Source of the DNA: Microbulbifer flavimaris
GTDB lineage: Bacteria; Pseudomonadota; Gammaproteobacteria; Pseudomonadales; Cellvibrionaceae
Reading direction: 5' to 3'
Assembly: GCF_001641755.2 (NCBI RefSeq)
Contig: NZ_LRFG02000002.1
Span: forward strand, 62,001 to 126,000
Length of the DNA stretch: 64,000 nucleotides
The notes under the pieces were generated by a model. It was not told the origin of the DNA. It saw only the letters and a program-made list of their open reading frames with translations, and did no database searches. The position numbers were made by a program, and so were the translations under genes. How positions within the stretch are numbered: the stretch's first letter is position 1; every line of letters begins with the position of its first letter. Shown piece after piece: positions 1 to 64,000 of this stretch.

Positions 1-3000
1 CCGTCCCCCTCGAAAAACACCTCTCCGCGCACCTGATCGAAAGCCATACCGCTCTGGTACAGGTCAGAGAAATCCAGACGCAGGCGACGCGCCCAGGTAT
101 CAAAGTTGAACAGGGACAACAGGCGCAGCAACGCGGAACCGGCGCTGTCCGTGGCGCGCAGGAAGCGCCCATCGCGAATATCGATCTTCAGGTCACCGGT
201 CAGCTGCCGGGGCGTCAGCTGCAGGGGGGAGCCGTCCCAGCGCAGGGCGGTATCGAAGGTGGCCGACTGGCTCTCGATCAGAGGCTCCTGACCCGAGGCC
301 CGCTGGACATCGGCCAGGTTGTCTGCGCTCAGGCGGCCGATGAACTGAGAAGACTCGCGGCCATCGGCATCGCGCATCCACATCAGCTGCGCCCCGAGCC
401 GGTTGGGACCCTCGCCGCGCCCCTCGACGCGCACGCCGCGTGCGGCGCCGATGATATCGCTGACGACGAGGCGCTCCGCAGAGGGGCGCACCCTGAATGA
501 CCAGCGACCATAGTCCTCGTCACCAAACCAGAGGCTGTCGGTACTGAAGTCCATATGCGGGAGCTGGGAGAAATCGAAGCCGGCCAGGGGATCGCGCTTG
601 CCGCCGGCAGCCATTGACTGCTTTGAGTCCTCGCCATTGTTATCCGTCTCGCTGCCAGACACCACTTGCTGCTCGTCTGGCTGCCCCTGCTCGCCTTCAT
701 CGGACCCGGGCAAGCGCAGGTGCTCGAGCTCCACTTCCATCGGCGTTTCCGCCCCGAGCACGCCGCTCAGCTGGCCGGTGGCCATCTCGCTGTCAAAGCT
801 CAGTTGCCAGTCGGCCCCCAGACCCCGCCCGCGGACGTGAATGTGCTCCACAGTCGCCGCACCGAGCATCAGTCGATCGGTACTCAGGTCGAGGCGTACC
901 GGCAGGGGATTCTGGTCTGCAGACGCGGCAGCGCCCTCATGGCCGGTTTCGCTGTCCGCGCTGTAGACTTCGAGCAGCTCGCGCCAGCGGGGAAAATCGA
1001 TACTGGAGAGGTGACCGGTCACGTTGAGCCCGCGCTCGGACGGTAAGGCCGCCTCTGCATTGAGTGCAATCGCGCCACGGTCCAGTGCGCCGCCCACCTG
1101 CCAGAATTGTCCTTTCAGGTGCTCACCGTAATTGAGGTGATAGAGGTTACCATCCGCCCCGATCGGGATTCGAAGGACAAACTCCGAACGCTGTTGGGCC
1201 GGCTTTCCCAGGGGGCTGGGCAGGTTGACCGCGACCCCCGCCAGATCGGAGGTCAACTGAACAACGGCCGAATACGGCAGCTCCCGCGCCGCGGCGGGAA
1301 TCGTTACCAGCGCCCGGTACTCGAAGTCGCCGTTCATCCAGCCAAGCTCCGGCCGACCGCTCCACTGCCGAACGCTGTCGGTCGCCGCGTCGCCGCGGAT
1401 CACCACCTGGGTATCCTGCAGGCCACCCTCTTCGGGGTGGGTAATCTCGGCGCGGAGATCACGGCCCCACAGCTGCCCCTGGAAGGCACTGCCGGCCAAG
1501 CCGGTGTCGCTGTCGTAGCGAACCTCCCCATCGAGGCGCCGAACCTGGAGATCGAGATGCTCCATCAACAGGTCTGCCTGCTGCAACTCGACCTGCACAG
1601 TCTGGCGCGGCGTCAGCGCGGCACCGCCGAGCGGTTGCTGCAGCGTAATGCTGCCGGCAATGGAGCCGTCAAGACGCCAATGATCGAAAGCCGTGCCCAC
1701 CCGGTCCCTCAGCGGGGTTTCCCGCAGCAGCCGCAAGCCATCGGCAGCGGAACCACTGGCCAGGGCGCGGACACCGAGCATGGCACCCTCCCCGGACGGA
1801 TCCGGACTGATGCCAACCTCGATATCCCGGGCCGCGAGATCCCACAAACGTGCACTGGGGGCAGTTACCAGGGTGTGGCGGTCGTCAATTTTCAGGTGTG
1901 CATCGATCTGTCGCGCACGGGGCCAGTCACTGGCGAACAGCAGATCGGCTTCACGGATGTCTGCAGCGAGCTGTAACGTCTGCCGCTCTGGATGCTCCCC
2001 GAGGGCTAAAAGAGCCCTGTTTTCGCCCTCTTTGTAGGCGTAACCACGGTAAATAAATCCAGCCCGGGTCACGCGACCGGGATTTTCCTTGCCAACCGCC
2101 CGCCGCAGCCAGTCCCGCAGTTCATCACTGGCAGTGAAGGGTACCAGTAACCGCTGCGCGGTAACCGGCGCATCCTGAAGCCCCAGTGCCAGCGTGAGCG
2201 CCGCTGCCCGACTGTGCGGCTTGAATGGCAGCTCCAGCAGGAACTGGCCATCGATTTTCCCGAGACTGCCTCGCAGCGCGAGCGGACCGGAGTAGACCTG
2301 CACGGAGTTGTTGTCGCGATCTACCGCCCAGGCCAGGGTGCCGCGAGCCCCATCGAGGGTAAAAGGCTGCTCATAGAGCTTGGGGAAGTGGAGCGTAAAG
2401 CCCTCGGACACATCCAGCTCCACAATGCCACGACCACCGCGCAGTTGCAGATAACCGTCAAGCTGCTGCACTGCCGGGGCCCCCTTGTGGGCGGCGGCAC
2501 TGATGTCATGCAGTTCCGCAGCAAGAGCCACCTGCCCGTCCCCGCCACGTGAGAATTGCAGGCCCTGCAGGCGACCGGACGGGCTGAGCGCTTGCAGCCA
2601 CTCATCAGCGGGACCACGCAACAGCTCCATCCTGCTCAGGATTCCGCTCCAGGTGGCAAGATCGATGGTATCCACAGCGAGCCTGAAACCTTCGCTGGCA
2701 CTGCCCCGCGCCTGGAGGTTAAAAGTGGGGACCGCCAGATCACGCCAACCGATCTGCACCTCCTGCAGAGCCAGACGCCAGCTGTCCCCCGGGAGCCACT
2801 CCCCGGACAGGTCGCCTGAGACCGAGGAAAGCGGTGCCAGGGCTGCCCCGGGGGCATCGGCGGTCGAAGGATCTGCAGACTCCGCGACGGCTTGCCCCTG
2901 GTCACTCTGCGCCAGGTCCAGGTGCCCCCGAAGCTGGTAAGCACTGCTGCTACCATCCAGCCACAGGCTGCCGCGGGCCAGCTTCGGGCCACGCCAATGG

Positions 3001-3821
3001 TAGTGATCTGGCAGCGGGGTAAGCTGTTGCAACAGGTCGACAACATCGGCATCGACCAGCAGTTCATTCAGCTGCAGGTAGCCGCGCAAGTGGAAATTCT
3101 CGCTGTCGCGCGCGTCCCCTCGCCCCTCCAGGATCAGGCGCAGGGTCTCCCGTTCACCGGAGCCCTCCAGGTTATTGTCAGTGTCGGCTGAAGCGCCGGA
3201 ACGGCTGATAAAGGCTTTTCCGATCAGGCGGTGGAAATCGCCACTGTTCTCCAGCAACACTTGCGGCAGTTGGAGCTGTGCCAGCTGGCCATCATCAAGC
3301 CGTATCGAAAAGCTGGCATCGCGAATATGAATCTTGGGTCCGAGCCGAAACAGGCGCGCCGGATCCCCCATTTGCTGGGGCATGGCACTGTCACCGGCCG
3401 GCATGGCCGAATCGGGGAAGCCGTCCAGTTGCCAGCGGCCACGGGCATCGCGGTGAGCACCCGCTTTGAAATCGTGTACCTGCAGGTTCTTCCACACCAG
3501 GTCACGGTTCCAGAGGCTCGCCAGCAGGTCGAGATGGAACAGGCCGTAGCCCATCTGCATCTCACCGTCCTGGCCGAGACGCAACCCCTCCAGCTGCAAC
3601 GCCACCTCGAGCGCCTGCCAGCGCAGCGACAGTCGCTCTACCTGCACCGGCACACCGAGACGGGCGGAGAACCAGGCACTGATCTGCGGCCGGAACTCCT
3701 GCACATGGGGTGAGAGCATGCGACCGGTCTGCACCAGAATCGCGAGGCAGATCACCACCGTAATCACCAGCAGCCAAAACTTGCGCGCCAGCCAGCGCAC
3801 CGCGAGCAGCAACCCGGCCAT
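1..3821 (-). CDS. yhdP: YhdP family envelope protein (AsmA-like/TIGR02099), 3' end cut by window edge
   Basis: Very large inner-membrane anchored protein of the YhdP/AsmA-like group, thought to form a bridge that carries phospholipid to the outer membrane. Translation from 3821 gives one membrane segment at about residues 15-31, followed by a long periplasmic region with repeated beta-rich 'D/G-x-L' stretches. The frame stays open to position 1, giving about 1273 visible codons; E. coli YhdP has 1266 residues, so only a short C-terminus is missing. The start is ATG 3821 or the adjoining GTG 3824, both served by GGAGG about 7-10 nt upstream. It follows rng in the same direction, the usual order. 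Family assignment rests on length, topology and neighbours. Confidence 0.88.
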   Translation of the reverse strand, partial: MAGLLLAVRWLARKFWLLVITVVICLAILVQTGRMLSPHVQEFRPQISAWFSARLGVPVQVERLSLRWQALEVALQLEGLRLGQDGEMQMGYGLFHLDLLASLWNRDLVWKNLQVHDFKAGAHRDARGRWQLDGFPDSAMPAGDSAMPQQMGDPARLFRLGPKIHIRDASFSIRLDDGQLAQLQLPQVLLENSGDFHRLIGKAFISRSGASADTDNNLEGSGERETLRLILEGRGDARDSENFHLRGYLQLNELLVDADVVDLLQQLTPLPDHYHWRGPKLARGSLWLDGSSSAYQLRGHLDLAQSDQGQAVAESADPSTADAPGAALAPLSSVSGDLSGEWLPGDSWRLALQEVQIGWRDLAVPTFNLQARGSASEGFRLAVDTIDLATWSGILSRMELLRGPADEWLQALSPSGRLQGLQFSRGGDGQVALAAELHDISAAAHKGAPAVQQLDGYLQLRGGRGIVELDVSEGFTLHFPKLYEQPFTLDGARGTLAWAVDRDNNSVQVYSGPLALRGSLGKIDGQFLLELPFKPHSRAAALTLALGLQDAPVTAQRLLVPFTASDELRDWLRRAVGKENPGRVTRAGFIYRGYAYKEGENRALLALGEHPERQTLQLAADIREADLLFASDWPRARQIDAHLKIDDRHTLVTAPSARLWDLAARDIEVGISPDPSGEGAMLGVRALASGSAADGLRLLRETPLRDRVGTAFDHWRLDGSIAGSITLQQPLGGAALTPRQTVQVELQQADLLMEHLDLQVRRLDGEVRYDSDTGLAGSAFQGQLWGRDLRAEITHPEEGGLQDTQVVIRGDAATDSVRQWSGRPELGWMNGDFEYRALVTIPAAARELPYSAVVQLTSDLAGVAVNLPSPLGKPAQQRSEFVLRIPIGADGNLYHLNYGEHLKGQFWQVGGALDRGAIALNAEAALPSERGLNVTGHLSSIDFPRWRELLEVYSADSETGHEGAAASADQNPLPVRLDLSTDRLMLGAATVEHIHVRGRGLGADWQLSFDSEMATGQLSGVLGAETPMEVELEHLRLPGSDEGEQGQPDEQQVVSGSETDNNGEDSKQSMAAGGKRDPLAGFDFSQLPHMDFSTDSLWFGDEDYGRWSFRVRPSAERLVVSDIIGAARGVRVEGRGEGPNRLGAQLMWMRDADGRESSQFIGRLSADNLADVQRASGQEPLIESQSATFDTALRWDGSPLQLTPRQLTGDLKIDIRDGRFLRATDSAGSALLRLLSLFNFDTWARRLRLDFSDLYQSGMAFDQVRGEVFFEGD

Positions 3822-3902
3822 CACCGGCGAGCCTCCAGTCCACGCACACGCGTACTCGCGCTGTACCGGGCAGCGCGGAGGCATCGATCAGCGGGGCAGC
3901 GA

Positions 3903-5390
3903 TCAGACCAGAACAATATCGTACTGCTCCTGGTTGTAGATGGGCTCCACCTGGAACTGGATGGGGCGCCCGATGAATTCTTCCAGGTCGGCGACGTTGG
4001 CGGACTCCTCGTCCAGCAGCAGATCAATCACCACCTGGCTGGCGAGCACCATAATCTTCTCACTGTCGTAGGCGCGCGCCTCGCGGATGATCTCACGGAA
4101 TATCTCGTAGCAGACAGTCTCGGCACTTTTCAGCGAACCGCGACCACCGCAGACCGGACAGGGCTCGCAGAGGATCTGCCCCAGTGACTCACGGGTGCGC
4201 TTGCGGGTCATCTCCACCAGCCCGAGCTCGGAGACGCCGGTAATGCTGGTCTTGGCGTGGTCCCGCTCGAGGGTCTTTTCCAGCGTGCGCAGCACCTGAC
4301 GGCGGTGCTCCGGATCCTTCATGTCGATGAAATCGATGATGATGATGCCGCCCAGATTGCGCAGCCGCAGCTGGCGGGCAATGGCAGTCGCAGCCTCGAG
4401 ATTGGTCTTGAAGATCGTCTCTTCGAGGTTCCTGTGACCGACAAACGCACCGGTGTTCACGTCGATGGTGCTCATGGCCTCGGTCTGTTCGACGATCAGG
4501 TAACCGCCAGACTTGAGCGTGACCTTGTTGTGCAGGGCCTTGCGGATCTCCTCCTCTACCCCGTAAAGATCAAACAATGGCCGCTCGCCGGGATAGTGCT
4601 CCAAGCGGTCGGCGATCTCCGGAGCGTATTTGCTGGAAAACTCCGCCGCGCGCCCGTGGGCCTCGCGGGAGTCGATACGAATTTTCTCTGTGTAGGGCCG
4701 TGCCAGGTCGCGCAGGGCGCGCATAAAAAGTGGCAGGTCCTCATAGATGACCGACGGCTGCGGCCGGCTGCGGATACGCTGCTCCAGCTCGTGCCAGAGC
4801 TTGTACAGAAACGGGATATCCCGCAGCAGTTCTTCCTCGCTCACCCCCTCGGCCACGGTGCGCAGGATAAAGCCGCCGTCGCCCTTCTGGCCCTCTTCCG
4901 CCAGCTTGGCACTGGCCTGGTCCACCAGTTCCCGCAGGCGCTCACGCTCGCCCTCGTCCTCGATGCGGTTGGAGATGCCGATATGACGGGTCTGGGGCAT
5001 GTACACCAGGTAGCGGGCGGACACGGACAGGTGCGTGGTCAGCCGCGCGCCTTTACTGCTGATGGGGTCCTTGACCACCTGCACCACCAGTGACTGGCCC
5101 TCGCGCACCAGGGCGCGGATATCCGCCACCTCGGACTCCCGGGACTCCATGCCGTCCTCGTCCAGCGGAGCGATATCGGAAGCGTGGATAAAGCCGGCCC
5201 GTTCCAGGCCGATATCGACGAATGCCGCCTGCATCCCGGGCAGGACACGCACGACCTTGCCCTTGTAAATGTTACCGACGATGCCCCGGCGCGCGCTGCG
5301 CTCCAGGTAGACTTCCTGCAGGACACCGTTCTCCACCAGCGCCACCCGGGTCTCCGTCGGCGCCACATTGATCAACAGCTCTTCGCTCAC
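3903..5390 (-). CDS. rng: Ribonuclease G
   Basis: Endoribonuclease that matures the 5' end of 16S rRNA and takes part in mRNA decay. The protein has 495 aa, near the 489 of E. coli. An S1-like RNA-binding region (residues about 35-125) is followed by the RNase E/G catalytic core with [10 protein letters not shown] and IIIDFIDM, which carry the metal-binding aspartates, and by the zinc-link motif CPVCGGRG. I place the start at GTG 5390 because GGGAGG lies 7 nt upstream and because the product then begins SEELLIN, as in relatives; an in-frame GTG at 5405 would add five residues. The start overlaps the maf stop (GTGA), implying translational coupling. Confidence 0.96.
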
Positions 5391-6010
5391 TGGTTTCCCT
5401 CCCACTGCCAGTAAGGGATACCCGCTTCCTCGAGCATCGGTACCAGAGTCTCCAGAGGCAGGCCGACCACATTGCTGTAGCTGCCACTGACAGAGGCAAC
5501 CAGCGCCGCGCCGAGCCCCTGGATACCGTAGCCTCCCGCTTTGTCCCGCGGTTCCCCGGTGCGCCAGTAGGCCTCGATCTGGGCCGGCGCCAGCTGACGG
5601 AAGCGAACGCGTGTTTCCACCGTCTGGCCGAGGTGGCAGTCGTTGCCGGCCAGGCAGACTGCCGTCAGCACGGAATGCTCGCTCCCAGAGAGTGCAGACA
5701 TCATGGAGGAAAAATCATCGAAATCACGGGGCTTTTCCAGCACCCGATCTCCGGCCAGTACCAGGGTGTCAGACCCGAGGGACCAGTCTGGATGCGGCGG
5801 CGGGGTACCTTTCCGCAGGGCCAATCCGGCCACCGCTTTCTCCCGGGCCAGGCGGGCCACGTAGGCCTCCGGAGCCTCTCCGGGCAACCGCTCCTCGAGC
5901 ACCGCTGTGGAGCGCTGTACGAAGCGCACACCAATCTGCGCCAGCAGCTGGGCGCGGCGCGGGGAGCCGGAGGCGAGCAGGAGAGGTTTGTCGGCGGCGG
6001 TATTCGGCAC
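5387..6010 (-). CDS. maf: Maf/YhdE-type nucleotide pyrophosphatase
   Basis: Maf-like nucleoside triphosphate pyrophosphatase, probably of the YhdE class acting on dTTP/UTP and modified pyrimidine nucleotides. The 207-aa product shows [10 protein letters not shown] at residues 10-19, the SDTLV catalytic segment with Asp81, [14 protein letters not shown] and [11 protein letters not shown] near the C-terminus, all family signatures. It lies between mreD and rng, the conserved gammaproteobacterial order mreBCD-maf-rng. Its stop overlaps the rng start by four bases. The substrate class is inferred from context and similarity to YhdE. Confidence 0.93.
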
Positions 6011-6136
6011 TGCAATCTTTATTGTTGGTGGATCAGCGTCGGATTATAGCGGTATCGGTCGAAAAATGATCGCCCCTTTACCGGACTTAACCCAAAATGT
6101 GACGCGGACACAGGTTGAGTCACGCGCCAGCCCGGG

Positions 6137-6616
6137 TCAGCGTACCTGCAGGCGCCCGGCCATCAGGTTTAACCAGGGGGTCACCCAGGGCCACAGTAGC
6201 GCCGTGGTAATGGCCGGCCACAGAAAGGTCAGCCCCGGCACAGGCTTGCCAGCAAGGTTGTGGACCCAGTTACCCACCACCTGCTGGATACCGACCAGCA
6301 CGAACACCCACAACAGCTGCTGTGCCGGATTGAAGGCGCGCGTGCGCTGATAAGTCAGCAAACTGAAATAGGCCAGCACGGCCAGGGCCAGCGCATGGGT
6401 GCCCAGCGCCGCACCGGTGACTAGATCCTCCGCGAACCCCACCAGCCAGGCGAAACCCACCCCCAGGTTCTGGGGCATGCGGGTGATCCAGAAAATGACC
6501 AGCAGGGCAGTAAAAGAGGGACGAAACCAGAGCCAGTTCTGCGGCAGCGGCATGACCGCCAGCAGCAGCGCCATCACGATCGAGGCGATAATGAACCAGC
6601 GGTTATTCGCTTCCAA
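6137..6616 (-). CDS. mreD: Rod shape-determining protein MreD
   Basis: Integral membrane component of the elongasome that guides lateral wall synthesis with MreB and MreC. It has 159 aa and is almost entirely hydrophobic, with five to six membrane segments and few charged loops, the usual MreD size and topology. The start overlaps the end of mreC by 14 nt, so the two are probably coupled. There is little sequence conservation in this family, so the call relies mainly on position directly after mreC and on topology. Confidence 0.93.
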   Translation of the reverse strand: MEANNRWFIIASIVMALLLAVMPLPQNWLWFRPSFTALLVIFWITRMPQNLGVGFAWLVGFAEDLVTGAALGTHALALAVLAYFSLLTYQRTRAFNPAQQLLWVFVLVGIQQVVGNWVHNLAGKPVPGLTFLWPAITTALLWPWVTPWLNLMAGRLQVR

Positions 6617-7445
6617 GGGCCTGCTCCTCGCCGGACAAGACGGCGAGCACGAAGCGGCTGCGGTTCATGCGCCCGCGGGGCTGCACCTCCGCCTCGGCGA
6701 ATGACCGGCCCGGGTCCCGGGTGACCGACACCACCTCACCCACCGGATAACCCGCCGGGAAGCGACCGCCGAGTCCGGAACTGAGCAGCAAGTCTCCCTC
6801 GCGGATATCACTGGTGTTGGCCAGATGGCGCAGCTTCAAGCGGTACAGGTCACCAGTCCCCTCTGCCACGGCACGTACGCTATTGCGCAACACTTGCACC
6901 GGCAGGGCGTGACTGGCGTCGGTAATCAGCAGCACACGACTGCTGGACCCACCGGCCTCAATCACCTGACCCAGCAGGCCCGCTGCATCCATGATCGGTG
7001 TGCCGGGCACGACGCCGTCATCGCGCCCCTTATCGATCACCAGGACATGCTCCAGCGGATCCGGCGATACACCGATCACCTGGGATACCAGTACCCGCTC
7101 ATCCAGCATCTCGGCGGAATTCATCAACTCCTTGAGCTGGGTGTTCTCCGCCTTGACCGCCGCCAGCAGCTGGCTACGCTGCTCCAACAGCAGGACCTGG
7201 CGCTTCAGACGGCTGTTCTCTTCCAGCAGTTCTTCGCGACTGCGCAACTGATCGCCCGCCCAGCCGGTTACCCGGGCGGGAGCATCGGTCAGCCAGTAGA
7301 AGGGTGTCACCAGTGCAGCAGCGCGCTCACGCAGAGGCTGCAGCCAGTCGGTGTAGAGATTGACCACGATCAATGCGGCCGCCGCAAGCCCCAGCAGGAG
7401 AATGCGGGACTCGGGCGAGGGACCACGGGTAAACAGCGGCTTAAT
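6603..7445 (-). CDS. mreC: Rod shape-determining protein MreC (start codon abnormal)
   Basis: Periplasmic scaffold of the elongasome. The core shows a coiled coil after the membrane anchor (SREELLEENSRLKRQVLLLEQ) and the two-barrel MreC domain. The first conventional start (TTG 7373) would cut the membrane anchor in half. Codons upstream read PIKPLFTRGPSPESR then a hydrophobic stretch, the conserved MreC N-terminus, but no ATG, GTG or TTG precedes them in frame before a TAA at 7458-7460. I give ATT 7445 as a provisional start (280 aa). An ATG at 7458 would fit if the run of five G (7452-7456 as C) were four; it then reads MGFPIKPLF. So this is a rare start, a frameshift or a sequencing error. 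Confidence 0.85.
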   Translation of the reverse strand: MKPLFTRGPSPESRILLLGLAAAALIVVNLYTDWLQPLRERAAALVTPFYWLTDAPARVTGWAGDQLRSREELLEENSRLKRQVLLLEQRSQLLAAVKAENTQLKELMNSAEMLDERVLVSQVIGVSPDPLEHVLVIDKGRDDGVVPGTPIMDAAGLLGQVIEAGGSSSRVLLITDASHALPVQVLRNSVRAVAEGTGDLYRLKLRHLANTSDIREGDLLLSSGLGGRFPAGYPVGEVVSVTRDPGRSFAEAEVQPRGRMNRSRFVLAVLSGEEQALGSE

Positions 7446-7461
7446 GGGAAACCCCCATTAA
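7441..7461 (-). promoter_or_regulatory. Perfect 8-bp hairpin over the mreC start region
   Basis: Arms TTAATGGG (7441-7448) and CCCATTAA (7454-7461) are perfectly complementary around a 5-nt loop. In the mreBCD transcript the stem contains both the out-of-frame AUG and the in-frame AUU that are the candidate mreC starts. It could hide the start site and set the MreB:MreC ratio, or it may be an intercistronic stabiliser. There is no U-tract on either side, so a terminator is unlikely. Confidence 0.6.
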
Positions 7462-7478
7462 CAAATCAGTTTTTATTA

Positions 7479-8887
<1,409 letters not shown>

Positions 8888-9175
8888 ATGGCCGTGGACG
8901 CGCAAACCGTACATCGACTGGCCGAGCTGGCCCGCATCGCCATCTCCGACGAAACCCTCGAGGAAATGAGCGGCCGCCTCGGTGACGTGCTCAAGCTGGT
9001 TGACCAGCTCCAGACCGTCAACACCGAGGGCGTCGCCCCGATGGCCCACCCACTGGACGCCAGCCAGCAGCTCCGCCCCGACCGGGTTACCGAGCAAGAT
9101 TGCCGGGAGGCGATGCTGGCGCTCGCCCCCCAGAGCGAAGACGGGCTCTACCTGGTCCCCAAGGTTATCGACTGA
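8888..9175 (+). CDS. gatC: Asp-tRNA(Asn)/Glu-tRNA(Gln) amidotransferase subunit C
   Basis: Small subunit of GatCAB, which amidates misacylated Asp-tRNA(Asn) or Glu-tRNA(Gln); GatC bridges and stabilises GatA and GatB. The 95-aa product [20 protein letters not shown] shows the family's N-terminal 'V..LA.LARI.' helix and the C-terminal LRPDRV..D and [13 protein letters not shown] 8888 is chosen because GGAG lies about 9 nt upstream and homologues start here; the frame is open further upstream. It is first in gatC-gatA-gatB. Confidence 0.95.
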
Positions 9176-9225
9176 GCCCTCAAGCCCCGCTGCCCACTCA
9201 AGAACAGGAACAACCCGGGAAGTTC

Positions 9226-10671
9226 ATGCACCAGCTAACCATTGCCGACATTATCAAAGGGCTGCGCGAACGCCAGTTCTCCAGTACCGAGATCACTCGC
9301 CACCTGCTGGAGCGCATTCAGCAACAGGACGAGCGCTACAACAGCTTTATCACCGTTACCGCCGATGAGGCGCTGCAGCAGGCAGCGGCTGCAGACGAGC
9401 GGCTTGCTGCTGGCGATGCACCCGCAATGTGCGGCGTGCCCATCGCTCACAAGGACATCTTTTGCACCAGCGGCGTTCGCACCAGCTGCGGCTCCCGCAT
9501 GCTGGACAATTTTGTCCCCCCCTATGACGCGGCGGTAGTGGAGAGCTTCGAGCGTGCCGGCGCAGTGAGCCTGGGCAAGACGAATATGGACGAGTTCGCC
9601 ATGGGCTCGTCCAATGAGACCAGCTTCTACGGCCCGGTGAAGAATCCCTGGGATACCAACCGTGTGCCCGGCGGTTCTTCGGGCGGCTCGGCAGCCGCCG
9701 TGGCCGCCCAGCTGTGCCCAGGCGCAACCGCCACAGACACCGGCGGTTCAATTCGCCAGCCCGCCGCGCTGACCAATACCACCGGTATCAAACCCACTTA
9801 CGGGCGCGTGTCCCGCTGGGGCATGATTGCCTTCGCCTCCAGCCTGGACCAGGGCGGCCCCATTGCCCGTTCAGCGGAGGATGCAGCGCTGATGCTGTCG
9901 GTGATGGCCGATAGCGACCCCCGGGATTCCACCAACCTGCAGCGCCCGAGCGATGACTTCACCCGGGACCTCGACCAGTCCATTCAAGGCCTGCGCATCG
10001 GCGTACCGAGGGAATATCTGGCCGAGGGTTTGAACAGCGACACCGATGAGCGCGTGCAGGAAGCGCTGCGCGAGTATGAAAAGCTGGGCGCGGAGCTGGT
10101 GGAGATCAGCCTGCCCCATACCCAACTGGCAGTGCCAGCGTATTATGTCATCGCCCCGGCAGAGGCCTCGGCCAATCTGTCCCGCTTCGATGGCGTGCGT
10201 TACGGACACCGCTGTGAAAACCCGGCCGACCTGCGCGACCTCTACATGCGTTCGCGGGGTGAGGGTTTCGGGGAAGAGGTTCAGCGCCGCATCCTTGTCG
10301 GCACTTACGCCCTTTCCGCGGGCTATTACGATGCCTACTACAACAAGGCCCAGCAGGTGCGTCGCCTGATCAAGCAGGACTTCGTCAAAGCTTTCGAGCA
10401 AGTGGACGTCATCATGGGGCCGACAGCACCCTCCCCTGCTTTCAAGCTGGGAGAAAAGCGGGCGGATCCGGTCAGCATGTATCTTGAAGACATTTACACC
10501 ATCGCCGTCAACCTGGCCGGCCTGCCGGCAATGTCGCTGCCCTGCGGCACCGTGGATGGCCTGCCGGTGGGCCTGCAGATCATCGGCAACTATCTCGACG
10601 AGGCGCGCATGCTCAACGTTGCGCACCAGTACCAGCAGGCCACCGACTGGCACAAAGCCAGCGCAGTCTAG
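9226..10671 (+). CDS. gatA: Asp-tRNA(Asn)/Glu-tRNA(Gln) amidotransferase subunit A
   Basis: Glutaminase subunit of GatCAB: it releases ammonia from glutamine and channels it to GatB. The 481-aa amidase-signature protein has the Ser-cisSer-Lys triad: Lys76 (VPIAHKDIF), the GGSSGGSA segment with Ser151 and the DTGGSIRQP segment with Ser175. These sit three residues before the Staphylococcus aureus positions. ATG 9226 is used since the product then begins MHQLTIADI like homologues, with GGGAAG just upstream; an in-frame ATG at 9100 lies inside gatC and is discarded. The spacing to gatC is 50 bp and to gatB 11 bp. Confidence 0.97.
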
Positions 10672-10682
10672 GAGGCGATCAC

Positions 10683-12146
10683 ATGGAATGGGAAATCGTT
10701 ATCGGGCTGGAAGTTCACGTCCAGCTCTCCACCCAGTCGAAATTATTCTCCGGTGCCAGCACCCGCTTCGGTGCCGCCCCCAACACCCAGGCCTGCGCCA
10801 TCGATCTGGCCATGCCGGGTACTCTGCCAGTGCCGAATGAAGAAGCATTCCGTTACGCCGTCATGTTCGGCCTGGCCATGAATGCGGAGATCGGCAAACG
10901 CTCGGTCTTCGAACGCAAAAATTATTTCTACCCGGACCTGCCGAAAGGCTACCAGACCACCCAGCTGGCAGAGCCGATTGTCGGTGCCGGTGAGATCGAG
11001 ATTCACCTGGAGGATGGCAGCAGCAAAAGCGTACGCCTGCACCATGCGCACCTCGAGGAAGACGCAGGCAAATCTCTGCATGATGCTGTTTTCAGCGAAG
11101 GCCACGGTATGTCGGGTATTGACCTGAACCGCGCCGGCACACCGCTGATCGAAATCGTCTCCGAGCCCGACATGCGCAGTGCCGCCGAAGCGGTGGCCTA
11201 CCTCAGGAAGATTCACAGCATCGTCACCTACCTGGGCATTTCCGATGGTGACATGTCCCAGGGCTCCATGCGCTGCGACGCCAACGTCTCCGTGCGCCTC
11301 AAGGGTGAGGAGAAGCTTGGAACCCGCACCGAACTGAAAAACATCAATTCCTTCCGCTTCGTCGAGCGCGCCATCAAGGTAGAGGCCCAGCGCCAGATTG
11401 ACCTGATCGAGGATGGCGGCCGAGTGGTGCAGGAAACCCGGCTCTACGACGCGGACAAAAACGAAACCCGCTCCATGCGCAGCAAGGAGGTGGCCAATGA
11501 CTACCGCTACTTCCCCTGCCCGGACCTGCTGCCGGTAGAGTTGACCGATGAGTACGTCGATACGATCCGCCAGCAGCTGCCGGAATTGCCGGACGCCAAG
11601 AGCACCCGCTTTGCCAGCGAATATGGTTTGTCCGCCTATGATGCCGACCAGCTGACCCAGGAGCGGGCCGTGGCAGAGTTTTTTGAAGCTGCCACACAGC
11701 ACTGCGGCCAGCCCAAACTGGTGGCCAACTGGATGATGGGCGAGCTCGCCGCACTGCTGAATCGCGAGGAAATCGCCATCGCGCAGTCACCGATCAGTGC
11801 AGAGCAGCTGGCGGGGCTGATCGAGCGCATCGTCGACAACACCATCTCCAGCAAGATCGCCAAGCAGGTGTTTGAAGCCATGGCCAATGGCGAGGGCGAT
11901 GCGGATGCAGTGATCGAAAAGCGCGGCTTGAAGCAGGTTTCCGACACCGGCGCCATTGAGAAAATGGTGGACGACGTGATCGCCAACAGTGCCGCCCAGG
12001 TGGAGAACTATCGCAGTGCCGATGAGGCCAAGCGACCGAAAATGATGGGCTACTTTGTCGGCCAGATCATGAAGGCGTCCAAAGGTCAGGCAAACCCACA
12101 GGTGATCAACAAAATCCTGAAAGAGAAGCTGGACGCACTACTGTAA
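10683..12146 (+). CDS. gatB: Asp-tRNA(Asn)/Glu-tRNA(Gln) amidotransferase subunit B
   Basis: Kinase/transamidase subunit of GatCAB: it phosphorylates the misacylated tRNA and transfers the ammonia. At 487 aa it begins [20 protein letters not shown] and carries [19 protein letters not shown] and [10 protein letters not shown], standard GatB signatures, with a C-terminal YqeY-like tail domain ending in [15 protein letters not shown]. An AGGAGG Shine-Dalgarno sequence lies just upstream of ATG 10683. It is the last gene of the gat operon. Confidence 0.97.
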
Positions 12147-12170
12147 AAGCAATTAGCGCGGCACCGAAAC

Positions 12171-12206
12171 CTGCCAGCGGGTGGCCACCACTACCTTCGC
12201 TGGCAG
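12171..12206 (+). terminator. Hairpin after gatCAB
   Basis: CTGCCAGCG (12171-12179) pairs perfectly with CGCTGGCAG (12198-12206). The loop itself contains the palindrome GGTGGCCACC. No U-run follows, so it may be a 3'-end stabiliser or a Rho-type end rather than a classic intrinsic terminator. Confidence 0.4.
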
Positions 12207-12349
12207 CCAAGTGCGGGGTTGGCGCTCTCAAGGAGAGTAGCCACCCACTTTCCGCTCAATCACATTTATTTCGTACAACATTGACGCCCTGTGGCTCTTG
12301 CCAGGTAGCATGGCCAGCGTCCTATCAGATCAACAAAAGGAATTAACCC

Positions 12350-12649
12350 GTGAGCCTGAAAAAAGACAAACAAAAAGTCCTCGGCGAAGTCTTCGACGAT
12401 GAGCGCATCGCCGGATTTCTGGTCGGCGAGGCACCGGAAGGCCGGAACCGGGATTATTATTTGCTGGAGCGCGCCTATCGGGGCATGAAGTCGGAAAACT
12501 TTGCCACCTTCATACAGCTGTTCCTGGCACACGGGGGCGACATCAATGCTCGCAATGCGGAGGGGCAGACTTTCCTGGCCCGCATAGCCGAACACCGCCA
12601 GAGCAACGATTACGCTGAAGTGCTTCGCAGCGCCGGCGCAGAGGTGTAA
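12350..12649 (+). CDS. PA4642 family protein
   Basis: Small soluble protein of 99 aa beginning SLKKDKQKVLGEVFDDERIAGFL, which resembles the conserved hypothetical PA4642 family of Pseudomonas and relatives. The second half (FATFIQLFLAHGGDINARNAEGQTFL) looks like a single ankyrin-like repeat. The GTG start at 12350 has AAAGGA 8 nt upstream. A TTGACG at about 12282 may be part of its promoter, but the spacing to TAGCAT is 19 nt. The function is unknown. Confidence 0.8.
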   Translation: MSLKKDKQKVLGEVFDDERIAGFLVGEAPEGRNRDYYLLERAYRGMKSENFATFIQLFLAHGGDINARNAEGQTFLARIAEHRQSNDYAEVLRSAGAEV

Positions 12650-12682
12650 TCCGCCAGTCATTTACGCTTGGGGAGCCAGTCC

Positions 12683-13525
12683 ATGACATCCAATCCGTCT
12701 CACGGCCTCGACGCCCTGGTTCGCGGTGCAAGGTTACTGACACGCCGGGAACTTCGCCCCTTTATTATCGTGCCGCTGCTGATCAACCTGGTGCTGTTTA
12801 TTGCGCTGACAGTCCTGATGTTCTCCCAGATCGGTGGGCTGGCGGACTACCTGGGCAGCCTGCTATCACACACGCCGGTGAATACCGAAGAGATGTCCTG
12901 GTGGCGGGCTTTCATGGCCAAAAGTGCTGCCTGGGCCGCCGAGGCGTTCCAGTGGCTGGCATGGCTGATTGCCATCGCCGTAGTGCTGCTATTTCTGTTT
13001 GTGTACGGTTACGCGTTCGGGATTATCACCAACATCATCGCAGCACCGTTCAACGGCTTTCTGGCCGAGAAAGTGGAGGAACTGCTCACCGGTCGCGCGC
13101 CACCCGCGGAGCCACTGGCAGCCATGGTCTGGCGGACAGTGGGCCGGGAGCTGCGCAAGCTGATGTATTTTATCGGCTGGGGGATCGTGATCTTTGTTAT
13201 CGCCATACTCACCAGCTGGACGGTCTTTATCCCGGCGGTGCTCGGCGGACTCTGGGGCGCCTGGTGCATGGCGATTCAGTATGTGGACTATCCCCTGGAT
13301 AACCACCAGCGCCCGTTTGACGAACTGAAGAGCGTCCTGCGTCGCCGCAAGTTCACGTCGCTGGGATTCGGCGGCGCTGTAATGCTGGCAAAAATGGTCC
13401 CGATACTGAATATCTTCGTCATGCCGGCAGCCGTCGCCGGCGGTACAGTTTTGTGGGTCGAGCGCCTGCGCATAGAGGGAGATCCCGGTACTGACAAGGC
13501 GCTGGAGCAGGATTCGCAGGGATAA
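12683..13525 (+). CDS. cysZ: CysZ-type sulfate transporter (EI24 domain)
   Basis: Inner-membrane sulfate uptake protein of the CysZ family. The 280-aa product has four main membrane stretches: around residues 30-50, 90-115, 160-195 and 240-255. It carries the characteristic IIAAPFNGFLAEKVEELLTG segment and the YPLDNH motif. ATG 12683 follows GGGGAG at 7 nt; an in-frame TTG at 12668 lacks a ribosome site. No other cysteine biosynthesis gene is nearby. Confidence 0.88.
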   Translation: MTSNPSHGLDALVRGARLLTRRELRPFIIVPLLINLVLFIALTVLMFSQIGGLADYLGSLLSHTPVNTEEMSWWRAFMAKSAAWAAEAFQWLAWLIAIAVVLLFLFVYGYAFGIITNIIAAPFNGFLAEKVEELLTGRAPPAEPLAAMVWRTVGRELRKLMYFIGWGIVIFVIAILTSWTVFIPAVLGGLWGAWCMAIQYVDYPLDNHQRPFDELKSVLRRRKFTSLGFGGAVMLAKMVPILNIFVMPAAVAGGTVLWVERLRIEGDPGTDKALEQDSQG

Positions 13526-13580
13526 GCAGCCGCGGCCCTGCCCCACTTCGCACTGACAAAGCACCAAATCCAGAATCGAA

Positions 13581-13690
13581 GGTAAGGTGCCAGGGCGGGC
13601 ATTTCGAGCCGTCGGCGACAGGGACGTCGCCGACAGAGCGTACAGGGAAGTATTCACAGCGTTTCGAAATGCCCGCCCTGGTGCGTTACC
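13581..13690. repeat. REP/MITE-like inverted-repeat element
   Basis: A 110-bp imperfect palindrome in the gap between cysZ and a convergent acyltransferase gene. The inner 18 bp of each arm are perfect: CCAGGGCGGGCATTTCGA at 13590-13607 against 13664-13681. The arms extend outwards to GGTAA/TTACC with one mismatch and two G-T pairs. The loop holds a second perfect 9-bp inverted repeat (GTCGGCGAC 13611-13619, GTCGCCGAC 13626-13634). The layout looks like a dispersed intergenic element; I recall similar 'CAGGGACGTCGCCGACAGAG'-type elements in marine gammaproteobacteria. It may also end transcription from both sides. Confidence 0.75.
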
Positions 13691-13808
13691 GCCCCAGCCA
13701 TCGAAAAATACAGTCCGGGTTTGTCAGCCAGCTATGGCAGGCCTGCTCTGCGACTTCCTTAACTCAATTCTTCAGCCAGCTCCACATCACGCAAGTAGCG
13801 TGGCTCGA

Positions 13809-15818
13809 CTAACCCGAAGGTAGCCGGTCGAGAAGTTCCGGCACCAGCTGCTCCGAGCCAAAGGTGCTTAGGTGATCGTCGTCACGGTAAAGGGGCCTCC
13901 CATCCGCCTGAATCTGGCAACGGGGATGGCACAGGTCAGGCACCAGGCTCTCCCGCTGCACCCCGAATTCCTCAACCAGGGCATCGAAGATAGCGTTGGT
14001 GCGCTGATTTCGCGCCCGCACGTCTTCCAGGGTCGGGGCTGCCTGCAACTGAGCGCCTACGAAGTCGGCGCTGACAATGGCCATTGGCACGGAGAAAGCA
14101 ATCTCGGGAATACTGTCTACGATCAGCACCTCTCGTCCTGTCGCGCGAACCCTGGCCACGGTCTCAGCCAGGCCGCGGGAAACCAACTCCGCATTGTTTG
14201 TTACAGACTCCCCAGCATCCGTTTCCGCAGCCGCTGACTGAGTGCCCGCCAGCCCCATAATCGCCGGCGGACCGCCTTCACCAGGTGAGCGCTCACCCTC
14301 CACTACCAGCGCCCAACGAGCCACCAGAATAACCGTGCCGATATCCTCTCTGCTTTCCAGCATCTCCAATACCTGCGCATTGAAACCATCGCAGCCATGG
14401 GCAGGCCCCATCTCCACCCGGACCACTCCCAGCAGCGGCGCACAGGCAGACTTCACGGCAGCGATGCCACGATGACCGTTTTCGGCCAGCCAGCGCTGGT
14501 AGCCCGGCAGGAAAGCGCCAGCGTGGGAATCGCCCCAGAGGAGATAGTCCGCGTCGCCAGCCTCATTACTGGCAGGGCCAAATTCACAAAGCCCTTCTTC
14601 AGGAGTCCGCCCCATACAGCGGCGCTGCTCCGGCGTGCGCTCGATGGCATCACGATAGGTCGCGAAAAGTTCCGCCGGCAGCCGACTCGGCACGCCCTTT
14701 GCCACATTGATTACCAGCGCAACAGCCACAATGACTGTAGCCAGCCCGCCGCATGTGCGGATCAGGGCGCGCCGCGATAATCCAGCAGGCAACGGGTGGC
14801 GGAATGGGGCTTCCACAAACCGCCAGCTCGCCCAGCCCAACAGCAGGGAAAGAAAGATGGCCTGTGCGACCAGCTCCATGGGAAGCTCGGTACTGCCGTG
14901 CAGCAGGCGCATCAGCACCAGCACCGGCCAGTGCCACAGGTAGAGCGAATAGGAGATGAGGCCCACCGCCACAAGAGGCCACCAGGACAGCAGCCGTCCA
15001 GTCGCCGTCTGGCCCTGCCCGCCGGCCCAGATCAGAGCGGCGGCACCGCCACAGGGTAACAAAGCGGCCAGACCGGGAAACGGCGTCCGGGCATCGTAGA
15101 AAAATACACTGGCGAAGATCATGGCGAGACCCAATCCAGCCGCCAGCTCTGCCTGCCACTGTCTGCGCGCCGGTGGCAACGCCCCCAGCGCAATCAGCGC
15201 CCCCAGGCCCAGCTCCCACACCCTGCTGGGCGTAAGGAAATAGTTGGCAAATGGCTGCGCCTTGGTGGCCCAGACTGACAGCCCCAGCGAAAGCACACAG
15301 ACGCTGACGACACCCAGCAAAACCGAACGCCGTCCACGAGCGACCAGCCAGCACAACAATAGCGGGAAACCGAGATAAAACTGCTCTTCGACAGACAGGG
15401 ACCAGGTATGCAGGAGCGGTTGCCACTCGGCATCAGTGCCGAAATAATCCTCCGTGCTTTGCCAGAACCAGAAATTCGATACGAAGAACACCGTCGCCAG
15501 AACTGACTGTGCCAGTTCCTTGAAAGGCTCGGGCGGCAGCACAAACCAACCGGTGATAAGCGACACCAGCAGGACGGCAAAAAGAGCCGGCAGGATTCTT
15601 CGCGCCCGGCGCTCATAGAAGTTTGCCAGTGAAAAGCGTCCCTCGCCGATCTCCCGCAGCAAAATTCCAGTAATCAGGAAGCCAGAGATAACAAAAAACA
15701 CATCGACGCCGACGAAGCCACCGGAAAATCCAGGCAGCCCCGCATGGGCAAAGAGAACGGGCAGAACCGCAACAGCGCGCAAACCGTCAATATCGCGACG
15801 GTATCCAAATCTACTCAC
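13809..15818 (-). CDS. OafA/YrhL-type acyltransferase with C-terminal SGNH domain
   Basis: Integral membrane O-acyltransferase of the acyltransferase-3 family fused to a periplasmic SGNH hydrolase-like domain (669 aa). The N-terminus RRDIDGLRAVAVLPVLFAHAG carries the family's R..D.LR motif, and GVDVFFVISGFLIT and HTWSLSVEEQFYL follow. About ten membrane segments run to residue about 370. The soluble part has LLWGDSHAGAFLPGY (GDSH nucleophile block) and DDDHLSTFGSEQL (catalytic D..H). Such proteins acetylate O-antigen, exopolysaccharide or peptidoglycan; the substrate here is unknown. The start is GTG 15818, with only a weak ribosome site. Confidence 0.92.
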   Translation of the reverse strand: MSRFGYRRDIDGLRAVAVLPVLFAHAGLPGFSGGFVGVDVFFVISGFLITGILLREIGEGRFSLANFYERRARRILPALFAVLLVSLITGWFVLPPEPFKELAQSVLATVFFVSNFWFWQSTEDYFGTDAEWQPLLHTWSLSVEEQFYLGFPLLLCWLVARGRRSVLLGVVSVCVLSLGLSVWATKAQPFANYFLTPSRVWELGLGALIALGALPPARRQWQAELAAGLGLAMIFASVFFYDARTPFPGLAALLPCGGAAALIWAGGQGQTATGRLLSWWPLVAVGLISYSLYLWHWPVLVLMRLLHGSTELPMELVAQAIFLSLLLGWASWRFVEAPFRHPLPAGLSRRALIRTCGGLATVIVAVALVINVAKGVPSRLPAELFATYRDAIERTPEQRRCMGRTPEEGLCEFGPASNEAGDADYLLWGDSHAGAFLPGYQRWLAENGHRGIAAVKSACAPLLGVVRVEMGPAHGCDGFNAQVLEMLESREDIGTVILVARWALVVEGERSPGEGGPPAIMGLAGTQSAAAETDAGESVTNNAELVSRGLAETVARVRATGREVLIVDSIPEIAFSVPMAIVSADFVGAQLQAAPTLEDVRARNQRTNAIFDALVEEFGVQRESLVPDLCHPRCQIQADGRPLYRDDDHLSTFGSEQLVPELLDRLPSG

Positions 15819-15999
15819 AATCGAAAACCAGAGACAAACTATTCAAAAAAAGAGTGGAAACATGTCCATCCCTGGCGCACCCGGCTGGTGCGACTCGACC
15901 GTCAGGGTCGCGCTTTTACAATTTCGCGGTGGCCACTCCAAGTCACCACGCATCAAAAACAGATCAACCCGTTCAAGCTTCCCGCTGTTTGCGCGAAAC

Positions 16000-17148
16000 T
16001 CAGCGCCCATTGCGCTTGCGGCCGCGCAGTCGCTCCCACCACCTGTTCGGTTCAGGCTCAACGGCCGCGGTGGGCTCGAGACACTGCCTCAGCGACAGCA
16101 ACTCTCGCCCCCGCTCTGTCTCGACCCCCGCTTCGTCACAGAGCGCTTGCAGCGGTTCCAGCAACAGCGCATCCCGCAGTTCCAGCGGCTTTCGCAAACC
16201 GGTCTCGAGCAAATCCACTGTCCAATCCGCGACGTCCTCTACCAGCAACCGATCATTTCCCACCTCGGGATAACCGTCGAAGTCATCGCTGAAAGCGAGG
16301 CCTGAGGCATGCGGGAGAAAGTGCTGATCCAGATCACGGTTGCTGGACTCAAACTGGCGATAGAAAGCCTCAGCGGAATTCCGGGCTGGTTTCAGCCGGG
16401 TTTCGTCGCGCTGCATTCGCGGCTTGAGCTTTTTGAGCTGGCGGGGGTCCAGGCCCAGCTCGATCAGCCGATGGCTGAGCACGAATTCCTTGCGTGAGAC
16501 ACATTCGTTGACACGGCATGGTTCCAGCTCAACGCCAGTGCCTAACAGAGCGACAAAGTCGGTGACGATATCTCCACCCTCGAGATCCGAAGCCTGGAAT
16601 CGTCGAACCCGCAACGCATCTTTTCCGAAGCGTTCCGCCCAGAGATGAAGCTTGGCACTGTAGTCATAGTAAGCCCTGACACACTCGGTCAGCTGAGGGA
16701 AAGCGCCACCATCATGACCGAGCAGCTTGCTCGACGAGCTTCGATCCCTTTCACAGCCCCGCGCAGCCTGCTGCTTGAACGATACTGCCTGACGATCCTG
16801 TCGGCGCAGGTAGACGACCACGACAGTGCGGTCGAAGTAACGCTCGCACAGCCGCTGGACTTGGCCAATCTCCTCCGGGGTATGAAAAAAAGAAAAATGC
16901 TCAGCGGAAACGATGACGTGCTCAGCTTTGCTGGAGCTGAGTAACTGGTCAAAGCGCTCGTTCAGGGAATAGCAGACCCGGCCGTCATGCTTGCCGACGT
17001 CGATCGCCCCTGAGGAGTTACCTTTCTTCCCCAGCGCGACAAATTCATATCCCTCAGCCAGCAGCTGCTCCCGACCACGGGTCAGCGCAAGCTGCAACGA
17101 CGTAGAGCCAGTCTTGTGGAAACCGATGTGCAGGTAGAGAGTCCGCAT
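16000..17148 (-). CDS. Sulfotransferase-like P-loop protein
   Basis: Putative PAPS-dependent sulfotransferase of 382 aa. The N-terminus LYLHIGFHKTGSTSLQLAL fits the 5'-phosphosulfate-binding loop, and VIVSAEHFSFF and VVVVYLRRQDRQAVSFKQQ resemble the strand and the 3'-phosphate-binding arginine/serine region. The C-terminus is very basic (RLRGRKRNGR). No signal peptide is seen. It lies beside the acyltransferase in the same direction, so both may decorate a surface glycan; that link is an inference. There is no clear ribosome site before ATG 17148. Confidence 0.7.
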   Translation of the reverse strand: MRTLYLHIGFHKTGSTSLQLALTRGREQLLAEGYEFVALGKKGNSSGAIDVGKHDGRVCYSLNERFDQLLSSSKAEHVIVSAEHFSFFHTPEEIGQVQRLCERYFDRTVVVVYLRRQDRQAVSFKQQAARGCERDRSSSSKLLGHDGGAFPQLTECVRAYYDYSAKLHLWAERFGKDALRVRRFQASDLEGGDIVTDFVALLGTGVELEPCRVNECVSRKEFVLSHRLIELGLDPRQLKKLKPRMQRDETRLKPARNSAEAFYRQFESSNRDLDQHFLPHASGLAFSDDFDGYPEVGNDRLLVEDVADWTVDLLETGLRKPLELRDALLLEPLQALCDEAGVETERGRELLSLRQCLEPTAAVEPEPNRWWERLRGRKRNGR

Positions 17149-17212
17149 GGAAGCAAAAGCAGGTCGTTATCAGGGGCAGGCTATCTGTCCATGATACCCG
17201 GCCAGCTATTTT

Positions 17213-17238
17213 AAAACGCGGGCACAGCCCGCGCTTTT
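17213..17238 (-). terminator. Intrinsic terminator after the DEAD-box helicase gene
   Basis: CGCGGGC (17217-17223), loop ACA and GCCCGCG (17227-17233) form a perfect 7-bp stem; on the minus strand it is followed by TTTT. It lies two bases past the helicase stop codon, so it ends that transcript. The other side has CTTTTC, so it might work weakly in both directions. Confidence 0.75.
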
Positions 17239-17240
17239 CG

Positions 17241-18815
17241 TCAGCGGCGCGGCCGTCGGCCGCCACCACCACCGCCAGTACGACGACCACCGCGGCCGCC
17301 ATCACTGCGTTTGACGTGGACCTTGGGTGGCTGCACCAGCAGCGTTTCCGGGGGCTGTTCGCACTTCAGCTTCTGACCCAGGAGTGCCTCGATGGGTTCC
17401 AGGCGCATGGCATCATCTTCACAGGCAAAACTGATTGAGGTTCCGGTCTTGCCTGCGCGGCCGGTACGGCCAATGCGGTGCACGTAATCCTCGGGCTCCT
17501 CCGGCAGGGTGAAGTTCACCACGTGGCTGATACCGTCGATATGGATACCACGGCCCGCCACATCAGTGGCCACCAGCACCTTGGTTTTGCCGGACTTGAA
17601 GTCCTCCAGCGTGCGCACACGCTTGTTCTGAGCGATCTCCCCGGACAGCAGGCCGGCAGCAATGCCATGCGCCTGCAGGTTCTCGTGCAGTCGACGGCAC
17701 TGATCGCGCCGGTTGGCGAATACGATCAGGCTGTCTACCTCGTCACTCTGCAGAATGTTGTAAAGCAGCGTGTATTTCTCCTCGCTTGCAGCCAGGTAGA
17801 CATGCTGCTCGACAGAATCTGTCGCAACCCGTTCCGGCTCAATCTCGACGATCACCGGCTCGTCGGTCCACTGCTCGACCAGCGTGTCCACCTCAGGGGT
17901 GAAAGTTGCGGAGAAGAACATGGTCTGGCGATGGCTCTTGCGGGGGGTCTGACGCACGATGCGGCGCACCTGGGGAATGAAGCCCATGTCCAGCATGCGA
18001 TCCGCTTCATCAATCACCAGGATCTCGACCTGGTCCAGGTAGCAATCGCGGTTACCGGCAAAGTCCAGCAGGCGCCCCGGTGTGGCCACCAGGATATCCA
18101 CCAGCCTTTCATTCAGCTTGCGCTGCTGTTTGGCATAGTCCATGCCGCCAACCAGGGTATGGATTTCCAGATCGGTGTGTTTGCAGAGCGCCTTGGCGTC
18201 GTCTGCGATCTGCATGACCAGCTCACGAGTCGGCGCGATCACCAGCGAGCGGGCCTCACCGGCATAGCGCTCGCCCTCCAGAGGATTCTTCAGCAGGTCG
18301 TCGATGATGGTGATCAGGAATGCCGCGGTCTTGCCGGTACCGGTCTGGGCCTTGCCCACCAGGTCGTGACCGTTGAGCGTATGCGGCAGAGACTGCCCCT
18401 GGATGGGGGAGGCATACTGGAAGCCCAGGTCCTGAATCGCATGCATCAGCTCATCGGGTAGACCCAGGTCGTGAAAGCGCACCTTGCCCTCTTGCTCCGG
18501 TACCTGGAAATCCGCCAGGGACCAGGGCTTCGCCTCTCGCTCCTGCCGCTTGCGCCCCTGACCACTGCGGCGGCGCTGGCGCGATTCACCAGTTGCAGAG
18601 GAAGCCTTGTCGGCATCGGCGGCATTTGACTCCCGACCGGACTTGCGCCGCTCGTGCCCGGCTTTGACGCCCTTGCTGGCGCCTTTACCGGAACGGTTGC
18701 TGTCACCTCCGGACCGGCCGCGCCGCTCTGCGCGACCTTCGCTTTCTGGCTCGGACTCGGTGGTCTTGCGCTTGTCTGACGCCGATGATGAACGGCGAAA
18801 CAACTTTCCTATCAA
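17241..18815 (-). CDS. rhlB: RhlB-like ATP-dependent DEAD-box RNA helicase
   Basis: Superfamily 2 RNA helicase. A low-complexity, basic N-terminal extension of about 110 residues, rich in Ser, Arg and Gly, precedes the core. The motifs follow in order: Q-motif ([11 protein letters not shown]), Walker [27 protein letters not shown] in [30 protein letters not shown] and [11 protein letters not shown]. It ends in a Gly/Arg tail, probably RNA-binding. The extended N-terminus and tail are like the RhlB of Pseudomonas; RhlE is an alternative. The start is uncertain: TTG 18815 is used, since no ATG occurs before the core. An 8-bp inverted repeat (18821-18828/18848-18855) lies in its leader. Confidence 0.85.
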
Positions 18816-18820
18816 GAGTA

Positions 18821-18855
18821 ATACTCGCTTAAACGATCAAATAATCGGCGAGTAT
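18821..18855 (-). promoter_or_regulatory. Leader inverted repeat upstream of the helicase gene
   Basis: ATACTCGC (18821-18828) and GCGAGTAT (18848-18855) form a perfect 8-bp inverted repeat 6-40 nt before the helicase TTG start. It may be a 5'-UTR stem that tunes translation from the weak start, or an operator. No partner protein is suggested by the sequence. Confidence 0.35.
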
Positions 18856-18877
18856 ATCATCTATAGGGCTTGACTAC

Positions 18878-19507
18878 TTAATTACCACCATGACCGCCAG
18901 TGGCCCGCCGCAGCCAGTAATCCAGGCTGACCCAGCGCCCGCCTCCCGAACACAGCAGTGCCAGCAGCATCACAAAATAGGTGGCGGCAAACTCGATACC
19001 GTTTTTCAGGATCGTGAAGCTGCCGGCCTCGGTGAGCCAGCTGTAGTTACCGTGCGCCTTCAATAGCTCGGTCGCTTTCTCTTTCCGCACCACCGCCTCC
19101 TCGATCAGGTCCCCCCGCCATTCCCACGGCATGGTCAGGGTCTGTTCGGGCAGCGCATGCCAGCCGTACTCCCAGTGCGCAGTACCCGCAGCCACGGCCA
19201 TGACAAACATCAGCGGAATGGCCACCAGCCGTACCCCAAGCCCTATCAGCAGGGCAATACCGCCGACGAACTCCGTCAGCGCGGCAAGCCAGGCCATCAG
19301 GTAGGGGGCCGGCAGGCCCAGCCCCCAGTCCGGGTTACCAAACCAGGCCGCCACGTCACCGATATTACCCAGCTTGTTGAGGCCAGCCAGGATCAGGATG
19401 GGAGCGAGGAATATCCGCAATGCCAGAGGGCCCAGCCAATCTATACCCTCCACGGCTCGCGAGAAGCCCCGGTAAAATGCGTTGATGCCACGCGGCCCCT
19501 TATCCAT
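18878..19507 (-). CDS. DoxX family membrane protein
   Basis: Membrane protein of 209 aa with four hydrophobic segments and the DoxX-type first helix LALRIFLAPILILAGLNKLG, followed by an amphipathic insertion around residues 110-150. Related proteins take part in respiratory or redox-linked membrane functions, but no reaction can be assigned here. ATG 19507 has GAGGG 7 nt upstream. It is divergent from the MATE gene; the 119-bp gap probably holds both promoters. Confidence 0.85.
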   Translation of the reverse strand: MDKGPRGINAFYRGFSRAVEGIDWLGPLALRIFLAPILILAGLNKLGNIGDVAAWFGNPDWGLGLPAPYLMAWLAALTEFVGGIALLIGLGVRLVAIPLMFVMAVAAGTAHWEYGWHALPEQTLTMPWEWRGDLIEEAVVRKEKATELLKAHGNYSWLTEAGSFTILKNGIEFAATYFVMLLALLCSGGGRWVSLDYWLRRATGGHGGN

Positions 19508-19626
19508 AATTCAGCCCTCTTTTCGGTTTCCATATGCGCCATCAGGTGCATTAGTCGGCGTTTTGGCCGCTCTATTACACCACTCACACCCAGCAATCAG
19601 GGAAAGATAGCCCTCGGCGCCACACC

Positions 19627-21000
19627 ATGTTCAGGATCTACCCCCGCGCTGCTACCACCGAATTGCGTCACCTGGCGCATCTGGGCGGGCCACTTGTGGT
19701 CAGCAACCTGGCGGTCGTCAGCATGGGGGTCACCGATACCTTGGTAGCCGGTCGTGCCGGCGAGGTGGATCTGGCAGGACTCGCACTGGGCTCCAGCATC
19801 TGGGCCGTCTGTGCCGTTATCCTGATCGGCCTGCTGGCCGCGGTCTCGCCGCTGGTCGCGCACCTGCGCGGCGCCCGGGATGAGCAGGGCTGCGCCAGGC
19901 AACTGCAACAGGCACAGTGGATCGCACTGTTCGGCGGAATCGCAGTAATCGCCCTGCTGCTGGCAGTGCCCTGGTGGGGCCAGTGGATCGACACCGAGGA
20001 GCCGGTGCGTCGGGTCATGGAGCACTACCTGCTGGCGCTGGCCACCGGCACCCTGCCCTTTGCCCTCGGTACCGCGCTGCGCGGCTACTGCGAGGGTATG
20101 GGGCAGGTGCGCCCGGTCATGCGTATCTACCTGGCGGCGGCGGTGCTGAATATCCCGCTGGATATCATTCTGGTGTTTGGCGCAGGGCCGATTCCGGCCA
20201 TGGGTGGTGCCGGCTGCGGCTGGGCGACCAGCCTGGTGAGCTGGGCCCTGGCCGGAGCCCTGTTCTGGCATGCGGGGCGCGACCCGGCCTACCGCAGCCT
20301 CAAGCTGAGCCTGTTGCCACCCCGTCCGGACTGGCCGACCCAGCGCCACCTGCTGGCGGTGGGCCTGCCCATTTGCATCGGTGCCGGCAGCGAGGTCACA
20401 TTCTTCGCCAGCCTGGCCATCCTGCTGGCCCCCTATGGGGCCACCATTGTGGCCGCGCACCAGATCGGCATGAATGTCGGCACCATCTTTTATCTGGTGG
20501 CACTGGCTCTGGCACAGGCCCTCAGCATCCGCACCGCCCAACTACTGGGCCAGCAGCGTCCCAGGCGGGCCCGGTTTGCCAGTGTCGTAGGGGTAGGCAG
20601 CGGCCTCGTCTACGCGGCGGCCACCGGGGTGCTCCTGATCGCGCTGCGCTACCCGTTCGTGATGGCCTACACCAGCAATGCGGACATCATCGCCGTCGCC
20701 ACCAACCTGCTGTTGCTGTGCGCCGCTTTCCAGCTGGTGGATGTCGCCCAGGCGATGGCCTGGGGGGCCCTGCGAGGGTACAAGGACACACGGGTGCCCA
20801 TGTATATGCAGATCTTCTCCTACTGGCTGGTGGGGCTCACCAGTGCCTACTGGCTGGGAGAGAATCTCTGGGGCGTTTATGGGTACTGGACCGGTATCTG
20901 TATCGGCCTTGGGGTCGCCTGTGTCCTGCTGGGACTGCGCCTCAAGCACACCAGCAGCCGCGCCATCGTCTCCGCCCGGGCAGTTTCCGCGCCACACTGA
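19627..21000 (+). CDS. MATE family multidrug efflux transporter (NorM/DinF-like)
   Basis: Cation-coupled multidrug exporter of the MATE family, 457 aa, with twelve membrane helices. It starts with the typical LAHLGGPLVVSNLAVVSMGVTDTLVAGR segment and repeats the motif in the second half (GLPICIGAGSEVTFFASLAILLAPYG). The last residues are hydrophilic. No regulator is adjacent, so the substrate cannot be inferred. The ribosome site before ATG 19627 is weak. Confidence 0.9.
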   Translation: MFRIYPRAATTELRHLAHLGGPLVVSNLAVVSMGVTDTLVAGRAGEVDLAGLALGSSIWAVCAVILIGLLAAVSPLVAHLRGARDEQGCARQLQQAQWIALFGGIAVIALLLAVPWWGQWIDTEEPVRRVMEHYLLALATGTLPFALGTALRGYCEGMGQVRPVMRIYLAAAVLNIPLDIILVFGAGPIPAMGGAGCGWATSLVSWALAGALFWHAGRDPAYRSLKLSLLPPRPDWPTQRHLLAVGLPICIGAGSEVTFFASLAILLAPYGATIVAAHQIGMNVGTIFYLVALALAQALSIRTAQLLGQQRPRRARFASVVGVGSGLVYAAATGVLLIALRYPFVMAYTSNADIIAVATNLLLLCAAFQLVDVAQAMAWGALRGYKDTRVPMYMQIFSYWLVGLTSAYWLGENLWGVYGYWTGICIGLGVACVLLGLRLKHTSSRAIVSARAVSAPH

Positions 21001-21143
21001 GCCACAGTTTTTGCAGACTGTCAGCGGATTGGGGAACGCTTTCGCTATACTCGCGCTCCAACCGTCAACTGGTGTGTAAAACAACGCCCGCGGGCCGCAC
21101 CCACCACTGTGCCGCCAGAGCAACAACGAACCGGAGTCACTCA

Positions 21144-22613
21144 ATGCAATTGCGCTTGCGCACGAGTCCCAAAACCCTCGCCCAGATCGTCGCCGCCACC
21201 CTGATGCTGGCAGCCCTGCCCGGCTGGAGTACTGAAGAGGCCGACGATCCCGAAGGTAGCATCGAGACGGAGACCGAGGTGCCACAGGCCCAAACACTGG
21301 AAAAGGCGGAGAGCATCCCCCTGGACCAGCCTGTAGCGCCTGCGGGGACCAATAAGGAAGAATCCGCGGCTTCCGTGGAGACTGAAAAAACCGGGGAAAC
21401 CGATCAGGAGACGCCCCCGGCTGAGGCCGCGAGGGCCAAACCCCTGCGCCTGCTGGGAGCCGAAGTTCCTCCGGCCACCTCGACACGCCTCGCCTGGTCG
21501 CCCAGCCAGCATTTCGAGGGTGTCTACAGCTCCACCGCGGTGCTGGTCGTCAACGGTGCCGAACCGGGCCCGACCCTGTGCCTGACTGCCGCCGTCCATG
21601 GAGACGAGCTCAACGGTATCGAGACCGTGCGCCGGGTGCTGTACAACCTGGATCCCGACACCCTCAAGGGGGCCGTCATTGGTGTGCCGATCGTGAACCT
21701 GCAGGGCTTCCACCGCGGCTCTCGCTATCTGACGGACCGGCGGGATCTGAACCGCCATTTCCCCGGGGATCCCAACGGATCCTCCGCCTCCCGGATCGCG
21801 CACTCGTTTTTCCACGAGGTCATCTCCCACTGCAATGCGGTGGTCGACCTGCACACCGGCTCTTTCTATCGCACCAACCTGCCACAGCTTCGTGGCGACC
21901 TGACCAACCCGAAGGTGGTCAAACTCACCAAGGGCTTCGGCTCCACCGTGGTCCTGCACAGTGATGGTGCCAAGGGCACCCTGCGTCGGGCGGCGGTCAA
22001 CGCCGGCATCCCGACGGTAACCCTGGAAGCCGGTGCGCCAATGGTGCTGGACGAGGTATCTGTCAGCCACAGCGTGAAGGGCATCCGCACCCTGCTGAAC
22101 CAGCTGGATATGGTGAGCAAGTTCCGTCTCTGGGGCGAGCCGGAGCCGGTCTACTACAACTCCACCTGGCAGCGAGCCACCACCGGCGGCATCATTTTCA
22201 GCAAGGTGAAGCTGGGCCAGTTTGTGCGCAGGGGCGACCTGCTCGGCACGGTAACCAACCCGATCACCAACGTGCGCAAGGAAATCCGCTCGGAACACAA
22301 CGGGCGCATTCTGGGCATGGCGCTGAACCAGGTGGTGCAACCGGGTTTCGCCGCCTACCACATTGGTATCCAGGCCCCGCAGGAACAGATCAGTGCGCCG
22401 GAGGAAGTCACCGCAGAGACGCCTGTAGCCGGCAAGGATCAGGAGGATCAAGCCACTGCCGGCAATGAGCAACCGGCGGATGTGGTCACAGAGGATGGTG
22501 AGCCTGCGGGGGACGAACCCGCGGTCGATACTCCCCCCGGCGGCGCCATGCCCGCCGATGCCGGTGACGAGCCGGAGCCAGAGCCGGCCGATCCGGACAG
22601 CGAGGACAAGTAG
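21144..22613 (+). CDS. Exported succinylglutamate desuccinylase/aspartoacylase-like metallohydrolase
   Basis: Zinc carboxypeptidase-like protein of the AstE/ASPA superfamily, 489 aa. A signal-like N-terminus (residues about 10-29) suggests export. An acidic, low-complexity linker follows (about 30-100), then the catalytic domain: H152GDE155 and H237 (VVDLHTG) as zinc ligands and Glu295 (TLEAG) as catalytic base. A biotinyl/lipoyl-like C-terminal part (GGIIFSKVKLGQFVRRGDLLGTV) is followed by another acidic tail of about 85 residues. ATG 21144 has GGAG 8 nt before it; the open frame runs further upstream through the MATE gene and is not used. The substrate is unknown. Confidence 0.85.
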   Translation: MQLRLRTSPKTLAQIVAATLMLAALPGWSTEEADDPEGSIETETEVPQAQTLEKAESIPLDQPVAPAGTNKEESAASVETEKTGETDQETPPAEAARAKPLRLLGAEVPPATSTRLAWSPSQHFEGVYSSTAVLVVNGAEPGPTLCLTAAVHGDELNGIETVRRVLYNLDPDTLKGAVIGVPIVNLQGFHRGSRYLTDRRDLNRHFPGDPNGSSASRIAHSFFHEVISHCNAVVDLHTGSFYRTNLPQLRGDLTNPKVVKLTKGFGSTVVLHSDGAKGTLRRAAVNAGIPTVTLEAGAPMVLDEVSVSHSVKGIRTLLNQLDMVSKFRLWGEPEPVYYNSTWQRATTGGIIFSKVKLGQFVRRGDLLGTVTNPITNVRKEIRSEHNGRILGMALNQVVQPGFAAYHIGIQAPQEQISAPEEVTAETPVAGKDQEDQATAGNEQPADVVTEDGEPAGDEPAVDTPPGGAMPADAGDEPEPEPADPDSEDK

Positions 22614-22674
22614 GGGTAAATAGCAGCACGCGATTAGCGTCGCCGGATCAACTGATCAGAAAAGGCAGCGCGGC

Positions 22675-23577
22675 TCAGGGATTTGAAATGCGGTCGACGA
22701 TCTCCACCTTGCGATCCTGCAGCGGTTCGGGCTGCAGGGTGATATGGTCGATATCAAAGCGCTGGATCAGGGTCTGGCGCAATCGATCCAGCACACCCGG
22801 CCAGGCCTGCAGGTCATCCACCACGATATGCGCGGAAAGGGAAATGGTGCTCGAGTCCAGGCGCCAGATATGCAGATCGTGCACCGAGCGAACACCGTTG
22901 ACAGCGGCCAGCGTTTGTCCAACCACCGGCAGGCTCAACTCCCGGGGCACCCGCTCCATCAACACATCGATGGAATCCCTCAGCAGGCGCAGGCTGGAGA
23001 GAAGGATCAGGCCACAGATCAGCAAAGACAGGATCGGATCGATCGGTGTCCAGCCGGTAAAATAAATGACCGCACCGGCCATCAGCGCTGCCACTGACCC
23101 CAGCAGATCCCCCATCACATGCAACAGGGCGCCGCGGATATTGAGGGTTTGTTCACCGCGGTGGAGCACCCACGCCACCGCCAGGTTCACCACCAGGCCG
23201 ATAGCCGCGATCACCATCACGACTCCGCCCTGGACCGGTTGCGGTGCCCGCAGCCGGTCGATGGCAGCGACACCAATGGCAATGATGATCAGCAGCATAA
23301 ACAGGGCATTGACCACGGCCGCCAGTACCTCGGCGCGTCCCCAGCCAAAGGAAAGCTCCCGGTCCGCCGGCTTCTGTGCCAGCAGTGCCGCCACCGCACC
23401 CAGGGCAAGCGCCAGCGCATCGGTGGCCATGTGGCCGGCATCGCCCATGAGCGCGAGAGAACCCGAGAGCCAGCCGCCGACGGCCTCAACCAGAGCGAAT
23501 GCAAACGTGATGACGAGCCCCCAGACCAGGGGGCGCAGGTGACCACTGCCGTGGCGATGGTGGGTGTGTTCGTGCAT
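22675..23577 (-). CDS. Cation diffusion facilitator, zinc/cadmium efflux (CzcD/ZitB-like)
   Basis: Proton-coupled divalent metal exporter of the inner membrane, 300 aa. A His-rich N-terminus (MHEHTHHRHGSGH) precedes six membrane helices. The transport site is visible as GDAGHMATDALAL in helix II and HVMGDLLGSV in helix V, and the soluble C-terminal domain (SVHDLHIWRLD, ISLSAHIVV) is the ferredoxin-like dimerisation domain. I start at ATG 23577 because the product then opens with the His stretch and AGGGAAG is adjacent; an in-frame start at 23622 is possible. Confidence 0.92.
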   Translation of the reverse strand: MHEHTHHRHGSGHLRPLVWGLVITFAFALVEAVGGWLSGSLALMGDAGHMATDALALALGAVAALLAQKPADRELSFGWGRAEVLAAVVNALFMLLIIIAIGVAAIDRLRAPQPVQGGVVMVIAAIGLVVNLAVAWVLHRGEQTLNIRGALLHVMGDLLGSVAALMAGAVIYFTGWTPIDPILSLLICGLILLSSLRLLRDSIDVLMERVPRELSLPVVGQTLAAVNGVRSVHDLHIWRLDSSTISLSAHIVVDDLQAWPGVLDRLRQTLIQRFDIDHITLQPEPLQDRKVEIVDRISNP

Positions 23578-23623
23578 CTTCCCTGCCTGATTTCCCGATT
23601 CCGACTCTAGGACTGGTACCAAT

Positions 23624-24457
23624 TTAACATTGGCGGCGCCCCAGGGTCAGTCGCTCCCGATTGCCGTAATCGTTGCGACTTTCTATCGACACCAGGCCCG
23701 CCTCCGCAAACACCGCCCGCACCGCAGCGGCCTGCTGCCAACCATGTTCGACAACCAGCCAGCCTCCGGGTGCCAGATATTCGATTCCGGTGGATGCAAT
23801 CTCCTTGATGTCGGCAAGCCCCTCCCCCTCAGCCACCAGCGCCGAGCGCGGCTCGAAGCGCACATCTCCCTCCGCAAGATGCGGGTCGGAGGCATCGATA
23901 TAGGGGGGGTTGCTGACGATCAGGTCAAAGGGTTGCGGCGGGATCCCGGCAAACCAGTCGCTCTGGATCAGCTGCACATTGCCGAGGCCGAGGCTGTGGC
24001 GATTGCGCTCCGCCAGCGCCAGGGCCTGCGGCGACTTTTCCGCCGCCAGCAGCTGCCAGGCGGGACGCTCGGAGGCCAGTGCCAGGGCGATAGCACCGGT
24101 ACCGGTGCCGAGATCCAGCACCTGCTGCGGTGTTTCCGGACACAGGGCCAGCGCGGTTTCCACCAGCAACTCGGTTTCCGGACGTGGAATCAGGGTGGAG
24201 GCATCCACCGCTAACGGCAGCGACCAGAATTCCCGCAGCCCGGTGAGATGGGCCACCGGCTCACCGGCGGCGCGACGCCTGACCAGGTCATCGAACTGTC
24301 GCTGCTCGGTGGCCGACAGCTCGTATTCGGGCCAGGTATAGAGCCAGGTGCGCGTGCGCTTCAGCACGTGCCCCAGCAGCACCTCCAGATCGAGGCGGGC
24401 CGTGTCGCTGCCCGGGAGTTCCAGCCCACGGACAAGGTTCTGCTTAACGGTCGCCAT
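23624..24457 (-). CDS. prmC: Peptide chain release factor N5-glutamine methyltransferase
   Basis: Methylates the glutamine of the GGQ motif in release factors RF1 and RF2. The 277-aa product has a helical N-terminal domain, then LREFWSLPLAVD..LIPRPETELLVE, the SAM-binding VLDLGTGTGAIALALA and the catalytic SNPPYI that holds the substrate glutamine. It lies directly after prfA, its substrate gene, with a gap of about 40 bp, as in many bacteria. ATG 24457 is chosen; the GTG at 24463 in the same frame is an alternative. Confidence 0.96.
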   Translation of the reverse strand: MATVKQNLVRGLELPGSDTARLDLEVLLGHVLKRTRTWLYTWPEYELSATEQRQFDDLVRRRAAGEPVAHLTGLREFWSLPLAVDASTLIPRPETELLVETALALCPETPQQVLDLGTGTGAIALALASERPAWQLLAAEKSPQALALAERNRHSLGLGNVQLIQSDWFAGIPPQPFDLIVSNPPYIDASDPHLAEGDVRFEPRSALVAEGEGLADIKEIASTGIEYLAPGGWLVVEHGWQQAAAVRAVFAEAGLVSIESRNDYGNRERLTLGRRQC

Positions 24458-24499
24458 CAGCACTCATCCGGCAGCAGGGGTAAGCCGTCCACTGCTACC

Positions 24500-25585
24500 T
24501 CAGCCCTGGCCCAGGGCCGCCAGCTGATCCGCCTGGTGTTCAGTACGCAGGGGATCGATCACTTCCTCGAGAGCGCCCTGCATAATCTCATCCAGCTTGT
24601 ACAGCGTCAGGCCGATGCGGTGGTCGGTGACGCGGCCCTGGGGAAAGTTGTAGGTACGGATACGCTCGGAGCGATCGCCGCTGCCAACCAGATTGCGGCG
24701 CGCGTCGGAGATCTCTTTCGCGGCGGCAGCCTCCTGCTCGCTGGACAGGCGCGCCTGCAGCAGCGCCATGGCCTTGGCCCGGTTCTTGTGCTGGGAGCGC
24801 TCGTCCTGGCACTCCACCACGATACCCGTGGGAATATGGGTAAGGCGCACGGCAGAGTCGGTCTTGTTCACATGCTGACCGCCTGCACCAGAGGCGCGGT
24901 AAGTGTCCACGCGCAGGTCCGCCTTGTTGATATCCACCGCCTCGCGCTCATCGGGCTCCGGCATCACCGCCACGGTACAGGCGGAGGTATGAATACGGCC
25001 CTGGGACTCGGTCTCCGGCACCCGCTGCACCCGGTGGGCTCCGGACTCAAATTTCAATTTGGCGTAGACGTCCTCGCCGGCGACGCGGCTTATGATTTCC
25101 TTGTAGCCGCCGTGCTCGCCCGGATTCTCGCTGATGATTTCCACCCGCCAGCCCTGGCGCTCCGCATAGCGGGAATACATGCGGAACAGATCGCCGGAGA
25201 AGATCGCCGCCTCGTCACCACCAGTGCCGGCGCGGATCTCCAGGAAAACGTTCTTGCGGTCATTGGGGTCTCTCGGCAGCAGCAGGGTCTGCAGCTCCTT
25301 TTCCAGCGGCTCCACCTGGGACTCCGCCTCGGCGAGTTCCTCCTGTGCCATCTCGCGCATGTCCGCATCACTCTCGTCGAGCATTTCGCGGGCCGCACTC
25401 ATATCCTCCTGCAGCTGGCGGTAGCGGTTGTAGCACTTCACCACCTCTTCCAGCTCGGCGTACTCCCGGGACAGGTCGCGGAATTGGTCCTGGTCGCTGA
25501 TGACCTCGGCGTCCCCCAGCAGGGCGGAGACCTCTTCGTGGCGATCCACCAGGTTTTCCAGCTTGTTGCGTACCGACTCTTTCAT
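24500..25585 (-). CDS. prfA: Peptide chain release factor 1
   Basis: RF1 recognises UAA and UAG and triggers peptide release. The 361-aa protein has the catalytic [20 protein letters not shown] loop and a long helical N-terminal domain ([22 protein letters not shown]). The length equals the family norm (360 aa in E. coli). It sits between hemA and prmC in the conserved hemA-prfA-prmC order. Confidence 0.98.
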
Positions 25586-25636
25586 TCGTTGCGTTTTCTC
25601 AGTAGTGATCCGGCGACTTCAATCAGCCGGCCGTTG

Positions 25637-26908
25637 TCAGTCCACGGATTCCTGGCCAGTGGAATCCGGCTCCAGGCCGACGATTTCCCGCGCCAGGCGC
25701 AGCCGCTCGGCGTCGCCCTCGGCGGTCACACGTTTGAGACTGACAGTGGGGGCGTGGATCAGTTTGTTGGTCAGCGAGCGGGTTAACTGCTCCAGTAAGC
25801 GCCGTGGGTCGCCGCCTTTGTCGAGCTGCTGTAAGACGCGTGCCAGCTCCGCATCGCCGATTTTCTGCGCGCGCTGACGGAAGCTGCGGATGGTATCCAC
25901 CGCCTCGAGCGCACGGTGCTGGCGCATAAACTCGGTGGCCGCCTGTTCCACGATCTCGTGCGCGGCCTCCGCGGCCTTCTCCCGCGAGCGGCGCCCCTCG
26001 TCAATTACACCGCGCAGGTCGTCCACTGTGTACAGGTAGACATCGTCCAGCTGGTTCACCTGGGGCTCGATATCCCGCGGCACAGCGATATCCACCATAA
26101 ACATGGGGCTGTGCCGACGCGTCTTCAAAGCCGTCTCCACAGCACCCTTGCCGAGGATCGGCAGCTGGCTGGCGGTGGAACTGATGACGATATCGGCCCG
26201 CGCCAGATGATCGGGAATATCCGCCAGCAGAATAGGCTCGGCACCAAAGTCCCCCGCCAGCTGCTCGGCGCGGTTCAGGGTTCGGTTGGCCACGATCAGC
26301 CCGGTGACACCCTGCTCCCGCAAGTGGCGCGCCACCAGCTCTATGGTTTCCCCGGCGCCGATCAGCAGGGCAGTCTGCTGGCCGAGGTCTGTGAAAATAC
26401 GCGATGCCAGGGAAACCGCGGCATAGGCCACAGAGACCGGGTTCTCGCCGATGGCCGTCTCGGTGCGCACACGCTTTGCGACCGCAAAGACCTGCTGGAA
26501 CACGCTATGCAACAGGCTCCCCACAGCGCCGGACTCCCGCGCCACGGAATAGGCGGACTTGATCTGGCCGAGAATCTGCGGCTCGCCCAAAACCAGCGAA
26601 TCCAGGCCGCAGGCAACCCGCATCATGTGTCGCACCGCCTCTTCGCCGCTGTAGCTGTAGGTGCAAGCCGTCAGCTGCTCCAGCGGGACCCGGTGGTACT
26701 CGGCCAGCCACCGCAGCAGGCGCTCACGGGTCACCTCGCCGTAGATCTCGGTGCGGTTACAGGTAGAGAGAATCGCCAGCTCGGGGCACTGCAGTGCCTG
26801 GCGCGCATCGCCGAGCGCGCCGGACATGGTCTCCGGGGCAAATGCCACCCGCTCGCGCACCTCGATCGGTGCACTGTCGTGGTTGATACCCAGGGCGAGG
26901 ATTGGCAT
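25637..26908 (-). CDS. hemA: Glutamyl-tRNA reductase
   Basis: First committed enzyme of the C5 route to 5-aminolevulinate: it reduces Glu-tRNA to glutamate-1-semialdehyde with NADPH. The 423-aa product has the catalytic Cys50 in [10 protein letters not shown], the [14 protein letters not shown] motif, the NADPH-binding [13 protein letters not shown] and a C-terminal dimerisation helix. GGGAG lies close to ATG 26908. It heads the hemA-prfA-prmC operon and is divergent from the TPR lipoprotein gene. Confidence 0.98.
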
Positions 26909-27270
26909 AGGCTCCCGTCAGTATTGCTGGCAGTCAAGAAATCAGGCCGGGAGGCGCGCAAATGCGGGGCTCCGGGGGGCGCATTTTCCCGGCGGACCGC
27001 TCCCCTTGCAAGCGGTGCCGCGGAGAAGCGCGCTTTTACTGGAGCGCAGGCTGGCATCTGCGGCCTCCCCCACCGGGCCGCGGCAGCGAAATCGCGTCTA
27101 GAATGAAAGGGCGGCACCAGACGGGCGAGAAACGGCGTGATAGCGCCAAACTCCACAGCCATAAACCTGCCCGCGGGCCCAGCCACCGCAACGCACCGGG
27201 AACGCACCGGGAATGCACCAGGAAAGGTGTCACCAATTGAGGTGCGACCATAACGAACGGACACTCTCCC
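26909..27270. promoter_or_regulatory. Divergent hemA / TPR-lipoprotein intergenic region
   Basis: 362 bp without a supported gene. A TAGAAT at about 27101-27106 is a possible plus-strand -10 box, without a clear -35. Three tandem 11-bp repeats of the type AACGCACCGGG lie at 27190-27222, shortly before the lipoprotein gene. Frames open on the minus strand here are GC-driven and have no family look. Confidence 0.4.
27190..27222 (+). repeat. Three tandem 11-bp repeats
   Basis: AACGCACCGGG occurs at 27190-27200 and again at 27201-27211, followed by the variant AATGCACCAGG at 27212-27222. The array lies in the 5' leader of the TPR lipoprotein gene. It is either slipped-strand duplication or a multi-site leader element; nothing in the sequence decides. 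Confidence 0.6.
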
Positions 27271-29130
27271 ATGCGACCAGTTCTACCAGCTCTCAGGCCC
27301 CAAGGCCCGTCTCTCACAAGCGCGGCGATGCTCCTGCTCGGCAGCCTGCTTGCCTCGTCCTGTGCCCAGCAGCAGCCCGATAACGAGTCAGCGCTGCTAC
27401 CAGAGGCGCCACCCGCCACAGAACAGCCTCAAGCTGCTAAACCAGGTGCAGAAAGTGAACCAAGGCCGGCTCAGGTCGCCAGCGAGGCACCGCAAACGCC
27501 ACCGGAAGAGTCCTCTCCCGTGCGGCCCTTTCCGATCGAGACTCTCTACACCCTGCTGGTGGCCGAGGTGGCTGGCAATCGGGAGCAGTTCGATGTCGCC
27601 CTTGCCAATTACTACCACCAGGCGCAGAGCACACGGGATGCCGGCATCGCCGCGCGCGCCACACGCATTGCGCGCTTTCTCAATGCCCGCCGCGCAGCAT
27701 TGCGCTCTGCCCAGCTGTGGGCTGAGCTGGAACCCGACGAGCCCGAAGCACAGCTGACCGCCACGGCAGAGCTGACCCTGGCCGGCGAGCTGGATCCAGC
27801 GCTGGTGCACGCTGAGAAAGCCCTGGAGCTGGGCGGAGACGCCCCCCTGCAATCCCTGGCAGCCACTGCTGTTTCGAACCCGAAACTGGTGGAGCGCATA
27901 ACACCGGAGTTTCGCCGTCTGGCGGAGAAATACCCCAACAATGGCGAGGCGGCGCTGGCCCACGCGATGATGCTGCGCGCTGCCGAGCAATATGACGCCG
28001 CACTGGCTATCGTGCGGCGCGTGAAGGAGCAGCACCCGACGATGCTGGACGCCCCGCTGCTCGAGTCTCACCTGCTGGCTGACCTGGAGCGGGAGGACGA
28101 GGCCCTGGCTTTGCTGGAGCAGATGGTAGCAACCTATCCACAGGAGACCCGTATTCGCCTGCAATACGCGCGACTGCTGGTCAGCAGGGATCTCGAACAG
28201 GCTCAGGAGCAGTTCACCACGCTGGTGGAACAGCGGCCGGGGGACGGAAACCTGATCCTGTCGCTAGCGCTGATTCGCATGGAGAGCGACGACTTTGCCG
28301 CTGCCGAGCCACTGCTGGAAAAACTACTGACGCTGGGACAACACGAGTCCGCGGCGCACTTTTACCTGGGCACCATTGCCGAACAGGCCCGCGACCCACT
28401 GCGCGCTGCCGCACATTACCGCAAGGTGGAACCGGGTAACGATTACATGCAGGCCATCACCCGTGGCACGGAGCTGCTGGCTGCCGTCGGTAAGAGCAAT
28501 GAAAACCAGCAATGGTTCGCAGAGTTGAGGCAACGACACCCGGAGCAGTCCGAGCATTTCTTTGTGATCGAGGCCAACCTGCTGCGGAAGTACGATCGCG
28601 CCCCGGATGCTCTGACTCTGCTGGACCGGGCTCTGGAGCAGCACCCTGGCAGCGGCCGCCTGATCTACGTGCAATCCCTGATTCACGAACAGCAGGGTAA
28701 CGTCGAGGCTTTCGAAAAAGGCGTGCGTCAGCTTCTGGCCCGCGACCCGGATAACGCCACGCTGCTGAACGCGCTGGGCTACAAGCTACTCGACGACGAC
28801 AGCCGCCTCGAGGAAGCACTGCAATTGATCACCCGTGCGCTAGAGCTGGAGCCAGACGACCCCGCCATCATCGACAGCATGGGCTGGGTGCAGTACCGTC
28901 TCGGCAACCACGCTGAAGCGATCCGCTACCTCGAACAGGCGCTGGAAAAGCTGCCCGATCACGAAATCGCCGCCCACCTGGGCGAAGTGTTGTGGATGCA
29001 GGGCAACCGTGAGCGCGCCATGCAGGTCTGGCAGCAAGGGCTCGAGATCAATCCCGACAGCGAGATCATCCCGGCGGCCATGGACAGACTGAAAAACATG
29101 AAACCTCTGGAGCAGCATGTATCCGACTAA
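27271..29130 (+). CDS. TPR-repeat lipoprotein upstream of lolB (PA4667-like)
   Basis: Tetratricopeptide protein of 619 aa. The N-terminus has a lipoprotein signal ending LLASSC, so the mature protein should be membrane-anchored in the periplasm. A Pro/Glu/Ala-rich linker runs to about residue 85, followed by TPR-type helix pairs to the end; the clearest is SMGWVQYRLGNHAEAIRYLE near residue 535. It overlaps lolB by 14 nt. A TPR protein at this spot is conserved in Pseudomonas (PA4667). Its biochemical role is unknown; the coupling to lolB suggests an outer-membrane function. Confidence 0.88.
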   Translation: MRPVLPALRPQGPSLTSAAMLLLGSLLASSCAQQQPDNESALLPEAPPATEQPQAAKPGAESEPRPAQVASEAPQTPPEESSPVRPFPIETLYTLLVAEVAGNREQFDVALANYYHQAQSTRDAGIAARATRIARFLNARRAALRSAQLWAELEPDEPEAQLTATAELTLAGELDPALVHAEKALELGGDAPLQSLAATAVSNPKLVERITPEFRRLAEKYPNNGEAALAHAMMLRAAEQYDAALAIVRRVKEQHPTMLDAPLLESHLLADLEREDEALALLEQMVATYPQETRIRLQYARLLVSRDLEQAQEQFTTLVEQRPGDGNLILSLALIRMESDDFAAAEPLLEKLLTLGQHESAAHFYLGTIAEQARDPLRAAAHYRKVEPGNDYMQAITRGTELLAAVGKSNENQQWFAELRQRHPEQSEHFFVIEANLLRKYDRAPDALTLLDRALEQHPGSGRLIYVQSLIHEQQGNVEAFEKGVRQLLARDPDNATLLNALGYKLLDDDSRLEEALQLITRALELEPDDPAIIDSMGWVQYRLGNHAEAIRYLEQALEKLPDHEIAAHLGEVLWMQGNRERAMQVWQQGLEINPDSEIIPAAMDRLKNMKPLEQHVSD

Positions 29131-29758
29131 TGAGATTTTCCAGGGCGCCCATTGCCGCCTGACAGTGAACCCGCCCACCATGCGGCTGGCCTTCTTGTGC
29201 CTGGTCGCACTGCTCAGCGCCTGCGCCACCCAGACACCGCAACCTCCGGTCGCCGCGGAACAACCGGTGATGCAGTTACAGCAGTGGACCATCAAGGGAA
29301 AACTGGGTGTACGCTCCCCCAATGACAACGGCAGCGCCAATCTCACGTGGCTGCAACAGTCGGAGCCCAATTACCGCATCCACCTGAGTGGCCCGCTCGG
29401 TGCGGGTGCCACGGTCATCAGCGGCACGCCGGCGGGCGTCAGCCTCAAGCGTGGTGATGACCCCACCACTCACGCCACCAGCCCGTCCCAACTGACCGCC
29501 CTGACCCTGGGGTGGCCGCTGCCGGTGGAGGAAATGTTTTACTGGGTGCGGGGCCTGCCCGCCCCGGGGCAAACCAGTGGCGAACAGCGGGATGCTCAGG
29601 GCCTGTTGCAAACCCTCCAGCAGGCCGGCTGGCAACTCAATTTCAGCGGCTACCAGAACGTGGGGGCTTACGTGCTTCCTACCCGCATCAAGGCAGAGAC
29701 ACGCCAGGCCGCCGGCCCGGTCAAGGTAACCCTGGTGATCAAGGAGTGGCTGCTCTGA
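29117..29758 (+). CDS. lolB: Outer-membrane lipoprotein insertion factor LolB
   Basis: Outer-membrane lipoprotein that receives lipoproteins from LolA and inserts them. The signal peptide has the lipobox LLSAC (Cys36 with this start). The mature part shows QQWTIKGKLGVRSPNDNGSANLTWLQ and the GWPLPVEEMFYWVRGLP segment, typical of LolB. ATG 29117 has GGAG 5 nt upstream and overlaps the TPR gene; it gives a long n-region. ATG 29180 would give a more ordinary signal peptide but lacks a ribosome site. Confidence 0.94.
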   Translation: MYPTNEIFQGAHCRLTVNPPTMRLAFLCLVALLSACATQTPQPPVAAEQPVMQLQQWTIKGKLGVRSPNDNGSANLTWLQQSEPNYRIHLSGPLGAGATVISGTPAGVSLKRGDDPTTHATSPSQLTALTLGWPLPVEEMFYWVRGLPAPGQTSGEQRDAQGLLQTLQQAGWQLNFSGYQNVGAYVLPTRIKAETRQAAGPVKVTLVIKEWLL

Positions 29759-29800
29759 CCCACCCCTGCGCACACAAAGGTTAAGTGCGCTGATTTCCCC

Positions 29801-29825
29801 GGGCCGCTATCATGGCGGCCCTTTT
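29801..29825 (+). terminator. Hairpin with short U-run between lolB and ispE
   Basis: GGGCCGC (29801-29807) pairs with GCGGCCC (29815-29821) around a 7-nt loop and is followed by TTTT. It could end or reduce transcription from hemA-divergent lolB into ispE, acting as an attenuator since no long gap follows. Confidence 0.5.
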
Positions 29826-29847
29826 CGGCCCGCGAAACGATCCAAGC

Positions 29848-30732
29848 ATGTCTCTGCAACTCCCCGCACCCGCCAAACTAAACCTGTTTCTTCGCATCCT
29901 CGGCCGTCGCCCCGATGGCTACCACGAGCTACAGACCCTGTTTCAATTGCTGGACTACGGCGACACCCTCGACTTTGAGCTTCGCAGTGACAGCGGGCTT
30001 TCAGTGGAGGCGCCGGGAGTGGATGTGCCGGAGCGGGACAATCTGGTTTACCGCGCCGCGCAGCTTCTGCAGAACACCTGCGGTACAGCGCAGGGGGCGC
30101 ACATCCGCCTGCAGAAGAGGTTGCCGGCAGGCGGCGGCATCGGCGGCGGCAGCAGCGACGCGGCCACAACACTGCTCGGCCTCAATCATCTCTGGCGCTG
30201 CGGTCTGTCCGTCGATGAACTGGCTAAACTGGGTCGACAGTTAGGCGCCGATGTTCCTGTTTTCGTTGCCGGGCATACCGCGTTGGCAGAGGGAACCGGC
30301 GAGCGACTGGTGCCGGTCAGAACCGCACCCTGCCATTTTCTGGTCCTCGCTCCCGACTGCCATGTGAGCACCGCGGCGGTATTCGGTCACCCGGGTTTGA
30401 CAAGAGATTCTGCCGCAATTACATTAGCGCACCTTCGCGACAGGGTGCTGGACAGCGACTGGCTCCAAAGCCACGCTGGCAACGATTGCGAGCCTCTGGT
30501 GGAGCAGCTATACCCCGAGATCCAAGCGACTCGGCAATGGCTGCAACAGCACGCCAGAGCGCAACTGACCGGCACTGGAGCCTGCGTATTCGCCGCCTTC
30601 CCGAGCGAATCAGAGGCGCAGGAGGTCCTCGAGCAGAGGCCTGAGGGTTGGCGCGGCTTTATTGCTGCCAGCGTCAACACATCGCCAGCACACACGGCGC
30701 TCGCGAAACTCACTTCCACCAGTGGCAAGTGA
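29848..30732 (+). CDS. ispE: 4-diphosphocytidyl-2-C-methyl-D-erythritol kinase
   Basis: GHMP-family kinase of the MEP isoprenoid pathway that phosphorylates CDP-ME. The 294-aa product begins SLQLPAPAKLNLFLRILGRR, with substrate motif DGYHEL and the ATP-binding glycine loop PAGGGIGGGSSDAA. The C-terminal LTGTGACVFAAF motif is present. ATG 29848 matches homologues; an in-frame ATG at 29812 lies in the loop of the preceding hairpin and is less likely. The order lolB-ispE-tRNA-Gln-prs is conserved. Confidence 0.97.
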   Translation: MSLQLPAPAKLNLFLRILGRRPDGYHELQTLFQLLDYGDTLDFELRSDSGLSVEAPGVDVPERDNLVYRAAQLLQNTCGTAQGAHIRLQKRLPAGGGIGGGSSDAATTLLGLNHLWRCGLSVDELAKLGRQLGADVPVFVAGHTALAEGTGERLVPVRTAPCHFLVLAPDCHVSTAAVFGHPGLTRDSAAITLAHLRDRVLDSDWLQSHAGNDCEPLVEQLYPEIQATRQWLQQHARAQLTGTGACVFAAFPSESEAQEVLEQRPEGWRGFIAASVNTSPAHTALAKLTSTSGK

Positions 30733-30742
30733 AAAAGATTAC

Positions 30743-30817
30743 TGGGGTGTAGCCAAGCGGTAAGGCAGCGGGTTTTGATCCCGTCATGCGTAGGTTCGAA
30801 TCCTACCACCCCAGCCA
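30743..30817 (+). tRNA. tRNA-Gln (anticodon TTG)
   Basis: 75-nt cloverleaf with encoded CCA: acceptor TGGGGTG pairs with CACCCCA, anticodon loop TTTTGAT gives TTG, T-arm TAGGTTCGAATCCTA, discriminator G. It starts ten bases after the ispE stop, so it is probably cotranscribed. It is identical in all 75 bases to the second copy at 36042-36116. Confidence 0.98.
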
Positions 30818-31024
30818 TATTTCGCTGACTGCGTTAATGCAGATCAGATCTCCGCGACTCGACAGGTTCGAGCCGACAAACTTGCGAAGCGAGTTTGGGC
30901 GTCGGAGTAGAAGTAAACGGACGGCGGGGCGCAGCCCCGAGCACGAAGTGCGAGACAACCGGCCGGGGCCGCCGGAGACCAGCGAGCCGCAGGCGACGCT
31001 AATCCTACCACCCCAGCCATTTTC
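30818..31024 (+). repeat. rtT-like unit after tRNA-Gln: duplicated tRNA 3' end
   Basis: The last 19 nt of the tRNA (AATCCTACCACCCCAGCCA) recur at 31001-31019, 202 bp after the genuine 3' end. The preceding part contains AGGTTCGAG (30864-30872), resembling the 5' half of the T-arm. In between are strong stems, for example GGGGC-GCA-GCCCC. The final stretch, GGAGACCAGCGAGCCGCAGG onwards, matches the unit after the second tRNA-Gln (36190-36240) nearly base for base. The arrangement parallels the rtT repeats of the E. coli tyrT locus. No protein-coding gene is supported. Confidence 0.75.
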
Positions 31025-31027
31025 ATC

Positions 31028-31057
31028 CCCGCCGGACTCATCCCTGAGACCGGCGGG
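31028..31057 (+). terminator. Hairpin after the first tRNA-Gln unit
   Basis: CCCGCCGG (31028-31035) pairs with CCGGCGGG (31050-31057). A second perfect stem, GCGGCAT/ATGCCGC, lies at 31089-31107. Neither has a U-run. They may mark the 3' end of the tRNA transcript or stabilise it ahead of prs. Confidence 0.4.
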
Positions 31058-31261
31058 ACACCCGGCCCGGCCGACAGGCTGGCTGGAGGCGGCATTATCC
31101 ATGCCGCACAGCTTACAAACCGGGTAAACGCCCTACCCCTTCGCGGCCGCCTGTGCCGCCACAGCAAAAGGTGACGCAATCGCGCGCTACAAGCTTACAC
31201 ACTGACAGGCATCTACACTTTTCACGTCCAGAAGAACTCAACAGAACCAAAGGTATTCGCA

Positions 31262-32203
<942 letters not shown>

Positions 32204-32390
32204 TGCCGTGATAACCGGGCCGCGCTCAGATTTTGTAGCGCTTTCCCGGCGATTCCCTTAGAATACGCGCCCGCCCGGCACTGCCGGGCGTTTACTATTG
32301 GGGATACGGGACTTTCCGTGCCCCATTTACAGCAACGCCAGAGCGGTCCGGTCGCAGGTCGCTCTGGGCAGACAACCCGAGGTTTACCCC

Positions 32391-33029
32391 ATGTCTGATT
32401 TCAAACTGAACGCCAACGTCCGCAGCGACGAAGGGAAAGGTGCGAGCCGCCGCCTGCGTCGCGAGGAAGGTCGTGTACCCGCCATCGTTTACGGCGGCAA
32501 GGCGAAGCCTGCCTCCATTTCCCTGCTGAGCAAGGAAATGTTCAAGGCCCTGGAAGATGAGACCTTCTTCTCCTCCGTACTGACCCTCGACATCGAAGGC
32601 AAGGAAGAAAAAGTGATCCTGCGTGACCTGCAGCGCCACCCGGCCAAGCAGATCCTGCTGCACGCTGACTTCCAGCGCGTATCCGCCAACACCAAGGTAC
32701 ACCTGAAAGTGCCACTGCACTTCCTGAACGAGGACAAGTGCAAGGGCGTGAAAGCAGGCGGCATCGTCTCCCACACCCTGAATGAGCTGGAAATCAGCGC
32801 CCCGGCCTCCAAGCTGCCCGAGTTCATCGAGGTAGACCTGGCAGACCTGGAGCTGGACGGCACTGTTCACATCTCCGACATCAAGCTGCCGGCTGGCGTC
32901 GAGTCTGTGGACCTGGCCCACGGCGAAGACCACGACCTGGTTGTTGCCTCCGTTCACATGCCCCGCGGCGCCATCGAAGCCGAAGAGGAAGGTGAAGAAG
33001 GCGAAGCGGCCGAAGGCGGCGAAGAGTAA
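32391..33029 (+). CDS. rplY: 50S ribosomal protein L25/general stress protein Ctc
   Basis: Long form of L25 (212 aa) that binds 5S rRNA. The N-terminal domain ([35 protein letters not shown]) is followed by the TL5-type beta domain and an acidic tail ([17 protein letters not shown]). ATG 32391 is used because homologues start MSDF; the frame is open upstream from 32298. The 187-bp leader has a possible -10 TAGAAT (about 32259) and the stem GCCCGGCA/TGCCGGGC, which may be involved in control. Confidence 0.97.
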
Positions 33030-33040
33030 GGGTCAATATT

Positions 33041-33649
33041 TTGGCCAAGGCACCGGACACACCGATCCAGCTGATCGTGGGACTGGGCAATCCCGGTCCC
33101 GAATACGATCGGACCCGTCACAATGCCGGTGCCGACTTTGTCACCGAGCTGGCGCGCCGCCACGGCGCCCAGCTCGCGTCCGACAGCAAGTACCGCGGTC
33201 TCACCGGCCGGGTACGGATCGGCGGGCAGGATGTACGCCTGCTGATTCCCACCACCTTTATGAATCGCAGCGGACAGTCAGTGGCCCCGCTGGCGAACTT
33301 TTTCAAGATTCCCGCCGAAGCCATTCTCGTCGCCCACGACGAACTCGACCTGCCACCGGGCACCGCACGGCTCAAGTCCAGCGGCGGACACGGCGGTCAC
33401 AACGGTCTGCGGGACATCATCTCCTCGCTCGGCAACAACCGCGATTTTATGCGGCTGAGACTGGGTATCGGACACCCCGGAAGCGCCCGCGAAGTGGTCA
33501 ACTTCGTGTTGCAGCGCGCCCCCCGAACAGAGCAGGAGCAACTGGCTGAAGCGATCGACCGCGCCGTCGACGTGATGCCCATCGCCGCCGAAGGCGATTG
33601 GGGCGCGGCCATGAAAACACTGCACACGGCAGCCACCGCGGCAAAATAA
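33041..33649 (+). CDS. pth: Peptidyl-tRNA hydrolase
   Basis: Cleaves peptidyl-tRNA released by stalled ribosomes. The 202-aa product has [22 protein letters not shown] with catalytic His27, [18 protein letters not shown] and [12 protein letters not shown]. The start is TTG 33041, with AAGGG upstream; no ATG or GTG is available before the conserved core. It lies 11 bp after rplY, so the two should be cotranscribed. Confidence 0.97.
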
Positions 33650-33722
33650 ACCTCCGCGGTGCCGGGTCGGTGCACCCCGAATCAACCGGCGCCACAGCGC
33701 CACTCGCAACGGAAAGAACACC

Positions 33723-34814
33723 ATGGGTTTTACTTGCGGAATCGTCGGCCTGCCCAATGTGGGCAAATCCACCCTGTTCAACGCCCTGACCAAAGCAGGC
33801 ATTGATGCAGAGAACTTCCCGTTCTGCACCATTGAGCCCAACGCCGGCGTAGTCCCGGTGCCGGACACTCGTCTCGACAAGCTGGCGGAAATCGTCAAGC
33901 CGCAGAAGGTAATCCCCACCACCATGGAGTTTACCGACATCGCCGGCCTCGTCGCCGGTGCCTCCAAGGGTGAGGGCCTGGGCAACAAGTTCCTGGCCAA
34001 TATCCGCGAGACCGACGCCATCGCCCATGTGGTGCGCTGCTTCGAGGATGAAAACGTCATTCACGTGGCCAACCAGGTACACCCCGTCGCGGACATCGAG
34101 GTCATCAACACCGAGCTGGCTCTGGCGGACCTCGACACCGTGGAAAAGGCTCTGCAGCGCTTTACCCGCGCCGCCAAAGGGCAGGACAAGCACGCCATCA
34201 AGATGAAGGCACTGCTGGAAAAGATTCAGCCGCACCTGGACGAAGCCAAGCCCCTGCGCTCATTCGGCCTCAGCGATGACGAGCTGGCAGACCTGCGCGA
34301 GCTGAGCCTGCTGACCATCAAGCCCACCATGTACATCGCCAACGTCGATGAGGATGGTTTCGAGAACAACCCGCACCTGGACGCAGTCGCTGCGATTGCG
34401 GCCGAGGAAAATGCCGTACTTGTCCCCATCTGCAACAAGCTGGAAGCGGAGATCGCTGAGCTGGATGACGATGAAAAGCAGGAGTTCCTTGAAGAGCTGG
34501 GTATGGAAGAGCCGGGCCTGAACCGCGTGATTCGCGCCGGATACCAGCTGCTGGGCCTGCACACTTACTTCACCGCAGGAGTCAAAGAGGTTCGCGCCTG
34601 GACCATTCCCCTGGGCGCCACTGCGCCGCAGGCTGCGGGCAAGATCCACACCGACTTTGAGAAAGGCTTTATCCGCGCCGAGGTAGTCAGCTACGCGGAT
34701 TTCGTCGCCTGTAATGGCGAGGCGGGCGCCAAGGAAGCGGGCAAGTGGCGCCTGGAAGGCAAGGACTACGTCGTTGCAGACGGTGATGTCATTCACTTCC
34801 GCTTCAACGTCTGA
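33723..34814 (+). CDS. ychF: Redox-regulated ATPase YchF
   Basis: Obg-family P-loop protein that prefers ATP and associates with ribosomes. The 363-aa product has Walker [34 protein letters not shown] (switch/G3) and a C-terminal TGS domain starting at [19 protein letters not shown]. The G4 region reads [11 protein letters not shown]. It follows pth, the usual neighbour. Confidence 0.98.
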
Positions 34815-34836
34815 TTACCGCCTCACGCCCTACCGC

Positions 34837-34857
34837 GCCCCTCGACAATCGAGGGGC
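34837..34857 (+). terminator. Hairpin after ychF
   Basis: GCCCCTCG (34837-34844), loop ACAAT and CGAGGGGC (34850-34857) form a perfect 8-bp stem 22 bp after the ychF stop. No U-run follows. It separates ychF from the EamA gene. Confidence 0.5.
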
Positions 34858-34889
34858 ACCCTCCCGCCCCAACCTCGACGATCGTCAAC

Positions 34890-35804
34890 ATGCACCCACC
34901 CAACTGGAAAGTCGGCCTGCCGCTGGCGCTGATCACCGCATTCATGTGGGCCCTGCTACCGATTGCGCTAAAGGGCCTGCTGGATTCCATGAGCGCGACC
35001 ACCGCCACCTGGTACCGCTTTGTGGGCGCGGCTGTGCTGGCCGGCACCTATTACGGCTGGACCCGGCAACTGAACCTGAGGCAACTATTTGAGCGGGGGC
35101 TGCTACCGCTGACGGTCATTGCGGTGCTCGGGCTGCTGACCAACTACCTGACCTACGCCTCCGGCCTGCACTTCATCACCGCCGGCGCCGCGCAGATCGT
35201 GATCCAGCTGGCACCGCTGCTGCTGCTGACATCCAGCGTCCTGTGGCTGGGCGAGCACTTCTCACCCCGCCAGTGGCTGGGGGTCGCCATGGTGGTGGGC
35301 GGCCTGCCGCTGTTTTTCAACCAGCGACTGCCGGAGCTGGCGAGCGGTGCCGACGCCGATTACCTACTGGGCCTCGGGCTGATCGTGGTGGCGGCCGTGG
35401 GCTGGGCCATCTACGGCTTCTTCCAGAAGAAGATCCTGGGCCGCGCCAAGCCCCAGGACCTGCTGGTGCTGATCTACATTGCCGGCACACTGTGTTTCCT
35501 GCCGCTTGCGGATCCACTTTCCGCGTTGACGCTGGACTGGCTCGGCTGGGCCCTGCTGATCTTCCTCACCGCCAACACCCTGATTGCCTACGGCGCCTTT
35601 ACCAAGGCACTGGCGCACTGGGAAGCCTCCCGGGTCAGCGCTACCCTGGCACTGGTGCCGTTACTGACACTGGCGATCGGGGCCCTTATCGGCGCGGTCT
35701 GGCCAGACTATATTGAAGTGGAGCCGATGAACTGGATCAGCTGGCTGGGGGCTGCCACTGTCGCCAGTGGCTCTCTGTTCGCGGCAATCGGCAGGGGGCG
35801 CTAG
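34890..35804 (+). CDS. EamA/DMT family transporter
   Basis: Drug/metabolite transporter superfamily protein, 304 aa, with ten membrane helices in two EamA halves (LALITAFMWALLPIALKGLLD and LIVVAAVGWAIYGFFQKKILG). The motif ALAHWEASRVSATLALVPLLT near helix 9 is typical. Substrates of this group are usually metabolites or amino acids; nothing nearby identifies one. ATG 34890 has no strong ribosome site. Confidence 0.88.
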   Translation: MHPPNWKVGLPLALITAFMWALLPIALKGLLDSMSATTATWYRFVGAAVLAGTYYGWTRQLNLRQLFERGLLPLTVIAVLGLLTNYLTYASGLHFITAGAAQIVIQLAPLLLLTSSVLWLGEHFSPRQWLGVAMVVGGLPLFFNQRLPELASGADADYLLGLGLIVVAAVGWAIYGFFQKKILGRAKPQDLLVLIYIAGTLCFLPLADPLSALTLDWLGWALLIFLTANTLIAYGAFTKALAHWEASRVSATLALVPLLTLAIGALIGAVWPDYIEVEPMNWISWLGAATVASGSLFAAIGRGR

Positions 35805-35868
35805 ACACTCTTCTCAGGTGGGTTCAGGCGATGACGCTAACTCACTGAAAATTCAGCAAAAAAGGGGG

Positions 35869-35897
35869 TTGACAGCCCCACCCTGGAGTCCCATAAT
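35869..35897 (+). promoter_or_regulatory. Sigma-70 promoter of the tRNA-Met/tRNA-Gln transcript
   Basis: A perfect -35 TTGACA (35869-35874) and -10 CATAAT (35892-35897) are separated by 17 bp, followed by a GC-rich discriminator (TCGCGCCC), as in stringently controlled stable RNA promoters. The start point would be at about 35904, some 25 nt before tRNA-Met. Confidence 0.85.
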
Positions 35898-35927
35898 TCG
35901 CGCCCTCGGTTAGCCGAGACTTTCAGT

Positions 35928-36004
<77 letters not shown>

Positions 36005-36041
36005 TTTTCCTCCTGCGAGAGGCTTCTCGCAGCACCTTTAC

Positions 36042-36116
36042 TGGGGTGTAGCCAAGCGGTAAGGCAGCGGGTTTTGATCCCGTCATGCGTAGGTTCGAAT
36101 CCTACCACCCCAGCCA
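36042..36116 (+). tRNA. tRNA-Gln (anticodon TTG), second copy
   Basis: 75-nt tRNA with encoded CCA, identical to the copy at 30743-30817. It lies 37 nt after tRNA-Met, so the two are probably one transcript from the promoter at 35869. The spacer holds a small stem (GCGAGA/TCTCGC, 36016-36031). Three further copies of its 3' end follow. Confidence 0.98.
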
Positions 36117-36445
36117 TTTTCTTACCTGCTCAACCACTGCTGAAAAGCGGATAAACATAGGTTCGAGCCGGAGCTGGCGGTAGCCAGCGGAGACCAGCGA
36201 GCCGCAAGGCGACGCTAATCCTACCACCCCAGCCATTTTCTTCTCTGATCCAAACCCAATCCGGAAGCCATTCATTTGAGATGAAGCCAGATGGATCAGC
36301 GAGCCCGCAGGGCGACGCTCATCCTACCACCCCAGCCATTTTCCTCTCCGATCCAGCCTTTACTTCAAAGCTTTATAAATCGAGATCAAACTGGACGACT
36401 TAGTGAGCCCGACAGGGCGACGCTAGTCCTACTACCCCAGCCATT
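36117..36445 (+). repeat. rtT-like tandem array: three units carrying the tRNA-Gln 3' end
   Basis: The 3' end of the tRNA recurs at 36217-36235 (19/19 nt), 36321-36338 (18 nt) and 36425-36443 (17/19), at periods of 119, 103 and 105 bp. Each copy is preceded by a variant of AGCGAGCCCGCAGGGCGACG and followed by CATTTTC. Unit 1 begins with TAGGTTCGAG (36158-36167), like the 5' T-arm half. A degenerate fourth unit may follow to about 36525. One frame encodes the recurring peptide ATLILPPQPFSS in successive units, but no ribosome site supports translation. Confidence 0.8.
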
Positions 36446-36605
36446 TTCTCCCCTGTTCCGGAAGCCACCTCAGAAGCTATCTATCTGAGTTGAAGCTGAA
36501 GGGACCAGTGGGGCCAGTGAGCAGCGCACTCGCCGAGCGCCAGCGATCCCGGGGAGCTTAGCGGGAAAAGAGTGAGGGCGAATAGATTTCAAGCCGGGCC
36601 GGAAT
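36446..36605. other. Spacer after the tRNA repeat array
   Basis: Part of the 489-bp stretch between tRNA-Gln and the TauE-like gene. The first 80 bases resemble the repeat spacer (CCGGAAGCCA, then TGAGTTGAAGC), suggesting a decayed fourth unit without the tRNA end. The stem GGCCGG/CCGGCC at about 36597-36615 overlaps the stop codon of the convergent gene and may end transcription from both sides. No gene seen. Confidence 0.45.
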
Positions 36606-37640
36606 TCATCCGGCCTGGGGCACCTGAATGCCGCTGGAAGACAGGCCTGAGGACGCCTCAGGACGAGGACGCCGCCGACCAATCGACCGCAGCCATTCGA
36701 AGCCGAGAAGCCCCAACAGCACGGTCGCAGCCACGATTACCGCACCCGCGGGACCGATGGCCTGCCACTCCACGTAGCAGGTCCAGAACAGCTGCACCAC
36801 GCACAAGCAGGCCACCACCAGCAGTGTGGGCTTGCGACCAATCAGGCTGACCACAAACACCCCCAGGGGCGCCCCAAGGGCAACCACGGGTGCCGCCGCC
36901 ATCCAGTTGCCAAACACCTGAGGGTGCCAGTCGCCAGACAGGCTTTTGACGACCACGCCGATCACGGAACTGAATGCCATGATGACCACAGACGTGGGAA
37001 TCGCCACTTTCAGATCCACGCGACACATCAGCACCAGCACCGCGTAAATCAGCATATCGATGCCAACCCCGGTCGTCGCCACCGCAGAGGCACCGGCCAC
37101 AGCGCCAAGCCAGGCTCCAAGCCGAAAATCCCGCTGCGGCTCACTGTGGGGACAGGCGTTATGCGCTGTGATCTCATTGAGCCGATACAGGTGCAGGAGG
37201 CCAAAACTGCCCCATAGCACGGCAAACACCAGCTTGACCCACAGGTCAGGTATGGCCGGTGCCACGAACAGAATGCCGAGTGGTGTCCCCAACAGGGAGC
37301 CAAGCATGGCACCGCGCAGCATCGGCCACGCCAGTGTCTGGTGGCGGGCCAGAATAAAGAGGCTTGCGCTGACCATACCGATGGACTGAACTGCGAAACT
37401 GAAGTCGCGCCCGAGACTTGCGGGCATATCGAACAGCAATACCAGCACCGGGAAGCCGACCGTGCCGCCACCCATAGGCGTGGACCCGGCGGCGTAACTG
37501 CCGATAGCCATGGACAGCGCCATTGGCCAGTGCTCGCTGGCCAAGCCCCAGTGCCCCAGCCCGAAGGCGAGCAGTAGCCAGGCCACATAAAACAGCAGCA
37601 GACCCGCTAGCCAGAGCTTCATGCCCCTCAACAGCGCCAT
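36606..37640 (-). CDS. TauE/SafE family membrane transporter
   Basis: Sulfite exporter TauE/SafE family protein, 344 aa, with about eight membrane helices. The first repeat contains GSYAAGSTPMGGGTVGFPVLVLLF and the second ASAVATTGVGIDMLIYAVLVL, the duplicated motif of this family. Members export sulfonates or small organic anions; the substrate here is unknown. ATG 37640 overlaps the stop of the halogenase-like gene (TGATG), so it is translationally coupled to that cassette. GTG 37643 is an alternative start. Confidence 0.85.
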   Translation of the reverse strand: MALLRGMKLWLAGLLLFYVAWLLLAFGLGHWGLASEHWPMALSMAIGSYAAGSTPMGGGTVGFPVLVLLFDMPASLGRDFSFAVQSIGMVSASLFILARHQTLAWPMLRGAMLGSLLGTPLGILFVAPAIPDLWVKLVFAVLWGSFGLLHLYRLNEITAHNACPHSEPQRDFRLGAWLGAVAGASAVATTGVGIDMLIYAVLVLMCRVDLKVAIPTSVVIMAFSSVIGVVVKSLSGDWHPQVFGNWMAAAPVVALGAPLGVFVVSLIGRKPTLLVVACLCVVQLFWTCYVEWQAIGPAGAVIVAATVLLGLLGFEWLRSIGRRRPRPEASSGLSSSGIQVPQAG

Positions 37641-39184
37641 CACCCGACCTCTATCATCTCGGGCCGCACTTCTGCGGGCAGGGTACGCAGGAAAGCCTTG
37701 TGTTCCATTGACGCCACTTTCGCGCGACGAACCATGTCTTCAAAGCGCTGGAACAGTCCTTGCTGCTCCTCTTCTGAGAGCACGAACTCGAGGTCTGGCT
37801 TGTGCTGCATTCCGTAGAGTACGTACCGATAGCTGGAATCGGTGAAGATACTGGAGTAACTACCGGCGAAGTCCTGGTACTCACAGATTTTGTGCCGCCA
37901 GATTTCCAGCTGACGCTGCAGCCAGGGGCAATGCTCCACCGTTGCCGAAGCCCCGCGCCAAAAATCACTGTCATCGCGATCACTGAGGCAGTAGTGCAGG
38001 ACAATGAACTGTTTCAGGTCGTGATAGAAGCCACGCATTTTTTCGTTGTAGGCATCGCGAAGCGCCTGGGGCACCTCCCCTGCAGCGAGATGTGTCGCCA
38101 GCAGGCTCACCCCCAAGTGGATCATATGCAGCCCCGTGGATTCCAGAGGCTCGATAAATCCGCCGCTGAGGCCAATAGCTACGCAGTTACCGATCCAGAA
38201 TCGGTCCCTGCAGCCCACCTTCATTTCCAGATGCGTGCACTTGAGAGACTCGCTGTCCGGGCCGAGAAATTCACGCAGCTCCCGCTCCGCCTCTTCCGGC
38301 GAAATGCGGTCCGAGTCATACACGTAGCCACTGCCCTGACGATTGACCAGGTCAATCTGCCAAGCCCAACCATTACTGAGCGCGGTAGCTACGGTATAGG
38401 GTTTGGGTCCATCGCCCTCCGGCAGAGGGCGCTGGATCGCAACCGCGCGATCACACGGCAGCGCATCCGAGAAGGAGTGCCAGTTGTCTTCGGCGAGCTT
38501 TTCCAGGAGTAACCCGCGAAAGCCACTACAGTCGACGAAAAAATCACCGGTAAACTCGCCGCGATCCGTAGTCACGCTCAGCACTCGGTCTCCCTCTACC
38601 GTGACATCAGAAACGCTGGCCTCTACGTGCTCTACGCCAGCCTCCACCGCGTTCTTTCGCAGGTAGCGGGCGAGCAGCTTCGCATCCAGGTGATAACCAT
38701 AGGGTGTCACTGCCTGAAAAGGCGGGGACGACATCGTTTTCGGGCAACGCCCCTCCTCAATAAGGTGGGCATTGAGACTTACCGCCTGATCGTAGCGCTG
38801 CCATGCATCCCGATTGGCAATAAACCAGGCGGAGGAAATATCCACAGAGCCACCCGGCTGTTGCTGGTCGAAAGGATGGAAATACTCATGCGGCTCGCTG
38901 CCTTGCGGTTTATTCCAGTTGCGGAACATGATGCCCGCCTTTACCGTGGCATTGGTCTCCGCCATCAGCTCTGCTTCATCAAGCCCCATCGCGGCAAAAA
39001 AGAAGCGGATGCTATGTACCGTGGCTTCCCCCACGCCGATGATGCCCACGTCCGGGCTCTCAATGAGACGAATAGAAAAGTTCTTTTTTCCGCGGTTGAA
39101 ATAACGGTTGAGGTAAATGGCCGTCATCCAGCCGGCAGAACCGCCACCGATAATATTGATGACCCTTGTCTGCTTTTCTTTCAT
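37640..39184 (-). CDS. Tryptophan-halogenase-like flavoprotein (1)
   Basis: Member of the flavin-dependent tryptophan halogenase family, 514 aa. It has the FAD motif IIGGGSAGWMTA (residues 11-22), IGVGEATVHSIR, and Lys82 (NATVKAGIMF) at the position of the catalytic lysine of PrnA. The diagnostic WxWxIP motif is altered: W273-A-W275-Q-I-D278. PLESTGLHMIH keeps the Glu equivalent. Family members of this type occur next to TonB receptors and SapC in polysaccharide degraders and have no proven halogenase reaction. It lies 6 bp after the second paralogue and is coupled to the TauE-like gene. Confidence 0.88.
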   Translation of the reverse strand: MKEKQTRVINIIGGGSAGWMTAIYLNRYFNRGKKNFSIRLIESPDVGIIGVGEATVHSIRFFFAAMGLDEAELMAETNATVKAGIMFRNWNKPQGSEPHEYFHPFDQQQPGGSVDISSAWFIANRDAWQRYDQAVSLNAHLIEEGRCPKTMSSPPFQAVTPYGYHLDAKLLARYLRKNAVEAGVEHVEASVSDVTVEGDRVLSVTTDRGEFTGDFFVDCSGFRGLLLEKLAEDNWHSFSDALPCDRAVAIQRPLPEGDGPKPYTVATALSNGWAWQIDLVNRQGSGYVYDSDRISPEEAERELREFLGPDSESLKCTHLEMKVGCRDRFWIGNCVAIGLSGGFIEPLESTGLHMIHLGVSLLATHLAAGEVPQALRDAYNEKMRGFYHDLKQFIVLHYCLSDRDDSDFWRGASATVEHCPWLQRQLEIWRHKICEYQDFAGSYSSIFTDSSYRYVLYGMQHKPDLEFVLSEEEQQGLFQRFEDMVRRAKVASMEHKAFLRTLPAEVRPEMIEVG

Positions 39185-39190
39185 GGTTTT

Positions 39191-40759
39191 TTATATCTTT
39201 TGCAGGCCGAACTGCTTGATCTTCCTGATCAGCTCCCGGTGCGCGGGCAATTGCTCGCAGAGCTGCCGCGCCCCGGCCTCAATTTCGACAAAACGGGCAA
39301 GCGCATTGTCATCATCCGCAAAGCGGTTACTGATGTGCGCAGCAGAGGTCACGAAGTCCATACCGTAGAGGACGTACAGGTAATTCGGCAGGTTGAAGAT
39401 TTCCATCTTGCTGGGAAAGTCATAATCGGATGGCGGCTGGCAGCGCCACAGTGCCAATTTTTCACGCAGTGCTTCAGGTATGGATTCCGCTGCACGGTTA
39501 TCCAGCCAGAAGTCGCTGTCAGTGCGCTGGGAAATGCAGTAATGCAGTTTGATAAACTCAATCACCCGCTCCCACGCATAGCGGACATGCCGATTAAACT
39601 GCGCCGCCACGGTCGACATGACCTCGCGGTTCGCCGGGAAAGTATCGGCGAGCATTTTCGCCGTGGCGTCATACACGAGGATGCCCGTCGCCTCCAGAGG
39701 CTCAACAAAACCCTGGGACAGGCCGATGGCAACGCAATTGCGCTCCCAAAAGCGATCCCGGTAACCAATTTTCATCGGAATGCGGCGCACCTCGGCATTC
39801 TCACCGGCGGCACCCAGGTAATTTCGAAAAACCGTTTCCGCTCGCTCATGATCGGTGTGCGCACTGGAATATACATAACCCGTTCCGCGACGCTCCGGCA
39901 GCCCTATATCCCAGATCCAACCACTCTCCTGGGCGGTCGAAATCGTATAACTCGGAATGGGCGCATCCATCTGCCCATAGGGCACCTGGGCCGCCAGGGC
40001 ATGGTCCGCAAAGAGGACATCGGTGCGATCGATAAACGGGACATCCAGGGACTGCCCCAGCAGCAGGGAGGCGAAGCCGGTGCAATCTACAAACAGATCC
40101 GCCTCAAGTGCCCCGTGACGATCAGTGACCACAGCAGCAATGTCGCCATCATCCGATCGCCGCACCTGCTCTACCGTGCCGAGCAGATGGCGAACACCCA
40201 GTTCCTCCACCGCATGGCGCGTCAGCAGGCGGGCGAACTTTGCAGCGTCCAGATGGTAGGCGTAACTGGTAAGCCCCTGATACTCGGGCAGGGTCATGTT
40301 CTTCGGACCCAGCCCCCGATCGCACACCAGCCCCTGCACGGAGACGGCATCGACAAATGAGCGGCCGGTGCCGGCCTGCTTCAGCCAGTAAGGGGTGAGG
40401 TCACCGCGACGAGTGTCCGGATAGTCAAAGACATGGTGGTAGTAATCGCTACGACCAGCGACAGGATTGTGCACCCAGTCCACGAATTTGATGCTCTGCT
40501 TGAAGGAGGCATCACACTCACGGATAAATTCGGTCTCGCTGATTCCCAGATACTGGAGCGTCTGACGGATGGCTGGCACCGTCCCTTCACCCACACCAAT
40601 AGTCGGGATATTGTCTGACTCGAGGAGGGTGACCCGGACACCATCAGGTGACCGGGCCCGAAGCTTCTTGGCCAGGTGGCTGGCGGTCAGCCAGCCAGCG
40701 GTACCTCCACCCACAACCAGCACATGCTGGATGTGACCGGATGTTGCCGCACTAGCCAT
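39191..40759 (-). CDS. Tryptophan-halogenase-like flavoprotein (2)
   Basis: Second member of the family, 522 aa, clearly diverged from its neighbour. It shows VLVVGGGTAGWLTASHLA, IPTIGVGEGTVPAIR and Lys87 (ASFKQSIKFVDW) as catalytic-lysine equivalent. The WxWxIP motif reads W281-I-W283-D-I-G286, again lacking Pro. VDCTGFASLLLGQ and GFVEPLEATGI are conserved. ATG 40759 is preferred over TTG 40765, though the ribosome site is weak. It lies 20 bp after sapC in the same direction. Confidence 0.88.
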   Translation of the reverse strand: MASAATSGHIQHVLVVGGGTAGWLTASHLAKKLRARSPDGVRVTLLESDNIPTIGVGEGTVPAIRQTLQYLGISETEFIRECDASFKQSIKFVDWVHNPVAGRSDYYHHVFDYPDTRRGDLTPYWLKQAGTGRSFVDAVSVQGLVCDRGLGPKNMTLPEYQGLTSYAYHLDAAKFARLLTRHAVEELGVRHLLGTVEQVRRSDDGDIAAVVTDRHGALEADLFVDCTGFASLLLGQSLDVPFIDRTDVLFADHALAAQVPYGQMDAPIPSYTISTAQESGWIWDIGLPERRGTGYVYSSAHTDHERAETVFRNYLGAAGENAEVRRIPMKIGYRDRFWERNCVAIGLSQGFVEPLEATGILVYDATAKMLADTFPANREVMSTVAAQFNRHVRYAWERVIEFIKLHYCISQRTDSDFWLDNRAAESIPEALREKLALWRCQPPSDYDFPSKMEIFNLPNYLYVLYGMDFVTSAAHISNRFADDDNALARFVEIEAGARQLCEQLPAHRELIRKIKQFGLQKI

Positions 40760-40779
40760 CAGCAAGTTTCAACGCTGCC

Positions 40780-41502
40780 TCAGGCAGCAGTTGTCGCCTG
40801 CATCTTGGCCAGCTTGGAGAGCTGGTGCAGGGAGCCGAGTTGAGCGTACAGTGCCGGCAGGAAGCCGCGCTTGCGGAAGTCAGCGAACTCCTCTTCACCC
40901 AGCTCGTTCAGCTTCTTCTCGTCGACGATGTAGAGGCCGTTCAGGTTGATTTTCTCTTCGCCGGCGTTGACCGTAACGGACTGCGGAGTCAGCAGCTCTT
41001 TCTCAACCAGAACGTTTACGAAGGCCTTGGTCATCTGGTCGCTCTCGAGGAAGCTCACCAGAGTCTCTTTCTTGGCCTTCAGGTAATCAGATTCTTCACC
41101 CTCGTCGGTGAACAGGGCATTGCCCTCGGCTTCACTGACCAGCGGGCTGTTCTCAATGATACCCACCATCAGCTGGTCTTTGTTCTCACCCGCGGGAGCC
41201 AGAACGAAGGGATGATTGCGGACACTGCCGGGCACAAAGACGCCCTGCCATTTCTCGCCATCCACAAACAGGTTCTCACCGACCTTGAGACCCAGCAGAG
41301 CCACGGACTGGAACTCACCGGTTTCGGAATTCTTGACAAAAACGATCGGGTACTCGGCTCCCAGTCGGGTGAACTCATGGGCGGTAACGGGCACCATGTG
41401 GGCGTTCTTTACGTGCTCAAAGCTGCCCAGCTCACGGATCTTCAGTTTGCCGTGGGCTTCTTTATGCAGGGGAGCGATCTTGGGAGTCTGTTCAGTGGTC
41501 AT
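40780..41502 (-). CDS. SapC family protein
   Basis: SapC-like protein (Pfam SapC; the name comes from a Campylobacter S-layer locus), 240 aa, soluble, no signal peptide. It shows the family's N-terminal YPIVFVKN..TGEFQSVALLGL and the late GLYIVDEKKLNELGEEEFADFRKRGFLPALYAQL. It is found with TonB-dependent receptors and halogenase-like genes in many marine and Caulobacter-type bacteria; its role is unknown. It is separated from the receptor gene by a terminator and heads the cassette sapC-halogenase 2-halogenase 1-tauE. Confidence 0.88.
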   Translation of the reverse strand: MTTEQTPKIAPLHKEAHGKLKIRELGSFEHVKNAHMVPVTAHEFTRLGAEYPIVFVKNSETGEFQSVALLGLKVGENLFVDGEKWQGVFVPGSVRNHPFVLAPAGENKDQLMVGIIENSPLVSEAEGNALFTDEGEESDYLKAKKETLVSFLESDQMTKAFVNVLVEKELLTPQSVTVNAGEEKINLNGLYIVDEKKLNELGEEEFADFRKRGFLPALYAQLGSLHQLSKLAKMQATTAA

Positions 41503-41565
41503 ACAACACCATTCAGTTCGTTGGTTATTCTGTTAATTCGACTGGCCCAGTATATTTTTCAAACG

Positions 41566-41594
41566 AAAAAAGGGAAGCAAAAACTTCCCTTTTT
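41566..41594 (-). terminator. Intrinsic terminator between the TonB receptor gene and sapC
   Basis: AAAAAAGGGAAG (41566-41577) pairs with CTTCCCTTTTT (41584-41594) around a short A-rich loop. On the minus strand the GC part is followed by six T. It lies 30 bp past the receptor stop. Because the four genes beyond it are in the same direction, it may act as a partial terminator giving more receptor than cassette mRNA. Confidence 0.85.
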
Positions 41595-41623
41595 CCGGTA
41601 CTTCACTACCTGAGGAGCATTCC

Positions 41624-44170
41624 TCAGAACTTGGCGGACACGCCCAGGTTCACACGACGAGCCGTCTCGTACTCGTACAGCGGGAAGCCTGCGGTGAAGC
41701 CAGACCCGGGGGTCGGCTCGACGTTGTTACCCAGCTGTACGGATTCCTCGGCCAGCAGGTTGTTTACGTCCAGCTTGACATCCACGCTATCGGTGGCATG
41801 CCAAACGGCACTCAGGTCCAGACTGCCGAAGTCGTCGTGCAGTCGGTTCCCGTAGGCTCCAGACTCACGGATCATGTACTCACTGCGCCAGTTATAGGCC
41901 ACACGGGCAGAGAACATGTCGTTCTCGTAATAACCGGTCAGGTTGTACACATTCTCGGAGCTGTCACTCAGGAACGGGTTGCCGTCGGTGAAGGTATCCC
42001 GGGCCGTGCTAGTGTCGGTCCAGGTGTAGTTGGCAATCGCACCGAAGCCGTTGCCGAAGTCCTGCTGATAACCCAGTTCGATACCGGTGATGTCAGCACT
42101 CTCGCCGTTATCCTTCTCCTGCACGGTCCAGCCGAAGCCCTGCTCGCTCGCAGGCAGATCGAAGGGTATTTCGCTGGCAGAAGCCTGATACTCGCTGATG
42201 GTCACGAAATTGGACACATCTTTGTAGAACACGGCAGCGGAGAGCAGGGAGCCCTCGGCGAAATACCATTCAAGGCCCAGATCCACCTGGTTCGCGGTGA
42301 AGGGCTCCAGGCCCACGTTACCGATTACCCAGAACTGGTTGTTGTCGATCTCATCGTCAGCGCCCAGAACGTTGGGGTTCACATACATATCCACGTACTG
42401 CGGACGGGCGATGACCTTGGCCGCAGAGGTACGCAGGATCAGGTCATCCGACAGATCGTAGGCCAGGTTGAAGCTGGGCAAAACTTCGGAGTAATCCGCG
42501 CTGGTGCTGCCGCGCTGCTCATCGAGGTAGTAGATGGAAGAGGCCTCGGTTGAGATGTAGCGTACACCGAAGTTGCCGCGCACCCGCTCCCCGTCGAAGG
42601 TAGCCATGGCATAGAGGGCGTTGTTGGTCTCGTCGATTTCGCTATAGGAGCCGAGATCTTCCACCTTGCCCACGATTGACGCTTTGGCCCAGGCCTTAAG
42701 CGCATCTGCATCCAGCTTCGGGATGTCGTAGCTACCCGCGCCGGACTCGATGGTTCCATCCAGTACTTCAGCCGTGGAGATTCTCGGATCAAAGCCATCC
42801 GCCTGGAGGAATTCAAAACGGCGGCTGGTGGTGTTGTGATCGGCTGTCTTGATACCGGTCTTGATGGCATTGATCAGGCCAAACTCAACCTCGAACTCCA
42901 GGTCCGCCTGGAAGTAGGTTTCTTCATCAGTCTTGGGCGTGGCATTGAAGTTGGCACCTGTACCCATAACCACGCTACCCGGATCATAGGAGCCGAGGTC
43001 AAAGCCATTCAGGTCCCAGCTCTGGCCGCCGCCGAAGAAGTCGTAGGTACCACCGGGAATTGGAGTGCCGCCGGAACCATCGTCCGCGACCATCTCAAAA
43101 TCGGTACCACCTGTGGAAGAGGTCTGGCCGGCCTGGAAGCTCAGCTCATAACCCTCACCTGCATAATCCACGCTCAGGTCAAACACATCGGAGTTCATCG
43201 TCGCTTCGCGCGGACGAGCCTGCAGGTATGCAACGTTCAGAGGGCCACGGGCAGTGGTGCCGTTGATCTGGTCAGCCGGGTCAACGTCGACTCCGCACCA
43301 GCCGCAGTTACCCTGAGTCAGCCACAGTGCGTAGTTGGTGTTATCCGCCTCCATCTGCATGTCGATGGCATTGAAGACGATATCCAGGTTTTCAGTGGGC
43401 TGATACTGGAAAGTGGCGTTGATTGCAGAGCGCTTGCGCTCCTGCTCGAAAGCAACCGGACCGGCACCCCACTCCCAGAATGCCTCATTGCCCTGGCGCT
43501 GCAGCTGGCGCTCCTGGGAGACGGCAGAAACCAGCACACCGAAATTCTCGGCGTCGTTCTTCCAGCTGGCGAGACCTGAAAACTGGGGATCGGTGGAGTC
43601 GGAGTCGGACTGCGAGGAAGCCTCGACAGAACCGTGCAGAGTCATGCTGTCCAGATCCAGCGGCTTGCGGGTGTTGATCACCACGGTACCGCCGACACCG
43701 CCCTCAGCCAGATCGGCCTGGGAGCTTTTGTACACCTCGATGTCACCAACGAGTTCAGACGGCAGGAGCTCGTAGTTGAAGCTGCGCTTGGCCGGCTCCA
43801 GTACAAACCAGCCGGTAGAGGCAACATTCTGGCCGTTCAGCGTGGTCAGAGTCAGGTCGTTACCCGCGCCGCGGATGGAAACGGCCGCACCTTCACCGAA
43901 CTGACGCTGGATGGTCACACCGGGGACGCGCTGCAGGGACTCTGCGACGTTCTTGTCCGGGAACTTGCCGATATCCTCGGCAGAAATAGCATCGACAATC
44001 GCGTAAGAATCGCGCTTGGTGCTGAGAGCGTCCTGTAGGGAGCCGCGAATACCGGTGACGGTAACCTCTTCGAGGGCCTGGTCGGACTGAGCTGTAGCCA
44101 GCGGGGCCATAAGGCCACTACTGAGCACAGCCGCACTGATGGACAGTGCGAGTTGGTTGCGCTTTAGCAT
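41624..44170 (-). CDS. TonB-dependent receptor, probable N-acetylglucosamine/chitooligosaccharide uptake
   Basis: Outer-membrane receptor of the Xanthomonas/Caulobacter carbohydrate type (TIGR01782-like), 848 aa. A signal peptide (residues 1-27) is followed by the TonB-box region EEVTVTGIRGSL, the plug (FPDKNVAESLQRVPGVTIQR, VSIRGAGND) and a barrel ending in VNLGVSAKF with the terminal Phe needed for insertion. GGAAGGG lies 6 nt before ATG 44170. Two 14-bp NagR-type palindromes lie upstream at 44246 and 44272. The substrate is inferred from this shared operator and the nag operon. Confidence 0.92.
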   Translation of the reverse strand: MLKRNQLALSISAAVLSSGLMAPLATAQSDQALEEVTVTGIRGSLQDALSTKRDSYAIVDAISAEDIGKFPDKNVAESLQRVPGVTIQRQFGEGAAVSIRGAGNDLTLTTLNGQNVASTGWFVLEPAKRSFNYELLPSELVGDIEVYKSSQADLAEGGVGGTVVINTRKPLDLDSMTLHGSVEASSQSDSDSTDPQFSGLASWKNDAENFGVLVSAVSQERQLQRQGNEAFWEWGAGPVAFEQERKRSAINATFQYQPTENLDIVFNAIDMQMEADNTNYALWLTQGNCGWCGVDVDPADQINGTTARGPLNVAYLQARPREATMNSDVFDLSVDYAGEGYELSFQAGQTSSTGGTDFEMVADDGSGGTPIPGGTYDFFGGGQSWDLNGFDLGSYDPGSVVMGTGANFNATPKTDEETYFQADLEFEVEFGLINAIKTGIKTADHNTTSRRFEFLQADGFDPRISTAEVLDGTIESGAGSYDIPKLDADALKAWAKASIVGKVEDLGSYSEIDETNNALYAMATFDGERVRGNFGVRYISTEASSIYYLDEQRGSTSADYSEVLPSFNLAYDLSDDLILRTSAAKVIARPQYVDMYVNPNVLGADDEIDNNQFWVIGNVGLEPFTANQVDLGLEWYFAEGSLLSAAVFYKDVSNFVTISEYQASASEIPFDLPASEQGFGWTVQEKDNGESADITGIELGYQQDFGNGFGAIANYTWTDTSTARDTFTDGNPFLSDSSENVYNLTGYYENDMFSARVAYNWRSEYMIRESGAYGNRLHDDFGSLDLSAVWHATDSVDVKLDVNNLLAEESVQLGNNVEPTPGSGFTAGFPLYEYETARRVNLGVSAKF

Positions 44171-44245
44171 CGATTTCCCTTCCTTTTTATTGGAATAAAG
44201 GTTTGGTTAAGATTTTTTTTAGTTTTTCACCTTGGTACCGCCGAA

Positions 44246-44259
44246 TGATAGCGCTGTCA
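44246..44259. promoter_or_regulatory. NagR-type operator A upstream of the TonB receptor
   Basis: TGATAGCGCTGTCA, a LacI-type palindrome with a central CG, about 76 bp before the receptor start. On the transcribed strand its ATGACA can serve as a -35 box, 17 bp before TACCAA. An identical site lies 26 bp upstream. Confidence 0.8.
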
Positions 44260-44271
44260 TTTGTTGTTATT

Positions 44272-44285
44272 TGATAGCGCTGTCA
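44272..44285. promoter_or_regulatory. NagR-type operator B upstream of the TonB receptor
   Basis: Second identical TGATAGCGCTGTCA, centre 26 bp (about 2.5 helical turns) from operator A. The tandem layout suits cooperative binding by a LacI-family dimer. The rest of the 355-bp receptor/pyk gap is AT-rich and holds no gene. Confidence 0.8.
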
Positions 44286-44489
44286 TTCTTATATTCGACA
44301 ATACACAGAAAAAATCGAAAAAGCTACAACCCGGCAGGCAGTTTGGGCTCCCCTGGCAGCGAATACTGGTTGAATTTTAAACAACACGAACTGTCACAGG
44401 AAAAATTTTCCCGATAAAACAGAGGCTTAACGATCGCTGAAGAAATTCGGTGATGGGCAGTGAGGCGAGGAAGGGGGCGTCAGAACAGC

Positions 44490-44518
44490 GCCGCCGCACC
44501 CACCCCGGGCGCGGCGGC
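44490..44518 (-). terminator. GC-rich hairpin after pyk
   Basis: GCCGCCGC (44490-44497) pairs with GCGGCGGC (44511-44518), just past the pyk stop. No long U-run follows on the minus strand, so efficiency is uncertain. It is the only candidate end for the pgi-to-pyk operon. Confidence 0.45.
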
Positions 44519-44525
44519 AGGGAGC

Positions 44526-45992
44526 TTACTCGATTTCCTTGATACGCATGGCGTTGGTCTGGCCGCCAACATTCAGGCGGTCGCCCTGGGTGATCAGGAT
44601 CCGTTGCCCCTTCTGCAGCTCAAGGCGTGAGCCGACCACCTCGACGATGGACTCGGTCAGGTGACCCAGGGGGATTTCCGCCGGGTCAAAATCCACGACC
44701 GGCTCCACGCCCCGCAGCAGTACCAGCTGTCGTGCTACCGCCGGGTGCCGGGTCAACGCGTAGATCGGCAAATGTGTCGTGGCCCGTGACATCATGCGCG
44801 GCGTGCGGCCTGACTCGGTCAAGGCAACCACTGCAACCAGGTTCTCCACGCGGGCGGCAACGTCTACCGCCGCCTGGGCAATCACAGTATCGATGCGATC
44901 CGATGCCCTGCTCTGGGCAGCCGGACGATTGACACTGCCAAGGTAGCGCTCGGCACCGACAATCACTTCACTCATCGCCTCAACCGCAGCTACCGGAAAG
45001 TCACCGGCTGCGGTCTCGGCAGACAGCATCACCGCGTCGGTGCCGTCCAGCACCGCATTGGCCACATCCATAACCTCGGCGCGGGTCGGCGTGGGGCTGG
45101 TGATCATGGACTCCATCATCTGGGTCGCCGTGATCACGCCACGATTCAGTGCGTTGGCGCGGTTGATCAGTTTTTTCTGTACACCCACCAGGGAGGGATC
45201 ACCGATCTCCACGCCCAGGTCGCCACGGGCCACCATGATGGCATCAGAGGCCAGGATGATCTCGTCCATCTGCTCATCGGAGGCGACCGCCTCGGCACGC
45301 TCCACCTTGGCGACGATCGCAGCCTTGCTGCCCTCGGCTTCCATCGCTTTACGCGCGGTTTCCAGGTCTTCCGCACTGCGCGGGAAGCTTACGGCCAGGA
45401 AATCTACATCCAGTTCGGCGGCGAGCTTGATATCGCGGTAGTCCTTCTCCGTCAGGGCCGGCGCAGACAGGCCACCGCCGAGCAGGTTAATGCCTTTGTT
45501 GTTGGACAGCTTGCCCCCCTGCAGTACGCGACAGTAGAGCTTTTGCGGTGTTGTGCCGGTGACTTCCAGTCGAATCTTGCCATCGTCCAGCAACAGGATG
45601 TCACCCGCCTCGCAGTCGGCAATCAGGGTCGGGTAATCCACCCCTACCCGGTGCACGTCGCCTGCTTCTGGCGGACAGTCCGCATCCAGGGTGAACTCGC
45701 TGTTATTTTCCAGCCAGATGCTGCCCTCGGCAAAACGGGCAATGCGAATCTTGGGGCCTTGCAGGTCGCCGAGGACTGCCACCAGTTTGTTCTGCGCCGC
45801 AGCGGCCTCGCGTACCGCTTCCACCCGCTGACGATGGTCATCGGCAGAGCCGTGGGAAAAATTCAGGCGCACGATATTCACGCCCGAGCGAATCATTTCT
45901 TCAATAACGCGCGGCTTGTCAGTGCCTGGGCCAAGCGTGGCGACGATTTTGGTATGGCGGATCATAGGCAGGAAATTACTTTTCAGTTGCAT
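44526..45992 (-). CDS. pyk: Pyruvate kinase
   Basis: Converts phosphoenolpyruvate and ADP to pyruvate and ATP, the last step of glycolysis and the ED route. The 488-aa product has IRHTKIVATLGPGTDKP, NFSHGSADDH, the metal/substrate motif IMVARGDLGVEIG and ATQMMESMI. Most relatives start at the equivalent of ATG 45965; ATG 45992 adds nine residues, and neither has a good ribosome site. It is the last gene of the pgi-edd-zwf-pgl-eda-gap-pyk run, after a hairpin at 45996-46013. Confidence 0.96.
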   Translation of the reverse strand: MQLKSNFLPMIRHTKIVATLGPGTDKPRVIEEMIRSGVNIVRLNFSHGSADDHRQRVEAVREAAAAQNKLVAVLGDLQGPKIRIARFAEGSIWLENNSEFTLDADCPPEAGDVHRVGVDYPTLIADCEAGDILLLDDGKIRLEVTGTTPQKLYCRVLQGGKLSNNKGINLLGGGLSAPALTEKDYRDIKLAAELDVDFLAVSFPRSAEDLETARKAMEAEGSKAAIVAKVERAEAVASDEQMDEIILASDAIMVARGDLGVEIGDPSLVGVQKKLINRANALNRGVITATQMMESMITSPTPTRAEVMDVANAVLDGTDAVMLSAETAAGDFPVAAVEAMSEVIVGAERYLGSVNRPAAQSRASDRIDTVIAQAAVDVAARVENLVAVVALTESGRTPRMMSRATTHLPIYALTRHPAVARQLVLLRGVEPVVDFDPAEIPLGHLTESIVEVVGSRLELQKGQRILITQGDRLNVGGQTNAMRIKEIE

Positions 45993-45995
45993 ACA

Positions 45996-46013
45996 GGGCG
46001 CCCGAAGGCGCCC
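45996..46013 (-). promoter_or_regulatory. Hairpin with UUCG tetraloop between gap and pyk
   Basis: On the transcribed strand GGGCGCC, TTCG, GGCGCCC form a perfect 7-bp stem capped by the very stable UUCG tetraloop. It ends 3 nt before the pyk ATG 45992, and no U-run follows. It may be a barrier or stabiliser for the gap mRNA, or may limit pyk translation. Confidence 0.6.
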
Positions 46014-46058
46014 GAAAAGGTGGGGAATACCTCACCCTACTCTTTTTCTCTTACAGCT

Positions 46059-47093
46059 TCAGGCGGTCTCTGCGACCTGGGCCTGCAGCTGAAGAGCCTC
46101 GGCCATGGCCAGGCTGGTGTCCAACATGCGGTGGGAGAAGCCCCACTCATTGTCATACCAGGCCATTACTTTCACCAGGTTACCGTTCACCCGGGTGTGA
46201 TTGGCATCGAAATGGCTGGATGCAGTGGTGTGGTTGAAGTCCACGGAAACCAGCGGCTGATCACAGTAAGTAAGCACTCCGCGGCTACCTGCAGCGGCCT
46301 CCTTCATGATCTCATTCACCTCTTCAACAGTAGTGTCGCGACCGGCAATAAACTGGCAATCCACCAGGGACACATTGCTCACCGGTACTCGCACAGCCAT
46401 GCCATCCAGGCGCCCTTTCAATTCCGGCAGCACCAGACCGACCGCAGCGGCGGCACCGGTCTTGGTGGGAATCATATTGTCGGCGGCAGCACGGGCACGA
46501 TAGATATCAGCGTGCACTGCATCCTGGGTGTTCTGGTCGTTGGTGTAGGCGTGCACGGTGGTCATGAAACCCCGTTCAACACCCAGTGCACGGTGCAGGG
46601 CCTTGGCGACCGGTGCCAGGCAGTTGGTGGTACAGGACGCATTGGAAACCACCTTGTGCTCGGCGGTCAGCTTGTCATCGTTCACACCGTAGACAACGGT
46701 CAGGTCCGCGTCCTTGGAGGGCGCGGAGATCAGCACCGCCCGAGCGCCGGCTTTCATGTGGGCCGACGCAGTCTCTTTGGTAGTGAAGCGGCCGGTGCAC
46801 TCAAGCACCAGATCCACTTCCAGTTCGGACCAGGGCAATTGTGCAGGGTCACGTTCCTGACACACCCGCACGCGATCACCGCCAATCAGCAGGTCACTGC
46901 CCTCCACCGAGACCGGCGTATTGAAGCGGCCGTGAATCGTATCAAAACGGGTCAGGTGCGCATTGGACTCTACCGGGGCCAGATCGTTGATAGCCACCAG
47001 CTGAACACGGTCATTGTAGCCAGACTCGTAGATTGCGCGGGTGACATTGCGGCCGATACGGCCATAGCCGTTAATCGCTATTTTCAGTTTCAT
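46059..47093 (-). CDS. gap: Glyceraldehyde-3-phosphate dehydrogenase, type I
   Basis: Oxidises glyceraldehyde-3-phosphate to 1,3-bisphosphoglycerate. The 344-aa product has the NAD site [15 protein letters not shown], the catalytic [10 protein letters not shown] with the active cysteine, TVHAYTNDQ and [19 protein letters not shown] lies 8 nt before ATG 47093. It is downstream of eda in the ED operon and carries out the next step from the eda product. Confidence 0.97.
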
Positions 47094-47167
47094 GTCGATT
47101 GCCTCAATTTTATAAATTTATTCGTCACTAATACGGTCAGCTTCAACGCTGTGCTCGCGCCCTGCAT

Positions 47168-47791
47168 TTACAGAGCGGCGGCACCTTTCGCCAATCGCGT
47201 AATCTCATCCCAACGCTTTTCTTCCACGAGCTTTGCCGAGGCCATCCAGGAACCGCCAGCGCAGATAACATTGGGCAGCGCCAGATAGTCGCCGGCGTTA
47301 CCCGGGCCAATGCCGCCAGTGGGGCAGAACTGTACTTGCGACAGGGGGCCAGCCAGCGACTTGAGCATGGGCACACCCCCGGCAGCCTCCGCCGGGAAAA
47401 ATTTCTGGTAGCGATAACCGCGCTCCAGCAGACGCATCACCTCGGACGCAGTGGAAGCGCCAGGCAGCAGCGGCACTTCATGGTTCTCAGCCGCGTCCAG
47501 CAATGTTTCGGTGGCGCCCGGGCTGACCATGAATGTCGCACCCGCGTCCACGGAGCGCTGCAGATCTGCGGCATTCAGTACAGTGCCGGTTCCCACGTGC
47601 GCATCCGGAAGATGCCTGGCAATCTCTTCTACTGCCTTCAGTGCCGCTTCTGTACGCAGGGTCACCTCCAGCACATTCAGACCACCCTCGACCAGAGCCT
47701 GTGCCAACGGCAGGGCATCGTCGACTTTGTTGATCACCAGCACCGGTACGATGCCGGCCTGCGCCAGAATTTCGGCAAGCTGTTTCTGCAT
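47168..47791 (-). CDS. eda: 2-dehydro-3-deoxy-phosphogluconate (KDPG) aldolase
   Basis: Splits KDPG into pyruvate and glyceraldehyde-3-phosphate. The 207-aa product has VLEVTLRTEAAL (catalytic Glu), VGTGTVLN and RYQKFFPAEAAGG with the Schiff-base lysine, plus FCPTGGI. ATG 47791 has GGAAG about 7 nt upstream and matches homologues; an upstream in-frame start at 47833 is not needed. It is the fifth gene of the operon. Confidence 0.97.
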   Translation of the reverse strand: MQKQLAEILAQAGIVPVLVINKVDDALPLAQALVEGGLNVLEVTLRTEAALKAVEEIARHLPDAHVGTGTVLNAADLQRSVDAGATFMVSPGATETLLDAAENHEVPLLPGASTASEVMRLLERGYRYQKFFPAEAAGGVPMLKSLAGPLSQVQFCPTGGIGPGNAGDYLALPNVICAGGSWMASAKLVEEKRWDEITRLAKGAAAL

Positions 47792-47866
47792 GATTGACTT
47801 CCAGTTTTCAGGGAACGACTGCCGCCCCTTCACTTTTTATTAATTTCCAGTAAGACTCATCTGGGC

Positions 47867-48580
47867 TCAGGGCGCCCAGTAAACGGTCACCGCCTTTAGG
47901 CCCTGCTTCAGAATGCTGCGAATCGGCATCTCCTGTTCATCGCTACCCAGCAGCGCCTCCCGGTAGACTTTCAGCTTGTCCTCACCGGTAATCAGCAACT
48001 TGATGTCTCGTGCCTGCAGGATGGCGGCGAGAGTCAGGGTCATACGCTCGGTATGAACACCGGTGACCTCGCTCTGCCGGGCGGTAATTGCCTTGCACAG
48101 CTGTGTCCCCTTCACATCCAGGGCTGCCTCGAGCCCTTCGGCATGGGGAAAAAGCGAGGCGGTATGGCCGTCGCCGCCCATCCCCAAAATGCACACATCG
48201 AAGGGGCGCGGCAGCTCGCTATAGGCTCGCCCGCAATCCGCTTCACCTTCGGAAGCAGTTGCGTGGGGGGTTTTCATGCCGAGAAAAGGTGCGTCTGCGG
48301 CGGCGTTCTGCAGCAGGCTCTTCTCGATAAACGCGTGGTTACTGCCGCTCTCCGACTTTTCGACCCAGCGCTCGTCCACCAGAGCCACGGTAATGTCAGA
48401 CCAGGGCAGCGGACGCTTGGAGAGTTCGCGGTAGACAGGCTCCGGCGTGCTGCCCCCGGAAACGAGAAAGCTGGCCTGGCCGTGTTCCCTGATTCCCTGT
48501 TGCAACTTGCTGGCGCAATCGTTGGCCAGCGCCTGAACCAATCGCTCACGGTCCGGGAAAAACTTTTCCTCAATCATCAT
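47867..48580 (-). CDS. pgl: 6-phosphogluconolactonase
   Basis: Hydrolyses 6-phosphogluconolactone to 6-phosphogluconate. The 237-aa DevB-type protein has FLVSGGSTPEPVYREL, VALVDERWVEKSESGSN and ILGMGGDGHTASLFP, all family motifs. GAGG lies 8 nt before the start, where two ATG codons are adjacent (48580 and 48577). It lies between zwf and eda. Confidence 0.97.
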   Translation of the reverse strand: MMIEEKFFPDRERLVQALANDCASKLQQGIREHGQASFLVSGGSTPEPVYRELSKRPLPWSDITVALVDERWVEKSESGSNHAFIEKSLLQNAAADAPFLGMKTPHATASEGEADCGRAYSELPRPFDVCILGMGGDGHTASLFPHAEGLEAALDVKGTQLCKAITARQSEVTGVHTERMTLTLAAILQARDIKLLITGEDKLKVYREALLGSDEQEMPIRSILKQGLKAVTVYWAP

Positions 48581-48625
48581 GGCCTTTGCCTCGATCTCGT
48601 AGTTGTTCGACGTTCCGTCACTGGT

Positions 48626-50086
48626 TTATTTGGCGTTCACCCAGGCGCGGCCATCCAACCGCAGCAGGTCCTCAGCGGCTTGCGGTCCCCAGCTGCCAGC
48701 CCGGTACAGACACGGCTGATCGCCGGTTGCGCGCCAGTGTTCGATAATGGGATCCACCCACGCCCAAGCCGCGGCAACCTCATCGCGGTGGATAAACAGC
48801 GCAGGATTGTTGGCAGCGGCGTCCAGCATCAGCCGCTTGTAGGCATCGCTGCGGATGCTGTCGTAGGTGTCGGAGAGGCTGAGGTTCAATTCGACCGGCT
48901 GCAGCTCCATCTCGATGCTGTCCATCTTCTTCGCCATCAGGACCAGCTTGATGCTCTCCTCCGGCTGCAGGCGAATTACGAGACGATTTGGCACTGCCTC
49001 ACCAGCGGACTTGTCATAGACGTTGTGGGAGACCTTCTTGTACTGGATTACGATTTCCGCACAGCGCTTTTCCATGCGTTTTCCGGTACGCAGGTAGAAA
49101 GGCACACCGGCCCAACGCCAGTTATCGATATGCGCGCGAATGGCGACGAATGTTTCCGTGTTGCTCGAAGCCGCGTCGAGTTCTTCCAGGTAGCCGGGTA
49201 CCAGCTGGTTACCGATACCACCGGCGACGTACTGGCCGCGCACAATATTCTCATCCACCTCGATACCCACCAGCGGGCGCAGTGCTTCCAGCACCTTGAT
49301 CTTTTCCGCACGGATATTTTTCGCATTCATGCGGTTGGGAGATTCCATCGCAATCAGGCACAGCAGCTGCAGCAGGTGGTTTTGCACCATGTCCCGCAGG
49401 GCACCGGCTTCGTTGTAGAAGCCCGCGCGGCCCTCGAGGCCGACAGTTTCAGAAATACTGATCTGGATGTGGTCGATAGTCTGGGCGTCCCACAAATGCT
49501 CGAACAACACATTGCTAAAACGCAGCGCCAGCAGATTCTGGACAGTTTCTTTACCCAGGTAATGGTCGATCCGGAAGATGTCTTTTTCCGGAAAATAGGT
49601 CGCGATCTTGCTGTTGATCTCATCCGAGGTCTTGGCGTTGTAGCCGAGCGGCTTTTCCACCACCACCCGCGACTGCTCGTGAATCAAACCTTTGACAGAC
49701 AGGTTTTCGCAACAGGGACCAAACACCGCCGGTGGAATCGCCAGGTAAAAAATACGGGCGCGTTCGGTGTCGCCACCCAGCAAGTCCGCCAGGTGGTCCC
49801 ATTTTTCATCGGGTTCGGCAATATCCAGTGCTACCGCACGCAGACGGGTTTTGAATTCGTTCCAGCCTTCGTCGGAATATTCGCTGTCCCGCAGGTGTGT
49901 TTTCAGGGCATTGTGAGCGGTGTCCAGATAACTGTCCGCGTCCTCCTGCCGGCGGCAAACCGGAAAGATCTGTGAGCCCTCGTGGAGACTGCCTTCCAGA
50001 TGGGCACGGTAGAGCGCCGGTATCAGCTTGCGCAGGGCAAGGTCGCCGCCGCCGCCAAACAAAACCATATCGAAGGGATTGGCCAT
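48626..50086 (-). CDS. zwf: Glucose-6-phosphate dehydrogenase
   Basis: Oxidises glucose-6-phosphate to the 6-phosphogluconolactone. The 486-aa product has VLFGGGGDLALRKLIPALY for the nucleotide (an extra Gly in place of the usual GASGDL) and the substrate motif FRIDHYLGKETVQN. It is the third gene of the ED operon, after edd. The ribosome site before ATG 50086 is weak. Confidence 0.97.
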   Translation of the reverse strand: MANPFDMVLFGGGGDLALRKLIPALYRAHLEGSLHEGSQIFPVCRRQEDADSYLDTAHNALKTHLRDSEYSDEGWNEFKTRLRAVALDIAEPDEKWDHLADLLGGDTERARIFYLAIPPAVFGPCCENLSVKGLIHEQSRVVVEKPLGYNAKTSDEINSKIATYFPEKDIFRIDHYLGKETVQNLLALRFSNVLFEHLWDAQTIDHIQISISETVGLEGRAGFYNEAGALRDMVQNHLLQLLCLIAMESPNRMNAKNIRAEKIKVLEALRPLVGIEVDENIVRGQYVAGGIGNQLVPGYLEELDAASSNTETFVAIRAHIDNWRWAGVPFYLRTGKRMEKRCAEIVIQYKKVSHNVYDKSAGEAVPNRLVIRLQPEESIKLVLMAKKMDSIEMELQPVELNLSLSDTYDSIRSDAYKRLMLDAAANNPALFIHRDEVAAAWAWVDPIIEHWRATGDQPCLYRAGSWGPQAAEDLLRLDGRAWVNAK

Positions 50087-50169
50087 AAATATTCTCTGTC
50101 AGTTTCCCTGTCATTTAATTGGCGCATCGCGCCATCCGTGATCAGCTGCGCATAAAACGCTCGCAGCGA

Positions 50170-51987
<1,818 letters not shown>

Positions 51988-52006
51988 AACCCTTATGCTC
52001 TTTTGT

Positions 52007-53671
52007 TTATCCAGCGAACTCCGCCTTGGCGGCACCGGCTTTTGCCTGCCGGTAGTATTCGATCAGGCGCGCCGTGGAAGCGTCCTCTTCCCGCAGATCA
52101 CCACTCTCCAGCTTTGGTTGTAGTGCCGCGGCGAGGCCTTTACCCAGTTCCACGCCCCACTGATCGAAAGAATAAATTTGTAAGATGACACCCTGCACAA
52201 AAATCTTGTGCTCGTAGAGGGCAATCAGCGCCCCCAAAGAGTGCGGGGTCAGCTTCTTCATCAGAATCGTGTTGCTCGGCCGACTCCCCCGATGCACCTT
52301 GAATGGCGCCATGGCAGCCACTTCGGCCTGATCCAGCCCCCGGGATGTCAGCTCGGCGACCACCTCCTCCCGACTCACCCCATTCATCAGCGCCTGGCTC
52401 TGGGCCAGCATATTGGCCAGCAGAATCTCGTGGTGCCCCTCCAGTTCATGTCCTGGAGCAACGCTGCCGACGAAATCGGCGGGCACGATGGCGGGACTCT
52501 GGTGCAGGTACTGGTAGAAAGCGTGCTGACCGTTGATTCCCAATTGACCCCATATTAGGGGGCCTGTCGCGTACGCTGCCTCCTCCCCTGCCCTGGTGGT
52601 AGATTTGCCATTGCTCTCCATCTCCGCCTGCTGCAGATAGGCCGGCAACATATGCAGGGCCTGGTCGTACGGAAGTACCGCATGGGCCGGATAGCCCATA
52701 AAAGTGCAGTACCAGACACTGAGCAGGGCCATCAGTACCGGCGCATTCTCCTCCAGCGGCGCCTGCTGGAAATGCCGATCCATTTCAGCCGCCCCATCCA
52801 GCAGGGCCCGAAAACCATCAAATCCGACCGCGATTGCCACTGGCAGGCCAATCGCAGACCAGACCGAAAAGCGTCCCCCGACCCAGTCCCAGAAGCGGAA
52901 AGTCTTGTCCGCCTCTATGCCGAATGCCCGCGCCCGCTCGGGGCTGGCCGTCACGGCGACAAAGTGCCGCCGAAGCAATTCTTCCCGTGCACCCAATGGC
53001 TGCAGCCATTCCAGCGCGCTCTGCGCGTTGGTCAGGGTCTCCAATGTAGAGAACGTCTTCGATGAGACCAGGAACAGCGTCGTTTCTGGATCGAGGCGCT
53101 GAAGAACATCGGTCAACTGGGCGCCATCCACGTTCGATACGAAGTGCACATCCACCCCGCCCTTTCGAAACTCACGCAGGGCCTCAATCACCATCTGCGG
53201 CCCCAAATGGGAGCCACCGACGCCGAGATTCACCACATCGGTCACCGGTTTGCCGGTGCAGCCTGACAGGCCGCCATTATGTAGTAAATTTACAAAACCT
53301 TTCAAGCGATGTAGTTCGGCCTCCACCGCGGCGGCCACTGCCTCACCATTCCAGCTCACTTCCCCGGCAACACTGCCGCGCAGCGCCGGGTGCAGAACTG
53401 GCCGCCCCTCGGTGCGATTGATGGGCACACCGGAGAACATCCGGTCCCGCCAGCGCTCCACTTCCGCCTCGCGCGCCAGCTGTAATAAATTTACAAAAAC
53501 CCCGTCATCCACAAGGTTTTTGGAGTAATCCAGCAGAAACGAGGGCAGCTCGAGGGAATAGCGCTTGGCGCGCGCGGGATCAGTCGCAAACAGGTCCCGC
53601 AGATGGGTGTTGCGCATTCGCCCGGTCAGCGCCTCCAGCTCGCGCCAGCTTTGGGTTTGAGTAATATCCAT
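52007..53671 (-). CDS. pgi: Glucose-6-phosphate isomerase
   Basis: Interconverts fructose-6-phosphate and glucose-6-phosphate. The 554-aa product has [26 protein letters not shown], the catalytic [13 protein letters not shown] segment and [11 protein letters not shown]. It is the first gene of the ED operon, suiting entry of fructose-6-phosphate from GlcNAc. Two AT-rich patches in the first 135 codons both encode FVNLL with rare codons and form HexR-like boxes. NagR-type and HexR-like sites lie in the intergenic region with nagR. Confidence 0.97.
53280..53294. promoter_or_regulatory. HexR-like box inside pgi (proximal to codon 130)
   Basis: TGTAGTAAATTTACA fits the published HexR consensus TGTARTWWWATTACA with one W-to-W change at position 10. 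It lies within the pgi coding sequence in a GC-rich context and forces rare codons (GTA AAT TTA CTA). The hexR gene itself is not in the window. Confidence 0.65.
53481..53495. promoter_or_regulatory. HexR-like box inside pgi (codons about 59-64)
   Basis: TGTAATAAATTTACA, with perfect 5-bp arms TGTAA/TTACA, about 177 bp into pgi and 201 bp from the second internal box. A 16/17-base identity between the two patches, in a gene otherwise rich in GC, suggests selection on DNA sequence. HexR normally responds to KDPG, made by the edd product. Confidence 0.68.
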
Positions 53672-53763
53672 AGTGCCCCCAATAAATGCGGCCCATGGGA
53701 GTCAGGGCCGCAAGGTCGAATTATTCTTGCTTATTGACTAGCGCCACCTCTCAAAAACCGGGA

Positions 53764-53777
53764 TGACAACGCTGTCA
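53764..53777. promoter_or_regulatory. NagR-type operator C, pgi/nagR region
   Basis: TGACAACGCTGTCA within the longer palindrome ATGACAACGCTGTCAT, about 93 bp before the pgi start. Same symmetry and CG centre as the sites upstream of the receptor and nagK. Confidence 0.8.
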
Positions 53778-53801
53778 TTTCGACTAGAGAGTCCCACAGA
53801 G

Positions 53802-53815
53802 AGACAACGCTGTCA
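53802..53815. promoter_or_regulatory. NagR-type operator D, pgi/nagR region
   Basis: AGACAACGCTGTCA, one mismatch from operator C in its first base, centre 38 bp away. It overlaps a perfect TTGACA on the pgi strand, suggesting direct occlusion of polymerase. It may also serve autoregulation of nagR. Confidence 0.7.
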
Positions 53816-53824
53816 ATCCACTCT

Positions 53825-53839
53825 TGTAGTAAAATTTCA
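53825..53839. promoter_or_regulatory. Weaker HexR-like box upstream of pgi
   Basis: TGTAGTAAAATTTCA agrees with TGTARTWWWATTACA except for one base in the right arm. It overlaps the possible -10 of nagR. Taken with the two sites inside pgi it suggests multi-site HexR binding. Confidence 0.5.
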
Positions 53840-53978
53840 GGATGTGTCGTGAGCCGCAAAGCCCCCCCCGCAGGCTGCCACCTGCGCCCAACGAGGTGTT
53901 TTTTGCTGCTAAAATGCCACCCCTTGGCCCGCGAGGAACGCACTGCGGGGCCGCAAACAATAAGGATCAGCGCCCTCA

Positions 53979-55025
53979 ATGAAAGTCACTATCAATGATG
54001 TCGCGGCCAAGGCCGGCGTCTCCATCAAGACCGTGTCCCGGGTCATCAACAATGAGCCCTCGGTGCGCCCAGCCACCAAGAAGAAGGTTATGGACGCCGT
54101 CAAGGAGCTTAACTACCAGCCGAATCTGGCCGCCCGCAACCTGGCCGGCACCCGCTCCTACACCATCGCCTTTATCTACGATAACCCCAACGCCTACTAC
54201 GTCATCGATATGCAGAACGGCATCCTGGACGCGTGTAAAGCCAGGGGTTACGAACTGCTGATCCACCCGAGCAATTCCAAGTCACCCGACGTGCATAAGG
54301 AACTGGAAGATCTGGTGGAACACTCCAAAGTGGCCGGGCTGGTCCTGACACCGCCCTTTTCGGAAACACCCGAAGTGATCGAGACAGTCAAGAAACTCGG
54401 TGTGGACTATGTCCGCATCGTGTCTTCCGAGGCTGCACAGAAAGACGAAGACAACTGTATTCAGGTGGATGACAGCAGTGCAGCCTACGAGCTGACCAAA
54501 CACCTGCTCGACCAGGGGCACAAGCGCATCGGCTTTCTCTGTGGTGGCGAGGAGCACGTTTCTACCCACGGCCGACTGGATGGCTTCAAACGTGCCCTGC
54601 AAGACGGCGGCATTGCCCCGCAACAGGAGCTGATTCTTAAAGGTGAGTACTCCTTTGACTCGGGGGTGCAGGGAGCCAAGAAGCTGCTGCAGTCAGACAA
54701 TCCGCCCACAGCCATCTTTGCCAGCAACGATGAAATGGCCGCTGGTGCGCTATTCGCGGCGCGACTGATGAATATCGACATCCCGGCACAGCTGTCCATT
54801 GTCGGCTTCGAGGACAGCCCCTTCTCCCGCCAGACCTGGCCGAAACTGACCACCGCCCACCAGCCCAACAACGAAATTGCCAAGTGCGCAGCGGCCCTGG
54901 TGCTCAGCAAGGCCCGCAGCAAGGGCGCAGCCGAGAGCGGCTCCGCCAGCAAAGAGGCGGGCATTCAACGCACCTTTACCCCCTCTCTGGTCGAACGCGA
55001 CTACAGCGGCCCCGCCCCCTCCTGA
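53979..55025 (+). CDS. nagR: LacI-family transcriptional regulator, probable N-acetylglucosamine repressor NagR
   Basis: LacI/GalR-type repressor of 348 aa. The N-terminal helix-turn-helix is INDVAAKAGVSIKTVSRVIN, followed by a hinge (LNYQPNLAARNLAGTRS) and a periplasmic-binding-like effector domain with IGFLCGGEEHVSTHGRLDGF and AIFASNDEMAAGAL. It lies between the ED operon (divergent) and the nag operon (convergent). Five LacI-type palindromes in the window are its probable targets, and ATGACARCGCTGTCAT-like sites are, as I recall, the published NagR motif in Shewanella. The effector, probably GlcNAc-6-P, is inferred. AAGGA lies 12 nt before the ATG. Confidence 0.88.
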   Translation: MKVTINDVAAKAGVSIKTVSRVINNEPSVRPATKKKVMDAVKELNYQPNLAARNLAGTRSYTIAFIYDNPNAYYVIDMQNGILDACKARGYELLIHPSNSKSPDVHKELEDLVEHSKVAGLVLTPPFSETPEVIETVKKLGVDYVRIVSSEAAQKDEDNCIQVDDSSAAYELTKHLLDQGHKRIGFLCGGEEHVSTHGRLDGFKRALQDGGIAPQQELILKGEYSFDSGVQGAKKLLQSDNPPTAIFASNDEMAAGALFAARLMNIDIPAQLSIVGFEDSPFSRQTWPKLTTAHQPNNEIAKCAAALVLSKARSKGAAESGSASKEAGIQRTFTPSLVERDYSGPAPS

Positions 55026-55074
55026 TCGACCATGGCGGGCTGCCCCCTCCTCTTGCCACAACCGAATTCCACTT

Positions 55075-55100
55075 AAAAAAAAGCCCTCAATATTGAGGGC
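55075..55100 (-). terminator. Intrinsic terminator of the nag operon
   Basis: GCCCTCAATATTGAGGGC (55083-55100) is a perfect 18-base palindrome; on the minus strand it is followed by eight T (55082-55075). It lies about 75 bp after the nagP stop and so ends nagK-nagB-nagA-nagP. It separates this operon from the convergent nagR. Confidence 0.9.
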
Positions 55101-55174
55101 AAGATGACGAGAACCAACGAGAAACAGAGAGACTTAAACAGACACTCGGGGTTACAAATTCATCGATTGGGGAT

Positions 55175-56494
55175 TCACTTCCAGCTGCGCATCTTGTGCC
55201 CCTTCAGGGCGTAGAACAGGATGAACAGATAACAGGGCAGTGCGACCCAGTAGCCTACCTGGGTACTCTCTGCGGCGTGGGCCAGCTTGCCGAACCCAAG
55301 CGGGATAATGGCACCACCCGCAATACCCATAATCAGCAGCGCGGAACCCTGGGCGGTGAAGCGCCCCAGCCCCTGCAGCGCCAGCGGCCAGATAGCCGGC
55401 CATACCAGGGCGTGAGCAAGCCCCATCAGGGCGACAAAGGCGACCGTGTCCGGCACCATGGGTACACCGCTCCAACCCCACAGCACGCTGGCAATAGCCG
55501 TGCTTTCCGAAGATCCAAACAGGGCACCCATGACACACAAACTGCCGGCAATGGCAGAGCCGAACAGTGCCTGCTGCTGACTGATAAAACGGGGAATACC
55601 AAACACGCCGATCAGGTAACCGATCACCATAAATACCATGGTGTAGGAGGTGAGTGAGGCGTAATTGGCAAGGCCCAGGCGCTCACCGTAGAGACCGATG
55701 GTGTCACCGGCGATCACTTCAACGCCCACGTAGGCAAACAGGGCCAGTGCACCCAGGACCACCTGCGGGTACTGCAGAATGCCGGACTTTTCCTCAGTAT
55801 GCTCGCCGGTCTCCTCCTCGATGTCGGGCAAGCCGGAAAGCTTCACCAGGCCCACCAGCAGGAACAGCAGTGCCGCCATATAGATGTACGGCATGATCAG
55901 GCGGTTGGAGACTTCCTCCAGTTTTGCCGCCCGCTCGGCTTCACCCAGCTTGCTGATAGCCTCAGTATTGAAATCCGCCAGACCCGACAACACCAGGGCA
56001 GTGAACGCGATTGGCGCCAGTATGCCGGCACCCTTGTTAATGATGCCCATCACCGCAATACGGGTGGCCGCACTTTCGGCCGGCCCCACTTTCACCACGT
56101 AGGGGTTAGAGGCCGTTTGCAGGATTGTCAGGCCAGCGCCGAGGCCAAAGAGAGCCAGCAAGAATACGGGGTAGCTACCGGTCTGGGCGGCGGGGATAAA
56201 AATCAGCGAAGCCACGCCCATGATGCCGAGGCCAATCGCCATACCGTCGCGGTAACCAGTACGCCGCAGGATATAAGACATCGGCAATGCCATGACCGTG
56301 TAGGCGATATAAAAGGCGAAGGTAACGAACAGTGCCTGGAACTCGTTCAGCTCACAGAGGACTTTCAGAAATGGGATCAGTGACCCATTCAACCAGGTCA
56401 CAAACCCGAAAATAAAAAACAACATACCGATGATGGCCATCGGCAGCAGGCTGCTTCTTCTCGATTCGCTTTGTTGCAGGACTGCAGTTTCCAT
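55175..56494 (-). CDS. nagP: N-acetylglucosamine MFS permease
   Basis: Sugar:proton symporter of the FucP/GluP branch of the major facilitator superfamily, 439 aa, twelve helices. It has FFIFGFVTWLNGSLIPFLK in helix 1 and LFGLGAGLTILQTASNPYV, typical of this branch. NagP of this type imports GlcNAc in Shewanella and Xanthomonas. AAAGGTG lies 6 nt before ATG 56494. It is the last gene of nagK-nagB-nagA-nagP, and the substrate is inferred from the operon. Confidence 0.92.
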   Translation of the reverse strand: METAVLQQSESRRSSLLPMAIIGMLFFIFGFVTWLNGSLIPFLKVLCELNEFQALFVTFAFYIAYTVMALPMSYILRRTGYRDGMAIGLGIMGVASLIFIPAAQTGSYPVFLLALFGLGAGLTILQTASNPYVVKVGPAESAATRIAVMGIINKGAGILAPIAFTALVLSGLADFNTEAISKLGEAERAAKLEEVSNRLIMPYIYMAALLFLLVGLVKLSGLPDIEEETGEHTEEKSGILQYPQVVLGALALFAYVGVEVIAGDTIGLYGERLGLANYASLTSYTMVFMVIGYLIGVFGIPRFISQQQALFGSAIAGSLCVMGALFGSSESTAIASVLWGWSGVPMVPDTVAFVALMGLAHALVWPAIWPLALQGLGRFTAQGSALLIMGIAGGAIIPLGFGKLAHAAESTQVGYWVALPCYLFILFYALKGHKMRSWK

Positions 56495-56549
56495 AGAGCA
56501 CCTTTATTATCGTTGTCGTGGTCTTCGCCACGGTCGTGGAGCCGGTCGT

Positions 56550-57677
56550 CTACCCGGCAAATACTTCCCGGCCGGAAATCCAGGTCTTTTGAACCTGGAG
56601 TTCGTCATTCAGCAAAATCAGGTCTGCGGGGCCACCCTCGGTAACACACCCACCCTCGTAGCCGAGGAACCGGGCCGGATACAGAGAGGCCATACGCAGT
56701 GCTTCAAAGAGATCGACACCACACCAGCGGTGCGTGTTACGCACCGCGCTGATCATATCCAGGTGAGAGCCAGCGAGCTCACCGGTGGTGGAAGTCAGCT
56801 TGTCCCCCTCCCGTGTCACCACGCGATCAAACAGCGGAAAGCTGGTCTGCTCACTGCCCACCAGCGACATGGCATCGGTGACCAGCATGATCTTGCCTTT
56901 CGGCTTCGCCTTGATCGCCAGCCGCATCGCTTCGGCACTGACATGGTGACCGTCAGCAATAAGGCCGCACCAGGCCTCGTCACTGATCAGGGCCATGCCA
57001 ACCATGCCCGGCTCGCGGGAATGCAGTGGCGACATGGCGTTGTACAGGTGGGTAAAGCCGGTCGCCCCCGCCTCCAGCGCCGCCGCTACGGTTGCACCGT
57101 CGGCATTGGAATGGCCAAGACAGACTTTCACCCCCAGCTCCACCAGCTTGCGGATATCCACCGGGTCAACATTCTCGGGGGCCAGTGTCACCATCTTGAT
57201 ACCCAGGTCGTCCCGGGCGTAAATTCCAAATTCTTCATCCGTCAGCGGACGGATAAACCGCTCTTCGTGGGTTCCCTTCTTGGGCGCACTCAGGTGCGGC
57301 CCCTCGAAGTGCACCCCGAGAACCCCTGGCACAGATTCGCGGATCGCGGCACTAACCGCCTCAGCGGCATCTTGCATGACCGCCACCTCGTCGGTGATCA
57401 GGGTCGGCATGAAACCGGTGGTGCCATAACGGGCATGCGCCGTACTCATTTTGCCCAGCGCATTGATGGACGGGTCATTGTTGAACAGCGCACCGCCGCC
57501 ACCGTTCACTTGCACATCCACAAGCCCTGGGGCCACCAGTCCCTGCAGGCGCACAGCACCCGCAGGGGCTTCCCCCCCAAGCTCGGCGATACGGCCATCG
57601 TCGCCCAGCGTGATAGCGACATCCGTGCGGATACTCTCGCCATCGAACAACTTTTCCGCGATCAGGGTACGCGCCAC
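56550..57677 (-). CDS. nagA: N-acetylglucosamine-6-phosphate deacetylase
   Basis: Removes the acetyl group from GlcNAc-6-P to give glucosamine-6-phosphate. The amidohydrolase shows VAPGLVDVQVNGGGG, GVHFEGPHLSAPKKGTH with the metal-binding Glu, LGHSNADG and FTHLYNAMSPLHSREPG (metal histidines) and MLVTDAMS with the catalytic Asp. I use GTG 57677 (375 aa), which has GGAAGG 9 nt upstream and puts the start just before LFDG as in homologues; ATG 57698, immediately after the nagB stop, adds seven residues and lacks a ribosome site. Confidence 0.95.
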   Translation of the reverse strand: MARTLIAEKLFDGESIRTDVAITLGDDGRIAELGGEAPAGAVRLQGLVAPGLVDVQVNGGGGALFNNDPSINALGKMSTAHARYGTTGFMPTLITDEVAVMQDAAEAVSAAIRESVPGVLGVHFEGPHLSAPKKGTHEERFIRPLTDEEFGIYARDDLGIKMVTLAPENVDPVDIRKLVELGVKVCLGHSNADGATVAAALEAGATGFTHLYNAMSPLHSREPGMVGMALISDEAWCGLIADGHHVSAEAMRLAIKAKPKGKIMLVTDAMSLVGSEQTSFPLFDRVVTREGDKLTSTTGELAGSHLDMISAVRNTHRWCGVDLFEALRMASLYPARFLGYEGGCVTEGGPADLILLNDELQVQKTWISGREVFAG

Positions 57678-57698
57678 GTCTACTTTCCTTCCCGGCAT

Positions 57699-58742
57699 TC
57701 AGACTGTCTGGGTGACTTTCTTGAGACCAGCCGGCTCATCCGGGTTGATACCCCGACTCACTGCCACATGGGCCACATCGATATAGAAACGCTGCAGCAA
57801 TGCCAACGGCGCCACACGCGGATGCACGCCTTTACTCGGCACGTGCAGGTTCACCAGGGTGCCGCCGCGGCGGATGATGTCTGCAATCTGTTCGCTGTGA
57901 GCCTCAAAGGACTCGTCCTCGATCGGCACGTTCACCACGGTCAGCTTCTGCTCTACCAGTGTCACCGGGCCGTGCAGGAATTCCGCACTGGAGAAGGACT
58001 CCGCATGGATATTGCAGACTTCCTTGAGCTTCAGTGCCAGCTCGCGGGTGATGCCGTAACCCGGGCCGCGCCCGAGCACCACCAGGTTTTTCACCGCCGC
58101 CAGATCCTCCGGCCGCAGCTGAATCTCAGAATTCACCGCCTCGCGCAGGGTTTGCGGCAATGCCTCGACAGAGGAGAGCAGTTCCTGGTCCTGGGTCCAG
58201 TTCGCCACCAGCTGCAGCACTGCCGACAGGGTAGCGAGGTAGCTCTTGGTAGCGGCAACCGCCTTTTCCGGCCCGGCTTTCAGGGGCACCATCAGGTCGA
58301 CGATCTCGCCGATGGGCGCAGACTCGTCGTTAACCAGCGCCACCACATAGGCACCCGCCTCCTTGGCCATGCGGGCCTGGGCGAGGATATCGGGGCTGCG
58401 GCCGGACTGGGAAATCACCAGCACCAGCGCATCCTCGAGTTTCAGCTTGCGGCCGTAAACGCTGGACACGGAGGGCGCGGCGGCAAATGTGGGAGTTCCG
58501 GTCTCGATCTCGATCAGGTACTTGGCGAACACCCCGGCGTGATCGGAGGAACCGCGACCGACAATCATGACAAATCGCGGCGGTTCGCGGCGCAGCCGCT
58601 GTCCCAGCTCCGCCATCATGGGGGCGTTGTTCTGCAGTTGCTCCGCAATGCGGTCCGGCGCCTCGCGGGCCTCAGATTCCATCACAGTGGTGACCATCGC
58701 GTTGTCTACCTGTGTTGCCTCTGCCGTGTTTGCTGCACTCAT
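57699..58742 (-). CDS. nagB: Glucosamine-6-phosphate deaminase, SIS type (NagB-II)
   Basis: Two SIS domains of the sugar isomerase type (347 aa), lacking the glutaminase domain of GlmS. It shows VGRGSSDHAGVFAKYLIE, SQSGRSPDILAQ, GRGPGYGITRELALKLKEV and SAEFLHGP. In nag operons without classic NagB, this NagB-II converts GlcN-6-P to fructose-6-phosphate and ammonia. The function is inferred from the position between nagK and nagA. GAGAG lies before ATG 58742. Confidence 0.92.
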   Translation of the reverse strand: MSAANTAEATQVDNAMVTTVMESEAREAPDRIAEQLQNNAPMMAELGQRLRREPPRFVMIVGRGSSDHAGVFAKYLIEIETGTPTFAAAPSVSSVYGRKLKLEDALVLVISQSGRSPDILAQARMAKEAGAYVVALVNDESAPIGEIVDLMVPLKAGPEKAVAATKSYLATLSAVLQLVANWTQDQELLSSVEALPQTLREAVNSEIQLRPEDLAAVKNLVVLGRGPGYGITRELALKLKEVCNIHAESFSSAEFLHGPVTLVEQKLTVVNVPIEDESFEAHSEQIADIIRRGGTLVNLHVPSKGVHPRVAPLALLQRFYIDVAHVAVSRGINPDEPAGLKKVTQTV

Positions 58743-58763
58743 ATCACTCTCAGTCGTTATCCG

Positions 58764-59711
58764 TTAACCAAACAGGGCGCTGCTGCCCGCTTTGTTCGTT
58801 GCACTCTTCACTTCCTCGGCTTCGCGAGCCAGGGACTGCTGGGCAAAGTACATGCAGCCCACCTCCGGCGGATCCAGCGGATCGGTCAGCCGCTCCACCA
58901 CATGGGGGGCCAGCCAGGGACGCAGGCGCGGCGCCAGGCCGCCGATCATGGACAGCCTGGGGGGCTTCTGCTCCCACAGCTTGTCGGCCAGGTCACTGAT
59001 GTAGCCTGCGCCGTCGCGAACGATCGCCACCGCCACAGGATCACCGGATTCCGCGCATTCGATCACGGGCACCGCCATCCGCGCGTAGTGGCTGGAGGAC
59101 TTGCCGCCGATCTTCTCGAATACCTCGTTGGCATCGCGGGCATCGAGGGCTTTCAACAATTCATCTTTAAGGCGTGAGTCTTCAGCCAGGCCGTCCAGGG
59201 CCATAAGTAGATACTTGATGGCTTCCATTCCCATCCACGCGCCACTGCCCTTGTCGCCATGGGGAAACCCGTGGCCACCGACCAGGAGACTGCGGCCATT
59301 GACCCATGAATAACCGCAGGAGCCGGTGCCGGCAATGATGACAGCGCCATCGCCACCACGGTGGGCACCGAGACAGGCGGAGTGCTGGTCGGTGGTCAGA
59401 TACATCTTCTTGAAGGGATGCGCCCAGGAATCCATCTCGTGGTAGAGCCGCGGCATGTTGACGCCGGCAAGACCGACGCCTGCCACCAGCTCGCTCAAGG
59501 TATCCGGTGGCAACTCGGCATCGGCCAGCGCCAGGGCGGCGGAACGGACGATGGAATCAATCGTCTGGGCATAGCCATGAAGGGGATTTGCAGGGCCGGC
59601 GACTCCGGTGCCGAGTACCCGGTTTTCGGCATCGATCACAGAGGCGCGGCACTTGCTGCCGCCGCCGTCGATGCCAATGTAAAGTGTATCCCTGTCTCTC
59701 AAAGCAACCAT
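58764..59711 (-). CDS. nagK: N-acetylglucosamine kinase (BadF/BadG/BcrA/BcrD ATPase family)
   Basis: Phosphorylates cytoplasmic GlcNAc with ATP. The 315-aa protein has the ASKHA phosphate-1 motif LYIGIDGGGSKCRASV, ITGTGS-like VIIAGTGSCGYSW, the GGHGFPHGDKGSGAWMG segment and the adenosine loop MIGGLAPRLRPW. The family includes the GlcNAc kinase of Vibrio and Shewanella. It is the first gene of the nag operon, directly behind a promoter with a NagR-type operator. Confidence 0.93.
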   Translation of the reverse strand: MVALRDRDTLYIGIDGGGSKCRASVIDAENRVLGTGVAGPANPLHGYAQTIDSIVRSAALALADAELPPDTLSELVAGVGLAGVNMPRLYHEMDSWAHPFKKMYLTTDQHSACLGAHRGGDGAVIIAGTGSCGYSWVNGRSLLVGGHGFPHGDKGSGAWMGMEAIKYLLMALDGLAEDSRLKDELLKALDARDANEVFEKIGGKSSSHYARMAVPVIECAESGDPVAVAIVRDGAGYISDLADKLWEQKPPRLSMIGGLAPRLRPWLAPHVVERLTDPLDPPEVGCMYFAQQSLAREAEEVKSATNKAGSSALFG

Positions 59712-59822
59712 CTAAACCGGCCTCTAAGATTTTGTATTGTTATGTGTCCTCGCCGGGCTTCCCAACTTTTCCCCCGGGGAAACGCGGCTGACGCATTGCA
59801 GGCGCCAGTACGAATAGCTTGG

Positions 59823-59852
59823 ATACTACAGGACGGATGACAGCGTTGTCAT
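59823..59852 (-). promoter_or_regulatory. Promoter of the nag operon, overlapped by operator
   Basis: On the minus strand ATGACA (59852-59847) and TAGTAT (59828-59823) are 18 bp apart, five and four matches to the sigma-70 boxes. The NagR-type palindrome lies across the -35 and the spacer, the classic layout for repression. The start point would be near 59816, about 105 nt before nagK. Confidence 0.65.
59838..59851. promoter_or_regulatory. NagR-type operator E upstream of nagK
   Basis: TGACAGCGTTGTCA, inside the longer palindrome GATGACAGCGTTGTCATC. It is the reverse complement of operator C (TGACAACGCTGTCA). It links the nag operon to the same regulator as the receptor and the ED operon. 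Confidence 0.82.
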
Positions 59853-60136
59853 CCCATTTCCCAAGAAAAATAGAACTAATACCGCACTGCGCTGCACACT
59901 TGCACAGAATTTAAACAACTTCTGCCCAATCACCTGCAGTATAGGAGACCTCAACCGACTCTATCAGCGGCAGAAGCCACAAATATGCCGCCATTGCCAC
60001 CGCCAGCTCCCTGCCCTCTGGGCCGTCATACCACCTCACAATTTCTGCAATAACCACGTCACACATTTTTGCGATAAAGCGCGCGCCAGTACTTCACCGG
60101 CGAGGCCGCTCAGGGACACACAGGAGGTTACGCAAG
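59853..60136. other. Intergenic region before the PstS/OmpA fusion gene
   Basis: Remainder of the 425-bp divergent gap. It holds an AGGAGG ribosome site at 60122-60127 for the next gene. I found no convincing sigma-70 pair, repeat or RNA gene here. Confidence 0.35.
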
Positions 60137-61522
60137 TTGAACATTACAGGGAGCTTGTTGCAGCGGGTACTGCTTGCCGCGCTGGTCTGGTGTTTTTGCG
60201 CCGGGGCTATGACCCAAGAGGCCCAGGAAGCCCAGGACGCCCAGGACGCCCGTGGGGCGCAGACACTCTTTCGCATGACGGGCTCCAATACCATCGGCGC
60301 CGAGCTGGCACCGCTGCTTGTACGTGGCTACCTGGCCGACCTGGGTGCCACTGACATTCGCCAGCGCAGCGAGGGCGAGCGTCACTGGATCAACGCCAGC
60401 TTGGAGGGCCGCGAGATCACAGTACCCATTGTGGCGCTAGGCTCCAGTACGGGGTTCAAGGCCCTGGATTCCGCCAGTGCCGATATCGGTATGGCCTCGC
60501 GCCGGATCAAACTCGCTGAGGTCGAAAAACTCGCCCGCTTTGGAAACATGTCCGGCGCAGAAGCGGAACACGTCATTGGCCTGGATGCTCTGGTAGTTGC
60601 AGTCCATGCCAGTAACCCGATAACGCAACTGACCATTGGCCAGCTGCGTGGGATCTACCGTGGCGAGATTCGCAATTGGCGCGAGCTGGGCGGTCCCGAC
60701 CTGGCTATTCGCGCGCTGCACCGCGATATCGAATCCGGCACCCGGGCCACCTTTGACAAGGAGATTTTTGGCGGCGGCCATCCTGCCGCCCGCGGGGTGC
60801 ACGAGGTCTCCGGTAACGCTGAAACCCACCAGATCGTCCTGCAACAGCCCGGCGCTATCGGCTACCTGCCGTTCGCCGACGCCGGAGATGTCCGAAGGGT
60901 GGCCATCAAGGCCGGGGACCTGTCTGCGGTGATACCGGACCGGGGCATCATCGCTACCGAAGATTTCCCCCTGACCCGGCGTCTCTACCTGTATAGGAAC
61001 CCGAGCCAATACCATCCGCATGTGGAGAGCTTCTTGCGCTTTGTCGAAGGCAGGGCAGGCCAGGCACTGGTGGCCCAATCCGGGTTTATCAACTTGACTC
61101 CTGTCGCGCTGTCGATGACACCCTATCCGAATGCACCGGAGGAATATCGCGCCCTCATGGAGCGAGGCCAACGCCTGAGCATTTCCTTCCGCTTCGCCGA
61201 CGGCAGCACCGAGCTGGACAGCCGCGCGCGGAAAGACCTGCGTCGCCTGCAGGAGTACATCGAGCAATCCGATCGTGCGCTGACCCTGACACTGGTGGGC
61301 TTCTCGGATCGCAAATCCAATGAGAAGATATCCGACATCATCTCCCGGTTTCGCGCCCTCAAGGTACAGGGGGCCCTGCTGCGAGATCACCAGCTGGGCG
61401 ACAGCGATATTCTTGCCCTCGGCGCCTTTGCGCCACTCACCAGCAACAGTGAGCACGCGCCGGTGAAAAACAGCCGGGTTGAAGTCTGGATCGATAGCGG
61501 CGACGTAGGAAACCCTGACTGA
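60137..61522 (+). CDS. PstS-like substrate-binding domain fused to OmpA C-terminal domain
   Basis: Exported 461-aa protein. A signal peptide (residues 1-26) is followed by a short EAQEAQDAQDA repeat, then a phosphate-binding-protein-like domain (about 45-300: RMTGSNTIGAELAPLL, STGFKALDSASADIGMASR, GVHEVSGNAETHQIV). The C-terminal 110 residues form an OmpA-like peptidoglycan-binding domain (FRFADGSTELDSRARKDL, VGFSDRKSN, NSRVEVWI). The start is TTG 60137, supported by AGGAGG 9 nt upstream. No pst or pho genes are near; whether it binds phosphate is unknown. Confidence 0.88.
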   Translation: MNITGSLLQRVLLAALVWCFCAGAMTQEAQEAQDAQDARGAQTLFRMTGSNTIGAELAPLLVRGYLADLGATDIRQRSEGERHWINASLEGREITVPIVALGSSTGFKALDSASADIGMASRRIKLAEVEKLARFGNMSGAEAEHVIGLDALVVAVHASNPITQLTIGQLRGIYRGEIRNWRELGGPDLAIRALHRDIESGTRATFDKEIFGGGHPAARGVHEVSGNAETHQIVLQQPGAIGYLPFADAGDVRRVAIKAGDLSAVIPDRGIIATEDFPLTRRLYLYRNPSQYHPHVESFLRFVEGRAGQALVAQSGFINLTPVALSMTPYPNAPEEYRALMERGQRLSISFRFADGSTELDSRARKDLRRLQEYIEQSDRALTLTLVGFSDRKSNEKISDIISRFRALKVQGALLRDHQLGDSDILALGAFAPLTSNSEHAPVKNSRVEVWIDSGDVGNPD

Positions 61523-61672
61523 GGGAGCGATCACCGGTCAGGAGCGTCGCCCCGCGGCGCCAGGGTGGCGACTATATTTGTGGTAATCGCTGCGTTTTCA
61601 TTCTGGCGCATCGATCATCGCAAGTGGACAAAGATGATAAGCAAAGCGTTCACGGTACGCAGGGCAGAGACG

Positions 61673-62563
61673 ATGGCCACTCAAACCGTTACCGGCACAA
61701 CCGCTTTTACTGCATCCCTCACCGGCCGCGCCGCGCGGCTGCTACTGGCACTGTTTTGCCTGCTGGCGCTCACGAGCTGCTCCAGTATCCAGTTTGCCTA
61801 CAACCAACTGGACACCTGGTTGCGCTGGCAACTGAATGACTATGTCGATCTCAACCGCAACCAGAAAGACCAACTGGCCTCGTCCCTGGAAAGCTTCCAC
61901 ATCTGGCACCGGCAGACCCAGCTACCCCGCTACGCCGAGTTCCTGGAACAGCTGGCGTATGAAGCATCTAATGGCGATCTCGAGGAAGTCTCCCTGCCCG
62001 CCCTGGAAGATGACATCAATCAGTTCTGGGACACCACCAGCGGTCAGCTCTACCAGCAACTTTTGCCGCTCACCGCACAGCTCACACCGGCGCAAATCGA
62101 TGAGCTCGAGCAAGCCCTGCTGGAAAAGAGAATGGAGTCGCTGGAAAAGTGGCAGACATCCCCGGAGAAAGTTCGCGAGCGTCGCAACAAACGCATCCGC
62201 AAACAGAGCCGCCGCTGGCTCGGTTCCATCAATGAACGGCAGGAACAACTCATTGGCGCCTTTGTCCACCAAGTGGCCTACAACCCGCTAATCCGGGATC
62301 AACAGCGACAGATCTGGCAAGCGCGCTTTATCTCCCTGCTGCGGGAGAAACCACCGGGATACCAGGACAAACTACTGGACCTGATGCACAATCCGGAACA
62401 ACTCTGGTCTGAGGATTACCGGCGTATGCAGGACGAGCGACGCAAGCAGGCGATGCAACTCAGTCGCGAGCTTCTGGCCAGCACCACGCCGGCACAGCGC
62501 CGTCACTTGACCGAGACTTTGCGGGACTATGCCGTGGATTTCCGCACCCTCGCCCAGCGCTGA
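61673..62563 (+). CDS. DUF6279-type lipoprotein
   Basis: Lipoprotein of 296 aa with signal peptide and lipobox LLALTSC. The mature part starts SSIQFAYNQLDTWLRWQLNDYVDLNRNQK, typical of a conserved gammaproteobacterial lipoprotein family of unknown role, and is strongly helical and charged, with possible coiled coils. The start is uncertain: ATG 61673 gives a 36-residue signal; in-frame ATG 61634 and GTG 61565 would lengthen it. It lies 150 bp after the PstS/OmpA gene in the same direction. Confidence 0.78.
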   Translation: MATQTVTGTTAFTASLTGRAARLLLALFCLLALTSCSSIQFAYNQLDTWLRWQLNDYVDLNRNQKDQLASSLESFHIWHRQTQLPRYAEFLEQLAYEASNGDLEEVSLPALEDDINQFWDTTSGQLYQQLLPLTAQLTPAQIDELEQALLEKRMESLEKWQTSPEKVRERRNKRIRKQSRRWLGSINERQEQLIGAFVHQVAYNPLIRDQQRQIWQARFISLLREKPPGYQDKLLDLMHNPEQLWSEDYRRMQDERRKQAMQLSRELLASTTPAQRRHLTETLRDYAVDFRTLAQR

Positions 62564-62677
62564 CCACAGTTTCTCCTGACTTACCTGACCGCAAGTGGTT
62601 TTGCCCCTCCTCCGCTGGCGAGCGCTCACTGCGACTGATAAGCTCGCCGCTTCCATTTAGCGAAGCGAGGAAAACCT

Positions 62678-63949
62678 GTGCGTATCGACTCCGCCACCCG
62701 AGATCAGTTACAGGCGTGGGAAAAAGAACTGAGTGCGCAATACCAGCGCATCTGCCAACACGAGCTCAACCTGGACATTACCCGCGGCAAACCCTCCGCC
62801 GATCAGCTGACCCTGTCTGACAAGCTCGACGGTATCCTGGGCGGTGAATACCGTGCAGGCGACGGGACAGATACACGCAATTACGGCGGTCTGGACGGCC
62901 TGACCTGTGCCCGTGAAATGGGTGCCGACATCCTGCAGGTCCCCACCGCTGAGGTCATCGCCGGCGGCAACAGCTCCCTCACCCTGATGTATCACGCAGT
63001 CCTGACCGGCTACCTGTTCGGTTTTGCCGGCAATACCCCCTGGCGTGAAATGAAGGAGCCAAAGTTCCTGTGCCCGGTGCCCGGCTACGACCGTCACTTC
63101 GCGATCTGTGAACAACTGGGTATCGGCCTGGTCAATGTCCCGATGACCGCTACCGGACCGGATATGGATGCGGTGGAACAACTGGTGAAAGAAGACCAGG
63201 AAATTATAGGCATGTGGTGTGTGCCGAAATTCTCCAACCCCACCGGGGTTACCTACGATGAGGTAACCGTTGAGCGCCTGTCCCTCCTGGGCAAGATTGC
63301 CAACCCCGGCTTCCGCATTTTCTGGGACAACGCCTACGCGATCCACGATCTGGAGCAGCAGGTCAACCTTCCCAACCTCCGCACTGCCACTATTGAGAAC
63401 GACACAGTGGACTGCGTGTTGCAGTTCGCCTCTACTTCCAAGGTGACCCATGCAGGCGCGGGCGTGGCATTTGTCAGCGCGAGCCCGGCCAACCTGGCTT
63501 CCCTGAAACAACAGATGCAGGCCATGACCATCGGTCCGGACAAGGTGAACCAGCTGCGCCACTCGCGCCTGTTCCCCGAGTTCTCGATGCTCAAGGATCA
63601 CATGAAACAGCACGCGAAGATCCTGCAACCCAAGTTCGCGCTGGTGCTCAAGCACCTGGGCGATGCTTTTGGTGATTCGGATCTGGGCGAATGGGAAGAG
63701 CCCAAGGGCGGCTACTTCGTGTCCTTCGATACCCGCCCCGGCTGCGCCAGGGCCGTGGTGAAGCTGGCGGCGGATGCCGGCGTCAAACTGACCCCCGCCG
63801 GTGCCACTTTCCCCTACGGCAAGGATCCGGAAGATCGCAATATCCGCATCGCCCCCAGCTTCCCACCGATGGAAGAGCTGGATACGGCCATGTCCGTATT
63901 TGTACTGTGCGTAAAGCTGGCCAGTGTGCGCAACGCGCTGGAATCTTGA
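62678..63949 (+). CDS. PLP-dependent class I/II aminotransferase (MocR-type, PF12897-like)
   Basis: Aminotransferase of 423 aa. It shows LDITRGKPSADQLTLSD, RNYGGLDGL, VIAGGNSSLTLMY (phosphate cup), MWCVPKFSNPTGVTYDE, FWDNAYAIHDL (PLP-binding Asp/Tyr) and FASTSKVTHAGAGVAF with the Schiff-base lysine. The layout matches the group related to Corynebacterium aspartate aminotransferase. The GTG start has GAGGA 8 nt upstream. The amino donor cannot be told from sequence. Confidence 0.88.
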   Translation: MRIDSATRDQLQAWEKELSAQYQRICQHELNLDITRGKPSADQLTLSDKLDGILGGEYRAGDGTDTRNYGGLDGLTCAREMGADILQVPTAEVIAGGNSSLTLMYHAVLTGYLFGFAGNTPWREMKEPKFLCPVPGYDRHFAICEQLGIGLVNVPMTATGPDMDAVEQLVKEDQEIIGMWCVPKFSNPTGVTYDEVTVERLSLLGKIANPGFRIFWDNAYAIHDLEQQVNLPNLRTATIENDTVDCVLQFASTSKVTHAGAGVAFVSASPANLASLKQQMQAMTIGPDKVNQLRHSRLFPEFSMLKDHMKQHAKILQPKFALVLKHLGDAFGDSDLGEWEEPKGGYFVSFDTRPGCARAVVKLAADAGVKLTPAGATFPYGKDPEDRNIRIAPSFPPMEELDTAMSVFVLCVKLASVRNALES

Positions 63950-63964
63950 TAAGTAGCTAGACGA

Positions 63965-63988
63965 CAGCCTGATTAATCACTCAGGCTG
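63965..63988 (+). terminator. Hairpin after the aminotransferase gene
   Basis: CAGCCTGA (63965-63972) pairs with TCAGGCTG (63981-63988) around an 8-nt AT-rich loop, 16 bp past the stop. The following bases (CATGCGAAGG) lack a U-run, so termination is only probable. Confidence 0.5.
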
Positions 63989-64000
63989 CATGCGAAGGTA

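Follow-up and report, generated by a model that had tools for sequence, protein, structure and literature searches.

Probable tRNA-linked repeats behind two tRNA-Gln genes of Microbulbifer flavimaris and their relatives in Gammaproteobacteria

tRNA-linked repeats (TLRs) have been known in Escherichia coli since 1978 (PMC8144298), with neither their function nor their origin settled. According to the same account, E. coli K-12 carries 22 TLRs at ten loci, including rtT/RttR at tyrT-tyrV and others and rrA, rrB and rrF at rRNA operons; a TLR has a 3′ end of 18-19 bp that is the same as the 3′ end of the upstream RNA gene (the tail rule), and three rRNA-linked TLR RNAs bind Hfq and CsrA (PMC8144298). 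RtT-family RNAs are reported to be expressed in Actinobacillus pleuropneumoniae (PMC4986893), rtT-like sequences occur in BIME-containing attenuators (PMC2965389), and RtT contains a tandem GA motif (PMC7657543), which recalls the A/GA loop of the units described here.

We analyzed repeat units behind two tRNA-Gln genes in a 64,000-nt stretch of the M. flavimaris genome (the window). The units share with the E. coli TLRs the tail rule, the tandem arrangement, the T-arm motif GGTTCGA, and hairpins followed by AATCC and the tail. They differ from them in host (tRNA-Gln), in genus, in their shorter bodies, in the lack of a 5′ arm complementary to the tail and, in units 2 and 3, in the lack of GGTTCGA. 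Reading of the tRNA-Gln operon of E. coli revealed no unit behind glnX. The window array belongs to a known kind of repeat, the TLR.

Layout and conservation of the units behind tRNA-Gln

An earlier note on this DNA had described a tandem array with periods of 119, 103 and 105 bp behind the second tRNA-Gln, in which the end of the tRNA recurs three times within a conserved frame and a decayed fourth unit follows. The repeat finder and the tail copies agree on this array: a 51-nt family starts at 36083, 36202, 36305 and 36410 (spacings of 119, 103 and 105), and copies of the last 18 nt of the tRNA start at 36218, 36321 and 36426, with 0, 0 and 2 mismatches, respectively. The conserved frame reads AGYGAGCC-N{2,12}-GGCGACGCT in the three array copies, and the 5′ half of a fourth unit was also recognized (Table 1). 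The array is therefore real, but its first description was incomplete, having overlooked the unit behind the first tRNA-Gln (30818-31019).

Table 1. Features of the two tRNA-Gln loci in the window (R1, body-only model described in the text)
Feature	Position	Strand	Remarks
First tRNA-Gln(TTG)	30743..30817	+	tRNA gene
Gln1 unit	30818..31019	+	single, long; R1 body match 30875-30942; hairpin 30981-31000; tail 31002-31019
Promoter-like site before tRNA-Met	35869..35897	+	TTGACA, 17-nt spacer, CATAAT; 11/12 consensus matches
tRNA-Met(CAT)	35928..36004	+	tRNA gene; tandem with second tRNA-Gln
Second tRNA-Gln(TTG)	36042..36116	+	tRNA gene; array host
Unit 1	36117..36235	+	GGTTCGA at 36160; hairpins 36173-36188 and 36196-36216; tRNA tail 36218-36235
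Unit 2	36236..36338	+	short form without GGTTCGA; hairpin 36298-36319; tail 36321-36338
Unit 2 helix	within 36236..36338	+	CTGATCCA/TGGATCAG; sequence reading
Unit 3	36339..36443	+	short form without GGTTCGA; hairpin 36402-36424; tail 36426-36443
Fourth-unit remnant	about 36444..36525	+	5′ half of a unit, tRNA tail absent; sequence reading

Each tail copy in the array consists of the 3′ strand of the T-stem, the 3′ strand of the acceptor and the CCA of tRNA-Gln. Identity with the 3′ end of the host was 18/18 in the Gln1 unit, unit 1 and unit 2, and 16/18 in unit 3. Behind the core hairpin of unit 1 (AGCG-A-GCC-loop-GGC-GA-CGCT) come the final 18 nt of the tRNA. A hairpin body splits the T-loop after TTCGA in both unit 1 and the Gln1 unit. 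TLRs lie in tRNA or rRNA operons, with between one and five units at a locus, and the one and three units found behind the two tRNA-Gln genes correspond to this rule. As far as identity is concerned, and leaving role as a separate question, it is highly probable that the array is a TLR of the RtT type. Tandem duplication is probably the way in which it grew. The fold of the whole array was no better than that of shuffled sequences (z = −0.82).

The 202-203 nt behind the first tRNA-Gln showed 97, 89 and 92% identity among three species (G000, G075 and G067), compared with 73-75% over the 150 nt preceding the tRNA and 66-69% over the 150 nt that follow the unit (gapped global alignments). In the comparison with G067, identity was 74-79% in the first 45 nt, 93-96% in the middle and 91-96% in the last 45 nt of the unit. 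Since identity within the unit (89-97%) exceeds that of its flanks (66-75%), the Gln1 unit looks to be under constraint. The second array changes faster: tandem tails with such spacing were present in 3 of the 48 genus genomes, a restriction that counts against TLR identity, and at the same locus G075 has two units, of which the latter has a decayed tail.

The minus strand of the window also carries, at 37640-40765, a pair of neighboring ORFs (514 and 524 aa) for candidate flavin-dependent tryptophan halogenases.

Relation to RtT and structure of the wider family

The Rfam family RtT (RF00391) and the Gln units have in common the order of the body and the last hairpin before AATCC, but the two are not equivalent. 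RtT had no match in 35850-36700 even at E 10, and the Gln units of both loci stayed below the 45-bit gathering score. The closing helix of RtT was also absent from them, with no complement of the tail before GGTTCGA on reading of the sequence. The absent match and the absent 5′ arm (helix P1, below) argue against TLR identity, as do the unremarkable fold of the whole array, the lower identity of the first 45 nt of the Gln1 unit to G067 and the chance-level scores of units 1-3 with the body model R1 (below). Judged by their sequence, the Gln units are derived members, that is, TLRs by the tail rule and not RtT by Rfam's rule.

Five matches to RtT at E ≤ 1 were obtained in the M. flavimaris genome. 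The unit behind tRNA-Ser(GCT) matched with 31.5 bits (cut-off 45) and an E value of 9.7e-5 in a 161-nt scan and of 0.019 in a 31-kb scan. Among the 48 genus genomes, 22 had a match at E ≤ 1 and none had one over the cut-off. The term "rtT-like" given to the array in the earlier note is right in kind: sub-threshold RtT matches stand at other tRNA genes of the same genome, and such units have their body in common with the Gln units. Unit 1 could be aligned with a tRNA-Gln unit of G100, the units behind Ser-GCT in four Microbulbifer genomes and those behind Ser-GGA and Arg-CCG in M. flavimaris itself (eight rows, 73% mean column identity). In these eight rows, every cell of the first hairpin of unit 1 was paired; three of its pairs were compensated and its covariation was 0.208 (vs. 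0.085 in shuffles, 0/500). The fourth pair of the second hairpin was broken in six rows.

At least 66 of 369 gammaproteobacterial genomes matched RtT at E ≤ 0.001, and at least 23 exceeded the cut-off; both are lower bounds, as eight candidates were scored per genome. Some of the matches over the Rfam cut-off lay directly behind tRNA-Gln. The earlier note knew of no report for tRNA-Gln in this lineage, and we also found none: the literature searched, partly in the form of excerpts, gave no report of a TLR or RtT behind tRNA-Gln or in Microbulbifer, which is weak evidence of absence. The case is less singular than it had appeared, as E. coli has 22 such repeats at ten loci and other gammaproteobacterial tRNA-Gln genes have RtT matches.

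From the searches of the genus and of Gammaproteobacteria with RtT, 60 loci were taken. A tRNA or tmRNA 3′ end was found close upstream on the same strand at 49 of them (14 tmRNA, 13 Ser, 10 Gln, 8 Tyr, 2 Asp, 1 Lys and 1 Phe), at −12 to 80 nt from the model start; at the remaining 11, no host RNA gene was found. The tail was tested over the last 16 nt of the host at all 35 tRNA-hosted loci. It was present with two or fewer mismatches in 28 units and absent from seven, and foreign host tails, with more than three differences, gave 0 matches in 916 comparisons. Among tmRNA-hosted units, the full tail was found in 1 of 14, and 13 of 14 had four to eight mismatches; in Microbulbifer, these units keep only the part of the tail up to CCCGCCA (sequence reading).

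Alignments A1, A2 and A3 were compiled. A1 contains 58 of the 60 loci (without L097 and L098) and E. coli. A2 contains 35 units, comprising 27 of 30 class loci (without L104, L119 and L127), 6 of 30 genus loci, L057 of M. flavimaris and E. coli; it excludes the tmRNA-type units and the other units of the genus, whose tails are incomplete or shifted in register. A3 omits units with short bodies as well as L094, L115 and L116 (run of N), and adds three tmRNA-type units; every row starts in the T-loop, and two rows reach into the tail, by five and by two bases.

The units in A2 have a common anatomy, in which the 5′ arm pairs with the tail (P1) and GAACC with GGTTC (P2), followed by a CCC-GNA-GGG hairpin and by a last hairpin before AATCC. 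The covariation of this 19-pair structure was 0.202, compared with 0.120 (SD 0.011) in shuffled alignments (0/500). Cells with two-sided change numbered 51 vs. 20.6, and further pair types 27 vs. 23.1 (15/500). Seven pairs showed two-sided change, all in P1, which was not above the shuffled number (6.6). All slid versions of the structure were lower in both covariation and cells paired. Without guidance, RNAalifold recovered from A2 six pairs of P1, four of P2 and three of the last hairpin, with 5 of these 13 compensated. At the eight variable positions, the 5′ arm formed 178 pairs with its own tail and 144.4 (SD 5.8) with permuted tails (0/10,000), a comparison in which pairing is favored because most A2 units were found by a model with the P1 helix inside, and in which the tail permutation partly has the same bias. 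At least 10 of the 12 P1 pairs were formed in 16 of the 35 units, and the helix comes near the acceptor and T-stem helix of a tRNA. In L107, L108, L111, L117 and L120, the 5′ arm is the exact or near reverse complement of the T-arm.

Beyond the CCA, 11 of the 29 units with a good tail still matched the host (≥14/15) and 18 diverged (≤11/15) with the tail kept. The 11 resemble tandem copies, as would be expected if the repeats were by-products of tRNA processing, with tails restored by gene conversion with the tRNA gene and an RNA that does nothing. PMC8144298 also records the withdrawal of the function formerly ascribed to the tyrT repeat of E. coli, which is in line with this explanation. Conversion, however, accounts neither for the end of identity at CCA in 18 units, nor for the covariation between 5′ arm and tail, nor for the conserved middle of the Gln1 unit, and we regard a mere by-product as doubtful. 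The relatives show which parts are kept, namely the tail of the host as far as CCA and a 5′ arm that changes with it; since these are kept across Gammaproteobacteria, processing and function can be tested by comparison.

Units at other tRNA genes of M. flavimaris

The M. flavimaris genome comprises 3.64 Mb in 30 contigs, with 71 tRNA genes. The frame AGYGAGCC-N{2,12}-GGCGACGCT occurs at four sites in the whole genome, three in the array and one behind the first tRNA-Gln. An ordinary dispersed repeat is ruled out in this genome, as the frame is confined to these tRNA-Gln-linked sites. Copies lacking tRNA neighbors, which for the earlier note would have marked the unit as such a repeat, did not appear in this genome, although in certain other gammaproteobacteria there are dispersed relatives of the wider RtT body. 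With unit 1 as the query, a similarity search returned eight matches, made up of all four units, both tRNA-Gln genes and two weak matches, one behind tRNA-Arg(CCG) and one without a tRNA. Among 144 family genomes, the Gln hairpin pattern matched in eight, three of them with tRNA-Gln arrays (M. flavimaris, G067 and G075). The single matches L013, L014, L015, L018 and L019 have no tRNA within 3 kb and were taken as chance.

The own tail recurred within 700 nt downstream with two or fewer mismatches behind 5 of the 71 tRNA genes, whereas swapped tails recurred behind a mean of 0.25 (maximum of 1 in 20 permutations); the reverse strand gave 0. With up to four mismatches, the number was 7 of 71, compared with 0.8 for swapped tails. 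The hosts at these seven loci are two tRNA-Gln genes, Ser-TGA, Ser-GCT, Phe, Arg-ACG and a tRNA-Met gene, behind which the T-arm is simply duplicated and the body is absent. Sequence reading added the Ser-GGA and Arg-CCG units.

Further units were sought with R1, a body-only model made from the A3 bodies of other genomes, with no row from M. flavimaris. R1 is in effect a sequence profile, since the body model has only two base pairs. In the window, the Gln1 unit ranked first (29.7 bits, E 4e-4; next match, 19.1), and units 1-3 were not above chance. In the scan of this genome, which covered 32 stretches, R1 added two tRNA-Asp genes, Leu-CAA, a tmRNA 3′ end and a contig end that starts in an Asp-like tail, and its matches sat at tRNA or tmRNA ends. 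Overall, units stand behind at least 11 of the 71 tRNA genes (Met excluded) and behind a tmRNA end.

At L055 (C4:133000-138000), one tRNA-Met is followed by decaying duplicates of its T-arm and 3′ end and by a terminator-like stretch; there is no body, so that the tail is duplicated and the insert is missing. At L051 (C1:454500-462000), tRNA genes are packed into about 5 kb (C1:455556-460255), including a very weak one (37.8 bits), and the region is perhaps a mobile tRNA island. At L074/L177 (C2:304800-308300), a tmRNA 3′ end has two RtT-type units behind it; ARAGORN, in tRNA mode only, shows no RNA gene at this place, and an island may have separated the end from the rest of its gene.

tmRNA, tRNA-Ser, tRNA-Arg and tRNA-Phe genes are common integration sites. 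Their presence among the hosts favors an interpretation in which the units mark the attachment site, or are the remains, of integrative elements targeting tRNA 3′ ends, as does the L074 tmRNA end without a tmRNA or tRNA gene by ARAGORN (tRNA mode only). Against this, the T-loop is split in unit 1 and the Gln1 unit, no integrase was noticed on reading the ORFs of 28000-40000, and nothing was seen that points to element integration as the present role of the site. We consider this interpretation very improbable.

Expression, role and origin of the units

A promoter-like site lies about 30 nt before tRNA-Met, where one was found and 0.4 were expected in shuffles (consensus match only). Since the consensus scan found no terminator-like site between tRNA-Gln and the array, we infer that the array units would be transcribed together with tRNA-Met and tRNA-Gln. 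At other loci of the genome, a terminator-like hairpin with a T run separates the tRNA from the unit (sequence reading), so that read-through would be needed there; read-through is reported for the rRNA-linked TLRs of E. coli (PMC8144298). Once transcribed, the units may be cut by tRNA-maturation enzymes into small structured RNAs with tRNA-like ends. The likeliest role, which is weakly supported and offered here only tentatively, is that of a structured trailer that gives RNase E and exonucleases a tRNA-like end, or of a stable small RNA derived from it.

At least 61 of 185 gammaproteobacterial genomes matched R1 at E ≤ 0.01. Among the matches listed (30 loci, the best one per genome), ARAGORN placed a tRNA or tmRNA no more than 112 nt upstream of 18, another 7 had tRNA-like flanks by eye and 5 had no tRNA-like flank (L137, L140, L141, L153 and L159). 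In G265, there were nine further R1 matches apart from the tRNA-linked ones; seven were read, and none of them had a tRNA in 1.7-1.8 kb. These bodies (L163-L169, L171 and L173) are near-identical, RtT-like and contained in a longer repeat that is spread over the chromosome away from tRNA genes, as observed in the seven of nine that were read.

Several tRNA genes were found to be interrupted by a body. Three tandem tRNA-Gln copies are split after GGTTCGA and are followed by an intact tRNA-Gln in L172, a split tRNA-Arg lies ahead of an intact copy in L152, and a tRNA-Ser split in the D-loop lies ahead of an intact copy in L156. In L181, the body is inserted in frame in a gene, and the Agarilytica homologue (39% identity) has a gap of 24 residues at that place, which is the length of the body translation. 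The split tRNA genes and the in-frame insertion suggest a palindromic mobile element as the source of the TLR body. The reverse direction may also apply, with bodies escaping from tRNA sites.

These observations could mean that TLRs are captured mobile elements, a reading whose probability falls somewhat short of even. A palindrome of about 75 nt would enter tRNA T-loops after GA and become a constrained RNA with a tRNA end. The interrupted copy would drop its 5′ half and keep a 5′ arm that covaries with the T-stem and acceptor strand of the host, and the source element would occur elsewhere, inside and between genes. If true, capture occurred behind many tRNAs and the tmRNA in Gammaproteobacteria, both tRNA-Gln genes of the window included, and the origin of E. 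coli rtT would be explained. The interrupted tRNA genes are a concrete lead on TLR origin.

The same evidence bears on a rival explanation, in which TLRs are small palindromic mobile elements in tRNA T-loops and the Gln arrays are old, functionless insertions multiplied by unequal crossing-over. The split genes next to intact copies, the in-frame insertion, the copies away from tRNA genes in G265 and the 5 of 30 best-per-genome matches without a tRNA-like flank are all in its favor. It is rather unlikely, however, given that the Gln1 unit is more conserved than its flanks, that tails are preserved to CCA in 18 of 29 units with later sequence diverging, and that body matches in M. flavimaris lie at tRNA or tmRNA ends.

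Rickettsia palindromic elements offer a parallel by description only: they are in-frame insertions in genes, of about 150 bp (PMC10969869), and RtT-like bodies of other gammaproteobacteria likewise lie in coding sequence and at sites distant from tRNA genes. Unlike those elements, the RtT-like bodies measure about 75 nt, belong to other organisms and also occur in tRNA genes. Neither T-loop insertion as the origin of TLRs nor tailoring to the host across Gammaproteobacteria was found in the literature searched, partly excerpts, which is weak evidence of absence. At L159 (G317), the body match adjoins a group II intron match (the end of Rfam group-II-D1D4-1).
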